Source: Levilactobacillus huananensis
GTDB lineage: Bacteria > Bacillota > Bacilli > Lactobacillales > Lactobacillaceae
Assembly (NCBI RefSeq): GCF_003946145.1
Contig: NZ_RHOC01000001.1
Location: 62,001-126,000 of the forward strand
Direction of reading: 5' to 3'
Length of the DNA: 64,000 bases
A program made the translations under genes and the position numbers. A model generated the notes under the pieces. That model had not been told where the DNA came from. It worked only from the letters and a program-made list of their open reading frames with translations, and did not search any database. Each line of letters begins with the position of its first letter. Position 1 is the first letter of the stretch. This document shows positions 1 through 64,000 of this stretch, in pieces.

Positions 1-3000
1 CGACTGATGGGAAGACGTGGACACAAGCTACGGCTTCAACGTCAGTTTCGGATAAAAAAGCTTCCGTAACCTTGACGCCAAATGCTGCCGGAACATATTA
101 CTACCAATATGTTGCTTCTGGTAAAAAAGGTGTGTTGGGCGCTGGGGGATCATTTAAGAAGGCAAGTAACGTTCTGACGGTTGTGGTAACCGATGCGAAT
201 GGAACTTATACGGACCAAGCTAAGAAGGCCGCTAGTTTAGCTGCAAATTACGCTAAGCAAGCCGGTAGTCAGGCCACTGCGGTCAGTGAAGCCGTGATTA
301 CCATGAACTCCTTAGCAGACTTCGAACCCGATGAGATGGTTTCCGGAAAGGTTTACGCGACTGCTGCCGCTGCAGCATCTAAGAGCGCCGCTTCGTATGC
401 CGCTGCTGCAGCTACTGAAGCGCAATCAACCGCTGCTGCACAGAGTGCCGCAGCAACCTTGGAAGCAGCTGGGGACTACAGTGGGGCTAGTTCAGCCGCC
501 TTAGTTGCAGCCGCAAGTGCCGAAAAGGTTTCTTCTTACAGTGTATTGGCTAGCTCAGCCGCGGCCTTAGCCCGTGAAAACGTGGATAACGCGCTGTCAG
601 AAGCTGCTCGGATTACGCAGGACGCTACTATCGGCAGTTACTTGAAGGATAGTTACGCCGCGACTGCCGCATCAACGGCCAGTTTAGCCGCATCATTAGC
701 AACAGAAGCAGCAACGCATGCTCAAGATGCTAACAATGCTTACAACAACGTGCCACAATTTAATTCTGGTGCAACGGTTGCCAACTCAATGGCCGCCAGT
801 GCAGCTGCCAAGACCGCGTCATATGCAGCTAAGGCACAACAATACGCAACATCGGCAGCCAATGCCAAAGATTATACAGCAGCTTCTGGAGCAGCTAAGG
901 ATGCGGCGTCAAACCTGATCCTAGCTGAATCTGAATCCGTAGAAGCTTCTAGTGCTGCTAGTGATGCTACGAAGATTATCGTTGACGCACAGTCGTCTTA
1001 TGTTTCTGGTGTTGCATCCGCGGCTCACGAAGCCAATTCTTTAGCAAACCAAGCAGCTATTCTGGCCGCTAGTGTTGCCAACTCATTATCAAGCAGCATT
1101 AAGGCTAACACGAGTTTAGGAGCCTCATATGTTTCTGACACCCAGGAATACGCACAGGCTGCAGAATTAGCCGCAGCTTCTGGGGATGCCGCAGCAATGA
1201 CTGCCAACAGTTACATGACGCAAGCGTCTTCAGCTGTTAGTGCCGGAAACTTTATCGCTGCCAGTTCCTTTGCCGCAGCTGCTAGTTCGGCCTTAGCTGA
1301 TGCTAACTCATATGCTGCTGCCGCGACGGTTTCAGCTTCATCTGGGACAGAAGCAGCCTCGTATGCAGTCAACTATTCTAACGATACAAGTTCTTACAAA
1401 AAGAAGCCTTCCGGTAATGCCACGATGATTTGGGGGATTCCAATCACCAACGGCTACACGCAACAACCGGCAACGATGACGTCAACGAAGCAAGGCCAAA
1501 CGTTTACTTTAACGGGGACTTCACGGCTGGGGATTATCAACCTGGCAGCGATTACGACCAGTGTGACCTGGTATGTTCAAGTTAACGGTAAGTGGATGAC
1601 GACTGACGATGCCGTTAAACAAGGTTATTTGGAAAGTGCCACCGCGGAAAACAACACTGGGTGGGGGATGAAGATGTCCACCGCTAGCACGTTGACCGTA
1701 AAGACTAATGATTCCTTTAAGGGAACGTTACTATTCCAGATGTACTCTGATTATGGAATTTTAATCGGGGCTCAGCTATACAGTGACCTAGCCGAAGTTG
1801 ATGTTTATGATAAAGAAATCCCAGCCACTGGGATCACGATCAGTGGGAACGATTATCTGTTGAATTCCGATCCAGGGACCTACGTCGCGACGACTAATCC
1901 AACGAACTCTACCAGTACCATTACTTGGAGTAGTAGTGATGAAAGCATTGCAACTGTTAATAATGCCGGGGTTGTTAGTGCAACTTCTGCAAATGCACGG
2001 GGAACAGTGACGATTACCGCTACGGTCACGAATGCCGACGGATCAACTTATTCTGACTCCAAGGTTATCCAAGTTGGTAATGGACTTGAGGACCAGGCTG
2101 TTGATGCTGGAAACTCTGTTATTTTCCAACCAGATGCTGGTGCCGGTAATACTGGGGATGCTTCCAAGATTACCTACCAGTGGTATTATTCAGCAACTGC
2201 TGATGGTACTGATATTGTGAAGTTAGACGGTCAAACAGGAGATACGCTGAATTTATCTGATGTGAAGACCTCGCAAGCTGGTTATTACTTCCTGAGAATT
2301 ACGGCGAAGACGACGCTCGGACAGACTGTTACTGTCGATTTAGGACGGGCTTACCTGACGGTTAACGCCGTGGACAGTGATGATGCTTCTAATGCGGCAT
2401 TAGCCGCAGCCTCTGAGGCAGCAGATGCTGAAGAGTATGCAAAATTAGCTAGCTCATATGCTGATGTTGCCAACAAGTATGCTAATGCAAATACGTCGAA
2501 TGCTGAGATTGCTGAAGCAGCCTCTAATGCTGCTTCAGCCGCCTCAGCAGCTAGTTCAGCAGCTGCCGCAGCTTCGACGGCACAAGCTAATGCCGAAGCA
2601 GCCCAGTCAGAAGCCAATGCAGCACAAAATGTTGCCGGTGATAACGCTGCAGCTAAGTCTGCCGCTGAAAAAGCTAAATCTGCGGCTGATGAAGCTAAGG
2701 CAGCTAAAGATAGTGCAGCAGCTGCCGCCAGTGACGCCAAGTACTGGGCAGGTGTAGCTGCAGCAGTTGATGACAACTCTGATTCAGACAGTGACTCAGA
2801 CTCCGACAGTGATTCAGATTCCGATAGCGACTCTGATTCAGACAGTGACTCAGACTCCGACAGTGATTCAGATTCCGATAGTGATTCCGACTCTGATAGT
2901 GATTCCGACTCCGACAGCGATTCCGACTCAGACAGTGATTCCGACTCGGATAGCGACTCAGACTCTGATAGTGATTCCGACTCCGACAGTGATTCAGATT

Positions 3001-5864
3001 CCGACAGTGATTCGGATTCAGATAGTGACTCAGATTCTGATAGTGACTCGGACTCCGACAGTGACTCGGATTCCGATAGCGATTCCGACTCGGATAGTGA
3101 CTCAGACTCAGATAGTGACTCAGATTCCGATAGTGATTCAGACTCGGATTCCGATAGCGATTCCGACTCGGATAGTGACTCAGACTCCGACAGTGATTCA
3201 GACTCCGACAGTGACTCGGATTCCGATAGTGACTCGGACTCCGACAGTGATTCGGATTCCGACAGTGATTCGGATTCCGACAGTGACTCGGATTCCGATA
3301 GTGATTCAGACTCCGACAGTGACTCGGATTCCGATAGTGATTCAGACTCCGACAGTGAATCCGACTCGGATAGCGACTCGGATTCCGATAGCGACTCAGA
3401 CTCAGATAGTGATTCGGATTCTGATAGTGATTCCGACTCGGATAGCGACAGCGACTCAGACTCAGATAGTGATTCGGATTCTGATAGTGATTCCGACTCA
3501 GATAGTGACTCGGATTCCGATAGTGATTCCGACTCGGATAGCGACTCAGACTCAGATAGTGATTCGGATTCTGACAGTGATTCCGACTCGGATAGTGACT
3601 CGGATTCCGACAGCGATTCAGACTCAGATAGCGATTCCGACTCGGACAGTGACTCGGATTCCGACAGCGATTCCGACTCCGACAGTGATTCCGACTCCGA
3701 CAGTGATTCAGATTCCGATAGTGACTCCGACTCGGATAGTGACTCCGATTCCGACAGTGACTCGGATTCCGACAGCGATTCCGACTCAGATAGTGATTCG
3801 GATTCTGACAGTGATTCCGATTCCGATAGTGATTCCGATAGCGATTCGGACTCCGACAGTGATTCCGATTCCGATAGTGACTCAGACTCGGACAGTGACT
3901 CGGATTCCGATAGCGACTCCGACTCCGACAGTGATTCGGATTCTGACAGTGACTCCGATTCTGACAGTGACTCGGACTCCGACAGTGATTCGGATTCCGA
4001 TAGTGATTCCGACAGCGACTCAGACTCAGATAGTGATTCCGACAGTGACTCGGATTCCGATAGCGATTCCGACTCAGACAGTGATTCCGACAGTGACTCG
4101 GATTCCGATAGCGATTCCGATAGTGACTCGGACTCCGATAGCGATTCCGACTCAGATAGTGATTCCGACTCCGATAGTGACTCGGACTCCGATAGCGATT
4201 CGGATTCCGACAGCGATTCAGACTCGGACAGTGACTCGGATTCCGATAGCGACTCCGACAGTGACTCAGACTCCGACAGTGATTCGGATTCTGACAGTGA
4301 TTCGGACTCTGACAGTGATTCAGACTCGGACAGTGACTCGGATTCCGATAGTGATTCTGATAGCGACAGCGACTCAGACTCAGATAGTGATTCGGATTCT
4401 GACAGCGACTCCGACTCCGATAGTGATTCGGATTCTGACAGTGATTCCGACTCGGATAGCGACTCCGACTCAGATAGTGATTCCGACTCCGACAGTGATT
4501 CGGATTCCGATAGTGATTCAGACTCTGATAGTGACTCGGACTCCGATAGCGATTCTGATAGCGACAGCGATTCCGACTCCGACAGTGACTCAGATTCCGA
4601 TAGTGATTCTGATAGCGACAGCGACTCAGACTCAGATAGTGATTCGGATTCTGACAGCGACTCAGACTCGGATAGTGACTCGGATTCCGACAGCGATTCC
4701 GACTCAGATAGTGATTCCGATTCGGATAACGACTCGGATTCCGACAGTGACTCAGACTCGGATAGTGACTCAGACTCGGATAGTGACTCAGACTCGGATA
4801 GTGACTCGGATTCCGACAGCGATTCCGACTCAGATAGCGATTCCGACTCGGACAGTGACTCGGATTCCGACAGCGATTCAGACTCCGACAGTGATTCAGA
4901 TTCCGATAGCGACTCGGATTCCGACAGTGACTCAGACTCCGACAGTGATTCAGATTCTGATAGTGATTCAGACTCTGATAGTGACTCAGATTCCGACAGT
5001 GACTCAGACTCAGACAGCGACTCAGACAGCGACTCGGATAGTGACTCCGATTCCGACAGTGATTCCGACTCAGACAGTGACTCGGATTCCGATAGTGATT
5101 CCGACTCAGACAGTGATTCCGACTCGGATAGCGACTCAGACTCAGATAGTGATAGCGACTCCGACAGTGATTCAGATTCCGACAGTGATTCAGATTCCGA
5201 TAGCGACTCTGATTCCGACAGTGACTCCGACTCCGACAGTGATTCGGATTCCGATAGTGATTCAGATTCTGACAGTGACTCCGACTCAGATAGTGGCTCA
5301 GACGCTGATGGTGATTCAGATTCCGACAGCGACGCAGGCTCTGACAGTGATGCCAACTCCGACAGTGATTCCGACGGAAGTGCCGGAGATGGTGGAAACA
5401 GTGGTTCAGGCTCAGGTTCAGGTTCAGGCTCAGGTTCAGGTATCAGCGGTGGCACAAATGGTGGTTCAAACAGTGGCGCCGCTTCTGGTACCAATGTATC
5501 GGGCGCTGCAGGTGGCACAGCAACAACGTTAGGTTACGCTGGTGATACCGGTCAAGGTCAAGAAACACCAGTGGACTTAACAGCAGCTGGGACGACTGGA
5601 ATTTCTGACAATGCTAATCAGGATAGTTCGGATAAGCAGAGTAAGTCAGGAGATTCAAAGGATTCAAAGACTAGTGATGGTAACAATGTCAAGAATTCTG
5701 GGAATTCTGCTGATGCAACTTCGGCACCTGATAACAATGAAAACAATCACACCACGTTCTGGGGAGCAATTGTCGCAGCGATTGCTGCCGCAACAGGTGG
5801 TTCATGGTGGTTCTTCGGTCGTAAGCATGGGCAAGATAACAGTGATGATGATCACACAGTTTAG
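1..5864 (+). CDS. Giant Ser-Asp repeat surface protein (5' end outside window)
   Basis: The reading frame is open from base 3, so the true start, signal peptide and N-terminal domains lie upstream; 1953 residues are visible. In order: a partial Ig-like domain (to about nt 200), an Ala-rich stretch with many ASYAA-type motifs (about 213-1390), an unassigned beta-rich domain (1390-1830), a Big_2-like Ig domain (about 1830-2080), a second Ig-like domain with a YQWYY motif (2090-2370), another Ala-rich helix (2380-2770), an almost pure Ser-Asp tract (2778-5294), a Ser/Gly/Asn-rich tail, and a hydrophobic segment (about 5757-5815) followed by GRKHG and an acidic tail. No LPXTG is visible before that segment. 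The architecture matches wall or membrane-anchored adhesins with a low-complexity stalk, as in staphylococcal Sdr/Clf proteins and serine-rich adhesins. The three downstream glycosyltransferases suggest the stalk is glycosylated. The surface role is inferred from architecture; the ligand is unknown. Confidence 0.88.
2778..5294 (+). repeat. SD-dipeptide tract coded by 18-bp repeats (GAYTCNGAYTCNGAYAGY)
   Basis: This in-frame tract encodes 839 residues that alternate Ser and Asp, with only two exceptions: Glu at codon 3357 and Asn at codon 4728. Serine codons follow a higher-order order TCN-TCN-AGY, giving an 18-bp unit with free wobble positions; sometimes a 12-bp unit (TCN-AGY) occurs. This is the same consensus described for the R region of staphylococcal ClfA. 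Such tracts form an extended stalk and can change length by slippage or recombination. Confidence 0.95.
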
Positions 5865-5881
5865 TGACACAATATCAAAAG

Positions 5882-5899
5882 TGTAACAGAGATGTTACA
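5882..5899. repeat. Inverted repeat after the SD-protein gene
   Basis: TGTAACA and TGTTACA are separated by GAGA, giving a perfect 7-bp stem 18 bp after the stop codon. It could be part of the transcript end or a protein-binding palindrome; no T-run follows directly. Confidence 0.5.
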
Positions 5900-5906
5900 T
5901 GACCGG

Positions 5907-5932
5907 ATCTCCGCAGGTCAAACTGCGGAGAT
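5907..5932 (+). terminator. Probable terminator hairpin of the SD-protein gene
   Basis: A perfect 10-bp stem (ATCTCCGCAG / CTGCGGAGAT) with a 6-nt loop lies 43 bp after the stop codon. The downstream tract is T-poor, so termination may be weak or need a factor. Confidence 0.55.
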
Positions 5933-5990
5933 TCATACATAAGTCGATGCTATTAATCGACAATACGCGAAAGAAATAGTATCATTAGTT

Positions 5991-5996
5991 TATAAT
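5991..5996 (+). promoter_or_regulatory. Candidate -10 box for the glycosylation gene run
   Basis: A consensus TATAAT lies 79 bp before the start codon of the 546-residue gene. No good -35 box stands 17 bp upstream, so this is a partial match only. A GTCGAT/ATCGAC inverted repeat (5943-5961) lies just upstream and could be an operator. Confidence 0.4.
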
Positions 5997-6074
5997 AAAT
6001 GAGCTTTAGATAAACTGATCTTCTATTTGGCTTTCTCGTAAAATACTAAAGATTTATGGGAGGCGTGAAATTAG

Positions 6075-7715
6075 ATGAAAAAGGCGTTAATTAAGCGTTT
6101 GAAAGGGGAACTAATCAACCAAGGAAATTTGCAGGATCCTGTGACAGGGCAGGCCACGTTGGTCGTTTCAATTTCCGATAAACGGCATCGTGCAGGCGTC
6201 ACATTTGTGCGGGCTGAGTCGTTCAAAAAGGCCTGGATTCGGATCGAACATCAGTTAAATCAAATAGCGTTTCCTTCATGGGTTCGAGTTGAAACGATTC
6301 ACTCTATTCAACAAATTAGTCGAGAAAAATTTGCAATAGCGTTGGCTAAAATTACGAGAGCTAATTTCTGGCGTCGGGGAGTGAGTTTCGATGAGGACTT
6401 TCAAACGGCCTTGTTAGAAATGGAAATTAATGGTCATGAATTCTTTGAATCAGACCAAGCCTACAAAGTGGGAAAGACGACAGCCAAGGCAACGGTGAAT
6501 TATGCGGCAATTACAGAATATCTCACAAAACGTGATGGAAATGTCTCGATGGACATCCAAGCTGGTGATAGTGTCTGGGTCTTTGCAACCAGTGGTGTTT
6601 TTACCGATGGCAATCGGGTTTGGAGATTAGAGGATAACGATCCACAATTACTAGGAGTTCGCCAATTGGCCGATCCTAAACAAGAGCTCGCGGATTATGT
6701 GGGGTTAGGTGAAACCTATCTGAAAAAGCAAATCAAAGACGATGGTCAGTTTGTCTATGGCTACTTTCCAAGTATTAAGCGGGTTCTCAGTAATTATAAT
6801 AGTGTGCGGCATTTCTCTTCGATTTATGCTTTATTGGAAGCGATTACCTTCACTAAACGGCCAGCAGATCTTAAGCAAGCCAGACATGCACTCCAATGGG
6901 GTCTTGACCATTTAACATTGGTGAAAGATGAAGCACTATTTGTAGTCGAGCAACCCAAAGAAGGTGAGGCAGAGTTGAAGCTTGGGGCGCAGGCAATGCT
7001 AATACTGGCACTGTGTAAATACCAAGAGGTGACTCACGAGAAGCGATACGAGAAACAAGCCATGCAAGCCTTCAGAGGAATCGAAGCCTTCCGACAGCCA
7101 GACGGCCGGTTCAATCATGTGCTACGGTCTGATCTGAGTGTCAAGAATGCTTTTCGAATTATCTACTATGAGGGTGAAATTGCTTTCGCCATGTCACGGC
7201 TATATGCTCTGACTCATGATGACCAGGTGAAGATCCGGATTCAGGAAACGTTAGATTTCATGGTGGCCCACGATTATGGTAAGAATCATGATCACTGGAT
7301 TGCATACGCAATCAACGAGGCTCTTGGGATCTTCGGAAATAACCGAGATTATATGATTATGGGCCTGAAAAATGCTTTTGAGGACTTAGAGAACATTGAG
7401 CATAAAGTAATGCCCTACCCAACACGGTTGGAGTTATTGACGGCTGCCGTTAAGATGACGGATACCATCCGGGCCACAGGTAATGGCGACTTGCTGGAAC
7501 CTTATGATGTTGCTACGCTTCGCTCTGTTTGGCAGTATCGAGCCGAGTATGAGTTACTATCAGGCAGTTTCTTTCCTGAAGTGGCAATGTATTTCTATCA
7601 TCCAGCTAAATTGGTCGGGGGGTTCTATGCCCGCAATGACCACTTCCGAACACGGATCGATGACTGTGAACATTTCTTATCCGGATTGATTAATTACTAT
7701 GACTATAAGTACTAG
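6075..7715 (+). CDS. Unknown 546-aa protein, probable helical-toroid domain
   Basis: I do not recognise a named family. There is no signal peptide or membrane segment, so the product is probably cytoplasmic. Residues 1-195 form a mixed alpha/beta part ending in a beta-rich stretch (AGDSVWVFATSGVF). Residues 210-546 are repeating helical hairpins with motifs such as HFSSIYALLEA, LGAQAMLILALCKY and YYEGEIAFAMSRLY, the pattern of alpha/alpha toroids found in six-hairpin glycosidases and sugar-processing enzymes. The start ATG follows GGGAGG by 11 nt. It opens the run that continues with a 67-residue membrane protein (15 nt downstream) and three glycosyltransferases. A role in handling or trimming the glycan on the SD-repeat protein, or as a partner of the transferases, is inference from position only. 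Confidence 0.75.
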   Translation: MKKALIKRLKGELINQGNLQDPVTGQATLVVSISDKRHRAGVTFVRAESFKKAWIRIEHQLNQIAFPSWVRVETIHSIQQISREKFAIALAKITRANFWRRGVSFDEDFQTALLEMEINGHEFFESDQAYKVGKTTAKATVNYAAITEYLTKRDGNVSMDIQAGDSVWVFATSGVFTDGNRVWRLEDNDPQLLGVRQLADPKQELADYVGLGETYLKKQIKDDGQFVYGYFPSIKRVLSNYNSVRHFSSIYALLEAITFTKRPADLKQARHALQWGLDHLTLVKDEALFVVEQPKEGEAELKLGAQAMLILALCKYQEVTHEKRYEKQAMQAFRGIEAFRQPDGRFNHVLRSDLSVKNAFRIIYYEGEIAFAMSRLYALTHDDQVKIRIQETLDFMVAHDYGKNHDHWIAYAINEALGIFGNNRDYMIMGLKNAFEDLENIEHKVMPYPTRLELLTAAVKMTDTIRATGNGDLLEPYDVATLRSVWQYRAEYELLSGSFFPEVAMYFYHPAKLVGGFYARNDHFRTRIDDCEHFLSGLINYYDYKY

Positions 7716-7730
7716 AGAGGAGTTACTTGC

Positions 7731-7934
7731 ATGCTAGCGTTAACCAGTATCTTTGCCTACAAGAAGATTCAGTTCTTTCTACGGTTGTCCATCTATATTG
7801 TCTTGGGAATCGTGGTGTTGGTTTTCCGATCCATAAATAAGCGGAAGACTCGTAAACGGTTGGATGAACGAACGGAATACATGATGAAACACACGGAAAA
7901 AAATGATGAAGGTAAGTATCCCTGGGAAGAGTAA
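7731..7934 (+). CDS. Small single-pass membrane protein in glycosyltransferase operon
   Basis: This 67-residue product has one hydrophobic segment (about residues 16-33, RLSIYIVLGIVVLVF core), followed by a strongly basic stretch (NKRKTRKR) and an acidic C-terminal end. By the positive-inside rule the C-terminus should face the cytoplasm. A GAGGAG ribosome site stands about 9 nt before the ATG. It lies 15 nt after the 546-residue gene and 36 nt before the first glycosyltransferase. It could tether the transferases to the membrane or to a secretion site; the function is unknown and nothing else in the sequence settles it. Confidence 0.72.
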   Translation: MLALTSIFAYKKIQFFLRLSIYIVLGIVVLVFRSINKRKTRKRLDERTEYMMKHTEKNDEGKYPWEE

Positions 7935-7970
7935 CGGGAATAACTAGTCGAGAAGAATGAGGTGGCAGTC

Positions 7971-9485
7971 GTGTATTACTTTATTAATGAATACATTTTG
8001 CAAAAGAATTCGAGTGTGGAACATACCGCAATGAACCGAGTAAAACTGTTTAACCATTACCAGGAACCCGCAAAAATTGTGACGAAAATCTATGATCGAT
8101 TATTACATCGAACATTGACGACTTTTGGTCTTGCCGATAACGAAGTGGTGAACATGTTCGACTTCTTCCAACAGGCAGCAAATGTACCAACGAAGGTTAT
8201 GCGGACTGATGATTTACGCTTGCCAGTAGAAACCGAAGTGGTTGTGGGGGCCAACTTCAGTCAAGTACTCAATGGCGATGACAATCTCGGACGGGTGGGA
8301 TTCATCCCGGGAACCATTGGTCGGGTGTTCTATCATGAACACGCGGACAATCAGGGTAATTTGATCGAAACAGATCTGTGGGACTGGCGAGGATTTCGCT
8401 CAGCTACCCAGTACTTTGGTCAGAATGGCAAGTTAGTCTTAGAACGTTACTACACGCCAACTGGTCAGACAGCCCTTGAAATTTATAGTGTACCCGATAC
8501 GAATGGCAACCCACTAGTATCTCGGGTAATTCTGAAGGATTATCAAGGTCAAGGTGACCGCTTCTTCCAGAATCAGGATGACTTATTTGAATTTTTCCTG
8601 GCAGAACTCAGTAAACAAGATACCGGGACAACAACTTTTATCAGCGATCGTCCTGGTACTGGGGTACGTCCGCTACTTAACTTAGATGATGGGTCGCGGA
8701 AGTATATTTACCTTCCAATCAATCATGCAGTCGCACCAGATGATCCGCTTCATGGTGACCTGGATGGTTTCTTGAAACCGGCTTTTGAACACTTTCGGCA
8801 CTTTGATGGCTTCATTACTGGGACCGAACAACAGGCAGAACATCTTCGGACACGCTTCCCTGAGGCCAACGTCTTTGATATGCCGGCTGTTACGATGGCC
8901 CCACTAGCCAAGGATGGCAGCGATGAGGTTGCGCCAACGGAACGTCGGGCCAACAGCTTGCTATACGTCGGACGGATTGCCCAAGACAAGCAGATCGACC
9001 AGCTCTTACGGATGTTTGCCTTAGTTCATGATCGCGTTCCTGGTGCGACCTTTGATCTCTACGGTTACGGTGATCATGAGTATCAGAAGAAAATGACCGA
9101 TCTGGTCAGTGAACTTCATCTTGAACACAATGTGACCTTCAAAGACTATGATCCAGAACTGATTCAGAAGTACGATACTTATCAGGTCTTAGTCAATATG
9201 TCGATTGCAGATGGTGGGCCAATGGGGATGCTGGAAGCGATGAGTCACGGGATTCCAGTTGTCAGCTATCCGTTCAATTACGGACCCAAGGATTTGATTG
9301 TAGATGGCGACAATGGTTACTTGGTTAACCGAGGTAATTCATTGGCGATGGCAGAACACGTTGTCGAACTTTTCAGCAAGCCTAAGGCACTTCAGACCAT
9401 GAGTCACGCCGCTTATCAGACAACCAATGCGACCTGGACACAACGCCGGGTCTGGAACCGTTGGCAACGTTTCTTACAGGCATAG
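7971..9485 (+). CDS. GT4 glycosyltransferase, TarM/SdgB/GtfA-like, paralogue 1
   Basis: The 504-residue product belongs to the retaining GT-B family that includes TarM (wall teichoic acid), SdgA/SdgB (SD-repeat glycosylation in staphylococci) and L. plantarum GtfA/GtfB. The N-terminal half is the DUF1975-like acceptor domain typical of these enzymes; the C-terminal half is the nucleotide-sugar domain with GRIAQDK carrying the conserved Arg and Lys. The usual EX7E motif is changed: Asp414 stands where the first Glu is expected, with Glu422 in place. The start is taken at GTG 7971, not at the in-frame GTG 7962, because GAGGTGG at 7959-7965 overlaps the latter and sits 5 nt before the former, and because both paralogues also start with MYYF/MNYF. 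The variant motif makes reduced activity, or a chaperone-like role beside an active paralogue, possible. It has no membrane segment. Confidence 0.85.
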   Translation: MYYFINEYILQKNSSVEHTAMNRVKLFNHYQEPAKIVTKIYDRLLHRTLTTFGLADNEVVNMFDFFQQAANVPTKVMRTDDLRLPVETEVVVGANFSQVLNGDDNLGRVGFIPGTIGRVFYHEHADNQGNLIETDLWDWRGFRSATQYFGQNGKLVLERYYTPTGQTALEIYSVPDTNGNPLVSRVILKDYQGQGDRFFQNQDDLFEFFLAELSKQDTGTTTFISDRPGTGVRPLLNLDDGSRKYIYLPINHAVAPDDPLHGDLDGFLKPAFEHFRHFDGFITGTEQQAEHLRTRFPEANVFDMPAVTMAPLAKDGSDEVAPTERRANSLLYVGRIAQDKQIDQLLRMFALVHDRVPGATFDLYGYGDHEYQKKMTDLVSELHLEHNVTFKDYDPELIQKYDTYQVLVNMSIADGGPMGMLEAMSHGIPVVSYPFNYGPKDLIVDGDNGYLVNRGNSLAMAEHVVELFSKPKALQTMSHAAYQTTNATWTQRRVWNRWQRFLQA

Positions 9486-9500
9486 AAGGGAGGACGCCTC

Positions 9501-11051
9501 ATGTATTATTTCTTAAATGACAACATGCAGTATTCTAAATCAGGGATTGAACACGCGGAGATTAACCGGCTCCATCTCTTCCGTAAAAACGGTATTCCAG
9601 CTAAGATCGTGACGCGAATCTTCTCAATGGACCTGACTAATATTTTGAAACAGGCTGGTATTCCTCGCGAGAATTTCGTGAACTTATTTGAATTTTTTTG
9701 CGGAAGCCAAGATGTGATCACCAAGCCGTTGACGCGCAACGACTTTTCATTACCGAGCAACACCACCAGTACCAGGAAGGATAATCAACTTCAGGTGTTC
9801 TCGCAAGGGAAGATGCTTATGATTATCTACTTGCGAAAGGGAACTGAGGATGAGATTAGCAACATCCAGTATTTTGACGTGAATGGACGGACCCTCAAGA
9901 TGGTTTGGTGGGATACCCGTGGCTTTAAATGTCTGGAACAGCTCTTCGATTGGGATGGTAAGATTGTCCAGGAACAGTACTTCGGACCAGATGGCTTGGT
10001 ACACATTGAGAAGTGTCATCTGATTGATCATGCTGGCAAGGAACATCTTTCCTGGCGTGTCTTGAATTATGGGGATGGTAGTAGCCGGACCTTTAATGGA
10101 ATGAACGGCCTGACACGATTCTTCTATGACGAATTGAACGCCAATGGGGAAACAAACGTCTATATTTGTGACCGAACTGTGGAATGCGACTGGGCGCTCT
10201 TCAATATGCAGACGCCAGCCTACAAGGTTTTACACCTGCACAATGACCACGTGGCCGATCCAACAGATATGATTCACTCGCCACTTAACAACAACTATCA
10301 AAATGCTTTAATGAACTGGCACAAGTGGGATGCCGTGATCTCCGCTACACCGGAACAGTCACAAGACGTGGTCGACCGTTTTGGCACTGACATTCCAGCA
10401 TTTACGATTCCAGTTGGTTATGTGACGGACGAGCGGATGGCGGCCCCACAAAAACCATTCAGCAAACGGCAGAAGCATCTTGTGGTTCACGTCGCGCGGT
10501 TGGCTCCTGAAAAACAACAGAATCATTCGATTCAAGCCTTTGCACAGGTTCACGAGAAGTTTCCAGATGCTCGACTTGAACTTTGGGGTTACGCTAACGG
10601 CGACGTCGAGAAGACCCTCAAGCGGCAAGTGGCCGACAGCGGCTTGAGTGATGTGATTTCGTTTAAGGGTTACACTCACGACATCGCCTCAGTCTATGAC
10701 CGCGCACAGCTTGGCCTACTGCCGAGTCGTGCTGAAGGATTCTCACTGATGTTACTGGAAGCCCAGTCCCATGGGGTCCCAATGATTGCCAACGATGTGA
10801 AATATGGGCCTAGTGACATCATTGCCAATGGCAAGAGTGGCCTATTGACAACTGATGGTGACGTTCAAGGGTTAGCCGACGATATGATAGCCTTATTGGG
10901 TGATCAAGATCGGTTGGCTAACTTCAGTGCGGCAGCTTATCAGAATGCACAGCGCTATTCAGAAGATGCGGTTTTTGCTAAATGGCAAGTTCTGCTGGAC
11001 TACTTTGATCACCAGACGCAAGACCAAGGCGCTGTGACTGAGGAGGCCTAA
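9501..11051 (+). CDS. GT4 glycosyltransferase, TarM/SdgB/GtfA-like, paralogue 2
   Basis: This 516-residue enzyme aligns by eye over its full length with its neighbours: the N-terminal YFLNDNMQYSKSGIEHAEIN block, a beta-rich DUF1975-like acceptor domain, and a C-terminal GT4 domain with ARLAPEK (Arg and Lys donor contacts) and an intact EX7E motif at Glu412/Glu420 in EGFSLMLLE. It should transfer a sugar from a nucleotide donor to an acceptor Ser/Thr or polymer hydroxyl in the cytoplasm. GGGAGG precedes the ATG; the gap to the preceding gene is 15 nt. Given its place beside the SD-repeat protein, that protein is the best candidate acceptor. Teichoic-acid glucosylation (TagE type), the usual automatic annotation for this family, is the alternative. 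Confidence 0.9.
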   Translation: MYYFLNDNMQYSKSGIEHAEINRLHLFRKNGIPAKIVTRIFSMDLTNILKQAGIPRENFVNLFEFFCGSQDVITKPLTRNDFSLPSNTTSTRKDNQLQVFSQGKMLMIIYLRKGTEDEISNIQYFDVNGRTLKMVWWDTRGFKCLEQLFDWDGKIVQEQYFGPDGLVHIEKCHLIDHAGKEHLSWRVLNYGDGSSRTFNGMNGLTRFFYDELNANGETNVYICDRTVECDWALFNMQTPAYKVLHLHNDHVADPTDMIHSPLNNNYQNALMNWHKWDAVISATPEQSQDVVDRFGTDIPAFTIPVGYVTDERMAAPQKPFSKRQKHLVVHVARLAPEKQQNHSIQAFAQVHEKFPDARLELWGYANGDVEKTLKRQVADSGLSDVISFKGYTHDIASVYDRAQLGLLPSRAEGFSLMLLEAQSHGVPMIANDVKYGPSDIIANGKSGLLTTDGDVQGLADDMIALLGDQDRLANFSAAAYQNAQRYSEDAVFAKWQVLLDYFDHQTQDQGAVTEEA

Positions 11052-11053
11052 GC

Positions 11054-12553
11054 ATGAATTATTTTGTTGCGGTGTACTTTAACGCAAAGTTAACTGGAAT
11101 TGAGCAAGGCCAAGTTAACCGCTTGAAACTCTTTAAGGCGGCTAATCTTCCGGCTAAATGTGTGTACACGCGATACAATCCTGGTATTCATGCCAATGCC
11201 GAGCGCTTTGGTATTGGTCCTGACTGTTTTAGCCTCTATGACTATTTTCAGAATACGGTGAGTGTGCCGGTTAAAGCGATTGACTGGTGCAAATATTGGG
11301 AAGAAACGTGTCATTATCGGATTCAGAAGGTGGCTTCGGCACCCGATGTTCGGGTCTTTACCACCGAGGGCCGTTTTCTCATGTATGCGCATTTTAGAGA
11401 TGAATCATTGAAACAATTGGTTTACCTAAACTATTTCGATGCGAAACGGATGAAGGTTAAGCGGGAACATTACGACAACCGGGGCTTCTTAAGCCGGGTG
11501 AGTTACCTACACGATAATCAAAAGGTTCAAAATGAGGTGTACTTGGATACCGAGGGACACGTCAAAATGGAAAAGTATTACACTAATGACCCTGGCGAAC
11601 CGAAGCTACATCAGATTATCTTGAATGATTATCGCGGTCAGCAATGGTTTTTTGATACGGAACGCGAGCTTCAGACGTTCTTCTTCAATGAACTCTATCA
11701 GGCGGGAGATGTGTACTTTAGCGATAAGAATGGGCCATTGGCGCCAGCATTTGGTGCGACACGTCCGGATGTGACTGTGTGTGCGGTTCTTCACAGTACA
11801 CATGCCCGTGACCAAGCGAATGTGATCGAAGGGCCCCTGAAGGGAACGTATCGGTACGTCTTGGATCATCCCGAACAGTTTGATCGAATCATTGTTTCGA
11901 CTGAATTACAGCGAACTGATCTGAGGGAACGTTTCCCAGAGTTGCCACCCATTGTGGTGATTCCGGTTGGGTATACGACGAAGCAACGAGTCAATCTGCG
12001 AAAGAAACAGCCCCACCGAATTATTGGGGTCGCGCGACTCTCACCAGAAAAGCAAGTGATGGAACAGGTCCAAGTGGTTGGTCGACTCGTTGATGAATTC
12101 CCAAATGTCGAGTTACATCTCTTTGGATTCGGAAGCCGGGTTGAGGAACAACGTCTACGAGATTACGTGACAGAACACCAGCTAGAGGATCATGTTTTCT
12201 TCAGAGGCTATCTGCCTGATCTGACGGCTGAATACGAGCAAGCTTCATTAGAAATGGTGACAAGTGTCGAGGAAGGTTTCTCCCTGACGACTCTCGAAGC
12301 GCTAAGCTTTGGCGTACCTGTCATTAGTTATGATATTCGGTATGGACCAAATGAAATGGTTATCGACGGTGAAAATGGAAATCTCGTCGAACGAAACAAT
12401 CAAGACCTTTTGTACTGGAAGGTTCGCGATTACTTAAGGGATCCCAAGCGTCAGCGTCGTTACATGAAAAACAGTCTCAAGCGCGCCAAAGATTATTCGG
12501 CTACGGCAACTCGCCAGAAATGGCAGATGTTGTTAGCTGATTTGGCTGATTAA
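11054..12553 (+). CDS. GT4 glycosyltransferase, TarM/SdgB/GtfA-like, paralogue 3
   Basis: The 499-residue product is the third tandem paralogue. It starts MNYFVAVYF, has the same two-domain layout, ARLSPEK for the donor-site Arg/Lys, and EX7E at Glu407/Glu415 in EGFSLTTLE. Its ATG lies 2 nt after the preceding stop, with the ribosome site GAGGAGG inside the end of that gene, so the two are translationally coupled. Divergence between the three copies suggests different roles, for example first-sugar addition, extension and a support subunit, as known for pairs such as SdgA/SdgB or GtfA/GtfB. Sugar and order of action cannot be read from the sequence. Confidence 0.9.
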   Translation: MNYFVAVYFNAKLTGIEQGQVNRLKLFKAANLPAKCVYTRYNPGIHANAERFGIGPDCFSLYDYFQNTVSVPVKAIDWCKYWEETCHYRIQKVASAPDVRVFTTEGRFLMYAHFRDESLKQLVYLNYFDAKRMKVKREHYDNRGFLSRVSYLHDNQKVQNEVYLDTEGHVKMEKYYTNDPGEPKLHQIILNDYRGQQWFFDTERELQTFFFNELYQAGDVYFSDKNGPLAPAFGATRPDVTVCAVLHSTHARDQANVIEGPLKGTYRYVLDHPEQFDRIIVSTELQRTDLRERFPELPPIVVIPVGYTTKQRVNLRKKQPHRIIGVARLSPEKQVMEQVQVVGRLVDEFPNVELHLFGFGSRVEEQRLRDYVTEHQLEDHVFFRGYLPDLTAEYEQASLEMVTSVEEGFSLTTLEALSFGVPVISYDIRYGPNEMVIDGENGNLVERNNQDLLYWKVRDYLRDPKRQRRYMKNSLKRAKDYSATATRQKWQMLLADLAD

Positions 12554-12652
12554 GGCTGTGGGCAGTGAATAAATGGGTTGATTGGGGGTTAACGAAAGTC
12601 GTTGAAAATGCGGTTTCGACGGTTCGAGTTAACGGCCAAGGGGTTCACTAAA

Positions 12653-12691
12653 AAAGGCTCCGTACGTCATTTGCTGACGTGCGGAGCCTTT
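12653..12691. terminator. Bidirectional terminator, glycosyltransferase run / cutC
   Basis: A 17-bp stem with one mismatch (AAAGGCTCCG...CGGAGCCTTT), flanked by A-run and T-rich sequence, separates convergent genes. It can end transcription in both directions. Confidence 0.88.
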
Positions 12692-12703
12692 CGTTTGGCA
12701 TGT

Positions 12704-13336
12704 TTAGTTAAGGACGTCAGTACCAAAGAAGAAATTTGTCCCGAGCTCTTTGGCGACGGGGTCAATCTCCTGGGATGTGAGGTCAACGGCAACCAGTGTC
12801 AAGTTAACGGAGTCTAAAAGCCGCTTGGTGGCGGTCCAATCAGCCAATCGATCGTCACTAGCAGCACCAGTACTCAAGACGTAATCAAAGCCCTGGTTGC
12901 TAAGCCAATCCACAGCAGTTCCTCGGTCTTGAGGCCGGATATCATCGAAGGCTGTACTGAAGGCGATGGTCATGCCACCAGCTGCTGCGACAAGGAGGCT
13001 GAGGGCTTCGACATCCAACGTGTGTTGGGTGGTCAGTGCGCCAAAGATGGCACCGTCGACCCCGAGTTGTTGTGCCTCGAGTAAATCGGCCTCCATCATC
13101 TTAATTTCGACATCATTATAAGGACTGTGACCGCCTCTAGGGGCGATTAAGACATCAAGGGTTACCTGATGATCATGGGCGTAGCGCACGGCTTCTCCCA
13201 TGACTCCCTTACTAATAGTTGTGCCACCAACGGCAAGGTTGTCGGCGAGGGCAATACGCTTAGCACCTGCCTCAATAGCGTTGGGTAGGTCAGCATAGTT
13301 TTCTAATAATGGTTCAATAATTCGCAAATGTCTCAT
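12704..13336 (-). CDS. cutC: CutC family protein
   Basis: The 210-residue product is a TIM-barrel protein of the CutC family, named for copper homeostasis though its biochemical role remains unsettled. Family hallmarks are visible: the GAKRIALADNLAVGGTTIS block near residue 22, LIAPRGGHSPYND near 64, and LGVDGAIFGALT near 92. The usual FHRAFD motif is replaced by FSTAFD. The ATG is preceded on the - strand by GAGGGAAAGG. It is a single gene, convergent to the glycosyltransferases and divergent from the AI-2E-type transporter gene, and has no copper gene beside it. Confidence 0.88.
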   Translation of the reverse strand: MRHLRIIEPLLENYADLPNAIEAGAKRIALADNLAVGGTTISKGVMGEAVRYAHDHQVTLDVLIAPRGGHSPYNDVEIKMMEADLLEAQQLGVDGAIFGALTTQHTLDVEALSLLVAAAGGMTIAFSTAFDDIRPQDRGTAVDWLSNQGFDYVLSTGAASDDRLADWTATKRLLDSVNLTLVAVDLTSQEIDPVAKELGTNFFFGTDVLN

Positions 13337-13379
13337 TCCTTTCCCTCTTCAGGAGTCGTCACTAGTCATCGTGGTATGG

Positions 13380-13385
13380 TACAAT
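13380..13385 (+). promoter_or_regulatory. Extended -10 promoter (TGGTACAAT) for transporter-rlmA
   Basis: TACAAT with an upstream TG (TGGTACAAT) marks a likely promoter in the gap after cutC. Transcription would begin near 13392. This rules out the upstream in-frame GTG at 13371 as the transporter start. Confidence 0.6.
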
Positions 13386-13415
13386 ATACCCACTTTAATA
13401 ACGGAAGTGAAACCT

Positions 13416-14597
13416 TTGAAGACAGAGTCTCATAAAAATCGTTCGTGGTTCTGGAACTGGGTGGTTAATAACCGCCTGGTATCTGGATTAACAATCACGC
13501 TTCTCATTTTACTCATTTTGTTAGTCCTAAGTAAAGTGCCATGGCTCGCAACACCCATCGTTTTAGTCTGGCAGATCGTGGGACTTCCCGTCATCATTGC
13601 GGGCGTCTGCTTCTATCTTTTAAATCCTGTGGTGGATCGGCTGGAAAAACGGGGAATTGGTCGAACTTGGACGATCACGGGATTGTTTGTGATTGTGGCC
13701 GCACTCCTAGTTTGGGGAATCGGCGGCTTGATTCCGATGGTGCAAAAGCAATTGGCGACCCTGATTACGGAATGGCCGCACTATTGGCGTCAAGTGACCG
13801 GGACCATGTCACTTTGGCTACAAGATGACCGCCTGAGTGGACTAAAGTCGCAACTGGATCAGTTCAATCAACAGCTTTCGGATAGTTCCTCTACGGCAGC
13901 CTCAAGTCTGGCGAAGACAACCTTTTCATCGGTGGGGAGTATTGTCAGTCGGGTGGCCTCAGTAGTTGTGGCCATTGTGACCGCACCATTCATCCTCTTT
14001 TACCTCCTACGGGATGGTCACCAGTTACCGGATTACTTGGTTAAGATTCTTCCGATCAAGTATCGGAAGACAACCAAACACTTGTTGGTGGAAATGAATC
14101 GTCAAGTTAGTAACTATGTTCGCGGACAGTTAATTGTGGCATTTTTTGTAGCGGTGTTATTCTATGTGGGCTTCCTAATTGTGGGGTTGAAATTTGCCCT
14201 TCTACTGGGGGTCATGGCCGGAATCCTAAACCTAGTGCCATATCTTGGATCGTTTCTCGCGATGATTCCCGCCGTTGTGGTAGCGGCATTCATGTCACCT
14301 TGGATGTTGGTTAAGGTGCTGATTGTCTTTGTGGTGGAACAAACCGTTGAAGGTCGTTTTATCTCACCATTGGTATTGGGGAGTTCGTTAAAGATTCACC
14401 CATTAACGATTATCTTTATCCTGTTACTCGCCGGGAAGGCCTTTGGGGTCCTCGGGGTAGTTCTGGGAATTCCAGGCTATGCCGTGATTCGCGTCGTGGC
14501 TACGGAAGGATTCCACTGGTATCAAAATTTTGCAGGCGGCTACGTTGACGTCCCGCCAGTTACGGAAAAGGAAGCAAATTCAGATGAAGAAAATTGA
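13416..14597 (+). CDS. AI-2E family (TerC/PerM-like) membrane transporter
   Basis: The 393-residue product is a multi-pass membrane protein of the AI-2E transporter family (PF01594). It has paired N-terminal hydrophobic segments, a soluble mid-region rich in Ser/Thr, and a C-terminal block of closely packed helices including VPYLGSFLAMIPA and the late motif SSLKIHPLTIIF that is typical of the family. Members export autoinducer-2, act as Na+/H+ antiporters or have unknown substrates, so the substrate is not called here. The start is TTG 13416, 8 nt after GGAAG; the promoter -10 box at 13380 lies inside the longer reading frame. Its 3' end overlaps rlmA by 14 nt, so the two genes form an operon. 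Confidence 0.85.
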   Translation: MKTESHKNRSWFWNWVVNNRLVSGLTITLLILLILLVLSKVPWLATPIVLVWQIVGLPVIIAGVCFYLLNPVVDRLEKRGIGRTWTITGLFVIVAALLVWGIGGLIPMVQKQLATLITEWPHYWRQVTGTMSLWLQDDRLSGLKSQLDQFNQQLSDSSSTAASSLAKTTFSSVGSIVSRVASVVVAIVTAPFILFYLLRDGHQLPDYLVKILPIKYRKTTKHLLVEMNRQVSNYVRGQLIVAFFVAVLFYVGFLIVGLKFALLLGVMAGILNLVPYLGSFLAMIPAVVVAAFMSPWMLVKVLIVFVVEQTVEGRFISPLVLGSSLKIHPLTIIFILLLAGKAFGVLGVVLGIPGYAVIRVVATEGFHWYQNFAGGYVDVPPVTEKEANSDEEN

Positions 14598-15441
14598 TGA
14601 GGCGGCGGCCTTTTTAACCGCCAATACCGGTTTGTTTCGGTGTCCGGTTTGTCTGACCCCATATGATGCGGTTGATGGTCATAGTCTCGTGTGTCCAAAT
14701 GGACATCGCGTGGATCTTTCTAAAAAGGGGACACTGTACTTCATGCAGCGATCGGTCGCTAGCGAATATGACAATGACATGTTAGCTGCTCGCAGGCGTT
14801 TGCTGCAAGCGGGGCTCTTTGCGGGGATTACCCAAGAGTTTGCTGCTAATATGCCTGCGGCCCCACAGACCATTCTCGACGTTGGCTGTGGGGAAGGTAC
14901 GCCACTAGGGGATGTATTGGCTCAGCGTGGTCAACGCGACACAGCCATTGGGTTTGACCTCTCGAAGGCCGGAATTAACCTTGGGACGCAATTGGACAGC
15001 TCAGCTTTCTTCTGTGTCGCCGACCTAGCCAAGATGCCCTTTAGTGATGGGGCCTTTACCACGGTTCTGGATCTTTTCTCACCCTCGGCTTATCAAGAAT
15101 TCAATCGAGTACTGGCACCGGGTGGGCAATTGCTCAAGGTGATTCCGAATTCGGACTACCTGATTGAGTTGCGCCACAGCATCTTTCCAGCGGGGAGTGC
15201 CCACGCAACCTACGATAATAGCAAGGTGTTGCGGCTCTTTGAACAGCATTATCCAAATGCGACGACAAAGCGTATTTGCTACCAATTTCCGGTCTCAACG
15301 GCACTGTTTAGTGATTTGACTGTGATGACCCCAATGCATTGGGGGGCAACGCCGGAACGTTTGGCGGCTATTCAAGCTAAGCCATTTGACAGCATCACTG
15401 TCGATGTTACCTTATTGATCGCACAGAAAACCGCTGAATAA
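14584..15441 (+). CDS. rlmA: 23S rRNA (guanine-N1) methyltransferase, RlmA type
   Basis: The 285-residue enzyme has the zinc finger of the RlmA/TlrB family at its N-terminus (CPVC...CPNGH, residues 21-41) and an S-adenosylmethionine-binding Rossmann domain with LDVGCGEGTPLG near residue 98. These enzymes methylate N1 of a guanine in helix 35 of 23S rRNA (G745 or G748), near the peptide exit tunnel; the G748 form affects macrolide response in some species. ATG 14584 follows AAGGAAG and lies inside the end of the transporter gene. Which of the two guanines is the target cannot be read from the sequence. Confidence 0.85.
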   Translation: MKKIDEAAAFLTANTGLFRCPVCLTPYDAVDGHSLVCPNGHRVDLSKKGTLYFMQRSVASEYDNDMLAARRRLLQAGLFAGITQEFAANMPAAPQTILDVGCGEGTPLGDVLAQRGQRDTAIGFDLSKAGINLGTQLDSSAFFCVADLAKMPFSDGAFTTVLDLFSPSAYQEFNRVLAPGGQLLKVIPNSDYLIELRHSIFPAGSAHATYDNSKVLRLFEQHYPNATTKRICYQFPVSTALFSDLTVMTPMHWGATPERLAAIQAKPFDSITVDVTLLIAQKTAE

Positions 15442-15566
15442 GGGGCGTTGTGCTCGAAGTAGGGCACTTGCACGGCTCACAAAGCGGTGTTATATTGAAT
15501 ATGAGAAATCGTTTGGCAGTCGACATCAGTGAATTACTGTTGGTGGCTGACAAGTAGCACTTCACT

Positions 15567-15609
15567 AAAGCAGCCCCTCGCCGTTTCAACACCGAGGAAC
15601 TGCTTTTTT
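15567..15609 (+). terminator. rlmA operon terminator
   Basis: Stem GCAG-x2-CCTCG pairs with CGAGG-x2-CTGC and is followed by six T. Confidence 0.8.
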
Positions 15610-15698
15610 CTATGACATGGGATGTTAGGTAAGTGAAATTCGTAAAAATTCCCCGTCAGATAAGGGGGCACTCACCATTAAAATAGTCGGGTCGTCCC

Positions 15699-15728
15699 TT
15701 GTCAAAGCGTGTCAGACGTGACTATAAT
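15699..15728 (+). promoter_or_regulatory. trmL promoter
   Basis: TTGTCA and a consensus TATAAT are 18 bp apart, 75 bp before the trmL start. Confidence 0.75.
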
Positions 15729-15802
15729 AATGAGACGGCGCGAGGGACGTTACCTCGCAAATCGGAAGACAGACTTTAACTAGCAGAACGGAGAAGAGAG
15801 TT

Positions 15803-16315
15803 ATGACGAATCATATTGCCTTATTCGAACCATTGTTTCCAGCTAATACAGGAAACATCGCCCGGACCTGTGCGGGAACCGATACTATCTTAGATTTAAT
15901 CAAGCCTTTAGGCTTTTCCGTGGATGATGCGCACTTGAAACGGGCTGGCCTCGACTACTGGGATAAGGTGGATGTTCGGTACCATGAGAACTTGCCAGCC
16001 TTTATGGATTCGATTCCGGACCCGTCCCAGCTCTACTTAGTGTCAAAGTTTGCGGATCAAGATTATACGGATCCCGACTACCAGCTTAACGACAACGATC
16101 ATTACTTTCTTTTTGGAAAGGAAACGACGGGGTTACCCGAACCCTTCATGCGGAAAAATATGGGAAAATGTATTCGAATTCCACAAGATGACAGCCACAT
16201 TCGTGCGCTTAATCTGTCGAACTCGGCCGCTATTGTCATTTACGAAGTCTTGCGTCAGCAGAGCTTCCCAGGATTGGAACGGGTTCACCAATATCCTCAT
16301 GACAAACTGAAATAA
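15803..16315 (+). CDS. trmL: tRNA (cytidine/uridine-34-2'-O)-methyltransferase
   Basis: The 170-residue protein is a SPOUT-class methyltransferase. It shows the family blocks PANTGNIARTCAG near the N-terminus, LFGKETTGLP in the middle and RALNLSNSAAIVIYE near the C-terminus, which form the knotted S-adenosylmethionine site. TrmL methylates the 2'-OH of the wobble base in tRNA-Leu. The ATG follows GGAGAAGAGAG. It has its own promoter; ftsK follows after 23 nt and may be read from the same transcript. Confidence 0.93.
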   Translation: MTNHIALFEPLFPANTGNIARTCAGTDTILDLIKPLGFSVDDAHLKRAGLDYWDKVDVRYHENLPAFMDSIPDPSQLYLVSKFADQDYTDPDYQLNDNDHYFLFGKETTGLPEPFMRKNMGKCIRIPQDDSHIRALNLSNSAAIVIYEVLRQQSFPGLERVHQYPHDKLK

Positions 16316-16338
16316 TTTGATTGAAAGGAGGCCGTTCT

Positions 16339-18654
16339 TTGGCGACCAAACGAAAAACAACACGCCGCAAGCCTACTAAACGGCGTCCAACCAAGCGGAG
16401 ACGTGCCAGTCACCAACCGTTTCCGTACACCAGGAATGTCATTGGTCTCATATTAATTGCGTTGGTGGCGTTGGGACTCTTTCATCTTGGACTACTGGGT
16501 GTCCTTTGTGCCAATTTGGTGCGCTTATTCCTTGGGGACAGCTACCAGTTCGGTTTGGTCGTTCTGGGAGCTTTAGGGGCAGCCTTATTGATTACGGGAA
16601 CTTGGCCCCACCTTCAACGTCACTATCTGTGGGGCGGTGGTCTGATCTATGCAGGCTGGTTACTGTGGATTACGGCGACACACTTTGTGACGGTTAATCA
16701 GCATGCTCAGTTTCTCTCAACAATTTGGCACGCAGGGTTAGCCGATCTCTTTACCGGTGGGCTAACGAGTCAGCTCGGTGGCGGGGTGATTGGCGCCTTG
16801 GAACTGAGCATTGTGGCGTGGTTAATCGCGCTTGTGGGGGCTCAGGTTGCTGCTTGGATCATCATGGCAGGTGGGGTTGTCGTGTTTTTCCAGATTCCCT
16901 TTGCCGACCTACAACGGTGGACAAGTACGGCCTGGGGCTGGCTGTCCCGAGGGGTGCATGCTAGTGGTCAAGCCCTTAAACGTGGGGGTGCGGCGGCCAA
17001 GCGGAAGCACCAGGAGCGGGCACGCAAGCCGCAACCAGCGGCCATTGTCGAACCTGAGAAGAAAGATTTGCCCGAACCGAAGCCACAGCCGAAAGAAGAA
17101 CCAAGCTACCACATTACGGTAGCCAATGATCGGCCGGTAATGAAGCCTAAAACTAAACCGGTTGAGGAGGAGCCAGAGCATGGGGTCGATCCCAGCTTAA
17201 CTAGCGGGACACCAGTGGATCCGAATTACAAATTACCAACAGCTGATCTGTTGAAACAAGTTCCACCAACCGACCAAACGGATGAGGTTAATGCTATTGA
17301 TGCCAATACCAAGATTTTGAAACAGACACTCGATAGTTTTGGTGTCGATGCCGAGGTCAAGAACGTCAGCCTAGGGCCGTCGGTGACGGAATATGAACTT
17401 CATCCCGCTATTGGGGTGAAGGTCTCCCGGATTGTTAATTTAGCCGATGATTTGGCCTTGGCCTTAGCGGCTAAGGGGATTCGGATTCAGGCACCCATTC
17501 CTGGGAAGTCTCTAATTGGGATTGAAGTTCCTAATAAGGAAGTCTCGACTGTTGCCTTCCGTGATGTGGTCGAAGCCCAACCAGCACATCCGAACAAACC
17601 ACTCGAAGTGCCATTAGGGCGTAACGTGACGGGTGAAGTTGTCACAATGGACCTCACCAAGATGCCACACTTGCTGATTGCCGGGGCAACCGGGAGTGGG
17701 AAGTCCGTGGCCATTAACGGCATTATTACCAGTCTATTGATGAATGCCCGTCCGGACCAAGTGAAGCTGATGTTGATTGATCCCAAAAAGGTTGAACTGA
17801 GTGTCTACAATGGGATTCCTCACCTGTTAACGCCGGTGGTTTCGGAACCTAAAAAAGCCGCTCGGGCCCTTCACAAGGTCGTGGCGGAAATGGAACGGCG
17901 CTATGAACTGTTCTCTCAGTTTGGTCAACGGAAGATTTCCGGTTACAATGCCTTTGTTCGTAAGGCTAATGCACAGGATGACCAGGTACGGCCAACGTTA
18001 CCATATATCGTGGTTGTCGTGGATGAATTGGCCGATCTGATGATGACGGTGTCAAATGAAGTTGAAGATGCCATCATTCGTCTTGCTCAGATGGGTCGAG
18101 CTGCTGGAGTGCACATGATTCTGGCAACGCAACGACCGTCTGTGGATGTGATTACCGGATTGATTAAGGCCAACGTGCCATCCCGGATTGCTTTTGCAGT
18201 GTCCAGTGGGATTGACTCGCGGACGATTCTTGATACGAATGGGGCTGAAAAACTGTTGGGTCGAGGAGACATGCTGTATCAACCTGTTGATGCTAATTCA
18301 CCAGTTCGTATCCAAGGGGCTTTTATCCCGGATGAGGACGTGGCGAATGTCGTCGACTTCATCAAGCAGCAACAGTCTGCGGATTACGACGAGGACATGA
18401 TGGTGACCGATGAGGAACTCAAACAGGAAGAAGCTGGCGACAGCGATGATGATCTGTTTGACGATGCCTTATCCTTTGTCGTGGACCAGCAGAAGGCCAG
18501 CACATCGCTACTGCAACGTCGATTCCGCATTGGCTACAATCGTGCTGCTCGAATCATGGATGATCTGGAACAGCGGGGCTACATTGGACCGCAAGAAGGT
18601 AGCAAGCCACGACAAGTTTATAAGCAACCAGATCAACCTAAGCCTTCAGAATAA
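16339..18654 (+). CDS. ftsK: DNA translocase FtsK/SpoIIIE
   Basis: The 771-residue product has a very basic N-terminal tip, four to five hydrophobic segments (about residues 30-190), a charged Pro-rich linker, the alpha-beta domain and the RecA-like motor with Walker [10 protein letters not shown] (near 448-456), Walker [12 protein letters not shown], and a C-terminal winged-helix gamma domain that reads KOPS/SRS-type DNA. It pumps chromosomal DNA through the closing septum. The start is TTG 16339, 7 nt after AAAGGAGG; an earlier in-frame TTG at 16321 lies upstream of that site. The size is normal for lactobacilli. It probably shares a transcript with trmL. Confidence 0.95.
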
Positions 18655-18769
18655 TGAGATCGTAATAAACTTAGTTTACTTAGTCTCTCCTTTGCCACCA
18701 AAATTCTTGGTGATAAGTAACCACGGGAATATCCTTAGTGGGACTTAATGTGAAGGGGAGGCTTTTTTT

Positions 18770-19132
18770 ATGGCGTTAGGGACCTGGTCAGATTGGTTTG
18801 AAGCGGTCGGTGAACTATTAGCTGTTGTGGTGGCGCTCTTTCTCCCGTTTGTTCAAGAGCGTCGGCGAAAGCGGTTGACACGACAACGAATCAGTCAGAG
18901 TGTTCGCCGGCTCACACTGATACTGGTGAAGGAAGCAAGTGGTAGTCCACAGTGGCAGTCGGATTATCATAATTTACAAACATTGATAAATTTGTACGCA
19001 GCGCTACTAACAGATCCCCGGGGAACGACTCTGGTCAGTATCGGCGAGCAGGTTTTATTAGCCCTCGATGCGGTGCCGATTAACTATGACGAGATCGACC
19101 GGCAATTGGCATTGTTACAGCAGTCGGCATGA
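18770..19132 (+). CDS. Small membrane-anchored protein of unknown function
   Basis: The 120-residue product has one N-terminal hydrophobic segment (about residues 13-28), then a basic stretch (ERRRKRLTRQR) and a mostly helical soluble part. GGGGAGG stands 8 nt before the ATG. A CACCAA/TTGGTG hairpin without T-run lies upstream (18696-18712), so it may be partly read through from ftsK. I do not recognise a family. Confidence 0.65.
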   Translation: MALGTWSDWFEAVGELLAVVVALFLPFVQERRRKRLTRQRISQSVRRLTLILVKEASGSPQWQSDYHNLQTLINLYAALLTDPRGTTLVSIGEQVLLALDAVPINYDEIDRQLALLQQSA

Positions 19133-19198
19133 TGGCGAAACACTGAATCACGGAAAATCAGCCATCAATTTGTTTAGTGAACTTGCAATCAGGGCAAT

Positions 19199-19222
19199 AA
19201 AAAAGCCACCTGATAAGGTGGC
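19199..19222 (-). terminator. Terminator of the DUF4044 gene
   Basis: Read on the - strand: GCCACCT-TATC-AGGTGGC followed by six T, 12 bp past the stop codon. Confidence 0.9.
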
Positions 19223-19233
19223 GATCGAGAGGA

Positions 19234-19356
19234 TTAGCCCATCCAACCGAGGGATGCAATTGCCCCGAAGACTAAGGAGCCGATAGTTGCGATAATCATG
19301 ATCCAAACGAAAACGTTGGTAATTTTTTGAAACGTTGATTTCTTTTTCTTTTCCAT
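19234..19356 (-). CDS. 40-aa DUF4044 membrane peptide
   Basis: The sequence reads MEKKKKSTFQKITNVFVWIM, then a hydrophobic run ending SLGWMG. The basic head KKKKSTFQKIT, followed by one membrane span of WIMIIATIG type and a short tail, matches the tiny DUF4044 proteins found in lactobacilli near the mra cluster. GAGGTGG stands 10 nt before the ATG, a promoter (TTGCAT-17-TAAACT) lies upstream and a clear terminator follows, so the gene is complete and expressed alone. Its function is unknown. Confidence 0.85.
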   Translation of the reverse strand: MEKKKKSTFQKITNVFVWIMIIATIGSLVFGAIASLGWMG

Positions 19357-19396
19357 GCGCGAATAGCCACCTCTTTGCGTCCCAATTTACTCAATT

Positions 19397-19425
19397 AGTT
19401 TACCGTGGGTGAGGGTGAAATGCAA
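19397..19425 (-). promoter_or_regulatory. Promoter of the DUF4044 gene
   Basis: On the - strand TTGCAT and TAAACT are separated by 17 bp, about 40 bp before the start codon. Confidence 0.65.
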
Positions 19426-19466
19426 CAGTCACGGCAAAGTTGTCAACGAGTTGTTACAAAAGTGAA

Positions 19467-19495
19467 TTGCAACCGATGAAGGAAATCCCTATAAT
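19467..19495 (+). promoter_or_regulatory. Promoter of the DUF3397 gene
   Basis: TTGCAA and a consensus TATAAT are separated by 17 bp, 83 bp before the start codon. It is divergent from the DUF4044 promoter. Confidence 0.75.
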
Positions 19496-19578
19496 ATAAC
19501 GAAGAGTCGCCGGCGCATATCTGCCTAGGGTAGCGTGTCAGCGAGGTGATTAGAACAGAAGTCGTGGGGGGAAGTTGC

Positions 19579-19932
19579 ATGTCGTTTTGGGTGTCACCAG
19601 CCGGGAAACTGGTCATACTGGTCATTGGCTACATCATTTTTCGTGGGGGAAAACGGTTGCTCGGACACCGTTGGCCGACAGGCTTGAGTGTCTGGGATCT
19701 CATGGCACCGTTATTTTTGTTCTGTGCTGTAGCTCTGATCCCACATGGGGCGGGCATTGTGTTCCCCTGGTTGGTTATTGGTTGGATGGCGATTGGCATC
19801 TTGGTCACCATCATTCAAGCAGTTCAGGACCACGAAATCATCTACCCGACGTTCTTTAAAACTTTCTGGCGATTAACTGACTTATATTGGGTGCTAGGGT
19901 TTATGGTTTGTTTCCTGTTAGCTATTAGCTAA
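19579..19932 (+). CDS. DUF3397 family membrane protein
   Basis: The 117-residue product is almost entirely hydrophobic with about four membrane spans, and it matches the DUF3397 family that precedes mraZ in many Lactobacillales. The ATG at 19579 follows GGGGGGAAG; the longer in-frame GTG at 19546 has no ribosome site. It has its own promoter and terminator and is thus not part of the mraZ operon. Function unknown. Confidence 0.8.
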   Translation: MSFWVSPAGKLVILVIGYIIFRGGKRLLGHRWPTGLSVWDLMAPLFLFCAVALIPHGAGIVFPWLVIGWMAIGILVTIIQAVQDHEIIYPTFFKTFWRLTDLYWVLGFMVCFLLAIS

Positions 19933-20000
19933 TTTTATGCATAAATATAAATAAACTTGACTAAGAACCCAGTTTTTTAGGGTCCTGGTAAAGGGCTTTC

Positions 20001-20035
20001 AGCCACGGTGAACAAGTGTTCGCTGTGGCTTTTTT
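20001..20035 (+). terminator. Terminator before mraZ
   Basis: Stem AGCCACGGTGAAC/GTTCGCTGTGGCT with a short loop and a T-run; it isolates the mra cluster. Confidence 0.88.
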
Positions 20036-20071
20036 AGTGCAAGTGGGGAAATTTATAAAAATTCGGAAACG

Positions 20072-20103
20072 TTGTGGTAGAAAGTGGGGGGGTGTGGTAA
20101 ACT
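20072..20103 (+). promoter_or_regulatory. mraZ promoter with three GTGG repeats (MraZ operator)
   Basis: GTGG occurs at 20074, 20084 and 20094, exactly 10 bp apart, in the context TTGTGG, AAGTGG, GTGTGG. The last touches the -10 box TAAACT (20098-20103). MraZ is known to bind direct repeats of TGGG/GTGG type with one-turn spacing upstream of its own gene, so this is very probably its autoregulatory site. Confidence 0.75.
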
Positions 20104-20134
20104 TGACAATAGTTACAAATAGGGGGTAATGGTC

Positions 20135-20566
20135 ATGTTCATGGGTGAATTCGAGCATTCAATTGATACCAAGGGCAGACTTATTATTCCCGCTAAATTT
20201 CGGGATCAACTCGGAGAACAATTTGTGGTTACTCGGGGGATGGATGGTTGTTTATTCGGCTATCCAATGACCGAGTGGTCGGCGTTGCAAGAGAAATTGA
20301 AAGCCTTGCCAGTAAACCGTAAGGATGCCCGGGCCTTTGTCCGGTTCTTCTACTCCGCGGCTACTGAATGTGAGCTCGACAAACAAGGTCGAATTAACTT
20401 ACCAAAATCGTTACGAGATCATGCCGCTTTGGCTAAACAATGTGTCATTGTGGGTGTGGCTAATCGTTTTGAAATTTGGAGTCAGGAACGGTGGGATACA
20501 TTCTCCGCCGCGGCCGAAGAAGACTTCGATGATATCGCCGAAAACCTTATTGATTTCGGCATGTAG
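20135..20566 (+). CDS. mraZ: Transcriptional regulator MraZ
   Basis: The 143-residue protein contains two AbrB-like SpoVT folds with the [13 protein letters not shown] and DKQGRINLP signature repeats. It forms a ring-shaped oligomer that binds direct repeats before its own operon and controls the division and wall cluster. The start is the ATG at 20135 ([11 protein letters not shown], as in B. subtilis), 7 nt after AGGGGGT; the ATG at 20129 is too close to that site. First gene of the dcw cluster; rsmH follows after 16 nt. Confidence 0.96.
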
Positions 20567-20582
20567 CTAAAGGAGAGTGTTT

Positions 20583-21527
20583 ATGGAAGACTTTCATCAT
20601 GTAACGGTACTGCTCAAGGAAGCGGTGGCTGGTTTAGCCATTAAGCCAACGGGAATCTATGTTGACTGCACTCTCGGCGGCGGCGGTCATAGCCAACGCA
20701 TCCTGGAGCAACTGACAACAGGTCACTTATACGCGTTTGATCAGGATCAGACCGCAATTACATACAATCAAGAACATCTTAAAAAGTATCTCGACAGTGG
20801 AAATTTAACGTTTATTAAGAGTAATTTCCGGGACATCAAGACCGAGTTAAATGCTCGGGGTGTGACTGAAGTTGATGGCATTCTTTATGATTTAGGGGTT
20901 TCCTCACCACAGTTTGATGAGGCCGACCGGGGCTTCAGTTATCAGCACGATGCACCACTGGATATGCGTATGGACCAGAGTGCTGAGCTTACCGCTTGGA
21001 TCGTAGTTAACGAATGGAAGTTCAACGACCTTATGCGGATCTTTCACCGATACGGTGAAGAGAAGTTTGCCAAGCCGATTGCCAGAGCCATCGAGCGGCA
21101 TCGCGCAGAGGCTCCGATTGACACGACAGGTCAGTTGGTGGACATCATTAAGGAAGGTATTCCTGCGGCGGCACGTCGCCACGGGGGCCATCCTGCAAAG
21201 AAGGTCTTTCAGGCTATCCGAATCGCTGTCAACGACGAATTAGGTGCCTTAGAAGATTCACTCGAACAAGCTGTCGGCTTATTAGCCCTCCATGGTCGAA
21301 TCAGTGCGATTACCTTCCAGTCTCTCGAAGACCGGTTAGTGAAGACCATGTTTCGCGAAGAATCATCATTGCCAGAACTCCCCCACGGAATTCCGGTAAT
21401 TCCCGACAACTTGCAGCCAGATTACAAGTTGGTTAACCGTAAGCCAATCTTACCGTCTGAGGAAGAATTGGCGGCCAACCATCGTGCCCACAGTGCAAAA
21501 TTACGAATTTTAGAAAAAATTAAGTAG
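20583..21527 (+). CDS. rsmH: 16S rRNA (cytosine-1402-N4)-methyltransferase
   Basis: The 314-residue enzyme (formerly MraW) methylates N4 of C1402 in 16S rRNA in the decoding centre. Visible motifs are the AdoMet loop [14 protein letters not shown] near residue 32, [12 protein letters not shown] and the [12 protein letters not shown] block. ATG 20583 stands 7 nt after AAAGGAGAG; an in-frame GTG at 20577 overlaps the ribosome site. It lies between mraZ and ftsL in the usual order. Confidence 0.96.
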
Positions 21528-21569
21528 TTTATACAATCACTAAATATTGACATAGGAAGATGATCAATT

Positions 21570-21965
21570 ATGGCGCAAAATAACTTAGCTGAAGCAGTTC
21601 CCCTAACAGCAGAACCCCAACAACGCCCAAACATAGAACAACCTCAACGACAGGCCCAGACCGTCAGCGATCCCACACCGTCGGGCAAACGGCTGCCATT
21701 TTCCAAATTCGAAAAGTGTTTAATGTCCGTTTGTGGCCTGATTTTGGCCTTACTAATGGTTAGCGTGGTATCCACTAAAATCGCGATGTCCAATACGGTT
21801 CACGACCTTCAAAGCATCAATAATTCTGTCACGACGTATCAAAATCGCAATACCAACGCGCAACAAGAAATAAATGAGTTGCAGAGTCGTAGCCGGCTTG
21901 ATAAAATTGCCAAAAAGCAGGGCTTGACCTTGGAAAATGACAGAATAAGGAATGTTAACAAATAA
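21570..21965 (+). CDS. ftsL: Cell division protein FtsL
   Basis: The 131-residue bitopic protein has a Gln/Pro-rich cytoplasmic head (1-48), one membrane span (about 50-72) and an outer coiled coil with LQSINNSVTTYQNRN. Sequence is poorly conserved in this family, but position between rsmH and the PBP gene, size and topology fit. FtsL joins DivIB and DivIC to activate septal wall synthesis. The stop codon overlaps the next start (TAATG), so the two are coupled. Confidence 0.9.
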   Translation: MAQNNLAEAVPLTAEPQQRPNIEQPQRQAQTVSDPTPSGKRLPFSKFEKCLMSVCGLILALLMVSVVSTKIAMSNTVHDLQSINNSVTTYQNRNTNAQQEINELQSRSRLDKIAKKQGLTLENDRIRNVNK

Positions 21966-24127
21966 TGAATGATTCTCAAAAGCGACAAATGACAAATAAG
22001 CATCCGCGCAGAAATCGGAAGAAATTCGGTATTTTTCTGTTTTGCCTTTTCCTTGGTGTGTTTATCTTGATCGTTGGTCGCTTTTCGTATATCTCCATTG
22101 GAAAAAAGGTTCAAAACGTGAATCTCAGTGCCTCTGCTCAGAAGCTTTACACTGCCAATGAAACGCTGAAAGCTAGACGGGGAACGATATACGATGCTAA
22201 CGGCCAAGCGATCGCAGAGGATACGAGTGTGTACTCTCTCTACGTTGTGCTGGACAAGCGACAGAAGAGTGTCGATGGTCGGAAACTCTATGTGACAAAC
22301 AAGGAAAAAGTAGCTGATGTTCTGGCTAAGTATCTGCCGATCAGTCGGAAGAAGGCTCTGGCAACCTTGAATCCGAGTTCCGGGCATCCATTCCAAGTTG
22401 AATTTGGGACCGCTGGTCAGAATATCTCACTAACGACCAAACAAAAGATTCAGGCTGAACATCTCAGTGGCGTGAACTTCATTCAACAGGAGTCTCGCTT
22501 ATATCCAAATGGGGTCTTTGCCTCTCACCTGATTGGGCTGGCACAAGCACAGACGAATAAGGCCGGCCAAACGACTTTGACAGGGTCGATGGGGCTGGAA
22601 CAAGCCTTCAATAAGGAATTAACAGGAACGAATGGGTCCCAAAAGATTAAAAAAGATATGTATGGTTATCAGTTGCCAGGCACTAAGCAGAAGGCCAAGA
22701 AGGCCAAGAATGGGGATAACGTCTATACGACATTGGATACCCGTTTGCAGACGCTTCTGGAGACTGAAATGAGTCAGGTTCAGGGGCAGGTTAAGGCCAA
22801 CTCGATGAATGCTGTGCTTATGAACGCCAAGACCGGCGCAATCTTGGCTGCTACACAGCGGCCAACGTTTAACGCCACAACCAAGTCAGGACTCGATAAG
22901 GTTTGGCGAAACACGCTGGTTCAAGACGCTTATGAGCCTGGATCGACTATGAAGATCTTCACACTGGCTTCATCTATCGACAGTGGGAACTACAATGGTA
23001 ATGCCACATATCAGTCTGGTAAATACACTATTGGTAATCAAGTGGTGCCTGACTGGAATACGTCTGGCTGGGGGACGATCACCTATAATAAGGGGTTTGC
23101 TGTTTCCAGTAATGTTGCCATGGCCCATTTGGAACAACAGATGGGTCACAAGACGTGGAAGAAGTATATCGATCGTTTCCACTTTCTAAAGAGTACCAAG
23201 TCCGGACTTCCCGGTGAATTGACTGGGAGTATTGCCTTTCAACGGCCAATTGAGCAGGCTGATACCGCGTTTGGACAAGGGATTCAGGTCACAGTCTTTC
23301 AAATGATGCAGGCGCTTAGTGCCGTCAGCAATGATGGGAAGATGATGAAGCCTTACGTGATTAGTAAGGTTGTTGATCCGAACACCAATAAGACGGTCAG
23401 AGCCTATGGGCCACAATCCGTGGCCAACCCGATCTCGGCATCGACTGCAAGAGCTGTTCGAAAACATATGGAAGATGTCGTTTACAAGAGTTACGGTATC
23501 GGGGCCGACTACAAGATGAGTGGGGAGCGGGTTGCTGTCAAGACGGGGACTGCCCAGGTGAGTTCCGGGAAGTCAGGCTACCTCTCCGGAGATGACAACT
23601 ATCTGTACTCCGTGGCGGCCATGGTTCCGGCCAGTCATCCAAAATACGTGATGTATATTACGATGAAGCAACCCCATTTGGGTAGCAAAACCGCAACGCA
23701 ACTACTGGCTTCTATCATGAAACCCGTGATGGCTCGGGCCTTACAGGAGGATACTGAGACCACCAATGCGAAAGAAAATAAGATGCCATCGGTTACCGGA
23801 CAATCGGTAGCGAGCGCCACCCAGGCCCTAACCAAGGCTGGGGCGATCGTAACAACCCTGGGCACCGGACAAAAAGTTCAAAAACAGTCAGTAACGGCTG
23901 GAACCACGTTATATCGGGATCAACGGGTCTTCATCAGCACGGGTGGTACTGTCGCTCTGCCAAGTTTGACCGGCTGGTCGAAGGGTGATGTGGTAAAATT
24001 AGCACAGATTGAAGGCTTAAAGCTGAACGTGAGTGGTGATGGCTACGTCACTAAGCAGAGTATCAAGGCTGGAACTACAGTGGGGTCTGACGCCACGTTA
24101 GCGGTCACTTTACGCCAAAATAAATGA
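21965..24127 (+). CDS. ftsI: Septal penicillin-binding protein with two PASTA domains
   Basis: The 720-residue class B PBP is the division transpeptidase (PBP2X/FtsI type). It has an N-terminal membrane anchor (about 21-42), a PBP dimerisation domain with RRGTIYDANG near 76, and the transpeptidase domain with S327-TMK, S381-SN and K526-TG. Two PASTA domains fill the C-terminus (from about residue 605), as in Gram-positive FtsI homologues where they help localise the enzyme and sense muropeptides. It is translated with ftsL from a 1-nt overlap. No catalytic change is visible. Confidence 0.95.
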   Translation: MNDSQKRQMTNKHPRRNRKKFGIFLFCLFLGVFILIVGRFSYISIGKKVQNVNLSASAQKLYTANETLKARRGTIYDANGQAIAEDTSVYSLYVVLDKRQKSVDGRKLYVTNKEKVADVLAKYLPISRKKALATLNPSSGHPFQVEFGTAGQNISLTTKQKIQAEHLSGVNFIQQESRLYPNGVFASHLIGLAQAQTNKAGQTTLTGSMGLEQAFNKELTGTNGSQKIKKDMYGYQLPGTKQKAKKAKNGDNVYTTLDTRLQTLLETEMSQVQGQVKANSMNAVLMNAKTGAILAATQRPTFNATTKSGLDKVWRNTLVQDAYEPGSTMKIFTLASSIDSGNYNGNATYQSGKYTIGNQVVPDWNTSGWGTITYNKGFAVSSNVAMAHLEQQMGHKTWKKYIDRFHFLKSTKSGLPGELTGSIAFQRPIEQADTAFGQGIQVTVFQMMQALSAVSNDGKMMKPYVISKVVDPNTNKTVRAYGPQSVANPISASTARAVRKHMEDVVYKSYGIGADYKMSGERVAVKTGTAQVSSGKSGYLSGDDNYLYSVAAMVPASHPKYVMYITMKQPHLGSKTATQLLASIMKPVMARALQEDTETTNAKENKMPSVTGQSVASATQALTKAGAIVTTLGTGQKVQKQSVTAGTTLYRDQRVFISTGGTVALPSLTGWSKGDVVKLAQIEGLKLNVSGDGYVTKQSIKAGTTVGSDATLAVTLRQNK

Positions 24128-24148
24128 GAATGAGGATTGATTGGAACA

Positions 24149-25120
24149 ATGATGACTATTTTGTTACCCCTGGTGGGTAGTTTTCTAATTACCGTGGCAT
24201 TTATGCCCGCTTTAATTCGTTACTTTCGTGCCCGACATGAAGGCCAAATGATTCGTGAAGAAGGCCCGAGCTGGCACGAAAAGAAGTCCGGGACACCAAC
24301 CATGGGTGGGTTGCTCTACATGATTGCGATTGTGGTCATGACCTTGGCAACGAGCTGGATAGTCCAGCCACATCACGTCTTACCAACCACGTGGATCTTG
24401 TTATTTATTCTCGTGTTGTATGGAGGCCTAGGCGCCTGGGATGACAGTATCAAGTTGTTTCATCGCCAAAATGAAGGCCTCAAGGCTTGGCAGAAGATGC
24501 TTGGCCAGATCGTCGGCGCCCTCATCTTGTTCTGGGTTTATACCCATGAACAGTTACCAATGGCGCTTCACATTCCCGGATTTGGGGACTGGACGATGAG
24601 CGGTTGGTATGCGCTCTTTATCATTGTGTGGTTGGTCGGCTTTTCCAATGCAGTGAACCTCTCTGATGGACTGGATGGTTTAGTGAGTGGGTTAGCTAGT
24701 ATTGCCTTCGCGGCATACGGGGTCGTGGCCTTTCAACAACATCAATTAAACATTGCAATTTTTTGTTTCGCCGTAGTCGGCGGTCTTCTCGGTTTTCTCA
24801 TCTTTAATCACAAACCAGCTAAGATATTTATGGGAGATACGGGATCTTTGGCTTTAGGCGGCGCCCTAGCGGCAGTTGCCATCCTGTTGCACCACGAATT
24901 GTCTCTATTGTGGATCGGGTTGGTCTTTGTGATTGAGACGGCGAGTGTTATTTTGCAGGTAGCCTCATTCAAACTAACAGGTAAGCGGATTTTCCTCATG
25001 AGTCCCATTCATCACCACTTTGAAATGTTGGGGTGGAGCGAATGGAAGATTGATTTTACCTTCTGGGGAATTGGATTAATCACCGCGGTTAGTGGCGTTT
25101 GGGTTATGTTAGCAAACTAA
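24149..25120 (+). CDS. mraY: Phospho-MurNAc-pentapeptide translocase MraY
   Basis: This 323-residue, ten-span membrane enzyme transfers phospho-MurNAc-pentapeptide to undecaprenyl phosphate to make lipid I. The family motifs are [10 protein letters not shown] near residue 47, [21 protein letters not shown] and [15 protein letters not shown] 24149 (MMTILLPL) is chosen; a frame start at TTG 24137 lies directly on AGGA and cannot be used. A strong hairpin lies after the gene, before murD. Confidence 0.95.
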
Positions 25121-25137
25121 CGACTGAAGACTAATGG

Positions 25138-25172
25138 GCTAGCTTGCTCGTTAGAGTCAAGCTAGCTTTTTT
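25138..25172 (+). terminator. Intrinsic terminator or attenuator between mraY and murD
   Basis: GCTAGCTTG (25138-25146) and CAAGCTAGC (25158-25166) form a perfect 9-bp stem with an 11-nt loop, followed by six T. It is a canonical terminator placed inside the division and wall cluster, before murD. No strong new promoter is visible between it and murD, so partial read-through is likely. Confidence 0.82.
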
Positions 25173-25212
25173 ATTGTCAGGTATAAGAAAGAAATGGAGA
25201 GCGAACGGAGTT

Positions 25213-26592
25213 ATGAAGCAGATTAAGCGATATGAGGGTAAGAAGGTCTTGGTGCTAGGACTCGCAAAGAGTGGAACCAATGCCGCCAAATTACTGAAAC
25301 GGTTGGGTGCCGTGGTCACGGTAAGTGATGTTCAGCCATTAGACCAGAATAAAGACGCCCAGGAGCTCGAACAAGCAGGGTTTAAGGTCATCTTAGGGTC
25401 ACAGACCCCAGATCTCTTAGACGCTGGCTACGACCTCATGGTGAAGAATCCTGGTATTTCTTATGATGTGCCAATCGTCAAGAAAGCCTTAGAGCTCAAG
25501 CTGCCGATTATCACTGAAATGGAATTGACAGGCGAAGTGGCAGATGCCGAGTTGGTGGCGGTGACCGGGAGTAACGGAAAAACCACGACGACCACGATGA
25601 TTCAAAAGATGTTAGATCATGATCGCCAGGCCGGTCATGCACGCTACGCCGGGAACATCGGCGTGCCAGCCAGCATGGTAGCCCAAGAGGTGACGACTGA
25701 CGATACGTTAGTTCTCGAAGTCTCCAGTTTCATGTTAGTGGGGACCACTGAATTTCATCCCCACATTGCTGTCTTGACGAACATCTTCTCCAATCACTTG
25801 GATTACCACAAGACGCGAGCTAACTATGTCGCCGCCAAGATGAAGATCACCGCCAACCAAACAGCTGACGATTACTTCGTCGTCAACTTTGATAATCCGG
25901 AATGGCGGGAATTGAGTACGCATTCAGCCGCTAAGGTTGTGCCTTTCACGCGGCAAGATCAGTCCGAAGATGGGGCTTACGAACGCGAGGGTATTCTGTA
26001 TTTCCGTGGCGAAGAGATCATGGCAGCGGCCGACATCAAGGTTCCCGGCGATCATAATGTCGAGAACGCCTTGGCAGCGATTGCGGTTGCCAAGATTAAG
26101 GGTGTTAGCACGGCAGCCATTGTGAGTGTCCTCAAGAGCTTTGGTGGTGTTCGCCATCGGACACAGTACGTATTAGAGGCTGAGGGTCGGCAGTATTATA
26201 ATGATTCCAAAGCAACCGACATGGAAGCTACTGAAATGGCCTTGAAGGGCTTTAAAGCACCGGTAGTGCTCTTAGCTGGTGGCCTCGATCGCGGCTATAC
26301 CTTCGAAAAACTGGTGCCTTCCTTCAAGGACCATGTGAAGGCGATCATCCTCTTTGGCCAGACAGCTAAATTATTGGAAGACACGGCCAAGCAGGCGGGC
26401 ATTCCGACGATTCGTTTGACCGAGAATGTTGAAACGGCCGTCCCATTGGCTTATGAACTTAGCAAACCGGGAGATATTGTCTTACTCTCACCGGCGAACG
26501 CAAGCTGGGATCAATACCCGAATTTTGAAGTCCGGGGGGACCGATTTATCAAAGCCGTTGAGCAGTTGACGGGTAAGCAGGAGGAGAAATAG
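25213..26592 (+). CDS. murD: UDP-MurNAc-L-alanine:D-glutamate ligase
   Basis: The 459-residue Mur ligase adds D-Glu to UDP-MurNAc-L-Ala in the cytoplasm using ATP. It shows [10 protein letters not shown] at the N-terminal UDP-binding domain, the ATP loop [12 protein letters not shown] near residue 117, and the family motif block [12 protein letters not shown]. The ATG at 25213 begins [11 protein letters not shown] as in other lactobacilli; the frame extends upstream across the terminator at 25138-25172, which cannot be coding. GGAG lies only 2 nt before the ATG and a second GGAGAG 11 nt before it, so translation may be modest. murG follows after 1 nt. Confidence 0.94.
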
Positions 26593-26593
26593 C

Positions 26594-27688
26594 ATGCGAT
26601 TAATTGTATCTGGTGGAGGGACCGGGGGTCATATTTACCCAGCACTCGCCCTAATTAAAGCTTTAAAGAAGCGTGACCCTGACGCAGAGGTACTCTACGT
26701 GGGTTCTGAACGCGGATTGGAAAGTTCCATCGTGCCGGCTAAGGGAATTCCCTTCAAGTCGACTAAGATTCAAGGATTTAAACGCTCACTTTCACTTGAA
26801 AACTTCAAGACGGTTTACCTGTTTTTGAAGAGTGTTCACGAGACCAAGAAGATGATTCGGGAATTCAAGCCCGATGTCGTGGTTGGTACCGGTGGTTATG
26901 TTTCCGGTGCGGTTGTGTACGCCGCCAGTCGTCTACATATTCCCACAATGATTCATGAACAAAACAGTGTGGTTGGGATTACCAACCGTTTCCTAAGCCG
27001 TTACGTTGACCGGATTGCCTACGTCTTTGATGCGGCTGTCGATCAGCTGCCGGCTAATAAGATGGTTAAGACGGGGAATCCACGTGCCCAAGAAGCCGCC
27101 GAAGTGACCAGCCACTTCAGCTGGTCAGAATATCATTTACAGGATAAGCGGCCAACCTTATTGATTTTTGGCGGATCTCAAGGTGCTTTGAAGATTAATG
27201 CGGCGACTGTGGCGGCTATTCCAGCTTTTAATCAACGGGATTATCAAGTCGTTTTCGTAACGGGTCAGAAACGTTACGATGGTGTGATGGATCAGTTAAA
27301 AGAGACACCGTTAAACGATAATGTTGTCGTCAAGCCTTACATTCCGAATATGCCGGAAGTTTTGCCTAAGGTGGCAGCCATCGTGGGCCGAGCCGGAGCA
27401 ACCAGTTTGGCCGAAATCACGGCTGATGGCATTCCCTCGATTCTGATTCCTAGTCCATATGTCACGGCAGACCATCAAACCAAGAACGCTCAGTCGTTGG
27501 TCAACGTGGGAGCTGCTGAGATCATTAAGGAAGCTGACTTGACGGGAGAAACCTTGGTTGCCAAGGCCGACCAATTGATGAACGATAATGCACTGCGTCA
27601 GGATATGGCACAGGCTTCGAAACAGTTGGGGGTACCAGATGCCGCCGATCGTGTCTTAGATGTGGTGTTGGCCCTCAAGCACGATTAA
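26594..27688 (+). CDS. murG: UDP-GlcNAc:lipid I GlcNAc transferase MurG
   Basis: The 364-residue GT28 enzyme makes lipid II at the inner membrane face. Motifs: [14 protein letters not shown] at residue 7, [28 protein letters not shown], and the donor-site block [11 protein letters not shown]. It starts 1 nt after the murD stop, with GAGGAGAAA as ribosome site, so the two are coupled. Confidence 0.96.
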
Positions 27689-27720
27689 CCTAAATCTCAT
27701 GAAGCGGGAGGTGACCAGCC

Positions 27721-28578
27721 ATGAAGTTTCGCCTTAACCGGCATGATGAAAAACAACAACAGGCGTTGACGCCATGGGAAGATTACCAGCGCCAAGCGGC
27801 CGCTAAGAAAAAACAGCGGCAGATGCCAAACTGGATTCACCAGGCCAAGCGTATTGGGGACAAATTACCACGGTTGAAACATCAACGGAATCGTCAGTTA
27901 GTTCGGCGACTGACGATTCTCCTGACCAGCTTCACGGCGGTCATTTTGGTCATGATTTACCTGCTCTGTCCACTGAGTCACTTTCAGAAGGTGACGGTTA
28001 CTGGTGCACATGCACTGACGGTCAGGGAGGTCGAAGATGCTGTCCAGGTTCGTTCCGGGGCCTCCATCTATTCATTATTCGGGCACACGACGACATTTGA
28101 GCGTCAGGCACCGAAACGAAATTCACGAATCAAGCAGGCCAAGATTACTTTTCATCAGCCCAATCACGTAACGATAGCTATCGTCGAATATGATACGGCA
28201 GGATACGTGATGCGAGGGAGCAAGTATGATGAAATTCTAGAAAATGGCGTGGTGAGTGAGCAATCGGTCTCCCAGCCGAAGAGTGGAACGCCGGTTTACA
28301 GTCAGTTTAAGCAGTCGAAAACACTGCATCGGATGATTCTGCAGTATGCCCGCTTAAATGCCGAAATCAAACGTAGTATCAGTGAAATTCAGGCGGCACC
28401 CACGAAGGACAATCCAAACCGGATTCATTTATTCATGAATGATGGGAATGAGGTCTACGCAAGTATCCCGTCATTTGCGAAAAAAATGGCGTATTATCCA
28501 GGGATTGCGGCGAAGATGAAACAAAAAGGTGTTGTCAATTTGGAAGTTGGAGCATACTCATATCCCTTCAAGAAATAA
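27721..28578 (+). CDS. divIB: Cell division protein DivIB/FtsQ
   Basis: The 285-residue bitopic protein has a long basic cytoplasmic head (1-62), a membrane span (about 64-88), and an outer POTRA domain beginning FQKVTVTGAHALTVREVEDA, then a beta domain. It partners with FtsL and DivIC in the divisome. CGGGAGGTGA precedes the ATG. Position after murG is the standard Firmicute order. Confidence 0.93.
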   Translation: MKFRLNRHDEKQQQALTPWEDYQRQAAAKKKQRQMPNWIHQAKRIGDKLPRLKHQRNRQLVRRLTILLTSFTAVILVMIYLLCPLSHFQKVTVTGAHALTVREVEDAVQVRSGASIYSLFGHTTTFERQAPKRNSRIKQAKITFHQPNHVTIAIVEYDTAGYVMRGSKYDEILENGVVSEQSVSQPKSGTPVYSQFKQSKTLHRMILQYARLNAEIKRSISEIQAAPTKDNPNRIHLFMNDGNEVYASIPSFAKKMAYYPGIAAKMKQKGVVNLEVGAYSYPFKK

Positions 28579-28618
28579 TTCATTTTGATTGCAGTGATGA
28601 AAAAGCGTCAATAAGGCT

Positions 28619-28647
28619 TTTTCAACCCCTAGTAAATGTGGTAAACT
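28619..28647 (+). promoter_or_regulatory. ftsA-ftsZ promoter
   Basis: TTTTCA and TAAACT are separated by 17 bp, with a TG before the -10 box. The string TGTGGTAAACT also occurs at the mraZ promoter. A hairpin GAAAAAGC/GCTTTTTC (28599-28623) lies just before it and may end part of the upstream transcripts. Confidence 0.65.
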
Positions 28648-28719
28648 GAAAAATAATTAGGGGAAAAAGCGAATTCATGCAGTGTTGATAGTAGATTAAC
28701 TTAGGAGGTTCCTTTTTCT

Positions 28720-30048
28720 ATGGATAATTCAGGGATGTACGTTGGTCTCGATATAGGAACCACCTCAATAAAAGTCATTGTTGCTGAGAATGTTAAAGGG
28801 CAAATGAACGTTATTGGTGTGGGGAATGAACGTTCGAATGGTGTCAGTCGCGGGGTTATCGTTGATATTGACAAGGCTGCTGAAGCGATTCAGCGCGCCA
28901 TTCGGCAAGCCGAAGAGAAGGCCAGCATCGAGATTCATGATGTGATTGTGGGAATTCCCGCAAACATGTTAAAAATTGAACCATGTAGCGGGATGATCGC
29001 CATTGACGACCAATCTCGTGAGATCACCGGACGGGACGTTCGGAGTGTGGCGGGGGCCGCACTCATTCAGAGCCTCCCACCGGAACGTGAAGTGGTTGAA
29101 GTTCTTGCCGATGAGTTTGTGGTCGACGGCTTCGATGGTATCAAGGATCCTCGTGGGATGGTTGGGGTTCGTCTTGAACTCCATGGCACCCTGTTTACGG
29201 GACCTAAGACGATTATGCACAATACGCGTAAAGCAGTTGAACAGGCTGGTTTACACGTTCGGGGCACCGTTATCAACCCGATGGCCCAAGGCATGATGGT
29301 TATGAACGATGGTGAACAAGACTTTGGGACCGTCCTGATCGATCTGGGTGGGGGCCAAGCGACTGCTGCTGTTATTCACGATCACCAGTTAAAGTATATT
29401 GACGTTGACCAAGAAGGGGGTCAATTCATCACCAAGGATATTTCCGTGGTCTTGAATACCTCGATCGACAGTGCTGAGAAGTTGAAGCGTGACTATGGTT
29501 ATGCCGATTCGAGCCAGGCTAGTGATGAAGACGAGTTTCCTGTCGACGTCGTTGGTCAGAGTCAGCCCACACCGATCTCAGAGAAGTATTTGGCTGAGAT
29601 CATTGAGGCTCGGTTGGACCAGGTCTTTCAGCGTTTACGGACGAATCTTGATAAGGTTCAGGCGTTAGAGTTGCCTGGTGGTATTATCCTGACTGGAGGG
29701 GTTGCCGCACTGCCTGGAATTACAGATTTGGCTACAGCTGAATTTGGAACCAATGTGCGCGTTTATATTCCAGATCAAATGGGATTGCGTCACCCATCAT
29801 TTACCTTAGCTTTGGCATTAGTGAAATACTTTGGGGGCCTCAGTGAGATTGACTTGCTTATTAAGAGCGCTTTAACGGGCTCAACCCAACTCGCTGATGA
29901 GACCGATGAGATTCGGCATCGTGAGACTGTAGAAGATGCAGCTAACGATGTGTCGAGTCAATCAGCACCGCGTCCAAAGGTAAAACCGAAAGTGAAGAAA
30001 AAAAGGGGCGAAGGGTTCCGGAAGTTCTTCAGCGACTTCTTTGACTAA
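28720..30048 (+). CDS. ftsA: Cell division protein FtsA
   Basis: The 442-residue actin-like ATPase tethers FtsZ to the membrane. Phosphate-binding loop VGLDIGTTSIKV lies at residues 8-19, IDLGGGQATAAV near 207 and ILTGGVAALPG near 324. The extreme C-terminus GFRKFFSDFFD is the amphipathic membrane-binding helix. TTAGGAGG stands 10 nt before the ATG. It has its own promoter and is followed by ftsZ after 24 nt. Confidence 0.96.
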   Translation: MDNSGMYVGLDIGTTSIKVIVAENVKGQMNVIGVGNERSNGVSRGVIVDIDKAAEAIQRAIRQAEEKASIEIHDVIVGIPANMLKIEPCSGMIAIDDQSREITGRDVRSVAGAALIQSLPPEREVVEVLADEFVVDGFDGIKDPRGMVGVRLELHGTLFTGPKTIMHNTRKAVEQAGLHVRGTVINPMAQGMMVMNDGEQDFGTVLIDLGGGQATAAVIHDHQLKYIDVDQEGGQFITKDISVVLNTSIDSAEKLKRDYGYADSSQASDEDEFPVDVVGQSQPTPISEKYLAEIIEARLDQVFQRLRTNLDKVQALELPGGIILTGGVAALPGITDLATAEFGTNVRVYIPDQMGLRHPSFTLALALVKYFGGLSEIDLLIKSALTGSTQLADETDEIRHRETVEDAANDVSSQSAPRPKVKPKVKKKRGEGFRKFFSDFFD

Positions 30049-30072
30049 CGCGAGATGGAGGAAAAGATAAAC

Positions 30073-31326
30073 ATGGAATACTCACTAGATTCTGCTCAAA
30101 ATCACGGCGCTAACATTAAAGTTATCGGGGTCGGTGGCGGTGGTAACAATGCCGTTAACCGGATGATCACCGAAGATGTTAAAGGTGTCGAATTTATCGT
30201 TGCTAACACTGACGTTCAGGCCTTAGAAGCTTCCAAGGCTGAAACTAAAATCCAACTCGGGCCGAAATTAACTAAGGGTCTGGGTGCCGGTGCCAACCCT
30301 GAGGTTGGGGCCAAAGCCGCTGAGGAAAGTGAAGAACAGATCACGGAAGCACTTCAAGGGGCTGACATGGTCTTCGTCACTGCCGGAATGGGTGGGGGTA
30401 CCGGTAACGGTGCCGCCCCAATCGTGGCCAAGATCGCCAAGGATAGCGGAGCCTTAACGGTCGGTGTTGTGACGCGACCATTTAGTTTCGAAGGCCCTCG
30501 TCGTGCGCGTTTTGCGGCTGAAGGGGTCGCTGCCATGAAAGAGAACGTGGACACACTAATTATTCTGGCTAACAACCGTCTGTTAGAGATTGTCGACAAG
30601 AAGACCCCAATGATGGAGGCCTTCCAAGAAGCCGACAACGTCCTACGTCAAGGAGTTCAAGGGATTTCTGACTTGATCACGAGTCCCGGTTACGTGAACT
30701 TGGATTTTGCTGATGTGAAGACGGTTATGAAAGACCAAGGCTCTGCCTTAATGGGTATCGGTTCTGCTAGCGGTGAAAACCGGACGGAAGATGCCACTAA
30801 GAAGGCCATTTCATCACCATTGCTGGAAGTTTCTATCGACGGAGCTGAACAAGTTCTGTTGAACATCACGGGTGGTCCTGATCTGTCTCTGTTTGAAGCC
30901 CAAGCTGCTTCACAGATCGTGTCAGATGCTGCAACTAGTGATGTGAACATCATCTTCGGAACGTCAATTGATGAAGAACTCGGTGATGAAGTTCGAGTTA
31001 CGGTAATTGCCACGGGGATCGACAAGAAGCGTGAGGAACGCGAAGCTTCCCACAGCCGTGTGGCTCGTCGAAGCGAACAACAAGGGACTAGCGGCCAGCA
31101 GAGTCAACCAACCAAGGAAAACGAACAGGATCCATTCGGTAACTGGGATATTCGTGAACCAGCACACCGTCCAGAACCTAAGAGTTCTACCCAGGGTCAT
31201 GATGAATTTGCTGGGGTCGACAAGCCCGACTTTAACATCTTTAATCCAAGCTCTGACGATGCCAACAATGATGATGGCAATCGGGGAGAGGACACACCGC
31301 CATTCTTCAAGCGTCGGCGGAAGTAG
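30073..31326 (+). CDS. ftsZ: Cell division protein FtsZ
   Basis: The 417-residue tubulin homologue forms the Z-ring. Seen: [15 protein letters not shown] near the N-terminus, the tubulin signature [12 protein letters not shown] near residue 102, the T7 loop NLDFADVK, an acidic, Gln-rich linker from about residue 325, and the C-terminal peptide [10 protein letters not shown] that binds FtsA and SepF. ATG 30073 is the start; the ATG at 30055 runs directly into the ribosome site GGAGG (30057-30061). Confidence 0.97.
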
Positions 31327-31361
31327 TCATTAAAAATTCGTTGTGAGAGGAGTGGCCAACC

Positions 31362-31793
31362 ATGGCGGAAAAGTTTAGTCTTAGTAAGTTTTTTGGAATG
31401 GACGATGATTATGACGAAGACTATCAAGAATCGACAACTCCCGTAGTTAAGCCGAAACCAACTGCCCAAACCCGGCCGGTTGATAGTCGAAAGGTGGTTG
31501 CTATGCGGTCTGCAAAACCTAATTCGAGTCATATTGCGATCTGTGAGCCACGAATTTATTCCGATGCCAAGTCGATTGCCAAGCAACTTACGACTGGCGA
31601 CGCGGTTATCGTAAATTTTGCAAGGGTGGACGAAGCCCAAGCACAGCGGATCGTTGACTTTCTAAATGGGACTGCCTATGCTGTCGGTGGCGAAATCAAG
31701 CGGGTTGGTGAACAGATTTTTCTGTGTACCCCACATAATTTCGAAGTCAGTGGCGACGTGGCAGCTAATCTCGGAAATCAGTTCAAACCATAA
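31362..31793 (+). CDS. sepF: Cell division protein SepF
   Basis: The 143-residue protein has an N-terminal amphipathic helix ([17 protein letters not shown]), an unstructured linker and the C-terminal SepF dimerisation fold with [29 protein letters not shown] and [12 protein letters not shown]. SepF binds the FtsZ tail, forms arcs and acts as a second membrane anchor. GAGAGGAG precedes the ATG; yggT follows after 12 nt. Confidence 0.95.
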
Positions 31794-31805
31794 AGGAGCG
31801 ATGTT

Positions 31806-32087
31806 GTGCTGTCGATCGTAAGTTTGATTTTTACGGCGTTAGACTGGCTGGTACGGGCGTACATACTCCTAATCGTGGTGTACGCGCTACTCAGCTGGTT
31901 GCCTGGTGCCTACCAATCTAAATTGGGTCAGGTCATTACGCGTCTAGTAGAACCATTTCTGAGTTACTTCAACTTCGCCTCGGTGGGGCCCTTGGGTTTT
32001 GGTCCAGTTGTGGGAATCATCGTGTTAACCTTGGTTCAGTATGGGTTACGTGCGGTTGAAATCATGTTATTCAGATTAATGTTATAA
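31806..32087 (+). CDS. yggT: YggT family membrane protein
   Basis: The 93-residue product has two hydrophobic spans around the conserved motif YALLSWLPGAYQSKLGQ and EPFLSYFNF. YggT proteins lie after sepF in most Firmicutes; a role in membrane or envelope balance is suspected, not proven. The start is GTG 31806, with AAAGGAG overlapping the sepF stop. Confidence 0.92.
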   Translation: MLSIVSLIFTALDWLVRAYILLIVVYALLSWLPGAYQSKLGQVITRLVEPFLSYFNFASVGPLGFGPVVGIIVLTLVQYGLRAVEIMLFRLML

Positions 32088-32112
32088 GGTCATTAAGTGA
32101 GGAGGGGAAGCT

Positions 32113-32892
32113 TTGGATGAGAATATAACGCAACATTTTCGGCCGGATGAAGCGCCGTTCATCGATGCCATTGGTGAATGGCTACAACAGGTTGCGGACG
32201 AGTATCGTCCGGTTCTCACCCATTTCTTGAATCCTCGTCAGGTATACATTGCCACCACCTTAGCCCGCCGAGCGGATGTTAAGGTTCAGTTCCGCGGTGG
32301 TCATGAGCATGCAGAGATGCAGCGAGCCCTGTTCTTTCCCGACTATTTCGAACCCACTGAGGCCGACTTCGAGTTGCGTCTATTGCGGGTCGATTACCCG
32401 GTCAAGTTCGCCACGCTCCATCACAGTCAGATTCTGGGGACCTTGTTAGGTGCCGGAATTGAACGTGAAATTCTTGGTGACATTTTAACGGATGGCCAAG
32501 TCTGGCAAGTGGTGACGGAGAAGTCCATGCGGGATTATCTCGTGGGTCAGGTGGACCATATCGGTCGCGTGAAGGCGCGACTGGCGCCAGCTGACTTCAA
32601 CGAGTTGATTGCGCCGTTGAACGAGTGGGAGTCCGAGTCAGCAACGCTGTCCTCCTTACGGTTGGATAACATTGTTGGGACCGGGTTCCATCTCTCCCGA
32701 CATCGGGCGAAAGAAATGATTGAGGCGGATCACGTTCGGGTTAATTGGACGGAAACGACCAAACCAGATTATGAACTCGATGTCGCAGATATCGTGTCCG
32801 TACGAGGTTTTGGACGGGTGCGCTTGGATGAAGTTGCCGGGAAAACCAAGAAAGAAAAGATTCGGGTCACCCTAGCGGTGCTGAAGAAATAG
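32113..32892 (+). CDS. ylmH: YlmH family S4-domain RNA-binding protein
   Basis: The 259-residue protein has the YlmH N-terminal domain, with LGTLLGAGIEREILGDI in the middle and an S4 RNA-binding domain at the C-terminal end (SSLRLDNIVGTGFHLSRHRA). It sits between yggT and divIVA as in other Firmicutes; family members bind ribosomes or rescue complexes. The start is TTG 32113 after GAGGAGGGG. Confidence 0.9.
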   Translation: MDENITQHFRPDEAPFIDAIGEWLQQVADEYRPVLTHFLNPRQVYIATTLARRADVKVQFRGGHEHAEMQRALFFPDYFEPTEADFELRLLRVDYPVKFATLHHSQILGTLLGAGIEREILGDILTDGQVWQVVTEKSMRDYLVGQVDHIGRVKARLAPADFNELIAPLNEWESESATLSSLRLDNIVGTGFHLSRHRAKEMIEADHVRVNWTETTKPDYELDVADIVSVRGFGRVRLDEVAGKTKKEKIRVTLAVLKK

Positions 32893-32911
32893 ATGCGGAG
32901 GGAACAACAAG

Positions 32912-33613
32912 ATGGTATTAAGTCCACTAGACATTCATAATAAAGAATTCGGTACGAAGATGCGTGGTTACAACGTTGATGAGGTCAATGATTTTTTGGA
33001 CCAAATCATCAAGGATTACCAAATCACGTTGAATCACAACAAGGAATTAGAGGAACAGCTCGACTCTGCCAATGGCAAACTCAAGTACTTTAACGACTTG
33101 AAAGATTCCTTGAATCAATCCATTCTAGTTGCGCAGGAGGCCGCCGACAAGGTTAAGGCCAACTCACAAAAAGAATCCGAGATTATTATTCGCGAGGCTC
33201 AAAAGCAGAGCTCCGACATCGTTTCAGAGGCTACCAACAAAGGGAATCAAATTATGACGGAGGCCTCAAAACGCGCCAAGAAGTTAGCTGTTGAGACCGA
33301 TGACTTGAAGAAGAGTACCCGGGTCTTCCGTCAACGTCTCCAGGTTATGCTGGAAAGTCAGTTGGAAGTTGTAAAGTCCAACGACTGGGACAGCTTACTT
33401 AAGGAAGGGTCAATGTCGAGCTATGAAGAGATCAAAAAGGTCGTCGGTGATCGACTTGACAACGGGGCAGCTCAGGGCGTAAACTCAACTGCACCGCAAG
33501 CAACGGAAGACGCTCCCGTTCAGGAAGCTCCTGTTACCGATACGGATAGTGACCAAGGGGAAACCGTTGTGATTTTCCCAGACAACGATCAGGAACATTA
33601 CGACCAGAATTAA
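32912..33613 (+). CDS. divIVA: Cell division initiation protein DivIVA
   Basis: The 233-residue coiled-coil protein has the N-terminal membrane-curvature domain (SPLDIHNKEFGTKMRGYNVD) and two long coiled-coil parts, then an acidic Glu/Asp/Thr tail. DivIVA marks septa and poles and recruits partners to them. CGGAGGG precedes the ATG. No terminator is visible between its stop and the T-box, so read-through into the ileS leader is possible. Confidence 0.95.
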   Translation: MVLSPLDIHNKEFGTKMRGYNVDEVNDFLDQIIKDYQITLNHNKELEEQLDSANGKLKYFNDLKDSLNQSILVAQEAADKVKANSQKESEIIIREAQKQSSDIVSEATNKGNQIMTEASKRAKKLAVETDDLKKSTRVFRQRLQVMLESQLEVVKSNDWDSLLKEGSMSSYEEIKKVVGDRLDNGAAQGVNSTAPQATEDAPVQEAPVTDTDSDQGETVVIFPDNDQEHYDQN

Positions 33614-33619
33614 ATAAAA

Positions 33620-33853
33620 AATGACAGAGAAATAAGCAGTCTAAACAGATGGTTTTAGCGAGTTGGCGATGGTGAGAGGCCGACACCCGCTCTTTTAGAC
33701 GGTATCATTCTCCAAGTTCCGTGGCTGAACCTTGAGTAAGCGACGGCGGTTTGCCCCGATATGGCACGCTGAGGGAAGGCAACTGTGGTTGTCTTCTAAA
33801 ATTTGGGTGGTACCACGAACGATCTCGTCCCTTTTGGGCGGGGTCGTTTTTTG
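33620..33853 (+). promoter_or_regulatory. Ile T-box riboswitch leader of ileS
   Basis: The conserved T-box sequence GGGTGGTACCACG lies at 33805-33817. An ATC triplet at 33704-33706 fits the isoleucine specifier and so binding of uncharged tRNA-Ile. The competing terminator (AACGATCTCGTCC with GGCGGGGTCGTT and a T-run) spans 33818-33852. Uncharged tRNA favours the antiterminator and turns ileS on. Confidence 0.93.
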
Positions 33854-33883
33854 TTTGTTATGAAGTCGGTTAATTCACGGCAA

Positions 33884-33940
33884 TGGTTGATCGGTGAGCT
33901 GAGGTCAGTGACAGGCTTGAGCTCACCGGTTCACCAACCG
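33884..33940 (+). other. Second hairpin in the ileS leader after the T-box
   Basis: GGTGAGCT (33893-33900) and AGCTCACC (33920-33927) form a perfect 8-bp stem; outer parts GGTTG and CCAACC extend it after small bulges. It lies between the T-box terminator and the ileS ribosome site and has no T-run. It may stabilise the mRNA or affect translation. Confidence 0.5.
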
Positions 33941-33971
33941 TGAGAAATGATTTGAAGGAGGAAATGACGGT

Positions 33972-36782
33972 ATGCGAGTGAAAGACACGTTGAACTTGGG
34001 TAAGACCAAGTTCAAAATGCGCGGCAATTTGCCGGTCAAGGAAGTTGACCGACAAAAGGCTTGGGCTGAAAACAAGATTTATGAAGCCCGCCAGAAATTA
34101 AACGAGGGGAAGCCAACGTTTATTCTGCATGATGGCCCCCCATACGCCAACGGCCCAATCCATATGGGTCACGCAATGAACAAGATTTCTAAAGACATCA
34201 TTGTTCGTTACAAGTCTATGAGTGGTTTCCGGGCCCCTTACGTTCCCGGTTGGGATACCCATGGATTACCAATTGAACAACAGTTGACGAAGGCCGGTTA
34301 CGACCGGAAGAAGATGTCGACTGCCGAATTCCGTGATCTTTGTCGTGAGTATGCCTTGAAGCAAGTTGACTTACAACGCGATGGTTTCAAGCGTCTAGGG
34401 GTCGCTGCCGAATGGGATAACCCATACTTGACGTTGAATCCAGAATTCGAAGCTGCTGAAGTGCGGGTCTTTGGTGAATTTGCCAAACGCGGCCTGATCT
34501 ATAAGGGAAAGAAGCCTGTGTACTGGTCATGGTCATCAGAATCGGCCATGGCTGAAGCCGAAGTGGAATATCACGATGTGACGTCACCTTCCGCCTTTTA
34601 CGGTGAAAAGGTTATCGATGGTAAGGGTGTCTTAGATGACGATACCTACCTCGTTGTGTGGACTACGACGCCTTGGACGATTCCTGGTTCCGAAGGGATC
34701 ACCATTGACGCGGGGATCGAATATGCTGTGGTTCAACCCGCTGGGGAAGATCGCAAGTTCGTTCTGGCCAGTGACTTGGTTGCTGAAAATGCCGACCGTT
34801 TTGGTTGGGAAGACGTCAAGGTCTTGAAGACCGTCATGGGTCAAGACATGGACAACATCATTGCCCAACACCCATTTATCACCGATCGTAAGCTGGTTGT
34901 GATGTTAGGGGACTTCGTGACGACTGAAACCGGGACTGGTTTGGTTCATACTGCCCCAGGTTTAGGGGAAGATGATTTTAATGTGGGTAAGCTCTACAAC
35001 TTACCTGTGCTGGTTCCCGTCGACGACCAAGGGTATATGACTGCTGAAGCCGGCGAGGATTTCGATGGCGTTTTCTATGAAGATGCTAACCAGATTGCCC
35101 TCGACAAGCTGAAGGAAAACAAGGCTTTACTGAATTACATGCCATACAAACACAGTTACCCATTTGACTGGCGGACGAAGAAGCCCGTCATCTTCCGGGC
35201 AACGCCACAGTGGTTCGCTTCTGTGGATAAGATTCGTGATGAAATTCTGGATAGTTTGAAGGACGTCAGCTTCCAACCTGATTGGGGTAAGCGTCGTTTG
35301 GAAAACATGATCAAAGACCGTGGCGACTGGGTTATCTCCCGGCAACGGGTCTGGGGTGTGCCGCTACCTATCTTTTATGGTGAAGATGGGGAAGCCATCA
35401 TCACACCAGAAACAGTCAACCACGTGGCCGATCTTTTTGGTAAGTACGGCTCGAACATCTGGTTCAAGCGCGACGCCAAGGATCTTCTGCCAGAAGGCTT
35501 CACGAGTGAACACTCACCAAATGGTGAATTTACCAAGGAAACTGATATCATGGATGTTTGGTTTGATTCTGGTTCCTCACACCAAGGTGTGCTGGCCGAA
35601 CGTGATTATCTTGAATTTCCTGCCGATCTGTACCTGGAAGGTTCCGACCAATATCGTGGGTGGTTCAACTCTAGTCTGATTGCGAGTGTTGCCGCTACCG
35701 GCAAGGCACCATACAAGCAAGTTGTTTCCCAAGGGTTTACCTTGGACAAGGATGGTCACAAGATGTCCAAGTCTATCGGGAACACAATTGCACCAGATGA
35801 AATCATCAAGAAGATGGGGGCCGACATCGTTCGTCTCTGGGTAACCTCCGTGGACACCTCAGCCGACGTGCGAGTCTCGACAGAATCCTTCGTGAAGATT
35901 TCCGACAGCTACAAAAAGCTACGGAATACGATGCGTTACCTGTTAGCCAACACCAGTGATTTTGATCCCGAAACAAATGGTGTGGCTTTCGACCAGTTGA
36001 CGGCCGTTGACCGCCATATGTTATACCGGTTGAATGCCTTTACCAAGAACGTTCGTGACCACTACGAAAGCTATGACTTCCTGAACATTTACAAGGAACT
36101 CATCAATTTCGTGGTCAGTGATTTGTCTGCTTTCTATCTCGATTTTGCCAAGGATATCCTGTATATTGAAGCTGAAGACAGTGCTGCTCGTCGGTCAATG
36201 CAAACGGTCTTCTACCAGATTGCCGTGACCTTAACCAAGTTAATCACGCCAATCTTGCCACATACGGCTGAAGAAATCTGGGGCTTCTTAAAAGAACCCG
36301 AAGAATTCGTGCAATTAGCTGAAATGCCGGTTGTTATGGATATGGATGATGCCAACGAAATCAAGGTCGATGGCGTTTCTGCCTGGGATACCTTTATGAC
36401 ATTGCGGAGCCATGTACTGAAGGCGTTGGAAGAAGCACGTGATGCCAAGTTGATCGGGAAGGCTGCTGAAGCTCATCTGGATCTCTACCTCGATGACGAG
36501 ACGCAGAATACGTTGGACCAATTAAACATTGATGTGCAACAGATCCTGTTGGTTTCTGGTTTAGACGTTGCTAAGTTGGACCAGGCCCCAGCCGACGCCT
36601 TAACCTTCGACCATATGGCCGTTAAGGTGACGGCCGCTGCCGGCGAGGTCTGTGATCGTTGTCGTCTGACTAAGGAAGATGTTGGCAGTGATTCTGACTA
36701 CCCACACTTCTGTGCGCGGTGTGCCGCTATTGTTCGGGCGAACTACCCTGAAACGGCAACTGACGGCTTTGAAGAAAAGTAA
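33972..36782 (+). CDS. ileS: Isoleucyl-tRNA synthetase
   Basis: The 936-residue class I synthetase attaches Ile to tRNA-Ile. HMGH (residues 64-67) and KMSKS (597-601) form the active site; the CP1 editing domain lies between them, with the [16 protein letters not shown] motif. A C-terminal zinc site, CDRC...CARC, closes the protein, as in the bacterial-type enzyme. AAGGAGG lies 10 nt before the ATG. Controlled by the T-box upstream. Confidence 0.97.
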
Positions 36783-36796
36783 TCGTTAAATAATTG

Positions 36797-36836
36797 AACT
36801 CTCCGTTTTGACTTTGGTCAAGACGGGGAGTTTTTG
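36797..36836 (+). terminator. ileS terminator
   Basis: Stem AACTCTCCGTTTTGAC with GTCAAGACGGGGAGTT, 4-nt loop, then a T-run. Confidence 0.9.
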
Positions 36837-36863
36837 TGATCGCGGCCGCGTAAGAACCATTGT

Positions 36864-36892
36864 TTGCGGTGGGGCGGGCAAGCGAGTATAAT
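36864..36892 (+). promoter_or_regulatory. Promoter of csp-nudF operon
   Basis: TTGCGG and a consensus TATAAT, 17 bp apart, 26 bp before the start codon. It excludes the longer in-frame GTG at 36864. Confidence 0.75.
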
Positions 36893-36917
36893 TTGTGCTA
36901 TGTATGGGAGGGATACC

Positions 36918-37142
36918 ATGTTAACCGGAAAAGTAAAGAGTTATAGTGAACAACGCGGCTTTGGCTTCATTACCACGCCTGCCGATGGTGACGTTTTTGT
37001 GTATTACACGGCAATTATTGGCGAAGGCTTCCGTAAATTGGAAGAGGGCCAAACCGTTCAATTTGTCATCGTCCAAGGGAGTCGTGGCCCACAAGCAGCC
37101 AAAGTTACCCCCGTTGTTACGGAGAGCGCTGAGGAGGCTTAA
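36918..37142 (+). CDS. Divergent cold-shock domain protein
   Basis: The 74-residue product is a CspA-type OB-fold with RGFGFIT (RNP1) and VFVYYTAI (RNP2). Residues that normally stack on single-stranded nucleic acid differ from typical Csp proteins: VKWFN is VKSYS here, and VFVHFS is VFVYYT. It ends in an acidic tail. GGGAGG lies 6 nt before the ATG. The 5' leader is very short, unlike classic cold-induced csp genes with long leaders, so cold induction is not supported. nudF follows after 1 nt. Confidence 0.88.
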
Positions 37143-37143
37143 C

Positions 37144-37686
37144 ATGGATTTAGAAGAACACGTTGAATCCACCGAGGACTTATATGACGGTGTGATTGTG
37201 AAGTTAGAACGGCAACAGGTTCGTCTGCCAAATGGTGATATGGCGACCAGAGAAATTGTTCGTCATGCCGGTGCTGTAGGTGTCTTGGCCCTAACAGCCG
37301 ACAACAAGATGATTTTAGAACGGCAGTGGCGGGCACCGATCGCGGCGGCCACCTTGGAAATCCCGGCAGGAAAACTCGATAGCCGAGATGCCGATAATGT
37401 GGAACACGCGGTCATGCGAGAACTCAATGAAGAGATTCGTTATCAACCGGGTCATCTTGAAAAGATCACGGGTTTTTATTCCAGTGTGGGCTTTTCTGAT
37501 GAATACATGACCCTTTTTTTGGCGACTGATCTCAAGCCCGTCACGACCGAGTTACCTCGAGATCAAGGGGAAAACTTGGAACTATTGACTGTTTCAAAGG
37601 ATGAAGCCCAGGCGATGGTTGCCAGTGGTGAAATCAACGATGCCAAAACAATTACGGCCATTTACTACTGGCTGCTACAAAAGTAG
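37144..37686 (+). CDS. nudF: Nudix hydrolase, ADP-ribose pyrophosphatase type
   Basis: The 180-residue protein resembles NudF, which splits ADP-ribose to AMP and ribose 5-phosphate. ERQWRAPI and LEIPAGKLD precede the Nudix box. The box is irregular: VMRELNEEI keeps the metal-binding Glu residues, but the stretch after the first Gly is two residues longer than consensus and the late Gly is Arg. Function as a pyrophosphatase is likely; the substrate is less sure. The ATG follows GAGGAGG at the end of csp, so the genes are coupled. Confidence 0.85.
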   Translation: MDLEEHVESTEDLYDGVIVKLERQQVRLPNGDMATREIVRHAGAVGVLALTADNKMILERQWRAPIAAATLEIPAGKLDSRDADNVEHAVMRELNEEIRYQPGHLEKITGFYSSVGFSDEYMTLFLATDLKPVTTELPRDQGENLELLTVSKDEAQAMVASGEINDAKTITAIYYWLLQK

Positions 37687-37695
37687 GTGACAGCG

Positions 37696-37998
37696 GTGCC
37701 TTCAAATGACTGGCAAGACCCTAATGATCGTCCGAAAACTCGGGCGGATTACCGTAAAGAACAGGAACAAGCTGAACGGGACTTTCAGGAACGAGACCGC
37801 AAGCGAGTCCAGGTTGAGCGGGACTACGCACGACAACATGGAAATCCTAGCGATGATGATCCGGAAGACCCGGACATGGCCCAGCGTGTCAAACCGGTCG
37901 ACAACAAGCAAAAACGCTTGGGTCGGCGCTTGAACTGGGCAATTTTTTGGCTCATCCTGTTAATTTTAGTGGTCTATGGAATTTTATTCTTTTTGTAA
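37696..37998 (+). CDS. Small tail-anchored membrane protein
   Basis: The 100-residue product has a highly charged head (residues 1-75, coiled-coil like, KEQEQAERDFQERDRKR) and one C-terminal membrane span (about 80-99). GTG 37696 is chosen because AGGTGA (37685-37690) lies 5 nt before it; an earlier GTG at 37687 overlaps that site. Its place between nudF and mtnN looks operonic. Family and function are not known to me. Confidence 0.75.
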   Translation: MPSNDWQDPNDRPKTRADYRKEQEQAERDFQERDRKRVQVERDYARQHGNPSDDDPEDPDMAQRVKPVDNKQKRLGRRLNWAIFWLILLILVVYGILFFL

Positions 37999-38025
37999 AT
38001 TAGATTAAGGAGTGGGAAACACGAC

Positions 38026-38718
38026 ATGACATTCGGAATTATTTGCGCCATGGAAGAAGAAATTAAAGAACTACATGAGGCTTTGGCAGATGCCAAGACA
38101 ACTGATATTCACGGCCTGGAATTCTACGAAGGCCAGATCAGCGGTCAGTCCGTTGTTCTCGTTCGTTCCGGTATTGGTAAAGTTGAAGCTGGGTTAACGA
38201 CTGCTTTATTGATTACCCAATTTAACGTTGATCTGGTGATTAATTCTGGTTCAGCTGGCGCATTGGCACCAGACTTGAATATTGGGGATGTGGTGGTTTC
38301 GACCGAAACGGCTTACCATGATGCCGATGCTCGTGCCTTTGGTTATGAGTATGGTCAATTGCCACAACAGCCAGCTCGGTTTGAAGCGTCGAAAGAATGG
38401 GGTAAGAAGATCGTGGCAGCCGCTGCAAACACTGGTTTGAAGACCAAACTAGGTCTGATTGTTTCTGGTGATCAATTCTTAAACAGTCCCGAGACGATTA
38501 AGACCATCATGGGTCACTTCCCAGATGCTTTATCCGGTGAAATGGAAGGTGCTGCAGTGGGCCAAGTTGCTCACCAATTCGACGTGCCTTACGTCGTTGT
38601 TCGGGCAATGTCCGACAACGCCGACAATGATTCTGGTGTTAACTTTGATGATTTTATTATTGACGCGGGCCACCGTTCCGCACAAATGTTACTGGCCTTG
38701 TTAGCCGCACAGGACTAA
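38026..38718 (+). CDS. mtnN: Methylthioadenosine/S-adenosylhomocysteine nucleosidase
   Basis: The 230-residue enzyme removes adenine from S-adenosylhomocysteine, methylthioadenosine and 5'-deoxyadenosine. Motifs: IICAMEEEIKEL with the catalytic Glu near residue 12, INSGSAGAL, SGDQF, the purine-site SGEMEGAAVGQVA and the catalytic Asp in MSDNAD near 197. It detoxifies methylation products and yields S-ribosylhomocysteine. It follows nudF and the tail-anchored protein gene, probably in one operon. Confidence 0.96.
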   Translation: MTFGIICAMEEEIKELHEALADAKTTDIHGLEFYEGQISGQSVVLVRSGIGKVEAGLTTALLITQFNVDLVINSGSAGALAPDLNIGDVVVSTETAYHDADARAFGYEYGQLPQQPARFEASKEWGKKIVAAAANTGLKTKLGLIVSGDQFLNSPETIKTIMGHFPDALSGEMEGAAVGQVAHQFDVPYVVVRAMSDNADNDSGVNFDDFIIDAGHRSAQMLLALLAAQD

Positions 38719-38742
38719 CCTGGCCCTCAGGAGGTTTTTAGG

Positions 38743-39939
38743 GTGCAAGAGATTCACATTGATAACAGTAATGCCGTCCGAGAAATCTACTTGGACAACG
38801 CCGCCACCACACCGATGGCGCCGGAAGTTTTAAATGAAATGGTTGATAAGATGGCGAACGTCTACGGAAATGCGTCGACTTTGTATGGTCTAGGTCGGCA
38901 GGCGCACACCGTGATGGAAAACAGCCGTCAGGTCATTGCCAACAGCATCAATGCTGCCAGTGATGAAGAGATTATTTTTACCAGTGGTGGGAGTGAAAGT
39001 GACAACACTGCTGTGACGCAAACGGCTATCGCCCGTCAGAGCCTGGGAAAGCACATCATCACGACGTGTATCGAGCACGAGGCGATTTTGAAGCCACTAC
39101 ATGCGCTGGAGGAACAGGGGTTTGACGTGACTTATTTACCCGTTGATGCGCACGGTCGAATTAGTCTGGATGACTTCAAGGCGGCCCTACGTGATGATAC
39201 GATCCTCGTAACTATCATGATGGGGAATAATGAGGTTGGAAGCCGGATGCCAATTCATGAGATCGGTGAGATCTTGAAGGACCATCAAGCCTGGTTCCAC
39301 ACTGATGCTGTTCAGGCTTATGGGTCATTGGATATCGACGTACAACGTGATCATATTGACCTGTTGTCAACGTCTGCCCACAAGATTAATGGTCCTAAGA
39401 TGATTGGTTTCCTTTATAAGCGTGAAGGAATCAACTTCCCAAGCCTGATTAAGGGTGGGGATCAAGAAGAGAAACGGCGTGCTGGTACCGAAAATGTTCC
39501 GGCAATCGCGGGGATGGCAACGGCTGCCAAGCTGTTGACGGCTGATGTTAAGGCCGAGAAACGGACGCGTTTCCATGGCTTCAAGGATCAAGTCGTGGCT
39601 GGATTAACTGCTAACGGCGTGGACTTTGCTATCAATGGTTCCCTCGAGGGTGATAATCTGGAGCATGTCTTAAATATTTGGATTAAGGGTGTCTCTACCT
39701 ATGTCATGCAGACTAACTTAGATTTGGCCGGAATTGCCGTTTCTGGGGGTTCAGCCTGCACTGCGGGGTCAATCGAACCCTCACACGTGCTGACTGCCAT
39801 GTTTGGTGCTGACAGCCCACGGATTGCCGAATCCATTCGGTTATCCTTCGGCGCACAAACGACGAGTGCAGACATTGAGGCCTTTATCGAAAACGTCAGT
39901 GCAATCGTCAAGCGACTTTCAAAGAACGAGGTGAAGTAA
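38743..39939 (+). CDS. iscS: Cysteine desulfurase (NifS/IscS type)
   Basis: The 398-residue PLP enzyme takes sulfur from cysteine. YLDNAATTPMAPEVL opens the fold, the PLP lysine is in SAHKINGPK, and the persulfide cysteine is in GSACTAGS near residue 345. The start is GTG after AGGAGG. With mnmA two genes downstream and no Fe-S scaffold here, it most likely feeds tRNA 2-thiolation. Confidence 0.93.
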   Translation: MQEIHIDNSNAVREIYLDNAATTPMAPEVLNEMVDKMANVYGNASTLYGLGRQAHTVMENSRQVIANSINAASDEEIIFTSGGSESDNTAVTQTAIARQSLGKHIITTCIEHEAILKPLHALEEQGFDVTYLPVDAHGRISLDDFKAALRDDTILVTIMMGNNEVGSRMPIHEIGEILKDHQAWFHTDAVQAYGSLDIDVQRDHIDLLSTSAHKINGPKMIGFLYKREGINFPSLIKGGDQEEKRRAGTENVPAIAGMATAAKLLTADVKAEKRTRFHGFKDQVVAGLTANGVDFAINGSLEGDNLEHVLNIWIKGVSTYVMQTNLDLAGIAVSGGSACTAGSIEPSHVLTAMFGADSPRIAESIRLSFGAQTTSADIEAFIENVSAIVKRLSKNEVK

Positions 39940-39940
39940 C

Positions 39941-40285
39941 ATGTTATTTAAGAATGAAATGCAAGTTGATGGGGATACGGATGTCTACGAATTACATCCC
40001 AATATCAAGGCCTATGCCTTAAAGGACGTGGGCTTCCAAGTGTCCAATGCTGGTAACTACACATTGGAGCGGTCGGTTGATCCAACCTCACCCTACAACA
40101 AAAACCAAATGCTCAAGGTCGTTGTGTCGAAGGACTTGACCGGGTTCAAGATGTCGACGACTAATGCTTCCGGTAATGCACGGGTTAACATTTTCAAGGG
40201 AGCCCATGCCGAAGGGAACGTCGAGCAGTATCACTTCATTATCCAGAACTTGCTCGACCGTGAAATTTTACAAAAAAAGGCGTAG
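39941..40285 (+). CDS. DUF1831 protein
   Basis: The 114-residue protein matches the DUF1831 family of lactic acid bacteria (compact alpha/beta fold, no membrane span). It starts 1 nt after the desulfurase stop, thus coupled to it, and precedes mnmA. A supporting role in sulfur transfer is plausible from position only. Confidence 0.82.
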   Translation: MLFKNEMQVDGDTDVYELHPNIKAYALKDVGFQVSNAGNYTLERSVDPTSPYNKNQMLKVVVSKDLTGFKMSTTNASGNARVNIFKGAHAEGNVEQYHFIIQNLLDREILQKKA

Positions 40286-40295
40286 AACACTGCAA

Positions 40296-40328
40296 AATGA
40301 CGTTTCCATGTGTTGGGAGCGTCATTCT
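40296..40328 (+). terminator. Terminator after the desulfurase-DUF1831 pair
   Basis: Stem AATGACG/CGTCATT extended by an inner TCC/GGG part; the T-run is short. Confidence 0.7.
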
Positions 40329-40382
40329 TTATGTGATTGGGACCAGTCAAGATGACGGGACCTGTGAAAAGATACGCCAGGC

Positions 40383-40411
40383 TTGCAATCGCCGGACAAA
40401 ATAGGTAAACT
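40383..40411 (+). promoter_or_regulatory. mnmA promoter
   Basis: TTGCAA and TAAACT, 17 bp apart, 72 bp before the start codon. Confidence 0.68.
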
Positions 40412-40413
40412 AG

Positions 40414-41610
<1,197 letters not shown>

Positions 41611-41620
41611 TTTCTAGAAG

Positions 41621-41657
41621 GGACCTCCGGCATCGCAACGATGGTGGGGGTCTTTTT
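41621..41657 (+). terminator. mnmA terminator
   Basis: GACCTCC pairs with GGGGGTC through an inner CATCG/CGATG stem; five T follow. Confidence 0.85.
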
Positions 41658-41688
41658 GATTTGGTGAGATTTTCGCAGGGTTGAGTCT

Positions 41689-41716
41689 TTGAAAATTCCG
41701 TGAAAACTGGCATAAT
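41689..41716 (+). promoter_or_regulatory. Promoter of the phosphatase-TPR-recD2 operon
   Basis: TTGAAA and CATAAT, 16 bp apart. It leaves an unusually long leader of about 150 nt. Confidence 0.65.
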
Positions 41717-41792
41717 AGAACCTGTGTGTGCTGATGACTGGAAAACGAGTCAGTCGTTGGTACGAGAACGGTGATCGATTAGTCCCCAAGGG

Positions 41793-41809
41793 GGTTGGTT
41801 CAACCAACC
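41793..41809. repeat. Perfect palindrome in the phosphatase leader
   Basis: GGTTGGTT-C-AACCAACC. It lies in the 5' leader and could be an RNA hairpin or an operator. Confidence 0.5.
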
Positions 41810-41874
41810 GACACGGTTAATCAGAACTTTTACCAAAATAAATCATGTGATCAGAGAAAGTGAGGCACCAAAGT

Positions 41875-42534
41875 TTGAAATTATACTTCGTGCGACACGG
41901 TAAGACCCAGTGGAATCTAGAGGGGCGGTTTCAGGGCGCTGGCGGTGATTCTGAACTGCTAACGGCGAGCTACCAACAAATGATTCAGGTGGGGCGCTAC
42001 CTACGTCCTGTTGCCTTTCAGCATGCCTACGCGAGCCCCATCAAGCGGGCACGGGTGACTGCACAGCGTGTGATTAAGGCGGCGCATCAACGTGTACCGC
42101 TGACTTTGCTGAGTCAACTGGAGGAATTTCATTTGGGCAAACTCGAGGGGATGGCCTTTACGGATGCACAACAGCAATTCCCAGAGGAACTCGCGGCATT
42201 TCACGAGCATCCTGATCAGTATCGAACCGATCGGATCGGTGGTGAGACTTTTGAGGAAGTTATTGCCCGCATGACACCGGCAATTCATCGGATTGTTGCG
42301 GCAAATGATGACCCGCAGGCTAACGTCTTGGTCGTTAGCCACGGTGCGGCACTGAATGCGGAAATCAATGCCTTATTGGGCACGCCGATCGCAGATTTAA
42401 GAAAACGCGGTGGGCTACGGAATACTAGTCTAACGATCCTTGAAACCACAGATGGTGGTCAAACCTTTAATCTGTTGGACTGGAATAATACAAGTTTTCT
42501 GACGGCGGAAGCTACGCCGACGGATACAATTTAG
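41875..42534 (+). CDS. Histidine phosphatase (phosphoglycerate mutase superfamily)
   Basis: The 219-residue protein has the catalytic FVRHGKTQWNLEGRFQG motif at its N-terminus and the second histidine in VVSHGAAL. Such proteins are mostly phosphatases with varied substrates; true mutase activity is unlikely because of the GpmB-like short form. TTG 41875 is chosen since GTGAGG (41860-41865) stands 9 nt before it; the in-frame GTG at 41860 is itself part of that ribosome site. The TPR gene follows after 8 nt. Confidence 0.85.
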   Translation: MKLYFVRHGKTQWNLEGRFQGAGGDSELLTASYQQMIQVGRYLRPVAFQHAYASPIKRARVTAQRVIKAAHQRVPLTLLSQLEEFHLGKLEGMAFTDAQQQFPEELAAFHEHPDQYRTDRIGGETFEEVIARMTPAIHRIVAANDDPQANVLVVSHGAALNAEINALLGTPIADLRKRGGLRNTSLTILETTDGGQTFNLLDWNNTSFLTAEATPTDTI

Positions 42535-42542
42535 GTGGCAGT

Positions 42543-43232
42543 ATGACTGAAAAAAAGCAGGGTCGGGAACGTGACCTTAAAAAAGAACGTTCGGAACAAA
42601 TGGTTCACAAATTGGTTCAACACATTGACGGTCATCCTGGGGATGCCGATGCTTACTATGAACTGGCAACGGTCTTGGTTGATCTGAATTCGTTTGATCA
42701 GGCCGAGGAGTTACTGATGAAGGCACTGGGGCTATTTGCGACCCAACCAGAAACGGTCGAGAAACTCCATTATGGACTGGGCAACGTGTACTACGCCGCT
42801 CAGGAATATCCTAAGGCTATTGCGCAATTTGATCAGTTGGGTCAACAACTCAAGGGAGCTGGCTATCTGATGCTGGCTCAGAGTTATATGGCAAGTGGGG
42901 ATCACAAGCGGGCTTTGGCCTTTGCTTTGACGGCGCTAGCGAGTCAGCCTAAGGATGCAGCGACACTTCAACTCGTGGCCGAGAACCTGTTGGCTCTAGG
43001 GAACATGGCCCAGGCAGCTACATACTACGACCAGTTGTTGGCAATTGTACCTGACAGTGGTCGGGCCAACTTTGACCGCGGTCTCGTCGCTATGGTTCAG
43101 GGTGAGCCCTATCAAGCCTTTTTTGATCGGGCCAAACGGGAAGATCCAACCTATTATGAAAAGGGACAGCAACGGCTGGCCGACATTGAACGATTTGTCC
43201 AAACCCAACGAGGTGCGGACCAAGACAAGTAG
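42543..43232 (+). CDS. TPR-repeat protein
   Basis: The 229-residue protein has a charged head (residues 1-20) and about five tetratricopeptide repeats (for instance ADAYYELATVLVDLNSFDQA and YGLGNVYYAAQEYPKAI). It is cytoplasmic and likely binds a protein partner, unknown here. AGGTGG precedes the ATG; recD2 follows after 18 nt in the same operon, an arrangement common in lactobacilli. Confidence 0.87.
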   Translation: MTEKKQGRERDLKKERSEQMVHKLVQHIDGHPGDADAYYELATVLVDLNSFDQAEELLMKALGLFATQPETVEKLHYGLGNVYYAAQEYPKAIAQFDQLGQQLKGAGYLMLAQSYMASGDHKRALAFALTALASQPKDAATLQLVAENLLALGNMAQAATYYDQLLAIVPDSGRANFDRGLVAMVQGEPYQAFFDRAKREDPTYYEKGQQRLADIERFVQTQRGADQDK

Positions 43233-43250
43233 CGTAAGGAGGCTGACAGC

Positions 43251-45773
43251 ATGACCACCGAATCAATGGACTTATTAGCGGACGACCAGGGAATACAGGC
43301 CGACTATGTGGTGGGCACCGTCAGCGCTGTCTTCTTCACTAGCCAGGACAGTTTTTACAAAGTCATGTTGGTGAAAGTTTCAGAGACCAGTCTGGACTGG
43401 CACGAGGATGAGATCGTGGTGACGGGAAACTTTGCCGATATCAAGGATGATGTGACCTATCGCTTCACGGGTAAACGGGTCGAACATCCCAAGTATGGGG
43501 TTCAATTTCAGGCAGATAATTATCAGAATGAAACACCAACTTCCCGCAGTGGGGTGATCGCCTATCTCAGTGGTCCAGACTTCCCGGGATTAGGGAAGAA
43601 AACCGCCGAGAAGATTGTAGATGCTTTGGGGACTAATGCGATCGAACTTATTTTAGATGATAGCAACGTATTGGCTCCCTTAGGGTTGTCACCGAAAATC
43701 GTGGCGACATTGGTGAGTCAACTCCAAACGAACAATGGGATGGAACAGATCATCATTGGCCTCAATAGCTATGGTTTTGGAAGCACTCTGGCAGCGGCTA
43801 TCTATGATCGCTACCAGGAAAAGACTCTCGACGTTATTCACGAGAATCCATACCGGTTAGCCGAGGAGATTACTGGGGTCAGCTTCAAACGGGCTGATCA
43901 GATCGCCACGCAGTTGGGTTATGCACCCGCTCGACCGGAACGATTGCAGGCCGGGCTTCTTCAGACACTGACAGACTTGTCCGTGGCCAATGGGGACACC
44001 TTTACCACGGCGAAGCCACTCTTGAATCAGGCGTTGAGTCTATTAGAAAATTCTCGCAACGTACGGCTGAATCCCCAGGTCTTGGCAGATCAGCTCTTAG
44101 AATTGGCCAAGCAGCAGAAGGTTGTAGGTGATGACCAACGCATTTACCTCAAGTCCTTGTACGATACAGAATGGCAGGTTGCTGAGCATCTACAACGCCT
44201 CTTACAGGCGGATACACCACAACACGACTATGATGAGAAGAGCATTGCCAAGCAGATTCGACTTGTGGAGAAGCAGTTAGACATCGTTTATGACGAGTCA
44301 CAAACGGCAGCCCTAGCAGCGGCTGTGCAGGCTAAGATTCTACTGTTAACCGGGGGGCCCGGAACCGGGAAAACGACGATTATTCGGGGCTTGGTTCAGT
44401 TATATGCTCGGCTTAATGATTACTCTCTAGACATTAACGATTACAAGGACCAGCCGTTTCCGATTCTATTAGCGGCCCCGACCGGTCGCGCAGCTAAACG
44501 AATGAGTGAGTCCACCGGACTGCCGGCCAGCACGATTCACCGGTTGCTCGGACTGACTGGTCGTGAGGCCGATCTGGATGCTGCAGCCACTAAGGATCTT
44601 GAGGGGGGGCTCTTGATTGTCGACGAAGTGTCGATGGTCGACGTCTACCTGATGAAGACACTTCTGCGGGCGGTGCCCGTGGGGATGCAGGTTATCTTGG
44701 TTGGTGATAAGGACCAACTGCCCTCAGTAGGACCCGGGCAGGTTTTTCATGACCTATTAGCCAGCCAACAATTGAAAAAGATTCAACTGGACACCATTTA
44801 TCGGCAAGGAGATGGGTCGTCGATTATTCCTTTGGCCCATGCCATCAAGGACGGACGCTTACCGACAGACTTCACCCAAAACCAAAAGGATCGATCGTTC
44901 ATCGCCTGTCGCACGAACCAAGTTGAAGGCGTCATCGATCAGATCGTTGCCAAGGCCCACGATAAGGGATTCACGGCTAGCGATATTCAAGTTCTCGCCC
45001 CAATGTATCGCGGGGCGGCCGGGATTGATCGGCTGAATGTGGTGCTTCAGGATATCTTGAATCCACGTAAGTCGGAGCGACAAAAGCAAGTGGAATTTCG
45101 GCAGCAACAGTTTCGAATTGGGGACAAGGTATTACACCTGGTGAATAGTCCTGAAAACAATGTCTTCAATGGTGATATTGGAACGATTACCGGAATTGAT
45201 CTGGCGAGTGACAAGCACAGCAAGGTTAAGTCCGATCAACTCACGATTGCCTTTGAACAGACGGAAGTGACCTATGCCCGCAATGACTGGAACCGTCTAA
45301 CACTGGCTTACTGTATGTCAATTCATAAAGCGCAGGGGTCAGAATTCAAAATGGTTATCTTGCCCATGGTAGCTCAGTATAACCGTATGCTTCAGCGCAA
45401 TCTGTTGTATACGGCGGTGACTCGGGCCGCAGATATGCTGATTTTACTAGGAGAACCGCAGGCCTTTGAAACTTGCGTGAAGAATCTCTCGGTGAACCGG
45501 CATACCACGTTGCGTGAACGAGTAGCGACGGTCTTGGATCCTGACGGGGACCATGCACAGACACCGGCACCGAGTGTGGCAGCAGAACCACAGGCAGCCA
45601 AATCTGAAAAGACTGATGAGCCGGGTGCAAGTGCTGAACCAACGGCGACACCGGAGGAGAACGCCGAACCGGTGTCAAACCGGTTAACACTCGCGATGAT
45701 TACGGGCCGTCAGGTTGATCCCATGATTGGGATGGCCGGTGTGACCCCGCAACAATTTATGGCAAAGCCCTAA
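43251..45773 (+). CDS. recD2: ATP-dependent helicase RecD2
   Basis: The 840-residue SF1B 5'-3' DNA helicase works without RecBC in Firmicutes and takes part in replication-fork and repair processes. It has an N-terminal OB-like domain, helix-hairpin-helix parts, Walker A TGGPGTGKTT near residue 369, Walker B LIVDEVSMVD, and C-terminal motif MSIHKAQGSEF. A Pro/Ala/Glu-rich linker (about 765-810) leads to a conserved-looking tail with DPMIGMAGVTPQQFM. AAGGAGG precedes the ATG. Confidence 0.96.
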   Translation: MTTESMDLLADDQGIQADYVVGTVSAVFFTSQDSFYKVMLVKVSETSLDWHEDEIVVTGNFADIKDDVTYRFTGKRVEHPKYGVQFQADNYQNETPTSRSGVIAYLSGPDFPGLGKKTAEKIVDALGTNAIELILDDSNVLAPLGLSPKIVATLVSQLQTNNGMEQIIIGLNSYGFGSTLAAAIYDRYQEKTLDVIHENPYRLAEEITGVSFKRADQIATQLGYAPARPERLQAGLLQTLTDLSVANGDTFTTAKPLLNQALSLLENSRNVRLNPQVLADQLLELAKQQKVVGDDQRIYLKSLYDTEWQVAEHLQRLLQADTPQHDYDEKSIAKQIRLVEKQLDIVYDESQTAALAAAVQAKILLLTGGPGTGKTTIIRGLVQLYARLNDYSLDINDYKDQPFPILLAAPTGRAAKRMSESTGLPASTIHRLLGLTGREADLDAAATKDLEGGLLIVDEVSMVDVYLMKTLLRAVPVGMQVILVGDKDQLPSVGPGQVFHDLLASQQLKKIQLDTIYRQGDGSSIIPLAHAIKDGRLPTDFTQNQKDRSFIACRTNQVEGVIDQIVAKAHDKGFTASDIQVLAPMYRGAAGIDRLNVVLQDILNPRKSERQKQVEFRQQQFRIGDKVLHLVNSPENNVFNGDIGTITGIDLASDKHSKVKSDQLTIAFEQTEVTYARNDWNRLTLAYCMSIHKAQGSEFKMVILPMVAQYNRMLQRNLLYTAVTRAADMLILLGEPQAFETCVKNLSVNRHTTLRERVATVLDPDGDHAQTPAPSVAAEPQAAKSEKTDEPGASAEPTATPEENAEPVSNRLTLAMITGRQVDPMIGMAGVTPQQFMAKP

Positions 45774-45789
45774 AAGTCTGGCTTAAGCG

Positions 45790-45818
45790 TTGCGTTTACG
45801 GAAAAAGATTGCGATAAT
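45790..45818 (+). promoter_or_regulatory. prs promoter
   Basis: TTGCGT and GATAAT, 17 bp apart, 50 bp before the start codon. Confidence 0.6.
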
Positions 45819-45868
45819 ATAGGCAGTAAAATATAAACGAATTGTGGTGAACCCACTGGGAGGCTGTT

Positions 45869-46840
45869 ATGGCAGAACATGTCGAAGCTGGTAAAATGAA
45901 AGTCTTTGCGTTGAATTCAAACCGGCCACTCGCTGAAAAGATTGCGAAGGCCGCTGGCGTAACGCTCGGCAAAGCAACAATCAAACACTTTAGTGATGGC
46001 GAAATCCAGATTAGTATCGACGAAAGTATTCGCGGCGATAAACTCTTTATTATTCAATCGGTCTCAGATCCGGTGAACACCAACCTGATGGAACTGTTAA
46101 TCATGGTGGATGCCGCTCGTCGGGCAAGTGCTGCTAAGATTAACGTCGTTATCCCGTATTATGGCTATTCACGTGCCGACCGTAAGGCCCGTTCACGTGA
46201 ACCCATTACCGCCAAGCTAATTGCGTCATTACTTCAAATGGATGGGGTCGATCGTGTGATTGCCTTGGATCTCCATGCAGCGCAATTACAAGGTTTCTTC
46301 GATATTCCCGTTGACCACTTACAGAGTGACCGGTTATTGACAAGTTACTTTGAAAAGAATCCAGAACTCGTCGACGAAGACATCGTGGTCGTTGCACCGG
46401 ACCATGCGGGTGTCAGTCGTGCCCGGAGACTAGCCGAGTTGTTAGGCGCGCCGATTGCCATCATCGACAACCGGACGGATACCGAGAATGCGGCTCATCC
46501 GGATGCAGTGATTGGGGATGTCCGTGGCAAGCATGCCATCCTGGTTGATGATATTATCGACACCGCTTTGCGAATCACCGTGTCGGCAGAAGCCCTCATG
46601 GCAGCAGGGGCAGCAGATGTTTACGCCTGCGCCACCCATGCCGTGTTGTCTGGCGATGCAACGAAACGAATCAATGACTCTTCATTGAAAAAAGTGGTCT
46701 TTACCGATTCGATTCAGTTGCCAGCAGAGAAACAAAGTGATAAGTTTGTGATCTTGTCAGTTGGCGACCTGTTTGGTCAAGCCATCGACTTGATTTACCA
46801 TCAGGAACCGGTTGATTCCCTATTTCACCGAGTTCCCTAG
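45869..46840 (+). CDS. prs: Ribose-phosphate pyrophosphokinase
   Basis: The 323-residue enzyme makes PRPP from ribose 5-phosphate and ATP for nucleotide and His/Trp synthesis. Motifs: [27 protein letters not shown], the metal-binding [12 protein letters not shown], and the PRPP loop [10 protein letters not shown] form (here [11 protein letters not shown]). GGGAGG lies 5 nt before the ATG. Single gene with own promoter and terminator. Confidence 0.96.
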
Positions 46841-46866
46841 ACCTAAAATGATAGTGAGCTAGGACG

Positions 46867-46898
46867 AGAACCGTCACTCTGGTGATGGTTCTTGTTTT
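46867..46898 (+). terminator. prs terminator
   Basis: AGAACCGTCAC-TCTG-GTGATGGTTCT followed by TGTTTT. Confidence 0.82.
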
Positions 46899-46951
46899 GT
46901 GATGATCTGGAATTTTGCAGATTTACTAAATATTGAGGAGTGACCAAGATT

Positions 46952-48598
46952 TTGAAGGGTAAAAGAATTGTGGCCTTAATTGGCCTAACACTGGTTATGA
47001 TCGGTGCACTTAGCGCTTGCGGCCAGTCGTCGTCATCCAAGTCAACGGGAAAGCTGGCAAGCAAGCAAGTCGTGAAGCTAGCCACTAAATCAGAAGTGAC
47101 CACATTGGATGTGTCCAAGGCCTCGGACTCGACGAGCTTGACGCAGCTGTATCACACGCAAGAAGGGCTGTATCGTCTCGGCAAAAATGAAAAGGTCATT
47201 AATGCCATGGCAACGAAGACTACGGTCAGCAAGGATGGTACGCAGTATACCTTTGACTTACGGCACAATAACCGTTGGAACGACGGTAGTCTCGTGACTG
47301 CCAAGGACTTTGTCTACTCCTGGCAACGGACGGTTAACCCTAAGACGGCAGCTGAATATGCTTACCTGATGGCTGGGATCAAGAACTATGACCAGGTCCA
47401 GAACGGTAAATTAGCACCAAGTCAATTGGGGGTTAAGGCAACGGGAAAGTATCAACTTCAAGTTACTCTGAGCAAGCCCGTGGCTTACTTCAAGCTACTA
47501 CTAGCCTTTCCAACCTTCTTCCCACAAGAACAAAGCATGGTTGAGAAGTACGGTAAGGACTACGGGCATGGGAGCGAGAAGACGGCCTATGATGGGCCAT
47601 TTACGATGACCAAGTGGCAAGGGACTGATCAGAATTGGACCCTGGTGAAAAACCGCCATTTCTGGGATAAAAAACAAATCACCTTGCAGCAGATGAAGTT
47701 CCAAGTGGTCGCTGATCCGTCCACTGGACTGAGTCTTTACCAGAAACACGAACTGGATGCGACAACGTTGGACGGCACGCAGGTAGCCAACATGAAAAAT
47801 AGTCCAGAGATGAAGACCTTCGTCGGGGGCACCATGTACTACATGCAGATGAACCAGAAGCGAGTGAAGGCTTTGAAGAATGTTAAGGTTCGTCGATCAC
47901 TGTCTTTGGCCATCAATAAGCAACAACTGGCCAAGAAGGTTCTACGGGATGGCTCACAGGCCCCTCAAGGGTTTGTCTCAAACAATCTGAGTCATAATCC
48001 CAAGACCAAGGCAGACTTCGCTAAGGATGCTTACGTGAAGGATGGCGTGGCCTATGATCTGAAACAGGCCAAGACCTTGATGAAAGCAGGCTTGAAGGAG
48101 AGCAAGACCGCAACGTTGAGCCTCAGTCTGATGACTGATGATACCTCAGTAAGTAAGACGGTGGCCCAATACATTCAGGCCGAATTACAGAAGGTACCCA
48201 ACGTGAAGATCAGTATCCGTACATTGCCTTACAAGACACGGCTGAGCCGTTCAGCTGCGGGTGACTTCGACCTGGTACTGACGAACTGGGGTGCCGACTT
48301 TGCCGACCCCATTAATTTCTTATCACTGATGCAAACGGGGAATACCAACAATAATGGTGGGTTTTCGGATGCCACGTACGACAATGACTTGAAGCGTTCT
48401 GAAAATCAAGATGCCAATCAGCCAGAGGCACGTTACCAAGATTTGGTGCATGCTGAGAAACGCTTGATGAACCAGCAAGGCGTCATTCCTTTGTATCAAC
48501 CCGCAACTGTTGAAATGTGGAACACGAAAGTTTCCGGTTATGTTTGGAATCCAGCCGGTATGAGTCGCGGCTATCAATGGATGAAAGTTGAACAATAA
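46952..48598 (+). CDS. oppA: Oligopeptide-binding lipoprotein OppA-like
   Basis: The 548-residue SBP_bac_5 protein binds peptides for an ABC importer. From TTG 46952 the product starts MKGKRIVALIGL and carries the lipobox LSAC with Cys23 as the lipidated residue; family motifs include DFVYSWQRTVNPKTAAEY and DGPFTMTKW. GAGGAG ends 11 nt before the TTG, while the in-frame GTG at 46940 overlaps the site. No permease or ATPase gene lies near, so it must serve a transporter encoded elsewhere or act in signalling. Confidence 0.9.
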   Translation: MKGKRIVALIGLTLVMIGALSACGQSSSSKSTGKLASKQVVKLATKSEVTTLDVSKASDSTSLTQLYHTQEGLYRLGKNEKVINAMATKTTVSKDGTQYTFDLRHNNRWNDGSLVTAKDFVYSWQRTVNPKTAAEYAYLMAGIKNYDQVQNGKLAPSQLGVKATGKYQLQVTLSKPVAYFKLLLAFPTFFPQEQSMVEKYGKDYGHGSEKTAYDGPFTMTKWQGTDQNWTLVKNRHFWDKKQITLQQMKFQVVADPSTGLSLYQKHELDATTLDGTQVANMKNSPEMKTFVGGTMYYMQMNQKRVKALKNVKVRRSLSLAINKQQLAKKVLRDGSQAPQGFVSNNLSHNPKTKADFAKDAYVKDGVAYDLKQAKTLMKAGLKESKTATLSLSLMTDDTSVSKTVAQYIQAELQKVPNVKISIRTLPYKTRLSRSAAGDFDLVLTNWGADFADPINFLSLMQTGNTNNNGGFSDATYDNDLKRSENQDANQPEARYQDLVHAEKRLMNQQGVIPLYQPATVEMWNTKVSGYVWNPAGMSRGYQWMKVEQ

Positions 48599-48631
48599 AA
48601 ACGAGTGACATGAAAGAAAGTTGAATGATTG

Positions 48632-48664
48632 AAAGTCCGGGAGAATGTTCCTGGGCTTTTTTTT
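48632..48664 (+). terminator. oppA terminator
   Basis: An 11-bp stem with G-T pairs (AAAGTCCGGGA / TCCTGGGCTTT) and eight T. Confidence 0.85.
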
Positions 48665-48722
48665 GTAAATTCGAGTCAAAATCAGGGGGAATTGAAATGG
48701 TCGTTGAAATTATCTGGAAAAC

Positions 48723-48738
48723 ATGTTATACCTAACAT
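48723..48738. promoter_or_regulatory. Palindrome upstream of murQ
   Basis: ATGTTA-TACC-TAACAT, 61 bp before the murQ start. It is a candidate operator; the regulator is unknown. No convincing -35/-10 pair could be assigned. Confidence 0.4.
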
Positions 48739-48798
48739 AGTAATCATGAAAGCGAATACATTATTTGTCATACATAGTGAAAGTTGGAGGTCTACACG

Positions 48799-49710
48799 AT
48801 GCATTTTGATGACTTGCTCACGGAACAACGAAATCACCGCTCAACCCATATTGATCGGGAATCGACTTTGGAAATGGTGGCAACCATTAATCGCGAGGAC
48901 CACCGAGTGGCGCGTGCGGTACAAAAGCAATTACCTGAAATCGCCGCTGCGATCGATGCTGCATTTCCTAAGTTCGATGACGGTGGCCGATTGATCTACG
49001 TCGGTGCCGGGACGTCAGGCCGATTAGGGGTTATTGACGCAACGGAGCTACAACCAACCTATGGCTTGACGGCCGATCAAACCTTTGGCCTGATTGCCGG
49101 GGGAGCCGAGGCGTTGACCCATACGATTCAAGCGGTTGAGGATTCGCCAGAATTGGCGCAGGATGATTTAGCGGCCGTTAACCTGGGGCCTAAGGACGTG
49201 GTGATTGCCAGTGCTGCATCCGGACAAACGCCGTATACGGTGAGTGCCTTGCAATTTGCGCAGGACCAGGGTGCCTTGGGGATTGGGTTCTCGTGTATTG
49301 AGGATAGTCCGCTGGCTAAGCTTGCCGACTACCCAATCACCCCAGTTGTGGGACCGGAAGTCATTACGGGGGCCACGTTATTGAAGGCCGGGACCGCTGA
49401 AAAAATGGTCTTGAACATGTTGTCTACGGGCATTATGATTAAATCTGGGAAGGTTTATCAGAACCTGATGATTAACGTGGTACCTTCAAATGGGAAGACC
49501 TTTGAACGGGCCAAGAAAATCATTGCTGAGGCTACCCAGACCTCAACTTTGGCCGCGGAACGTGCCTTAGATCGTGCCGGCAATAATGTTCCATTGGCGA
49601 TTGTCTTAATTGAGACCAAGGGAACGATTGCTGAGGCCAAGGCTTTGTTAGGGGCTACCAATGGTCATGTTTCACAGGCTGTTAAGTTAAGTGACAGTCA
49701 CCAAGATTAA
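48799..49710 (+). CDS. murQ: N-acetylmuramic acid 6-phosphate etherase
   Basis: The 303-residue SIS-domain enzyme splits the lactyl ether of MurNAc 6-phosphate to GlcNAc 6-phosphate and D-lactate. Motifs: YVGAGTSGRLGVIDATELQP near residue 67, IAGGAEAL and SNGKTFERAKKI. It serves recovery of wall sugars. ATG 48799 stands 8 nt after GTTGGAGG. No MurNAc phosphotransferase (murP) or murR is beside it; instead rbsR and rbsK follow. Confidence 0.94.
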   Translation: MHFDDLLTEQRNHRSTHIDRESTLEMVATINREDHRVARAVQKQLPEIAAAIDAAFPKFDDGGRLIYVGAGTSGRLGVIDATELQPTYGLTADQTFGLIAGGAEALTHTIQAVEDSPELAQDDLAAVNLGPKDVVIASAASGQTPYTVSALQFAQDQGALGIGFSCIEDSPLAKLADYPITPVVGPEVITGATLLKAGTAEKMVLNMLSTGIMIKSGKVYQNLMINVVPSNGKTFERAKKIIAEATQTSTLAAERALDRAGNNVPLAIVLIETKGTIAEAKALLGATNGHVSQAVKLSDSHQD

Positions 49711-49837
49711 CTCGTCTTTTAGCCATTAGGGGCTCCCGTGCTTAGTGTACGGCCAGTTGCTAGTGGTTTTAGAGTTAAATGCCAAATGAAACTGAAAAGA
49801 GAAACCTTGAGAATACCTAAACGGTGTGGAGGGCGCT

Positions 49838-50848
49838 ATGACACGAAAAGTAACGATTCGAGACCTTGCGGAAGCCGCTGGGGTATCAGTCACAACAGTT
49901 TCACAAATTTTAAATGGCAAAGGCGAGCGATTCAGCCTGGAGACTCGGCGACGTGTACACCATTTGCAAGAAGAGTTGGGCTATGTGCCTGACTTTAATG
50001 CGCGCAACCTTATCATGAAGTCTGCTCAAACTATCGGCGTTCTCGTGCCTAATCTGGGTAACCCATTCTTTAGCATGTTCATTCGAGGGGTTCAATCGGC
50101 GAGCCGTGAACGGCGGTTCATTCCACTGATTTTCGGGGCCGACCACGATGAAGATTTGGAAAGTTACTACCTGCAGGAACTGATTAAACGGGCGGTAGAC
50201 GGGTTAATCATTGCAAGTGCGTCCATTACGGCGGAAGCCATTGATAACATTTTGAAGAAAAATGGGATTCCGTACCTCCTGATTGATCAAAACGGGGGGC
50301 CAAGTATGGACCGAGTGCGCATCGATGAGGATCATGGCGGTCGGTTAGCAGCAGAACATTTGCTGGCGCTAGGGCATCGTAAGATTGCCGTTGTTATGCC
50401 GGAACATGCCACGGAAAACTTGCAGATTCGATTAGCCGGATTCAAGGACCGGTTAGCTCAAGATGGCGTGGATTTACCGGATGAATCGATTATCTTATCC
50501 GCAATGTCTAAGCTCGGTGGTTACCAGGCATCGGCCAAGGTGCTCGCACTTTCCGCTACGGCTGTCTTCGCGATTAACGATGAAACGGCCATGGGTCTGA
50601 TTCGAGGGCTTCACGAAGAGGGCAAACGGGTTCCAGAGGATGTTTCGGTGATGGGGTACGATGATATCGACTTTGACGAATATATCGTGCCGAAACTCAG
50701 CACCATTCATCAACCGGTAGTCACGATGGGACGACAGGCGACAATGCTCCTGATTAACCGTATCCAAAATAGCCGCCAAGCCCCGCAAGCCGTGGAGTTA
50801 CCGGTTGATCTAAAACAACGTGAAAGTACTGGGCCAGCCTCGTCCTGA
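49838..50848 (+). CDS. rbsR: LacI family repressor, RbsR-like
   Basis: The 336-residue regulator has the LacI helix-turn-helix (TIRDLAEAAGVSVTTVSQIL, residues 6-25) and a periplasmic-binding-like effector domain. It lies directly before ribokinase, and a perfect palindrome of LacI type stands upstream of rbsK, so ribose or ribose phosphate control is the best call. ATG 49838 follows GTGGAGGG. A link to the preceding murQ cannot be excluded. Confidence 0.85.
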   Translation: MTRKVTIRDLAEAAGVSVTTVSQILNGKGERFSLETRRRVHHLQEELGYVPDFNARNLIMKSAQTIGVLVPNLGNPFFSMFIRGVQSASRERRFIPLIFGADHDEDLESYYLQELIKRAVDGLIIASASITAEAIDNILKKNGIPYLLIDQNGGPSMDRVRIDEDHGGRLAAEHLLALGHRKIAVVMPEHATENLQIRLAGFKDRLAQDGVDLPDESIILSAMSKLGGYQASAKVLALSATAVFAINDETAMGLIRGLHEEGKRVPEDVSVMGYDDIDFDEYIVPKLSTIHQPVVTMGRQATMLLINRIQNSRQAPQAVELPVDLKQRESTGPASS

Positions 50849-50865
50849 TTTTTTTAAATTGGGAC

Positions 50866-50894
50866 TTGTAAGCCCTTTCGAAAAATGATACGCT
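50866..50894 (+). promoter_or_regulatory. Candidate rbsK promoter
   Basis: TTGTAA and TACGCT, 17 bp apart, about 90 bp before rbsK. Confidence 0.5.
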
Positions 50895-50933
50895 AGTGAC
50901 AAGAAAACGACTTGCTGCGCGTGTCGGTAGTGA

Positions 50934-50947
50934 GTAAAACGTTTTAC
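50934..50947. promoter_or_regulatory. LacI-type operator (GTAAAACGTTTTAC)
   Basis: A perfect 14-bp palindrome with the central CG typical of LacI/RbsR/CcpA sites, 40 bp downstream of the candidate -10 box and 33 bp before the rbsK start. Binding there would act as a roadblock to transcription. Confidence 0.8.
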
Positions 50948-50980
50948 GAACGGAATTTGGTTAAGGAGTGGAATTTATTT

Positions 50981-51898
50981 ATGGCAAATAAAGTAACTGT
51001 TCTTGGAAGTCTTAATGTGGATACAACTTTACGGGTACCTCGTATGCCGTTACCTGGTGAAACTTTATCAACTGAAAACAAGAGTAGCGCTGCCGGTGGT
51101 AAGGGTGCGAATCAAGCTGTTGCCGCTGCCCGCGCCGGTGCTGAAACACGGTTCATCGGTAAGGTAGGAAACGACGAGGCTGGTCGTTTCATGGTTGAAT
51201 CTCTTCAAAACGATGGCATTGATACCAGTGCTATCGTGACGGACCAAACCGTTGGGACTGGTTCTGCTTTCATTCTCTTGGATGAAGCCGGTCAAAACAG
51301 TATTTTGGTTTATGGTGGGTCTAACCAACAGATTGAAGAAAAAGAAGTGTTGGCTGATGAAGATGACATTGCCAACGAAGACTTTTTGATCACTCAATTC
51401 GAAACACCACAAGCCGCTGCTTTAACTGCCTTTAAGGTGGCAAAGAAGCATGGTGTGACGACGATCCTGAATCCAGCACCAGCTGCTGAAATCAGCCCTG
51501 AATTGTTGACTTTCACCGATTTGGTTGTGCCTAATGAGACTGAAAGTGCCGATCTGACTGGAATTAAAGTGACTGATGTTGCCTCAATGGACGCCAATGC
51601 TAAGAAATTCCGTGAAATGGGCGTTAAGAACCTGATTATCACGGTTGGGAGCAAAGGTGCTTACTATGCGACTGAAAAGGCATCTGGCTTCGTGCCAGCC
51701 TTCAAGGTTAAGGCTGTTGATACAACCGCTGCTGGTGATACCTTTATTGGTGCCTTGAGTTCACAATTGAAGCCAGATCTGAGCAATATTGAAACGGCTT
51801 TGGTCTTCGCACAACGTGCTAGTTCATTGACGGTTCAAGGATTAGGTGCTATGCCTTCAATTCCAACCTACGATCAAGTGATCGAAGCTAGCAAATAG
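50981..51898 (+). CDS. rbsK: Ribokinase
   Basis: The 305-residue PfkB-family kinase phosphorylates ribose at C5. Motifs: GSLNVDTTLRVPRMPLPGET near the N-terminus, AAGGKGANQAVAAARAG near residue 38, NPAPAAE, and the catalytic block DTTAAGDTFIGAL near 250. AAGGAG lies 12 nt before ATG 50981. No ribose transporter or rbsD is near, so ribose uptake must be encoded elsewhere. Product goes to PRPP or, through transketolase next door, to glycolysis. Confidence 0.95.
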   Translation: MANKVTVLGSLNVDTTLRVPRMPLPGETLSTENKSSAAGGKGANQAVAAARAGAETRFIGKVGNDEAGRFMVESLQNDGIDTSAIVTDQTVGTGSAFILLDEAGQNSILVYGGSNQQIEEKEVLADEDDIANEDFLITQFETPQAAALTAFKVAKKHGVTTILNPAPAAEISPELLTFTDLVVPNETESADLTGIKVTDVASMDANAKKFREMGVKNLIITVGSKGAYYATEKASGFVPAFKVKAVDTTAAGDTFIGALSSQLKPDLSNIETALVFAQRASSLTVQGLGAMPSIPTYDQVIEASK

Positions 51899-51926
51899 GG
51901 TGTACTGAAAACTAATTTGTAAGTTA

Positions 51927-51967
51927 AACGATCCTTTCCAATCTTGTTGGAAAGGGATCGTTTTTTT
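51927..51967 (+). terminator. rbsK terminator
   Basis: AACGATCCTTTCCAA pairs with TTGGAAAGGGATCGTT; seven T follow. Confidence 0.92.
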
Positions 51968-52072
51968 GTGACCAAATAAGACAACCGGTTGCAACGTCAT
52001 CGAAGCGGTCTATCTGAATATTAAAGATTAACTTAATTATAAACCGCCCTGTAATAACTTTCTGCAAGATAG

Positions 52073-52101
52073 TTGCATTGCTTGTGATGAATTGGTATAG
52101 T
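52073..52101 (+). promoter_or_regulatory. tkt promoter
   Basis: TTGCAT and TATAGT, 17 bp apart, 101 bp before the start codon. Confidence 0.7.
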
Positions 52102-52202
52102 TATGAAAGCCAGGGAGAATTCCTTGCGTGTTTTGGACACCTATCTATAAATTTCCGTTGACCGTGACCCGTCCGGTTGACTAAAGTGAGGTTAATTAAC
52201 AA

Positions 52203-54221
52203 ATGTTGAATGAACAATCAACACCAATCAAATTTGATGATGTGGATACCCAAGCCGTTACGGCCGTGCGAATGTTAAGTATGGATATGATTTCTCGGGC
52301 ACACTCTGGGCATCCGGGCTTACCGTTAGGCGCAGCTCCAATGGCCTATGTGCTATTTTCACGGCACTTACGCGTTGACCCATCTTTCCCACAATGGTTC
52401 AACCGCGATCGCTTTGTGTTATCTGCCGGTCATGGCTCAGCCATGTTCTATAGTTTACTTCACTTGAGTGGTTTTGCAATTACGCGTGAAGACCTGATGA
52501 GCTTCCGCCAATTAGGCAGCAAGACCCCCGGGCATCCTGAATATGGGGTGACACCTGGTGTTGATGCTACCACGGGTCCACTGGGTCAGGGGATTGGGAT
52601 GGCTGTTGGGATGGCCATTGCCGAAAGTCATTTACGTGGCGTATACAATCGTCCCGATTACGACGTGGTCGACCACTATACTTATGCCCTCTGTGGTGAC
52701 GGGGATCTACTTGAAGGGGTTGCGGCTGAATCTGCGAGTTTAGCCGGACAACTTCAATTGAATCGTCTGATCGTTTTATATGATTCAAATGATATTTCCT
52801 TGGATGGTCCATTGATTAACGCTAGCCATGACAACGTTGGTGAACGTTTCCAGAGTTACGGGTGGAACTACGCTCGTGTTGAAGACGGTAACGATCTTGA
52901 GGCGATTGACGCGGCCATTCGGTCCGCTAAGCAAAACACGGGCGGCCCAACCTTGATTGAGGTGAAGACACAGATTGGGGCCGGGAGCCCTAAGGCTGGA
53001 ACTAACAAGGTTCATGGCGCACCACTCAGTGATGATGAGCTTGCAGCAACCCGCGACTTCTATCACTGGACTGAAGATCCTTTCACGGTACCCGAAGCTG
53101 TTACAGAACGCTTTATGAGTACGATCAAGGCACGTGGTTGGGCGAACCATCAGTCATGGTCTAGTCTAATCGCTCAGTACTCGAAGGCTGAGCCCGACTT
53201 GTCACGGCAATTTGCTCAGGGGGTTAGTCAGACACTTCCCGCTAACTATGCCGAAAGTGTGCCAACATATTACAAGAAGGATGCTTTGGCTACGCGAGCT
53301 AGTGGGTCACAGGTTCTGCAACAGTTGAGTAAGGCTTGCCCGAACTTGTGGGGTGGATCTGCCGACCTGTTTAGTTCTAACAAGACGGCGGTGGCTGATG
53401 AGGAACGGTTCAGTCCGACAAATCGGCAGGGCCGTAATCTCTGGTTTGGGGTCCGAGAATTTGCTGAAGCCGCAGCCATGAACGGAATTGCGTTACATGG
53501 TGGGACTCGCGTTTATGGGTCAACATTCTTCGTCTTCTCAGATTACATGAAACCCGCTCTGCGGTTGGCTGCCATTCAACAATTGCCGGTAATCTATGTC
53601 TTCACGCATGATTCTCTGGCAGTCGGTGAAGATGGTCCAACCCACGAACCTGTGGAACAGTTGGCTGCCTTGCGTTCCATTCCGAATCTGACCGTTTTCC
53701 GGCCAGCCGATGGTAATGAAACGGCCGCTGCTTGGGAAGCCGCACTTGAGACAACGGATCATCCGGTAGCTTTAGTGTTGACACGACAAGCCTTGCCAAC
53801 CTTACCATTGCCAGCAGCCAAGGTTCACACTGGGGTTAACCAGGGTGGCTACGTGGTTCGCGATGCTAAGGATGAGGCCGAAGGAATTTTGATGGCTTCC
53901 GGGTCTGAAGTGCAATTGGCTTTAAACGCACAGGAACGTTTAGCAGAGTTAGGTCACGACGTTCGCGTTGTCTCAATTCCAAGTTTCGAAGCCTTTAATG
54001 ACCAGAGTCGTGACTACCAAGAATCTGTCTTGCCAATGAAGCTTCGTCGTCGAGTGGCGATCGAAATGGCCAGTGGATCTAGCTGGTATCAGTTCGTTGG
54101 TCTCGATGGGGTAGCCCTCACGCAGAATGACTTTGGGGCCAGTGGTAAGGGCGAAGAAGTCATTGCCATGGCTGGGTTTACGCCGGACAAGGTCTTGCAA
54201 GCCTACTTGCAACTTAAATAA
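52203..54221 (+). CDS. tkt: Transketolase
   Basis: The 672-residue thiamine diphosphate enzyme moves two-carbon units between sugar phosphates in the pentose pathway. Motifs: SGHPGLPLGAAPMAY near residue 31, the TPP motif GDGDLLEGVAAES near 157, and the central THDSLAVGEDGPTHEPVEQ block. Length is normal. GTGAGG lies 10 nt before the ATG. It has its own promoter and terminator. The fit with rbsK (ribose entry) is metabolic, not by operon. Confidence 0.96.
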   Translation: MLNEQSTPIKFDDVDTQAVTAVRMLSMDMISRAHSGHPGLPLGAAPMAYVLFSRHLRVDPSFPQWFNRDRFVLSAGHGSAMFYSLLHLSGFAITREDLMSFRQLGSKTPGHPEYGVTPGVDATTGPLGQGIGMAVGMAIAESHLRGVYNRPDYDVVDHYTYALCGDGDLLEGVAAESASLAGQLQLNRLIVLYDSNDISLDGPLINASHDNVGERFQSYGWNYARVEDGNDLEAIDAAIRSAKQNTGGPTLIEVKTQIGAGSPKAGTNKVHGAPLSDDELAATRDFYHWTEDPFTVPEAVTERFMSTIKARGWANHQSWSSLIAQYSKAEPDLSRQFAQGVSQTLPANYAESVPTYYKKDALATRASGSQVLQQLSKACPNLWGGSADLFSSNKTAVADEERFSPTNRQGRNLWFGVREFAEAAAMNGIALHGGTRVYGSTFFVFSDYMKPALRLAAIQQLPVIYVFTHDSLAVGEDGPTHEPVEQLAALRSIPNLTVFRPADGNETAAAWEAALETTDHPVALVLTRQALPTLPLPAAKVHTGVNQGGYVVRDAKDEAEGILMASGSEVQLALNAQERLAELGHDVRVVSIPSFEAFNDQSRDYQESVLPMKLRRRVAIEMASGSSWYQFVGLDGVALTQNDFGASGKGEEVIAMAGFTPDKVLQAYLQLK

Positions 54222-54240
54222 TTTCACGTGATGTCCTCTT

Positions 54241-54276
54241 GACCGGGTTAGCCTTCCGCAGCTAACTCGGTCTTTT
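54241..54276 (+). terminator. tkt terminator
   Basis: GACCGGGTTAGC and GCTAACTCGGTC around an 8-nt loop, then T5. Confidence 0.9.
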
Positions 54277-54349
54277 TCATTGGGGCGGGCCTAGTAAGTT
54301 AGCCCATTTATTGGTATATTGGGGGTAAAGAAACTGGAGGCGGTTTTTA

Positions 54350-55243
54350 ATGGAAATTAGACGGATCAAGGTGCCGACGGCGTTGGTATGGTCATCGCCA
54401 AAGGCAGTTGGTAAGGGCGACCAGGCGTATCTCAAATCAGGCGATCTCACGACCTGGTTGGCCACTCGTAAGCCGACGGACTTGCAGCGCTTGTCGGATG
54501 ACGAGGCGCTCGTGACCGAAGCCCTGTTTAATGACCGCGTCGTTTTGGACCAACAGGTCGATGGCTGGGCAAAGGTCTTTGTGACCCGACAACCCAATCG
54601 TTTGGAACGACGTGGTTATCCCGGTTGGATTCCGCTCTCACAGTTAACTGAAAGTGATGCCGAATTGGATTACCCCACGACAACGGTGCGTTTGGTTCAA
54701 CCAAACACGACACTGTTGGGGCCTGACAAACAACCCCGTTTAGAGTTACCAATGGGAACCATGCTCACAACAACTGGTCAAGACGATCAATGGATTGATG
54801 TGCTGACGCCACTTGGGGCGGGAAAGATTGCGACTCGGGCCGCCAAAATTGGCGTGAGTGGTGTGAATGATGGGAGTCGGCTTCTCTCCTTGGCCGAACA
54901 ATTTCTAGGAACACCTTACCTATGGGGAGGATTGACCCCGGCCGGGTTTGACTGTTCTGGATTAATCTACAGCTTACATCGCGTGTTGGGCTATACGATT
55001 CCTCGGGATGCCAGTGATCAGTTCGCCAATGGCTATCCAGTGGCTCCGGAAGAATTGACCGCTGGAGACCTGGTTTTCTTTGCGAAGAATCATGGAACTG
55101 GTGACATTCATCACGTCGGTCTCTACGCCGGATCGGGCTGTCTCTTGCATGCGCCAAAGCCAGGAGAACCTGTTCAGAAGATTAAGATGGCGGCGTCAAA
55201 ATTAGCCTCAGAATATGCGGGTTCACGGCGTTTCTGGCAATAA
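54350..55243 (+). CDS. Cytoplasmic NlpC/P60 peptidase, YkfC-like
   Basis: The 297-residue protein has no signal peptide. Two SH3-like domains (about 1-170) are followed by an NlpC/P60 domain with the catalytic Cys202 in FDCSGL, His in IHHVGLYAG and the third His in LLHAPKPGE. This layout fits gamma-D-glutamyl-L-diamino acid endopeptidases (YkfC) that degrade murein peptides after uptake. With murQ in the same region it points to recycling of wall fragments. GGAGG lies 9 nt before the ATG. Confidence 0.87.
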   Translation: MEIRRIKVPTALVWSSPKAVGKGDQAYLKSGDLTTWLATRKPTDLQRLSDDEALVTEALFNDRVVLDQQVDGWAKVFVTRQPNRLERRGYPGWIPLSQLTESDAELDYPTTTVRLVQPNTTLLGPDKQPRLELPMGTMLTTTGQDDQWIDVLTPLGAGKIATRAAKIGVSGVNDGSRLLSLAEQFLGTPYLWGGLTPAGFDCSGLIYSLHRVLGYTIPRDASDQFANGYPVAPEELTAGDLVFFAKNHGTGDIHHVGLYAGSGCLLHAPKPGEPVQKIKMAASKLASEYAGSRRFWQ

Positions 55244-55306
55244 TCGAGATGTTTGAAGAATTCTCTAAGCTCATGGGCGTTTCGTCAGGATAGACTTGGA
55301 CCGTGC

Positions 55307-55312
55307 TATACT
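55307..55312 (+). promoter_or_regulatory. Extended -10 box (TGCTATACT) of the DUF1002 gene
   Basis: TATACT with TG one base upstream; the -35 box is weak. The start codon follows 44 bp downstream. Confidence 0.6.
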
Positions 55313-55355
55313 GAGGTCACAGGGAAGTCAATCAAGTGAGAAGAGAGGCAAACTA

Positions 55356-56381
55356 ATGAAGTTAAAACGTTTATTAATTGGTCTGACAGTGGCAACACTG
55401 GGACTGGGAATCGGTTTCAGTGATCGGACGCTCGTAGTTCATGCGGACGCGACGGACGCTAGCAGTTCTTCAGCTTCGAGTGGCAGTACTGTTCAGACTA
55501 AGGCTTTATCGAAGGCTTACGTGGTTTACGGCGCTGGGTTAGCCAGTGAGGACAAAAGTAAGGTGAGTGAAGCCCTAGGGGCCAAATCCAACTATTCTGA
55601 ACTCACGGTTAACGGGAGCGACTATGCACAGTATCTGAATTCAGCAGGAACGACGGATGCTAGTATGATTAGTTCTGTTTCGTTAGCGCCTGCCGATCCA
55701 GGAAGTGGTGTTAAGGTCAATATCGCTAACTATGATGGTCAGAACAACATCACTGAAGTAACCTCGCAACAATACGCCATGGTTGCCACGATGGCCGGGG
55801 TGAAGGATGTCATTATCACTGTTACCGCTGACAAATCAGTTTCCGGCGAGTCAGCACTAACTGGGGTTTACAAGGCCCTGGCGGCGGATGGGTTAACTTT
55901 GAATGCTGAAAATACACAAGCGGCTAATGGCGTGCTCGATGCCACACAACCGGCTATTGATAGCAACAGTAAGGATAACAAGTATCCTGGTAAGTTGATG
56001 TCAGCGGTTGGGGATGTCTCATCCGACCTGGCCAAACAACGTCAGAATGGCAACGACCTTGCCACTAAGTCGGATATCGAGGCTATGCTACAAAAGGCCT
56101 TGGCTAAGAAGGGGATTGCGGATCAAACCAGTTCAACGCAGATTACCAATATTGCGATTGCTCTGAGCAAGGTTCAATCAGCTCCAGTTTCAACCAGTAA
56201 GACTTATATTAAAAACGTCACGAATGTGGCTGACAACCTAGCTAATAGTATTGGGAATAAAATGGCTAGCGTGAAGGATTTCGCCAACAGTGCGGATGCC
56301 CAAAAAGCCGAAAACTTCTTTGTCCAGATTTGGCATAAGGTAGTTTCGTTCTTCAGTGGCATCTTTGGTGGAAATGCGTAA
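55356..56381 (+). CDS. Secreted DUF1002 protein
   Basis: The 341-residue product has a Sec signal peptide (MKLKRLLIGLTVATLGLGIG, cleavage near VVHA-DA) and a Ser-rich linker, then the DUF1002 domain with YVVYGAGL, ISSVSLAPADPGSGVKV and VSGESALTGVYKAL blocks. The C-terminus ends in a hydrophobic helix (FFSGIFGGNA). DUF1002 proteins are common in Firmicutes; function unknown. ATG 55356 follows AGAGAGG. Confidence 0.9.
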   Translation: MKLKRLLIGLTVATLGLGIGFSDRTLVVHADATDASSSSASSGSTVQTKALSKAYVVYGAGLASEDKSKVSEALGAKSNYSELTVNGSDYAQYLNSAGTTDASMISSVSLAPADPGSGVKVNIANYDGQNNITEVTSQQYAMVATMAGVKDVIITVTADKSVSGESALTGVYKALAADGLTLNAENTQAANGVLDATQPAIDSNSKDNKYPGKLMSAVGDVSSDLAKQRQNGNDLATKSDIEAMLQKALAKKGIADQTSSTQITNIAIALSKVQSAPVSTSKTYIKNVTNVADNLANSIGNKMASVKDFANSADAQKAENFFVQIWHKVVSFFSGIFGGNA

Positions 56382-56401
56382 GATTAGTGAGATAACAAAT
56401 T

Positions 56402-56427
56402 AACGGGGGAAATTCTCCCGTTTTTTT
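56402..56427 (+). terminator. Terminator of the DUF1002 gene
   Basis: ACGGGGGA and TCTCCCGT with a 3-nt loop; seven T follow. Confidence 0.88.
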
Positions 56428-56851
56428 GTGTCCAAATTTTAATTTCACAATCTTTAGGCAAATCGAAACGATTGTAACTTACATAAAGCGTCTTCAACGG
56501 GAACTTGTAGGATGCAATTGAAATCAAATTACGGAAGTTTATGCATTACCAATCATTTTAAACAAGATAGTTCGCTAATGAAAATGAACGTGAGTTCGCC
56601 AAATGTAACCGCTTTTTACCGTGGTATCAAGGCTTTCAACGATCGATTGGTAATTGATTGAAGAATTAGGGAACGTCAGTTCAATGAGTAAAACTAGTTA
56701 TGAAATTCTTAATTATTCACAAGGAACTGGGAAAACGTGTGGTAATATTAATTTGTGATTCGTATTTACTATGAACGAACATCACCTGTTTTCTTTTCGA
56801 CAGGTTGGGTTCACAAGTTTTGAAAATCTAAAGTCATAAAAGGACGTGTTG
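56428..56851. other. Long AT-rich region before the LysM gene
   Basis: These 424 bases hold no credible gene. A TGTGGTAATATT segment (about 56748-56759) could be an extended -10 element, with TTCACA 21 bp upstream, giving a leader near 90 nt. A hairpin CCTGT-TTTCTTTTCG-ACAGG lies in that leader (56787-56805). AATCG-AAA-CGATT lies at 56461. Control sites for a wall-stress regulator may be present but I found no clear WalR pair. Confidence 0.5.
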
Positions 56852-58219
56852 GTGAAGATGAGTACAGGACAACGAAAAACCAAAGCAGTTGTTGGAGTCG
56901 TTAGTGCCATTGGGGCGTTAGCAGCAGGTGCGACCATTACTGCGAATGCGGATACCGTTCAAGTTAAAGCTGGGGACACTGTTTGGGCGCTTTCACAAAA
57001 ATTGGGTGTGTCCATTCAAGACCTTGAAAAGCAGAATTCAATTGACAGTTCAACAGATATGATTTTTGTCGGTCAGAAATTACAAGTTAAGTCATCACAG
57101 AGCAAAAAGACGATTACGGTTAAGTCCGGGGATACGTTATGGGATCTTGCGCAAGCCTACCACGTTTCCGTGGCGCAGTTGCAAGCCGCTAACCACTTAT
57201 CAGGGGATATGTTGAGCGTCGGTCAGCAATTGACCTTGCCTACCGGGGCTGCCAAGGCAGCCACCGATACCACGACCACACCAGCAGCAACATCAACCAC
57301 GCAACAGAAACAGAGTACCGCTAAGGCCAATGCTGTTCAGGCCCAAATCGTTGCCGAACAACAGGCCGCAGCGGCTAAGCAGCAGAAGCAACAAGCAGCT
57401 AGTGTAAGCCAATCATCATCAAGCACAGCCACGACGAGTTCTTCAACCAGTGCTCGTACTGAAAATCATACACGCGCCGCAGTTGCTGAAACGACGCCTG
57501 TGTCACAATCATCTGCTAGTCAAAACAGTCAATCACAGACTAGTCAAGCATCATCTAACGTTGCCAGTCAGTCTAGTGTGAGCCAGCAGTCACGTTCTAG
57601 TCAGGTTCAACAAGCTCAGCCTAGCCAACAACAAAGCCAGACGAGTCAACAGACTAGTGTGAGCCAACCAGCTAGCTCTAGTCAAACACAACAGACCACA
57701 CAAACTGGTAGCCAGAATGCTACGGCAACCAGTCAGACAAAGCGGATCAAGACGACCACGCAATCAGCCGTTAAGAAGCAAGCTTCACAGGCGAGTCAAT
57801 CGACGACTACGACAAGTTCATCTTCATCATCGAGTGCTCAGACCAACACGAACTTATCCAGTGGTTCTGTGACTGGATTAGCTTTGAAGTTAGCCTCTGC
57901 CAATATTCCATATGTTTGGGGTGGGTCCTCACTCAGTGGGATGGACTGTTCTGGTTTAGTGGCTTACGTTTACAAGAACGCATTGGGTGTGAACTTACCA
58001 CATAACACAGTCTCTCAAGAAGCCTTCGTTACGAAGCATTCCGTTGGGACTGCTAAGCCTGGGGATATCCTCTTCTGGGGGAATTCTGGGGCGACGTATC
58101 ATGATGCGATCTACTTAGGGAATAACCAATTCGTTGCCGCACCCGAACCAGGGGACAACGTGAAGGTTCAACAGATTAGTAAGTACTTTATGCCGTCATT
58201 TGCTGGGACATTGAAGTAG
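56852..58219 (+). CDS. Secreted LysM-NlpC/P60 peptidoglycan endopeptidase
   Basis: The 455-residue protein has a signal peptide (about 1-35, ending ITANA-D), two LysM domains (about 38-81 and 88-131) that bind wall glycan, a long Ser/Gln/Thr-rich linker (135-345) and a C-terminal NlpC/P60 domain with Cys366 in MDCSGL and His417 in YHDAIY. The usual third polar catalytic residue is replaced in QFVAAPEPG. It should cut stem-peptide bonds during growth or daughter-cell separation. GTG 56852 is 7 nt after AAAAGGA; the GTG at 56846 and TTG at 56849 are too close and the ATG at 56858 too far. The Ser-rich linker is a possible glycosylation target. Confidence 0.92.
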   Translation: MKMSTGQRKTKAVVGVVSAIGALAAGATITANADTVQVKAGDTVWALSQKLGVSIQDLEKQNSIDSSTDMIFVGQKLQVKSSQSKKTITVKSGDTLWDLAQAYHVSVAQLQAANHLSGDMLSVGQQLTLPTGAAKAATDTTTTPAATSTTQQKQSTAKANAVQAQIVAEQQAAAAKQQKQQAASVSQSSSSTATTSSSTSARTENHTRAAVAETTPVSQSSASQNSQSQTSQASSNVASQSSVSQQSRSSQVQQAQPSQQQSQTSQQTSVSQPASSSQTQQTTQTGSQNATATSQTKRIKTTTQSAVKKQASQASQSTTTTSSSSSSSAQTNTNLSSGSVTGLALKLASANIPYVWGGSSLSGMDCSGLVAYVYKNALGVNLPHNTVSQEAFVTKHSVGTAKPGDILFWGNSGATYHDAIYLGNNQFVAAPEPGDNVKVQQISKYFMPSFAGTLK

Positions 58220-58287
58220 ACTGTTGCGGCCATTTGCCGGTTGTTTAGCCAGTTTTACCTTTTCGTGAACAAAAGTTAAGAAAATCG

Positions 58288-58316
58288 TTAACAAATCGAC
58301 AGGCAAGTGGTATGAT
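58288..58316 (+). promoter_or_regulatory. Promoter of the 68-aa gene
   Basis: TTAACA and TATGAT, 17 bp apart, 64 bp before the start codon. Confidence 0.7.
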
Positions 58317-58379
58317 TCCTTTTAGTCATTTATAGACGTGTTAAAAAATTCTATAGTTGGTTAAAGGAGTTGTTGAAGG

Positions 58380-58586
58380 ATGAGTAATCGAGTAGAGATT
58401 CTGGAAGAATATCGGCAAGCTAACAACCAGTTGGCGACATTAAAACGGAAGGAATCGGAGAGCATTTGTCCCAGTGAGGATACCGTACGGATTGAACCCC
58501 ATTATGGTGAAGAAATGAACTCACTGTCGGATAAATGTGCTCAGCTGGACATGATTCTGGAAGCAATGGCTGCTTCGGAAGATTAA
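58380..58586 (+). CDS. 68-aa hypothetical protein
   Basis: A small soluble, acidic, helical protein (coiled-coil like ends, central loop ICPSEDTVRIEPHYGEE). AAAGGAG lies 10 nt before the ATG; a promoter and a strong bidirectional terminator frame it, so it is a real single gene. No family recognised. Confidence 0.72.
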   Translation: MSNRVEILEEYRQANNQLATLKRKESESICPSEDTVRIEPHYGEEMNSLSDKCAQLDMILEAMAASED

Positions 58587-58605
58587 ACAAACAAATAATG
58601 GTTTA

Positions 58606-58660
58606 GATAGCCACGAAAAGAGGCCAGGACGTTATGTCCTGACCTTTTTTCGTGGCTATC
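58606..58660. terminator. Long bidirectional terminator
   Basis: GATAGCCACG + AAAAGAGGCCAGGAC pairs with GTCCTGACCTTTTTT + CGTGGCTATC around GTTAT, a stem of about 25 bp between convergent genes. Confidence 0.92.
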
Positions 58661-58661
58661 G

Positions 58662-59621
58662 TTAAATCGTGGTGTCGAACCAGAAGGGGTACTGTGTGAC
58701 GCCGACGTAAACATCGAAGAAGCGTCCCCCCATCTCCTCACCGTCTAATTGTCCGTATTCGATGGACGGAACGGTGAGGTGGATATTGGATGCCTGATAG
58801 TAGTGAACGGCCTTAGACGTCAAATGACGCTTAAATACGAGCCGTAGGGCTAACCAGATTAACTTAAAGAAATTAGGTTTCTCAATGACGACTAAGTGAA
58901 GCTGATGATCGTGAACCGTGGCTCCTGGAGCGATACCCACGCCACCCCCAAAGTAGGGATGGTTGGTGGTGGTGACCAGGAAAGCATTCGGGTAGATGTC
59001 CCGTTGGTTGCCGACATGTACCGTCAAAGTGAATCCCGTCTGATTGTAGTAGACGCTCAGTGCCGAAGCCAGATAGGAAAGAGAACCCAGGTGATGCTTG
59101 TTCAGCCACACCTTGGCCTTCGACTGATTGGCCTGGGAGATAATCGCGGCATCAAACCCGATCCCCAGGTTGTTGGTAAAGACACCGCGTTCCTGTTTAA
59201 TGGTTTCGTCGTAGCTGCCGATATCGATATCAGTTGCATGCGTACACTGGATCACTTGTTTAAGGGCCGTTTGCCAATCCATGGCCATGCCGACGCCTCT
59301 AGCGAAGTCGTTCCCCGAACCGATCGGAATATAAGCGACTGGGATTCGGTAATGACGGGGTAAACGGGTGAGCCCATTGATGGCTTGATGAAGAGTCCCG
59401 TCACCGCCGACAGCGAGAACCACTCGGTCTTGGTGAGGGGTGTCGGGGAGTTGTTTAGCAAATTGTTCGCTAAGTAAAATCGCATGGTTAGGGTACTCTG
59501 AGACCGCCACTTCGTAGGGGACCGCAGCGGCGTCGAGTTGTTGCTTGATAGCTGGCCAAACCTCTTTGGCGTGGCCACTACCCGCGTGTTCATTTAGGAT
59601 GATATAGAACTGGACACTCAC
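58662..59621 (-). CDS. Diacylglycerol kinase family lipid kinase
   Basis: The 319-residue protein has the DAGK catalytic motif AVGGDGTLHQAINGL (residues 70-84) and PIGSGNDFARGVG, both ATP-site hallmarks of the DgkB/YegS family. It probably phosphorylates diacylglycerol from lipoteichoic acid turnover, returning it to phospholipid; the exact lipid is not shown. GTG start with GAGAGGAG upstream on the - strand. Single gene. Confidence 0.9.
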   Translation of the reverse strand: MSVQFYIILNEHAGSGHAKEVWPAIKQQLDAAAVPYEVAVSEYPNHAILLSEQFAKQLPDTPHQDRVVLAVGGDGTLHQAINGLTRLPRHYRIPVAYIPIGSGNDFARGVGMAMDWQTALKQVIQCTHATDIDIGSYDETIKQERGVFTNNLGIGFDAAIISQANQSKAKVWLNKHHLGSLSYLASALSVYYNQTGFTLTVHVGNQRDIYPNAFLVTTTNHPYFGGGVGIAPGATVHDHQLHLVVIEKPNFFKLIWLALRLVFKRHLTSKAVHYYQASNIHLTVPSIEYGQLDGEEMGGRFFDVYVGVTQYPFWFDTTI

Positions 59622-59735
59622 CGTACTTCTCCTCTCAATGATTAATCTTAACCATTATAAACGAAAACCGTTTGACTGCCTAGTCATTCCCCTGGAACTT
59701 TCCATTGTCGTAAGAAACGCGGTCAGATTAACCAC

Positions 59736-59769
59736 AAAAAAGACACCGGAGAACGAGTCTCAGGTGTCG
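59736..59769 (-). terminator. rnjA terminator
   Basis: On the - strand GACACCTGAGA pairs with TCTCCGGTGTC, followed by six T. Confidence 0.88.
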
Positions 59770-59777
59770 TTTGTAGA

Positions 59778-61457
59778 TTACTTAGTCATAATGAACATTG
59801 GTAAAATCATTGGGTGACGTTCAGTCTTCGCAAAGAGGAAGTTTTGAAGGTCATCAATGACGGCGTTACGGATGGAAGCCTCGGTTGCCTTTGGATTTCG
59901 CATGGCTCTGCGAATCGTCTGGAAGACGCGACGACGACCTTCATTGAGTAACTCACCAGATTCCCGCATATAAACAAATCCACGGGAGAGGAGGTCAGGA
60001 CCGGCCTTGATTTCTTGATTCTTCAGGTCGATAGTGGCTACGACAACCACGAGTCCTTCTTCGGAAAGTAATTGACGGTCGCGCAAGACGACGTTGCCAA
60101 TGTCACCGATTCCGGAACCGTCGATGTAGACGTCACCAGCACTGAAGTGGCCAGCAACACGGGCAGAATCCTTAGTCAGAGCCAAAACATCTCCATTTTG
60201 GAGGATAAAGCTGTGATCGAGAGGAACGCCACATTGTTCAGCTAATTCAGTATGAATCTTTAACATCCGGTATTCCCCATGAATTGGCATAAAGAATTTC
60301 GGTTGCATCAGCCGAAGCATCAGTTTTTGTTCCTCTTGGCCACCATGTCCAGAGGTATGGATGTTGTTAACCTTCCCATGAATGACGGTAGCGCCGGCTT
60401 CTTCCAGTTCATTAATCACCCGGTTCACAGAAATCGTGTTACCAGGGATTGGATTACTAGAGAAGACAACAGTATCACCGGGTTGGATTGAAATCTGACG
60501 GTGGGTGCCATTAGCGATCCGTGAAAGGGCCGCCATGGGTTCACCCTGAGAACCGGTACAAAGAATCATGACTTTGTTAGCTGGTAGGGAGCGAATGGCG
60601 TTGGCATCGACTAATGCTTCGTCAGGGATGTTCAAGTAGCCTAATTCGCGACCATTAACGATTGCCGCTTCCATGGAACGACCGAAGACCGCGATCTTAC
60701 GACCGTGAGCCAGAGCAGTTTCACAGGCGGTTTCAATCCGGGAGATATTTGAAGCGAAGGTGGCAAAGATAACCCGGCCTTCGACTTGGTCAAAGATCTT
60801 ACGGATTGACTTACCGACCCATTTTTCAGACTTGGTCCAGATTGGACGTTCAGCGTTTGTACTATCAGACATCAAGCACAAAACACCGTCGGCTCCCAAC
60901 TTGGCCATCTTTTGAAGATCAGGCGGCTGGTTGGTAACGGGTGTCAGATCGAACTTATAATCCCCGGTTTCCACGATGGTTCCGACCGGAGTATGCACGG
61001 CAATCCCTAAAGTGTCGGGAATGGAGTGGGTTGTCCGGAAGAAAGTCACGATCATCTTCCGAAACTTCAGCACAGTATCATCGTCAATTGTGTGTAACTC
61101 AGTCGATTTAAGTAATCCGTGTTCTTCAAGCTTGTTCTTAATCAACGCTAAGGCCAACGGACCGGCGTAAACCGGAACGTTAAGGGCCTTGAGTAGGTAC
61201 GGGATACCGCCAATATGGTCTTCATGGCCGTGGGTGATCACTAGCGCCTTGATCTTGGATTGGTTTTCAACGAGATATTGATAATCGGGGATGACATAAT
61301 CGATCCCTAATAGTTCGTCTTCAGGAAATTTGATTCCGGCATCGATCAGAACAATCTCATCCTGAAATTGGATACCGTAAGTATTTTTCCCGATTTCACC
61401 AAGTCCACCCACGCCAAAGATAGCAGTCTCGTTATTTTTGACGTTTAACTTGTTCAT
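59778..61457 (-). CDS. rnjA: Ribonuclease J1
   Basis: The 559-residue beta-CASP metallo-beta-lactamase is a 5'-3' exo- and endoribonuclease in RNA decay and rRNA maturation. The zinc motif [10 protein letters not shown] lies at residues 75-84, the beta-CASP block SDSTNAERP near 200, [10 protein letters not shown] near 393 and a C-terminal domain follows. Its ATG overlaps the rpoY stop by 4 nt (ATGA), the usual Firmicute pairing. Confidence 0.97.
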
Positions 61458-61672
61458 TCAGTGAACTCCGTTAATTTGAAATTCGGATTCTCTTGTTCGT
61501 AAGCCAGGGTCTTACCTTCCATGGCTTCAATGAATTCGATGTTATGGTCTGTATGGGCCTCAACTTGGGCACGGGCTTCAACTTCGGTGTCCGCTTCCAA
61601 GTAGAGAGAATGGGTTTCCTCGCGCTTAGGATTCCGTTTCTTATCGTTTTGATAATAAACTTTATAAATCAC
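61454..61672 (-). CDS. rpoY: RNA polymerase epsilon subunit RpoY
   Basis: The 72-residue protein (DUF1447/YkzG) is the small RNA polymerase subunit of Firmicutes. It reads [20 protein letters not shown] at its start and ends NFKLTEFTE, as in relatives. GTG 61672 is chosen since GGAG (61681-61684 on the + strand as CTCC) stands 8 nt before it; the in-frame TTG at 61678 is only 2 nt away. It overlaps rnjA, so polymerase and RNA decay genes are co-translated. Confidence 0.93.
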
Positions 61673-61700
61673 TGACAAAACTCCTTTAAAAAATAATTTA

Positions 61701-61722
61701 ATTCACCACTAGAGAGGTGAAT
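61701..61722. repeat. Inverted repeat in the rpoY-rnjA leader
   Basis: ATTCACC-ACTAGAGA-GGTGAAT, 30 bp before the rpoY start. It could form an RNA hairpin in the 5' leader or serve as an operator. Confidence 0.5.
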
Positions 61723-61826
61723 CATTTATGTCCTTCCGAACTGCGGGTTGCTTACACAACAATTAGCACAATTTTAGCATAGTTTCAGGTGATTGTATAG
61801 AATTACCCCTAGACCGAAAAACATGC

Positions 61827-61832
61827 TATGAT
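61827..61832 (+). promoter_or_regulatory. Extended -10 box (TGCTATGAT)
   Basis: TATGAT with TG upstream, 33 bp before the start of the 164-residue gene; -35 box weak. Confidence 0.55.
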
Positions 61833-61864
61833 TAAGCTAACGCGAAGTGAACGGAGGAGACACC

Positions 61865-62359
61865 ATGGCATTAATAATAGAAATAATCATTGGGATTATC
61901 ATTGCCATTGTCGTTTACGAAATGATTCACCGGATGATTGTCCAACGCGCAACAAGGATTGTCCGGCGGTCGGCTCAAGATGATACCGATATGGCAGTTA
62001 AAGCGGCCTTGCAACGGCTGGTCAATGATCAGGTTCTCAGCGAAGATGAGGCACAAATTCAACGTGCCGAGACTGTCGCTGATGTGTGGGGGAGAGGGGT
62101 TATGGCATTTGAGTACAGCTTACCCGCTGCCATGGATACTGAACGACGTTTGCCAGAGCTAGAGCAAGCTTTGAATCTGGCCCTGGCTAGTTACAGTGCC
62201 GATCATCAAATTAAATCCGTGGGAACAGGATCAGCATTTATCGTTAGCGATATTTGGGAATATGAAAATCATCTCCATTTAGACGTTGCCTACTTAATGA
62301 ATGAATCCACAGTCGAGTATTTAAAAGATTTAAAAAAATTGAATGATCCAGCAGTCTAA
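61865..62359 (+). CDS. Membrane-anchored protein of unknown function
   Basis: The 164-residue product begins with one Ile-rich membrane span (residues 1-21), then a soluble helical part and a beta-containing end with GTGSAFIVSDIWEYENHLHLD. GGAGGAG lies 5 nt before ATG 61865. It is transcribed alone between divergent rpoY and convergent def. I do not recognise a family. Confidence 0.75.
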   Translation: MALIIEIIIGIIIAIVVYEMIHRMIVQRATRIVRRSAQDDTDMAVKAALQRLVNDQVLSEDEAQIQRAETVADVWGRGVMAFEYSLPAAMDTERRLPELEQALNLALASYSADHQIKSVGTGSAFIVSDIWEYENHLHLDVAYLMNESTVEYLKDLKKLNDPAV

Positions 62360-62370
62360 AATTAGGTCAC

Positions 62371-62407
62371 AAAAAAGCTCTGAGGATGTGAAATCTTCAG
62401 AGCTTTT
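62371..62407. terminator. Bidirectional terminator before def
   Basis: AAAAGCTCTGAGGAT pairs with ATCTTCAGAGCTTTT; A- and T-runs on both sides. Confidence 0.9.
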
Positions 62408-62410
62408 GAT

Positions 62411-62971
62411 TTAATCAATCATAATTGTATCTTCATCACGACCGAAAGGCTGGTCCTTGTCGATATGATCGTAGAAGAGCATCCCGTGAAGATGGTCGAT
62501 TTCATGTTGGCAAACAATGGCCGGATAGTTTTTCAAACGTACCTGGTGTTTTTCACCATTCACGTCGTAATAACGCAGAGTAATGCGATCGTGGCGAGGA
62601 ACAAAGCCTGGAACATCCTTATCCACGGAGAGGCACCCTTCACCCTCTGTCAAGGCACCCTGTTGAACAGATTCTGACACGATGACCGGATTAATGATGA
62701 CATCTGTGAAAGGTGACTTGCCGTTTTCTTCGGCGGCAGGAACAAGGACAGAGGCCATTTTCTTGGAAACCCCGACCTGAGGCGCTGCCAGACCTACGCC
62801 GGCCCGCAAGCCATATTTTTTACATTGTTCAGGATCTTGAGATACCACGAGGTATTCCATGAGGTCCTTAGCGAGTTGTTGGTCTTCTTCAGAGAGGGGG
62901 AACACAACGTCTGCGGCTTCTTGACGTAGAACAGGATCACCGTCTCTAACAATATCTTTCATGAGAAACAC
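62411..62971 (-). CDS. def: Peptide deformylase
   Basis: The 186-residue metalloenzyme removes the formyl group from nascent proteins. All three motifs are present: [16 protein letters not shown] and QHEIDH. Its insert-containing form is the Gram-positive type 2. GTG 62971 ([11 protein letters not shown]) stands 8 nt after GGAGG; the ATG at 62977 is only 2 nt away from it. Confidence 0.95.
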
Positions 62972-62992
62972 GAGCATTACCTCCGAAATTTA

Positions 62993-63022
62993 ATCATAAT
63001 TACCTTGTATTTTAACATACAA
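62993..63022 (-). promoter_or_regulatory. Candidate def promoter
   Basis: On the - strand TTGTAT and TATGAT, 18 bp apart; the resulting leader would be only about 15 nt. Confidence 0.45.
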
Positions 63023-63141
63023 CCTACTGAAAATGAAACGGTTAGAAAATGGTTTCTTGAGTTAAAAAACCAAGAAAACGGACGATCACAATCAAAATGT
63101 GAAAAGTAGCACAAACCCTTTATTCACATGAATGAAAGGGC

Positions 63142-63170
63142 TTGCAAGAGGTGTGAAAAAATGGTACTTT
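63142..63170 (+). promoter_or_regulatory. pdh operon promoter
   Basis: TTGCAA and TACTTT, 17 bp apart, with TG before the -10 box. The leader is about 70 nt. Confidence 0.6.
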
Positions 63171-63247
63171 ATAACTGTAGTCAGGAAACGCACAGTTAAC
63201 TCACTCTTGTTAACAATTTCATATCAAGTGAAAGGAAAGTGTTACTT

Positions 63248-64000
63248 ATGGCTAATGGAAGCAAACAGATTGTAGACTTTGCCAAAATCAAAGCTACGAT
63301 GGCCGATCCGTATAAGCACCCGGTACAAGTCATTGACCGGGAAGGTACGGTGGTTGATCCGGAGATTCTTGCGAAGTATTCAGATGATCAACTGGTAGAC
63401 TTTATGAAGAAAATGGTTTGGGAACGGACATTACACGAACAAACCATGAACTTTTCTCGTCAGGGCCGCCTCGGTTTCTATGCGCCAACCGCTGGTGAAG
63501 AAGCCAGTGAGATGGGGAGTGTAACTGCCTTTAAGGAACAAGACTTCCTGTTACCTGCCTACCGGGATTTACCACAAATGATTCAGCACGGTACAACCGT
63601 TGCCAAAGGGTTCCTGTGGTCCAAGGGTCATGTTGAAGGAAGTCAACACCCGAATCCAAATATGATTTTCCCTCAGATCATCATCGGGGCACAATATGTT
63701 GAAACTGCCGGTGTTGCTTTGGGTATTAAGAAGAATAAAGATGAAGACCGTGTGGCCTTTGCTTACACCGGTGATGGTGGGACTTCTCAAGGGGACTGGT
63801 ATGAAGGGGTTAACTTCGCCAGTGCTTTCCAAGCACCCGCAGTCTTCTTTGTTCAAAACAATGGGTGGGCCATCTCAGTGCCTCGTTACAAACAAACCGC
63901 AGCGGAAACGTTGGCTCAAAAGGCGGTTGCCATGGGTGTTCCTTCCGTTCAAGTTGATGGGATGGATATCGTCGCGGTTCACGAAGTGGCTAAGGCTGCC
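63248..64000 (+). CDS. pdhA: Pyruvate dehydrogenase E1 alpha subunit (3' end outside window)
   Basis: The frame is open from ATG 63248 to the window end, giving 251 residues beginning MANGSKQIVDF. It is the alpha chain of the thiamine diphosphate E1 component that decarboxylates pyruvate in the PDH complex. Seen: QGRLGFYAPTAGEEASEMG, LPAYRDLPQMIQHG and the TPP motif YTGDGGTSQGDWYEG with VQNNGWAIS. AAAGGAAAG precedes the ATG. It is probably the first gene of a pdhABCD operon beyond the window. The family branched-chain 2-oxo acid dehydrogenase E1 alpha is the less likely alternative. Confidence 0.93.
   Translation, partial: MANGSKQIVDFAKIKATMADPYKHPVQVIDREGTVVDPEILAKYSDDQLVDFMKKMVWERTLHEQTMNFSRQGRLGFYAPTAGEEASEMGSVTAFKEQDFLLPAYRDLPQMIQHGTTVAKGFLWSKGHVEGSQHPNPNMIFPQIIIGAQYVETAGVALGIKKNKDEDRVAFAYTGDGGTSQGDWYEGVNFASAFQAPAVFFVQNNGWAISVPRYKQTAAETLAQKAVAMGVPSVQVDGMDIVAVHEVAKAA

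Follow-up and report, generated by a model that had tools for sequence, protein, structure and literature searches.

The locus described here raised the question of what a protein that matches no sequence family does between an adhesin with long Ser-Asp (SD) repeats and a set of glycosyltransferases (GTs). The window, a stretch of 64,000 nucleotides from Levilactobacillus huananensis, contained the features listed in Table 1. The toroid ORF was real and started with ATG, and the gene lay directly downstream of the adhesin ORF. Since the adhesin frame was open at the left edge of the window, the adhesin gene begins before it. The adhesin carried runs of 96 and 322 xD units, starting at 2778 and 3360 and all SD except one, and a hydrophobic stretch at the C-terminus; the LPXTG motif was searched for in it and not found. 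Three SdgA/SdgB-type GTs were encoded near the toroid gene. Between 5700 and 8100, a sigma-70 scan gave 4 promoters versus a mean of 4.9 in shuffles, and a terminator scan gave 4 versus 1.6.

Table 1. Positions of the adhesin, toroid, and glycosyltransferase features in the window.
Feature	Position	Strand	Remarks
Ser-Asp-repeat adhesin ORF	72..5864	+	frame open from the left edge of the window
GtfC-like toroid protein	6075..7715	+	546 aa; ORF call, homologues, AlphaFold2 model
α/β N-domain, residues 1–197	6075..6665	+	weak likeness to AMMECR1 at most, in fold but not in sequence profile
AGE-like (α/α)6 toroid, residues 198–546	6666..7712	+	conserved residues at inner-helix N-ends
67-aa ORF, one hydrophobic stretch, C-terminus GKYPWEE	7731..7934	+	between toroid and first GT
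SdgA/SdgB-like GT4 glycosyltransferase 1	7962..9485	+	Pfam/NCBIfam profile matches
SdgA/SdgB-like GT4 glycosyltransferase 2	9501..11051	+	Pfam/NCBIfam profile matches
SdgA/SdgB-like GT4 glycosyltransferase 3	11054..12553	+	top score SdgB, under its cut-off

A preliminary description had reported a helical-toroid protein without a signal peptide and without a nameable family. The ORF, its homologues, and the AlphaFold2 model confirmed the protein. No signal peptide was apparent, since the N-terminus (aa 1–45) had no hydrophobic stretch on the Kyte-Doolittle scale; the best 10-residue mean was 1.24. The protein matched 0 Pfam and 0 NCBIfam families, its best PHROGs match had an E value of only 0.32, and a PDB sequence search gave none. 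The lack of a name held for Pfam, NCBIfam, and PHROGs, but not for the literature, where the GtfC described for the pls locus fits the staphylococcal relatives. The separate N-domain and the 67-aa ORF before the first GT were details beyond that description.

An AlphaFold2 model of the whole protein was obtained with a pLDDT of 79.8 and a pTM of 0.79. In this model, residues 201–545 comprised twelve long helices plus four short helices, matching (α/α)6 toroids; residues 229–239, 360–362, and 498–529, which are parts of the pocket, had a pLDDT below 50. Within the fold families listed by the structural second look, the top chains for the toroid were cellobiose 2-epimerases and other members of the AGE superfamily (N-acylglucosamine and cellobiose 2-epimerases, YihS), followed by GH76, terpene cyclases, and GH88-type enzymes. 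The match to 3vw5_A had a VIA Z of 27.7 (313 aligned, rmsd 3.2, 12% identity), and GH76 and GH88-type chains had a Z of about 21–24. A profile of 66 family members matched a profile of 32 AGE sequences with a probability of 93.8%, compared with 78.9% for GH127, 20.2% for GH88, and 0.18–0.29% for three unrelated controls. Among 18 diverse members, weak matches to Pfam hydrolase or epimerase models included GH127 in 3 (best 1.2e-06), GH88 in 4 (best 1.9e-05), and GH76 in 5 (best 0.0076); these GH families have the same overall fold as the toroid, but the window protein itself matched none of them. Structure prediction and profile comparison, both proposed in the preliminary description, placed the toroid nearest to the AGE superfamily, with the GH families further off, and the likeness to sugar-processing toroids noticed there was upheld. 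The window protein differs from AGE members in its low identity to them, its extra N-domain, and its genomic setting beside adhesin repeats.

The N-domain, modelled alone, formed a separate α/β domain with a pLDDT of 82.6. Its nearest structures were 1vaj, 1zq7, and 1wsc, which are AMMECR1-family structures. The VIA Z was 6.9 for 1vaj and 5.6 for 1zq7, and even the best match (Z 6.9, 140 aligned, rmsd 4.0) was under the level at which the tool is trustworthy. AMMECR1 kinship by sequence was rejected, as the hhalign comparison with a profile built from 20 AMMECR1 sequences gave 0.30%. The weak fold match, to which the sequence profile lends no support, may reflect merely a common arrangement.

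Among 66 members with less than 90% identity to each other, 44 positions were at least 97% conserved. Forty of these were in the toroid: 25 near the N-ends of inner helices, none near those of outer helices, and 15 elsewhere, with the N-end zone taken as −6 to +8 residues around the N-ends of six inner and six outer helices. The near-invariant acid/base set was R245, H246, K302, H348, R361, E368, D406, H407, R489, E502, R525, R527, D529, D530, and H533. Since the conserved positions clustered at inner-helix N-ends of the model, the toroid cavity likely contains a conserved polar pocket. The conserved acids were D406, E368, D529, D530, and E502. The histidines of the CsCE catalytic centre are numbered His188, His247, and His377 (PMC5726027), with a spacing of 59/130, and the conserved H348, H407, and H533 had a spacing of 59/126. 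This spacing was dropped as a sign of an AGE-like triple-His centre because the profile alignment set E368 on the AGE histidine of the NTHLH motif; the other two histidines of the centre were in stretches without reliable alignment.

Toroid homologues occurred in Bacillota and Proteobacteria. Homologues of full length from the same genus and family shared 46–86% identity with the window protein. In Levilactobacillus, 18 loci (loci are numbered with L) carried the toroid gene, with a broken or partial copy in three (L004, L016, L017). A relative was found in 22 of 301 genomes from the family, the own genome counted, in 45 of 295 from the order, in 10 of 63 from another class, and in 12 of 398 from the phylum, two of the latter being partial or weak. 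By tblastn, relatives with at least 80% query coverage and about 29–35% identity were found on 54 plasmid records from Agrobacterium, Staphylococcus, Enterococcus, Acinetobacter, Sulfitobacter, Variovorax, Rhizobium, Listeria, Klebsiella, and Nitratireductor. INPHARED phage records gave 8 matches, and IMG/VR viral contigs gave no relative. A subgroup from another Bacillota class (L150–L152) had apparently unrelated adjoining genes and no xD adhesin nearby.

Gene neighbours were counted in 87 loci, which were picked by toroid homology independently of those neighbours. They comprised 18 related loci, 16 loci from 18 plasmid records (of the 54 matched), two longer stretches of those plasmid records, and loci of 2 among the 8 phage records. 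The genome searches supplied 11 of 11 non-own phylum matches less one, 10 of 21 non-own family matches, 20 further order matches, and 7 further class matches, selected for diversity. L047, L054, and L056, which were superseded or duplicated, and L117, whose match was too weak, were excluded before counting, and the short loci L020–L044 and L059–L106 were left out; broken toroids (L004, L016, L053) and partial ones were retained. An xD-repeat ORF was defined by at least 6 consecutive xD units, with x mostly S, T, or A.

A same-strand xD-repeat ORF was found within 10 kb upstream in 71 of the 87 loci and within 600 bp in 65, compared with 0 of 20 control regions (19 kb each, from 11 genomes of toroid-bearing relatives). 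When toroids were clustered at 90% identity, the link was kept in 60 of 75 clusters, and at 60% identity in 18 of 27. The majority x in the 71 linked loci was S or T in 32, A in 38, and mixed in 1. Since S, T, or A vary while Asp is constant, the residue common to the linked repeats is Asp. Both LPXTG-type and type I secreted adhesins were linked.

The other 16 loci had no upstream same-strand repeat, and some of them stop at a contig edge. No xD repeat was in range in L008, L016, L113, L116, L143, L150–L153, L157, and L231–L234; L116 had just one base of sequence upstream, and the only xD run of L231 (Acinetobacter), of 8 units, was 15.5 kb upstream. The 159 Ala/Gly-Asp units of L045 were encoded by an opposite-strand gene, and the Ala-Asp gene of L115 was downstream of the toroid. 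The Levilactobacillus brevis type strain (L016:9980-11809) had a broken toroid with no SD run adjoining and retained the GTs and the small ORF. In Agrobacterium (L048:208-4419), a BapA-type adhesin with about 320 Ala-Asp units stood next to genes for type I secretion and to a fusion of toroid and MurF. The toroid gene of L. monocytogenes, presumably lmo1798 by gene order, adjoined that of an Ala-Asp LPXTG protein. A count of 226 Ala-Asp repeats is given for Lmo1799 (PMC8687577), and lmo1798 is listed among GWAS hits (PMC12472024).

In a 2017 study, SACOL0051 (GtfC) of S. aureus is a 538-aa protein encoded directly downstream of pls, with GtfD convergent, and CAZy offers no Gtf prediction for it (PMC5230774). 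With the COL genes, gtfD alone gave weak Pls glycosylation and gtfC plus gtfD gave full glycosylation; with the 1061 genes, both were needed and a gtfC mutation abolished Pls glycosylation; gtfC without gtfD gave none (PMC5230774). The five staphylococcal toroids found here were all 538 aa (L237 without ATG at that start) and had 29.5–33.3% identity to the window protein. One of them adjoined a gene annotated pls (L238), and another had a convergent GT (L049). The S. epidermidis toroid was 68.6–69.3% identical to the other staphylococcal toroids, and the GtfC identity was reported as 69% (PMC5230774). Therefore, from their length, their position (a pls neighbour in one, a convergent GT in another), and the 69% identity, the staphylococcal toroids are very probably GtfC.

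GtfC, with the same 538 aa as these toroids, resembles the window toroid in being encoded downstream of an SD-repeat adhesin and beside a GT; the window toroid differs in preceding three same-strand GTs and the small ORF. The accessory Sec system co-encodes GtfB, a glycosylation chaperone that enables repeat-adhesin glycosylation and is a GT-B fold paralogue of GtfA, whereas the window toroid is predicted to have another fold. The glycosylation of Sdr proteins in S. aureus is attributed to SdgA/SdgB alone (PMC8561734), so that a toroid factor is not universally needed.

Partner enzymes were sought within about −4.6 to +6 kb with three home-made profiles (GT, Mur, CapA), and loci without a match to these were scored as having none. 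The 32 S/T-majority loci had GT in 21, GT plus Mur/CapA in 4, Mur/CapA in 4, and none in 3; the 38 A-majority loci had GT in 1, Mur/CapA in 14, and none in 23. An SdgA/B-like GT was not detected near the toroid in 37 of the 38 Ala-Asp loci. Two of the 23 Ala-Asp loci scored as none had ATP-grasp ligases, which left 21 of 38 without a detected partner. In L125, a YheC/D-type ATP-grasp protein followed the toroid; in Agrobacterium (L235:9980-14962), a 1,660-aa ORF combined the toroid with several ATP-grasp domains downstream of an Ala-Asp BapA-type adhesin. In seven of these 21 (L058, L109, L111, L114, L134, L135, and L146), one neighbour each was scanned against Pfam, and no ligase was found among them. 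A sortase gene lay directly 3' of the toroid in two Ala-Asp loci (L111:8284-8922 on the minus strand and L134:10502-11095), and L145, an S-type locus scored as none, had a family-2 glycosyltransferase nearby. Single-ORF fusions of the toroid were found to GT (L046, L108), to Mur (L045, L048, L055, L137, L233), and to CapA (L153).

The association of GT with S/T repeats was 25/7 versus 1/37 in the raw table (Fisher p 1.2e-11) and 2/1 versus 2/12 at 60% clusters (p 0.12). Mur ligase was present in L107 (27 of 29 S), and a Mur fragment in L050 (93 of 134 S). The tracking of partner type with the repeat letter, GT with S/T, was suggestive only. All 5 of the 5 Mur partners tested matched MurF (TIGR01143) best, under its cut-off. 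Two fusions beside xD adhesins (L147:10349-13837 and L155:2272-5478, minus strand) joined MurF-like, D-Ala-D-Ala-carboxypeptidase-like (S11), and PGA_cap parts; the PGA_cap part matched the lasso-peptide epimerase MslH weakly, in short stretches far under the cut-off. Two Levilactobacillus loci (L012, 4837-13134, and L019) had an SD adhesin and a toroid with no SdgA/B-like GT detected and instead a gene run with a PGA_cap protein; in L012, this run also had a weak HAD-type match. A small ORF with a terminal YPWE motif followed the toroid in at least 28 of the 87 loci, all Lactobacillales (29 were flagged, and L148 looks spurious).

The results suggested that the toroid is probably a cytoplasmic accessory factor dedicated to (xD)n adhesins, which would bind the repeat and act on it before export for a partner enzyme. 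This was backed by homology, the predicted fold, the conserved positions at inner-helix N-ends, the linkage to xD adhesins, and single ORFs that join the toroid to GT, Mur ligase, or ATP-grasp ligase, and by the published need for GtfC, very probably a staphylococcal member, in full Pls glycosylation. We infer direct contact of the toroid with the repeat and its timing before export. The acidic (xD)n repeat would enter the toroid cavity, rich in Arg, Lys, His, and Asp, in the cytoplasm, and the action of the toroid would enable the partner enzyme to modify the repeat fully. The partner would be the three SdgA/B-like GTs here and MurF-like or ATP-grasp ligases elsewhere. Since the toroid is common to S-D, T-D, and A-D repeats, it would most simply act on what these repeats share.

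The preliminary description had also offered a chaperone role for the SD protein, with which the gtfC genetics and the adhesin linkage are compatible. A pure holder or presenter, which keeps the acidic repeats extended and feeds them to GTs, ligases, or the export machinery with no chemistry of its own, is possible, if on the unlikely side. It would account for gtfC giving no glycosylation alone yet improving GtfD (PMC5230774), and it suits the several unrelated partner enzymes, the Ala-Asp loci without a detected partner (21/38), the linkage to both LPXTG and type I secreted adhesins, and the small membrane-type ORF after the toroid in Lactobacillales. However, the dense near-invariant acid/base set, much of it at inner-helix ends, resembles an enzyme pocket. 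SdgB holds the SD peptide in its own groove (PMC8561734), so that a presenter would be superfluous there and the toroid is not needed merely for repeat recognition. The acid/base pocket of the model tips the balance slightly towards an enzyme, and this pocket is somewhat more probably catalytic than a site for binding only.

It is very unlikely that the toroid is itself a glycosyltransferase, despite the name GtfC and the label poly(glycerol-phosphate) alpha-glucosyltransferase that databases give to relatives. GtfC is required for full glycosylation, but CAZy predicts no Gtf, and no stain appears when gtfC is present without gtfD (PMC5230774); moreover, the window protein has no GT match in Pfam or NCBIfam and a predicted AGE-like toroid, not GT-B, no SdgA/B-like GT was detected near the toroid in Ala-Asp loci (37/38), and the label possibly spread from toroid-GT fusions such as P0003. 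A sugar-processing hydrolase or 2-epimerase, which would trim or convert SD-repeat glycans or free sugars for the GTs, is in keeping with the fold and profile kinship to AGE and glycoside hydrolases and is nevertheless hardly probable. The binding or trimming of glycans, suggested in the preliminary description, and trimming by a six-hairpin glycosidase in particular, were not supported, as Ala-Asp loci mostly had no GT nearby and loss of gtfC lowers glycosylation, which trimming would not raise. The alignment of E368 with an AGE histidine also argues against such an enzyme, and, judging from PMC5726027, the AGE mechanism should not work on a sugar that is linked through its reducing end.

The family may mark a post-translational modification that has gone unrecognised, in which ligases would amidate or peptidylate Asp of adhesin stalks; this is put forward tentatively and rated as rather unlikely. 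In Ala-Asp loci, the toroid was accompanied by or fused with ATP-dependent carboxylate-amine ligases of two unrelated types, MurF-like and ATP-grasp (the L235 fusion and L125), which suggests that Asp itself may be modified there. Since the Asp side chains are the sole carboxylates in an Ala-Asp stalk, these ligases would act on Asp of ribosomally made repeats. A preparing step in which the toroid turns Asp of the repeat into D-Asp or isoAsp, with no change in mass, is, taken alone, quite improbable; it leans on the AGE-like proton-transfer fold and on the weak PGA_cap match to MslH, a peptide Cα epimerase (PMC10406935).

For Pls, unmodified masses are reported for SD and SDSD peptides, yet the repeats resist thermolysin and pronase (PMC5230774); this would fit such a step, although glycosylation alone may be the explanation. 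The masses in that paper for Ser-Asp and Ser-Asp-Ser-Asp, 221.08 and 423.14, were plain when recomputed, and the printed SDAD mass, 407.17, was 0.03 above the computed 407.14 (PMC5230774). Plain masses from gtfC-bearing strains speak against Asp of Pls carrying a stable added group; acid hydrolysis could strip labile groups from these peptides. In open-licence PMC, no paper was found that joins these repeat-adhesin, Mur ligase, and CapA families.

The likely reading of GtfC, which has been called a glycosyltransferase, is thereby corrected: it is very probably one member of a family of Bacillota and Proteobacteria, mostly unnamed and widespread, that is tied to repeat adhesins whose common residue is Asp. 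The MurF-like and ATP-grasp ligases of Ala-Asp loci point towards a modification that apparently no one has sought so far, and they raise the testable question of whether Asp in adhesin stalks is chemically altered.
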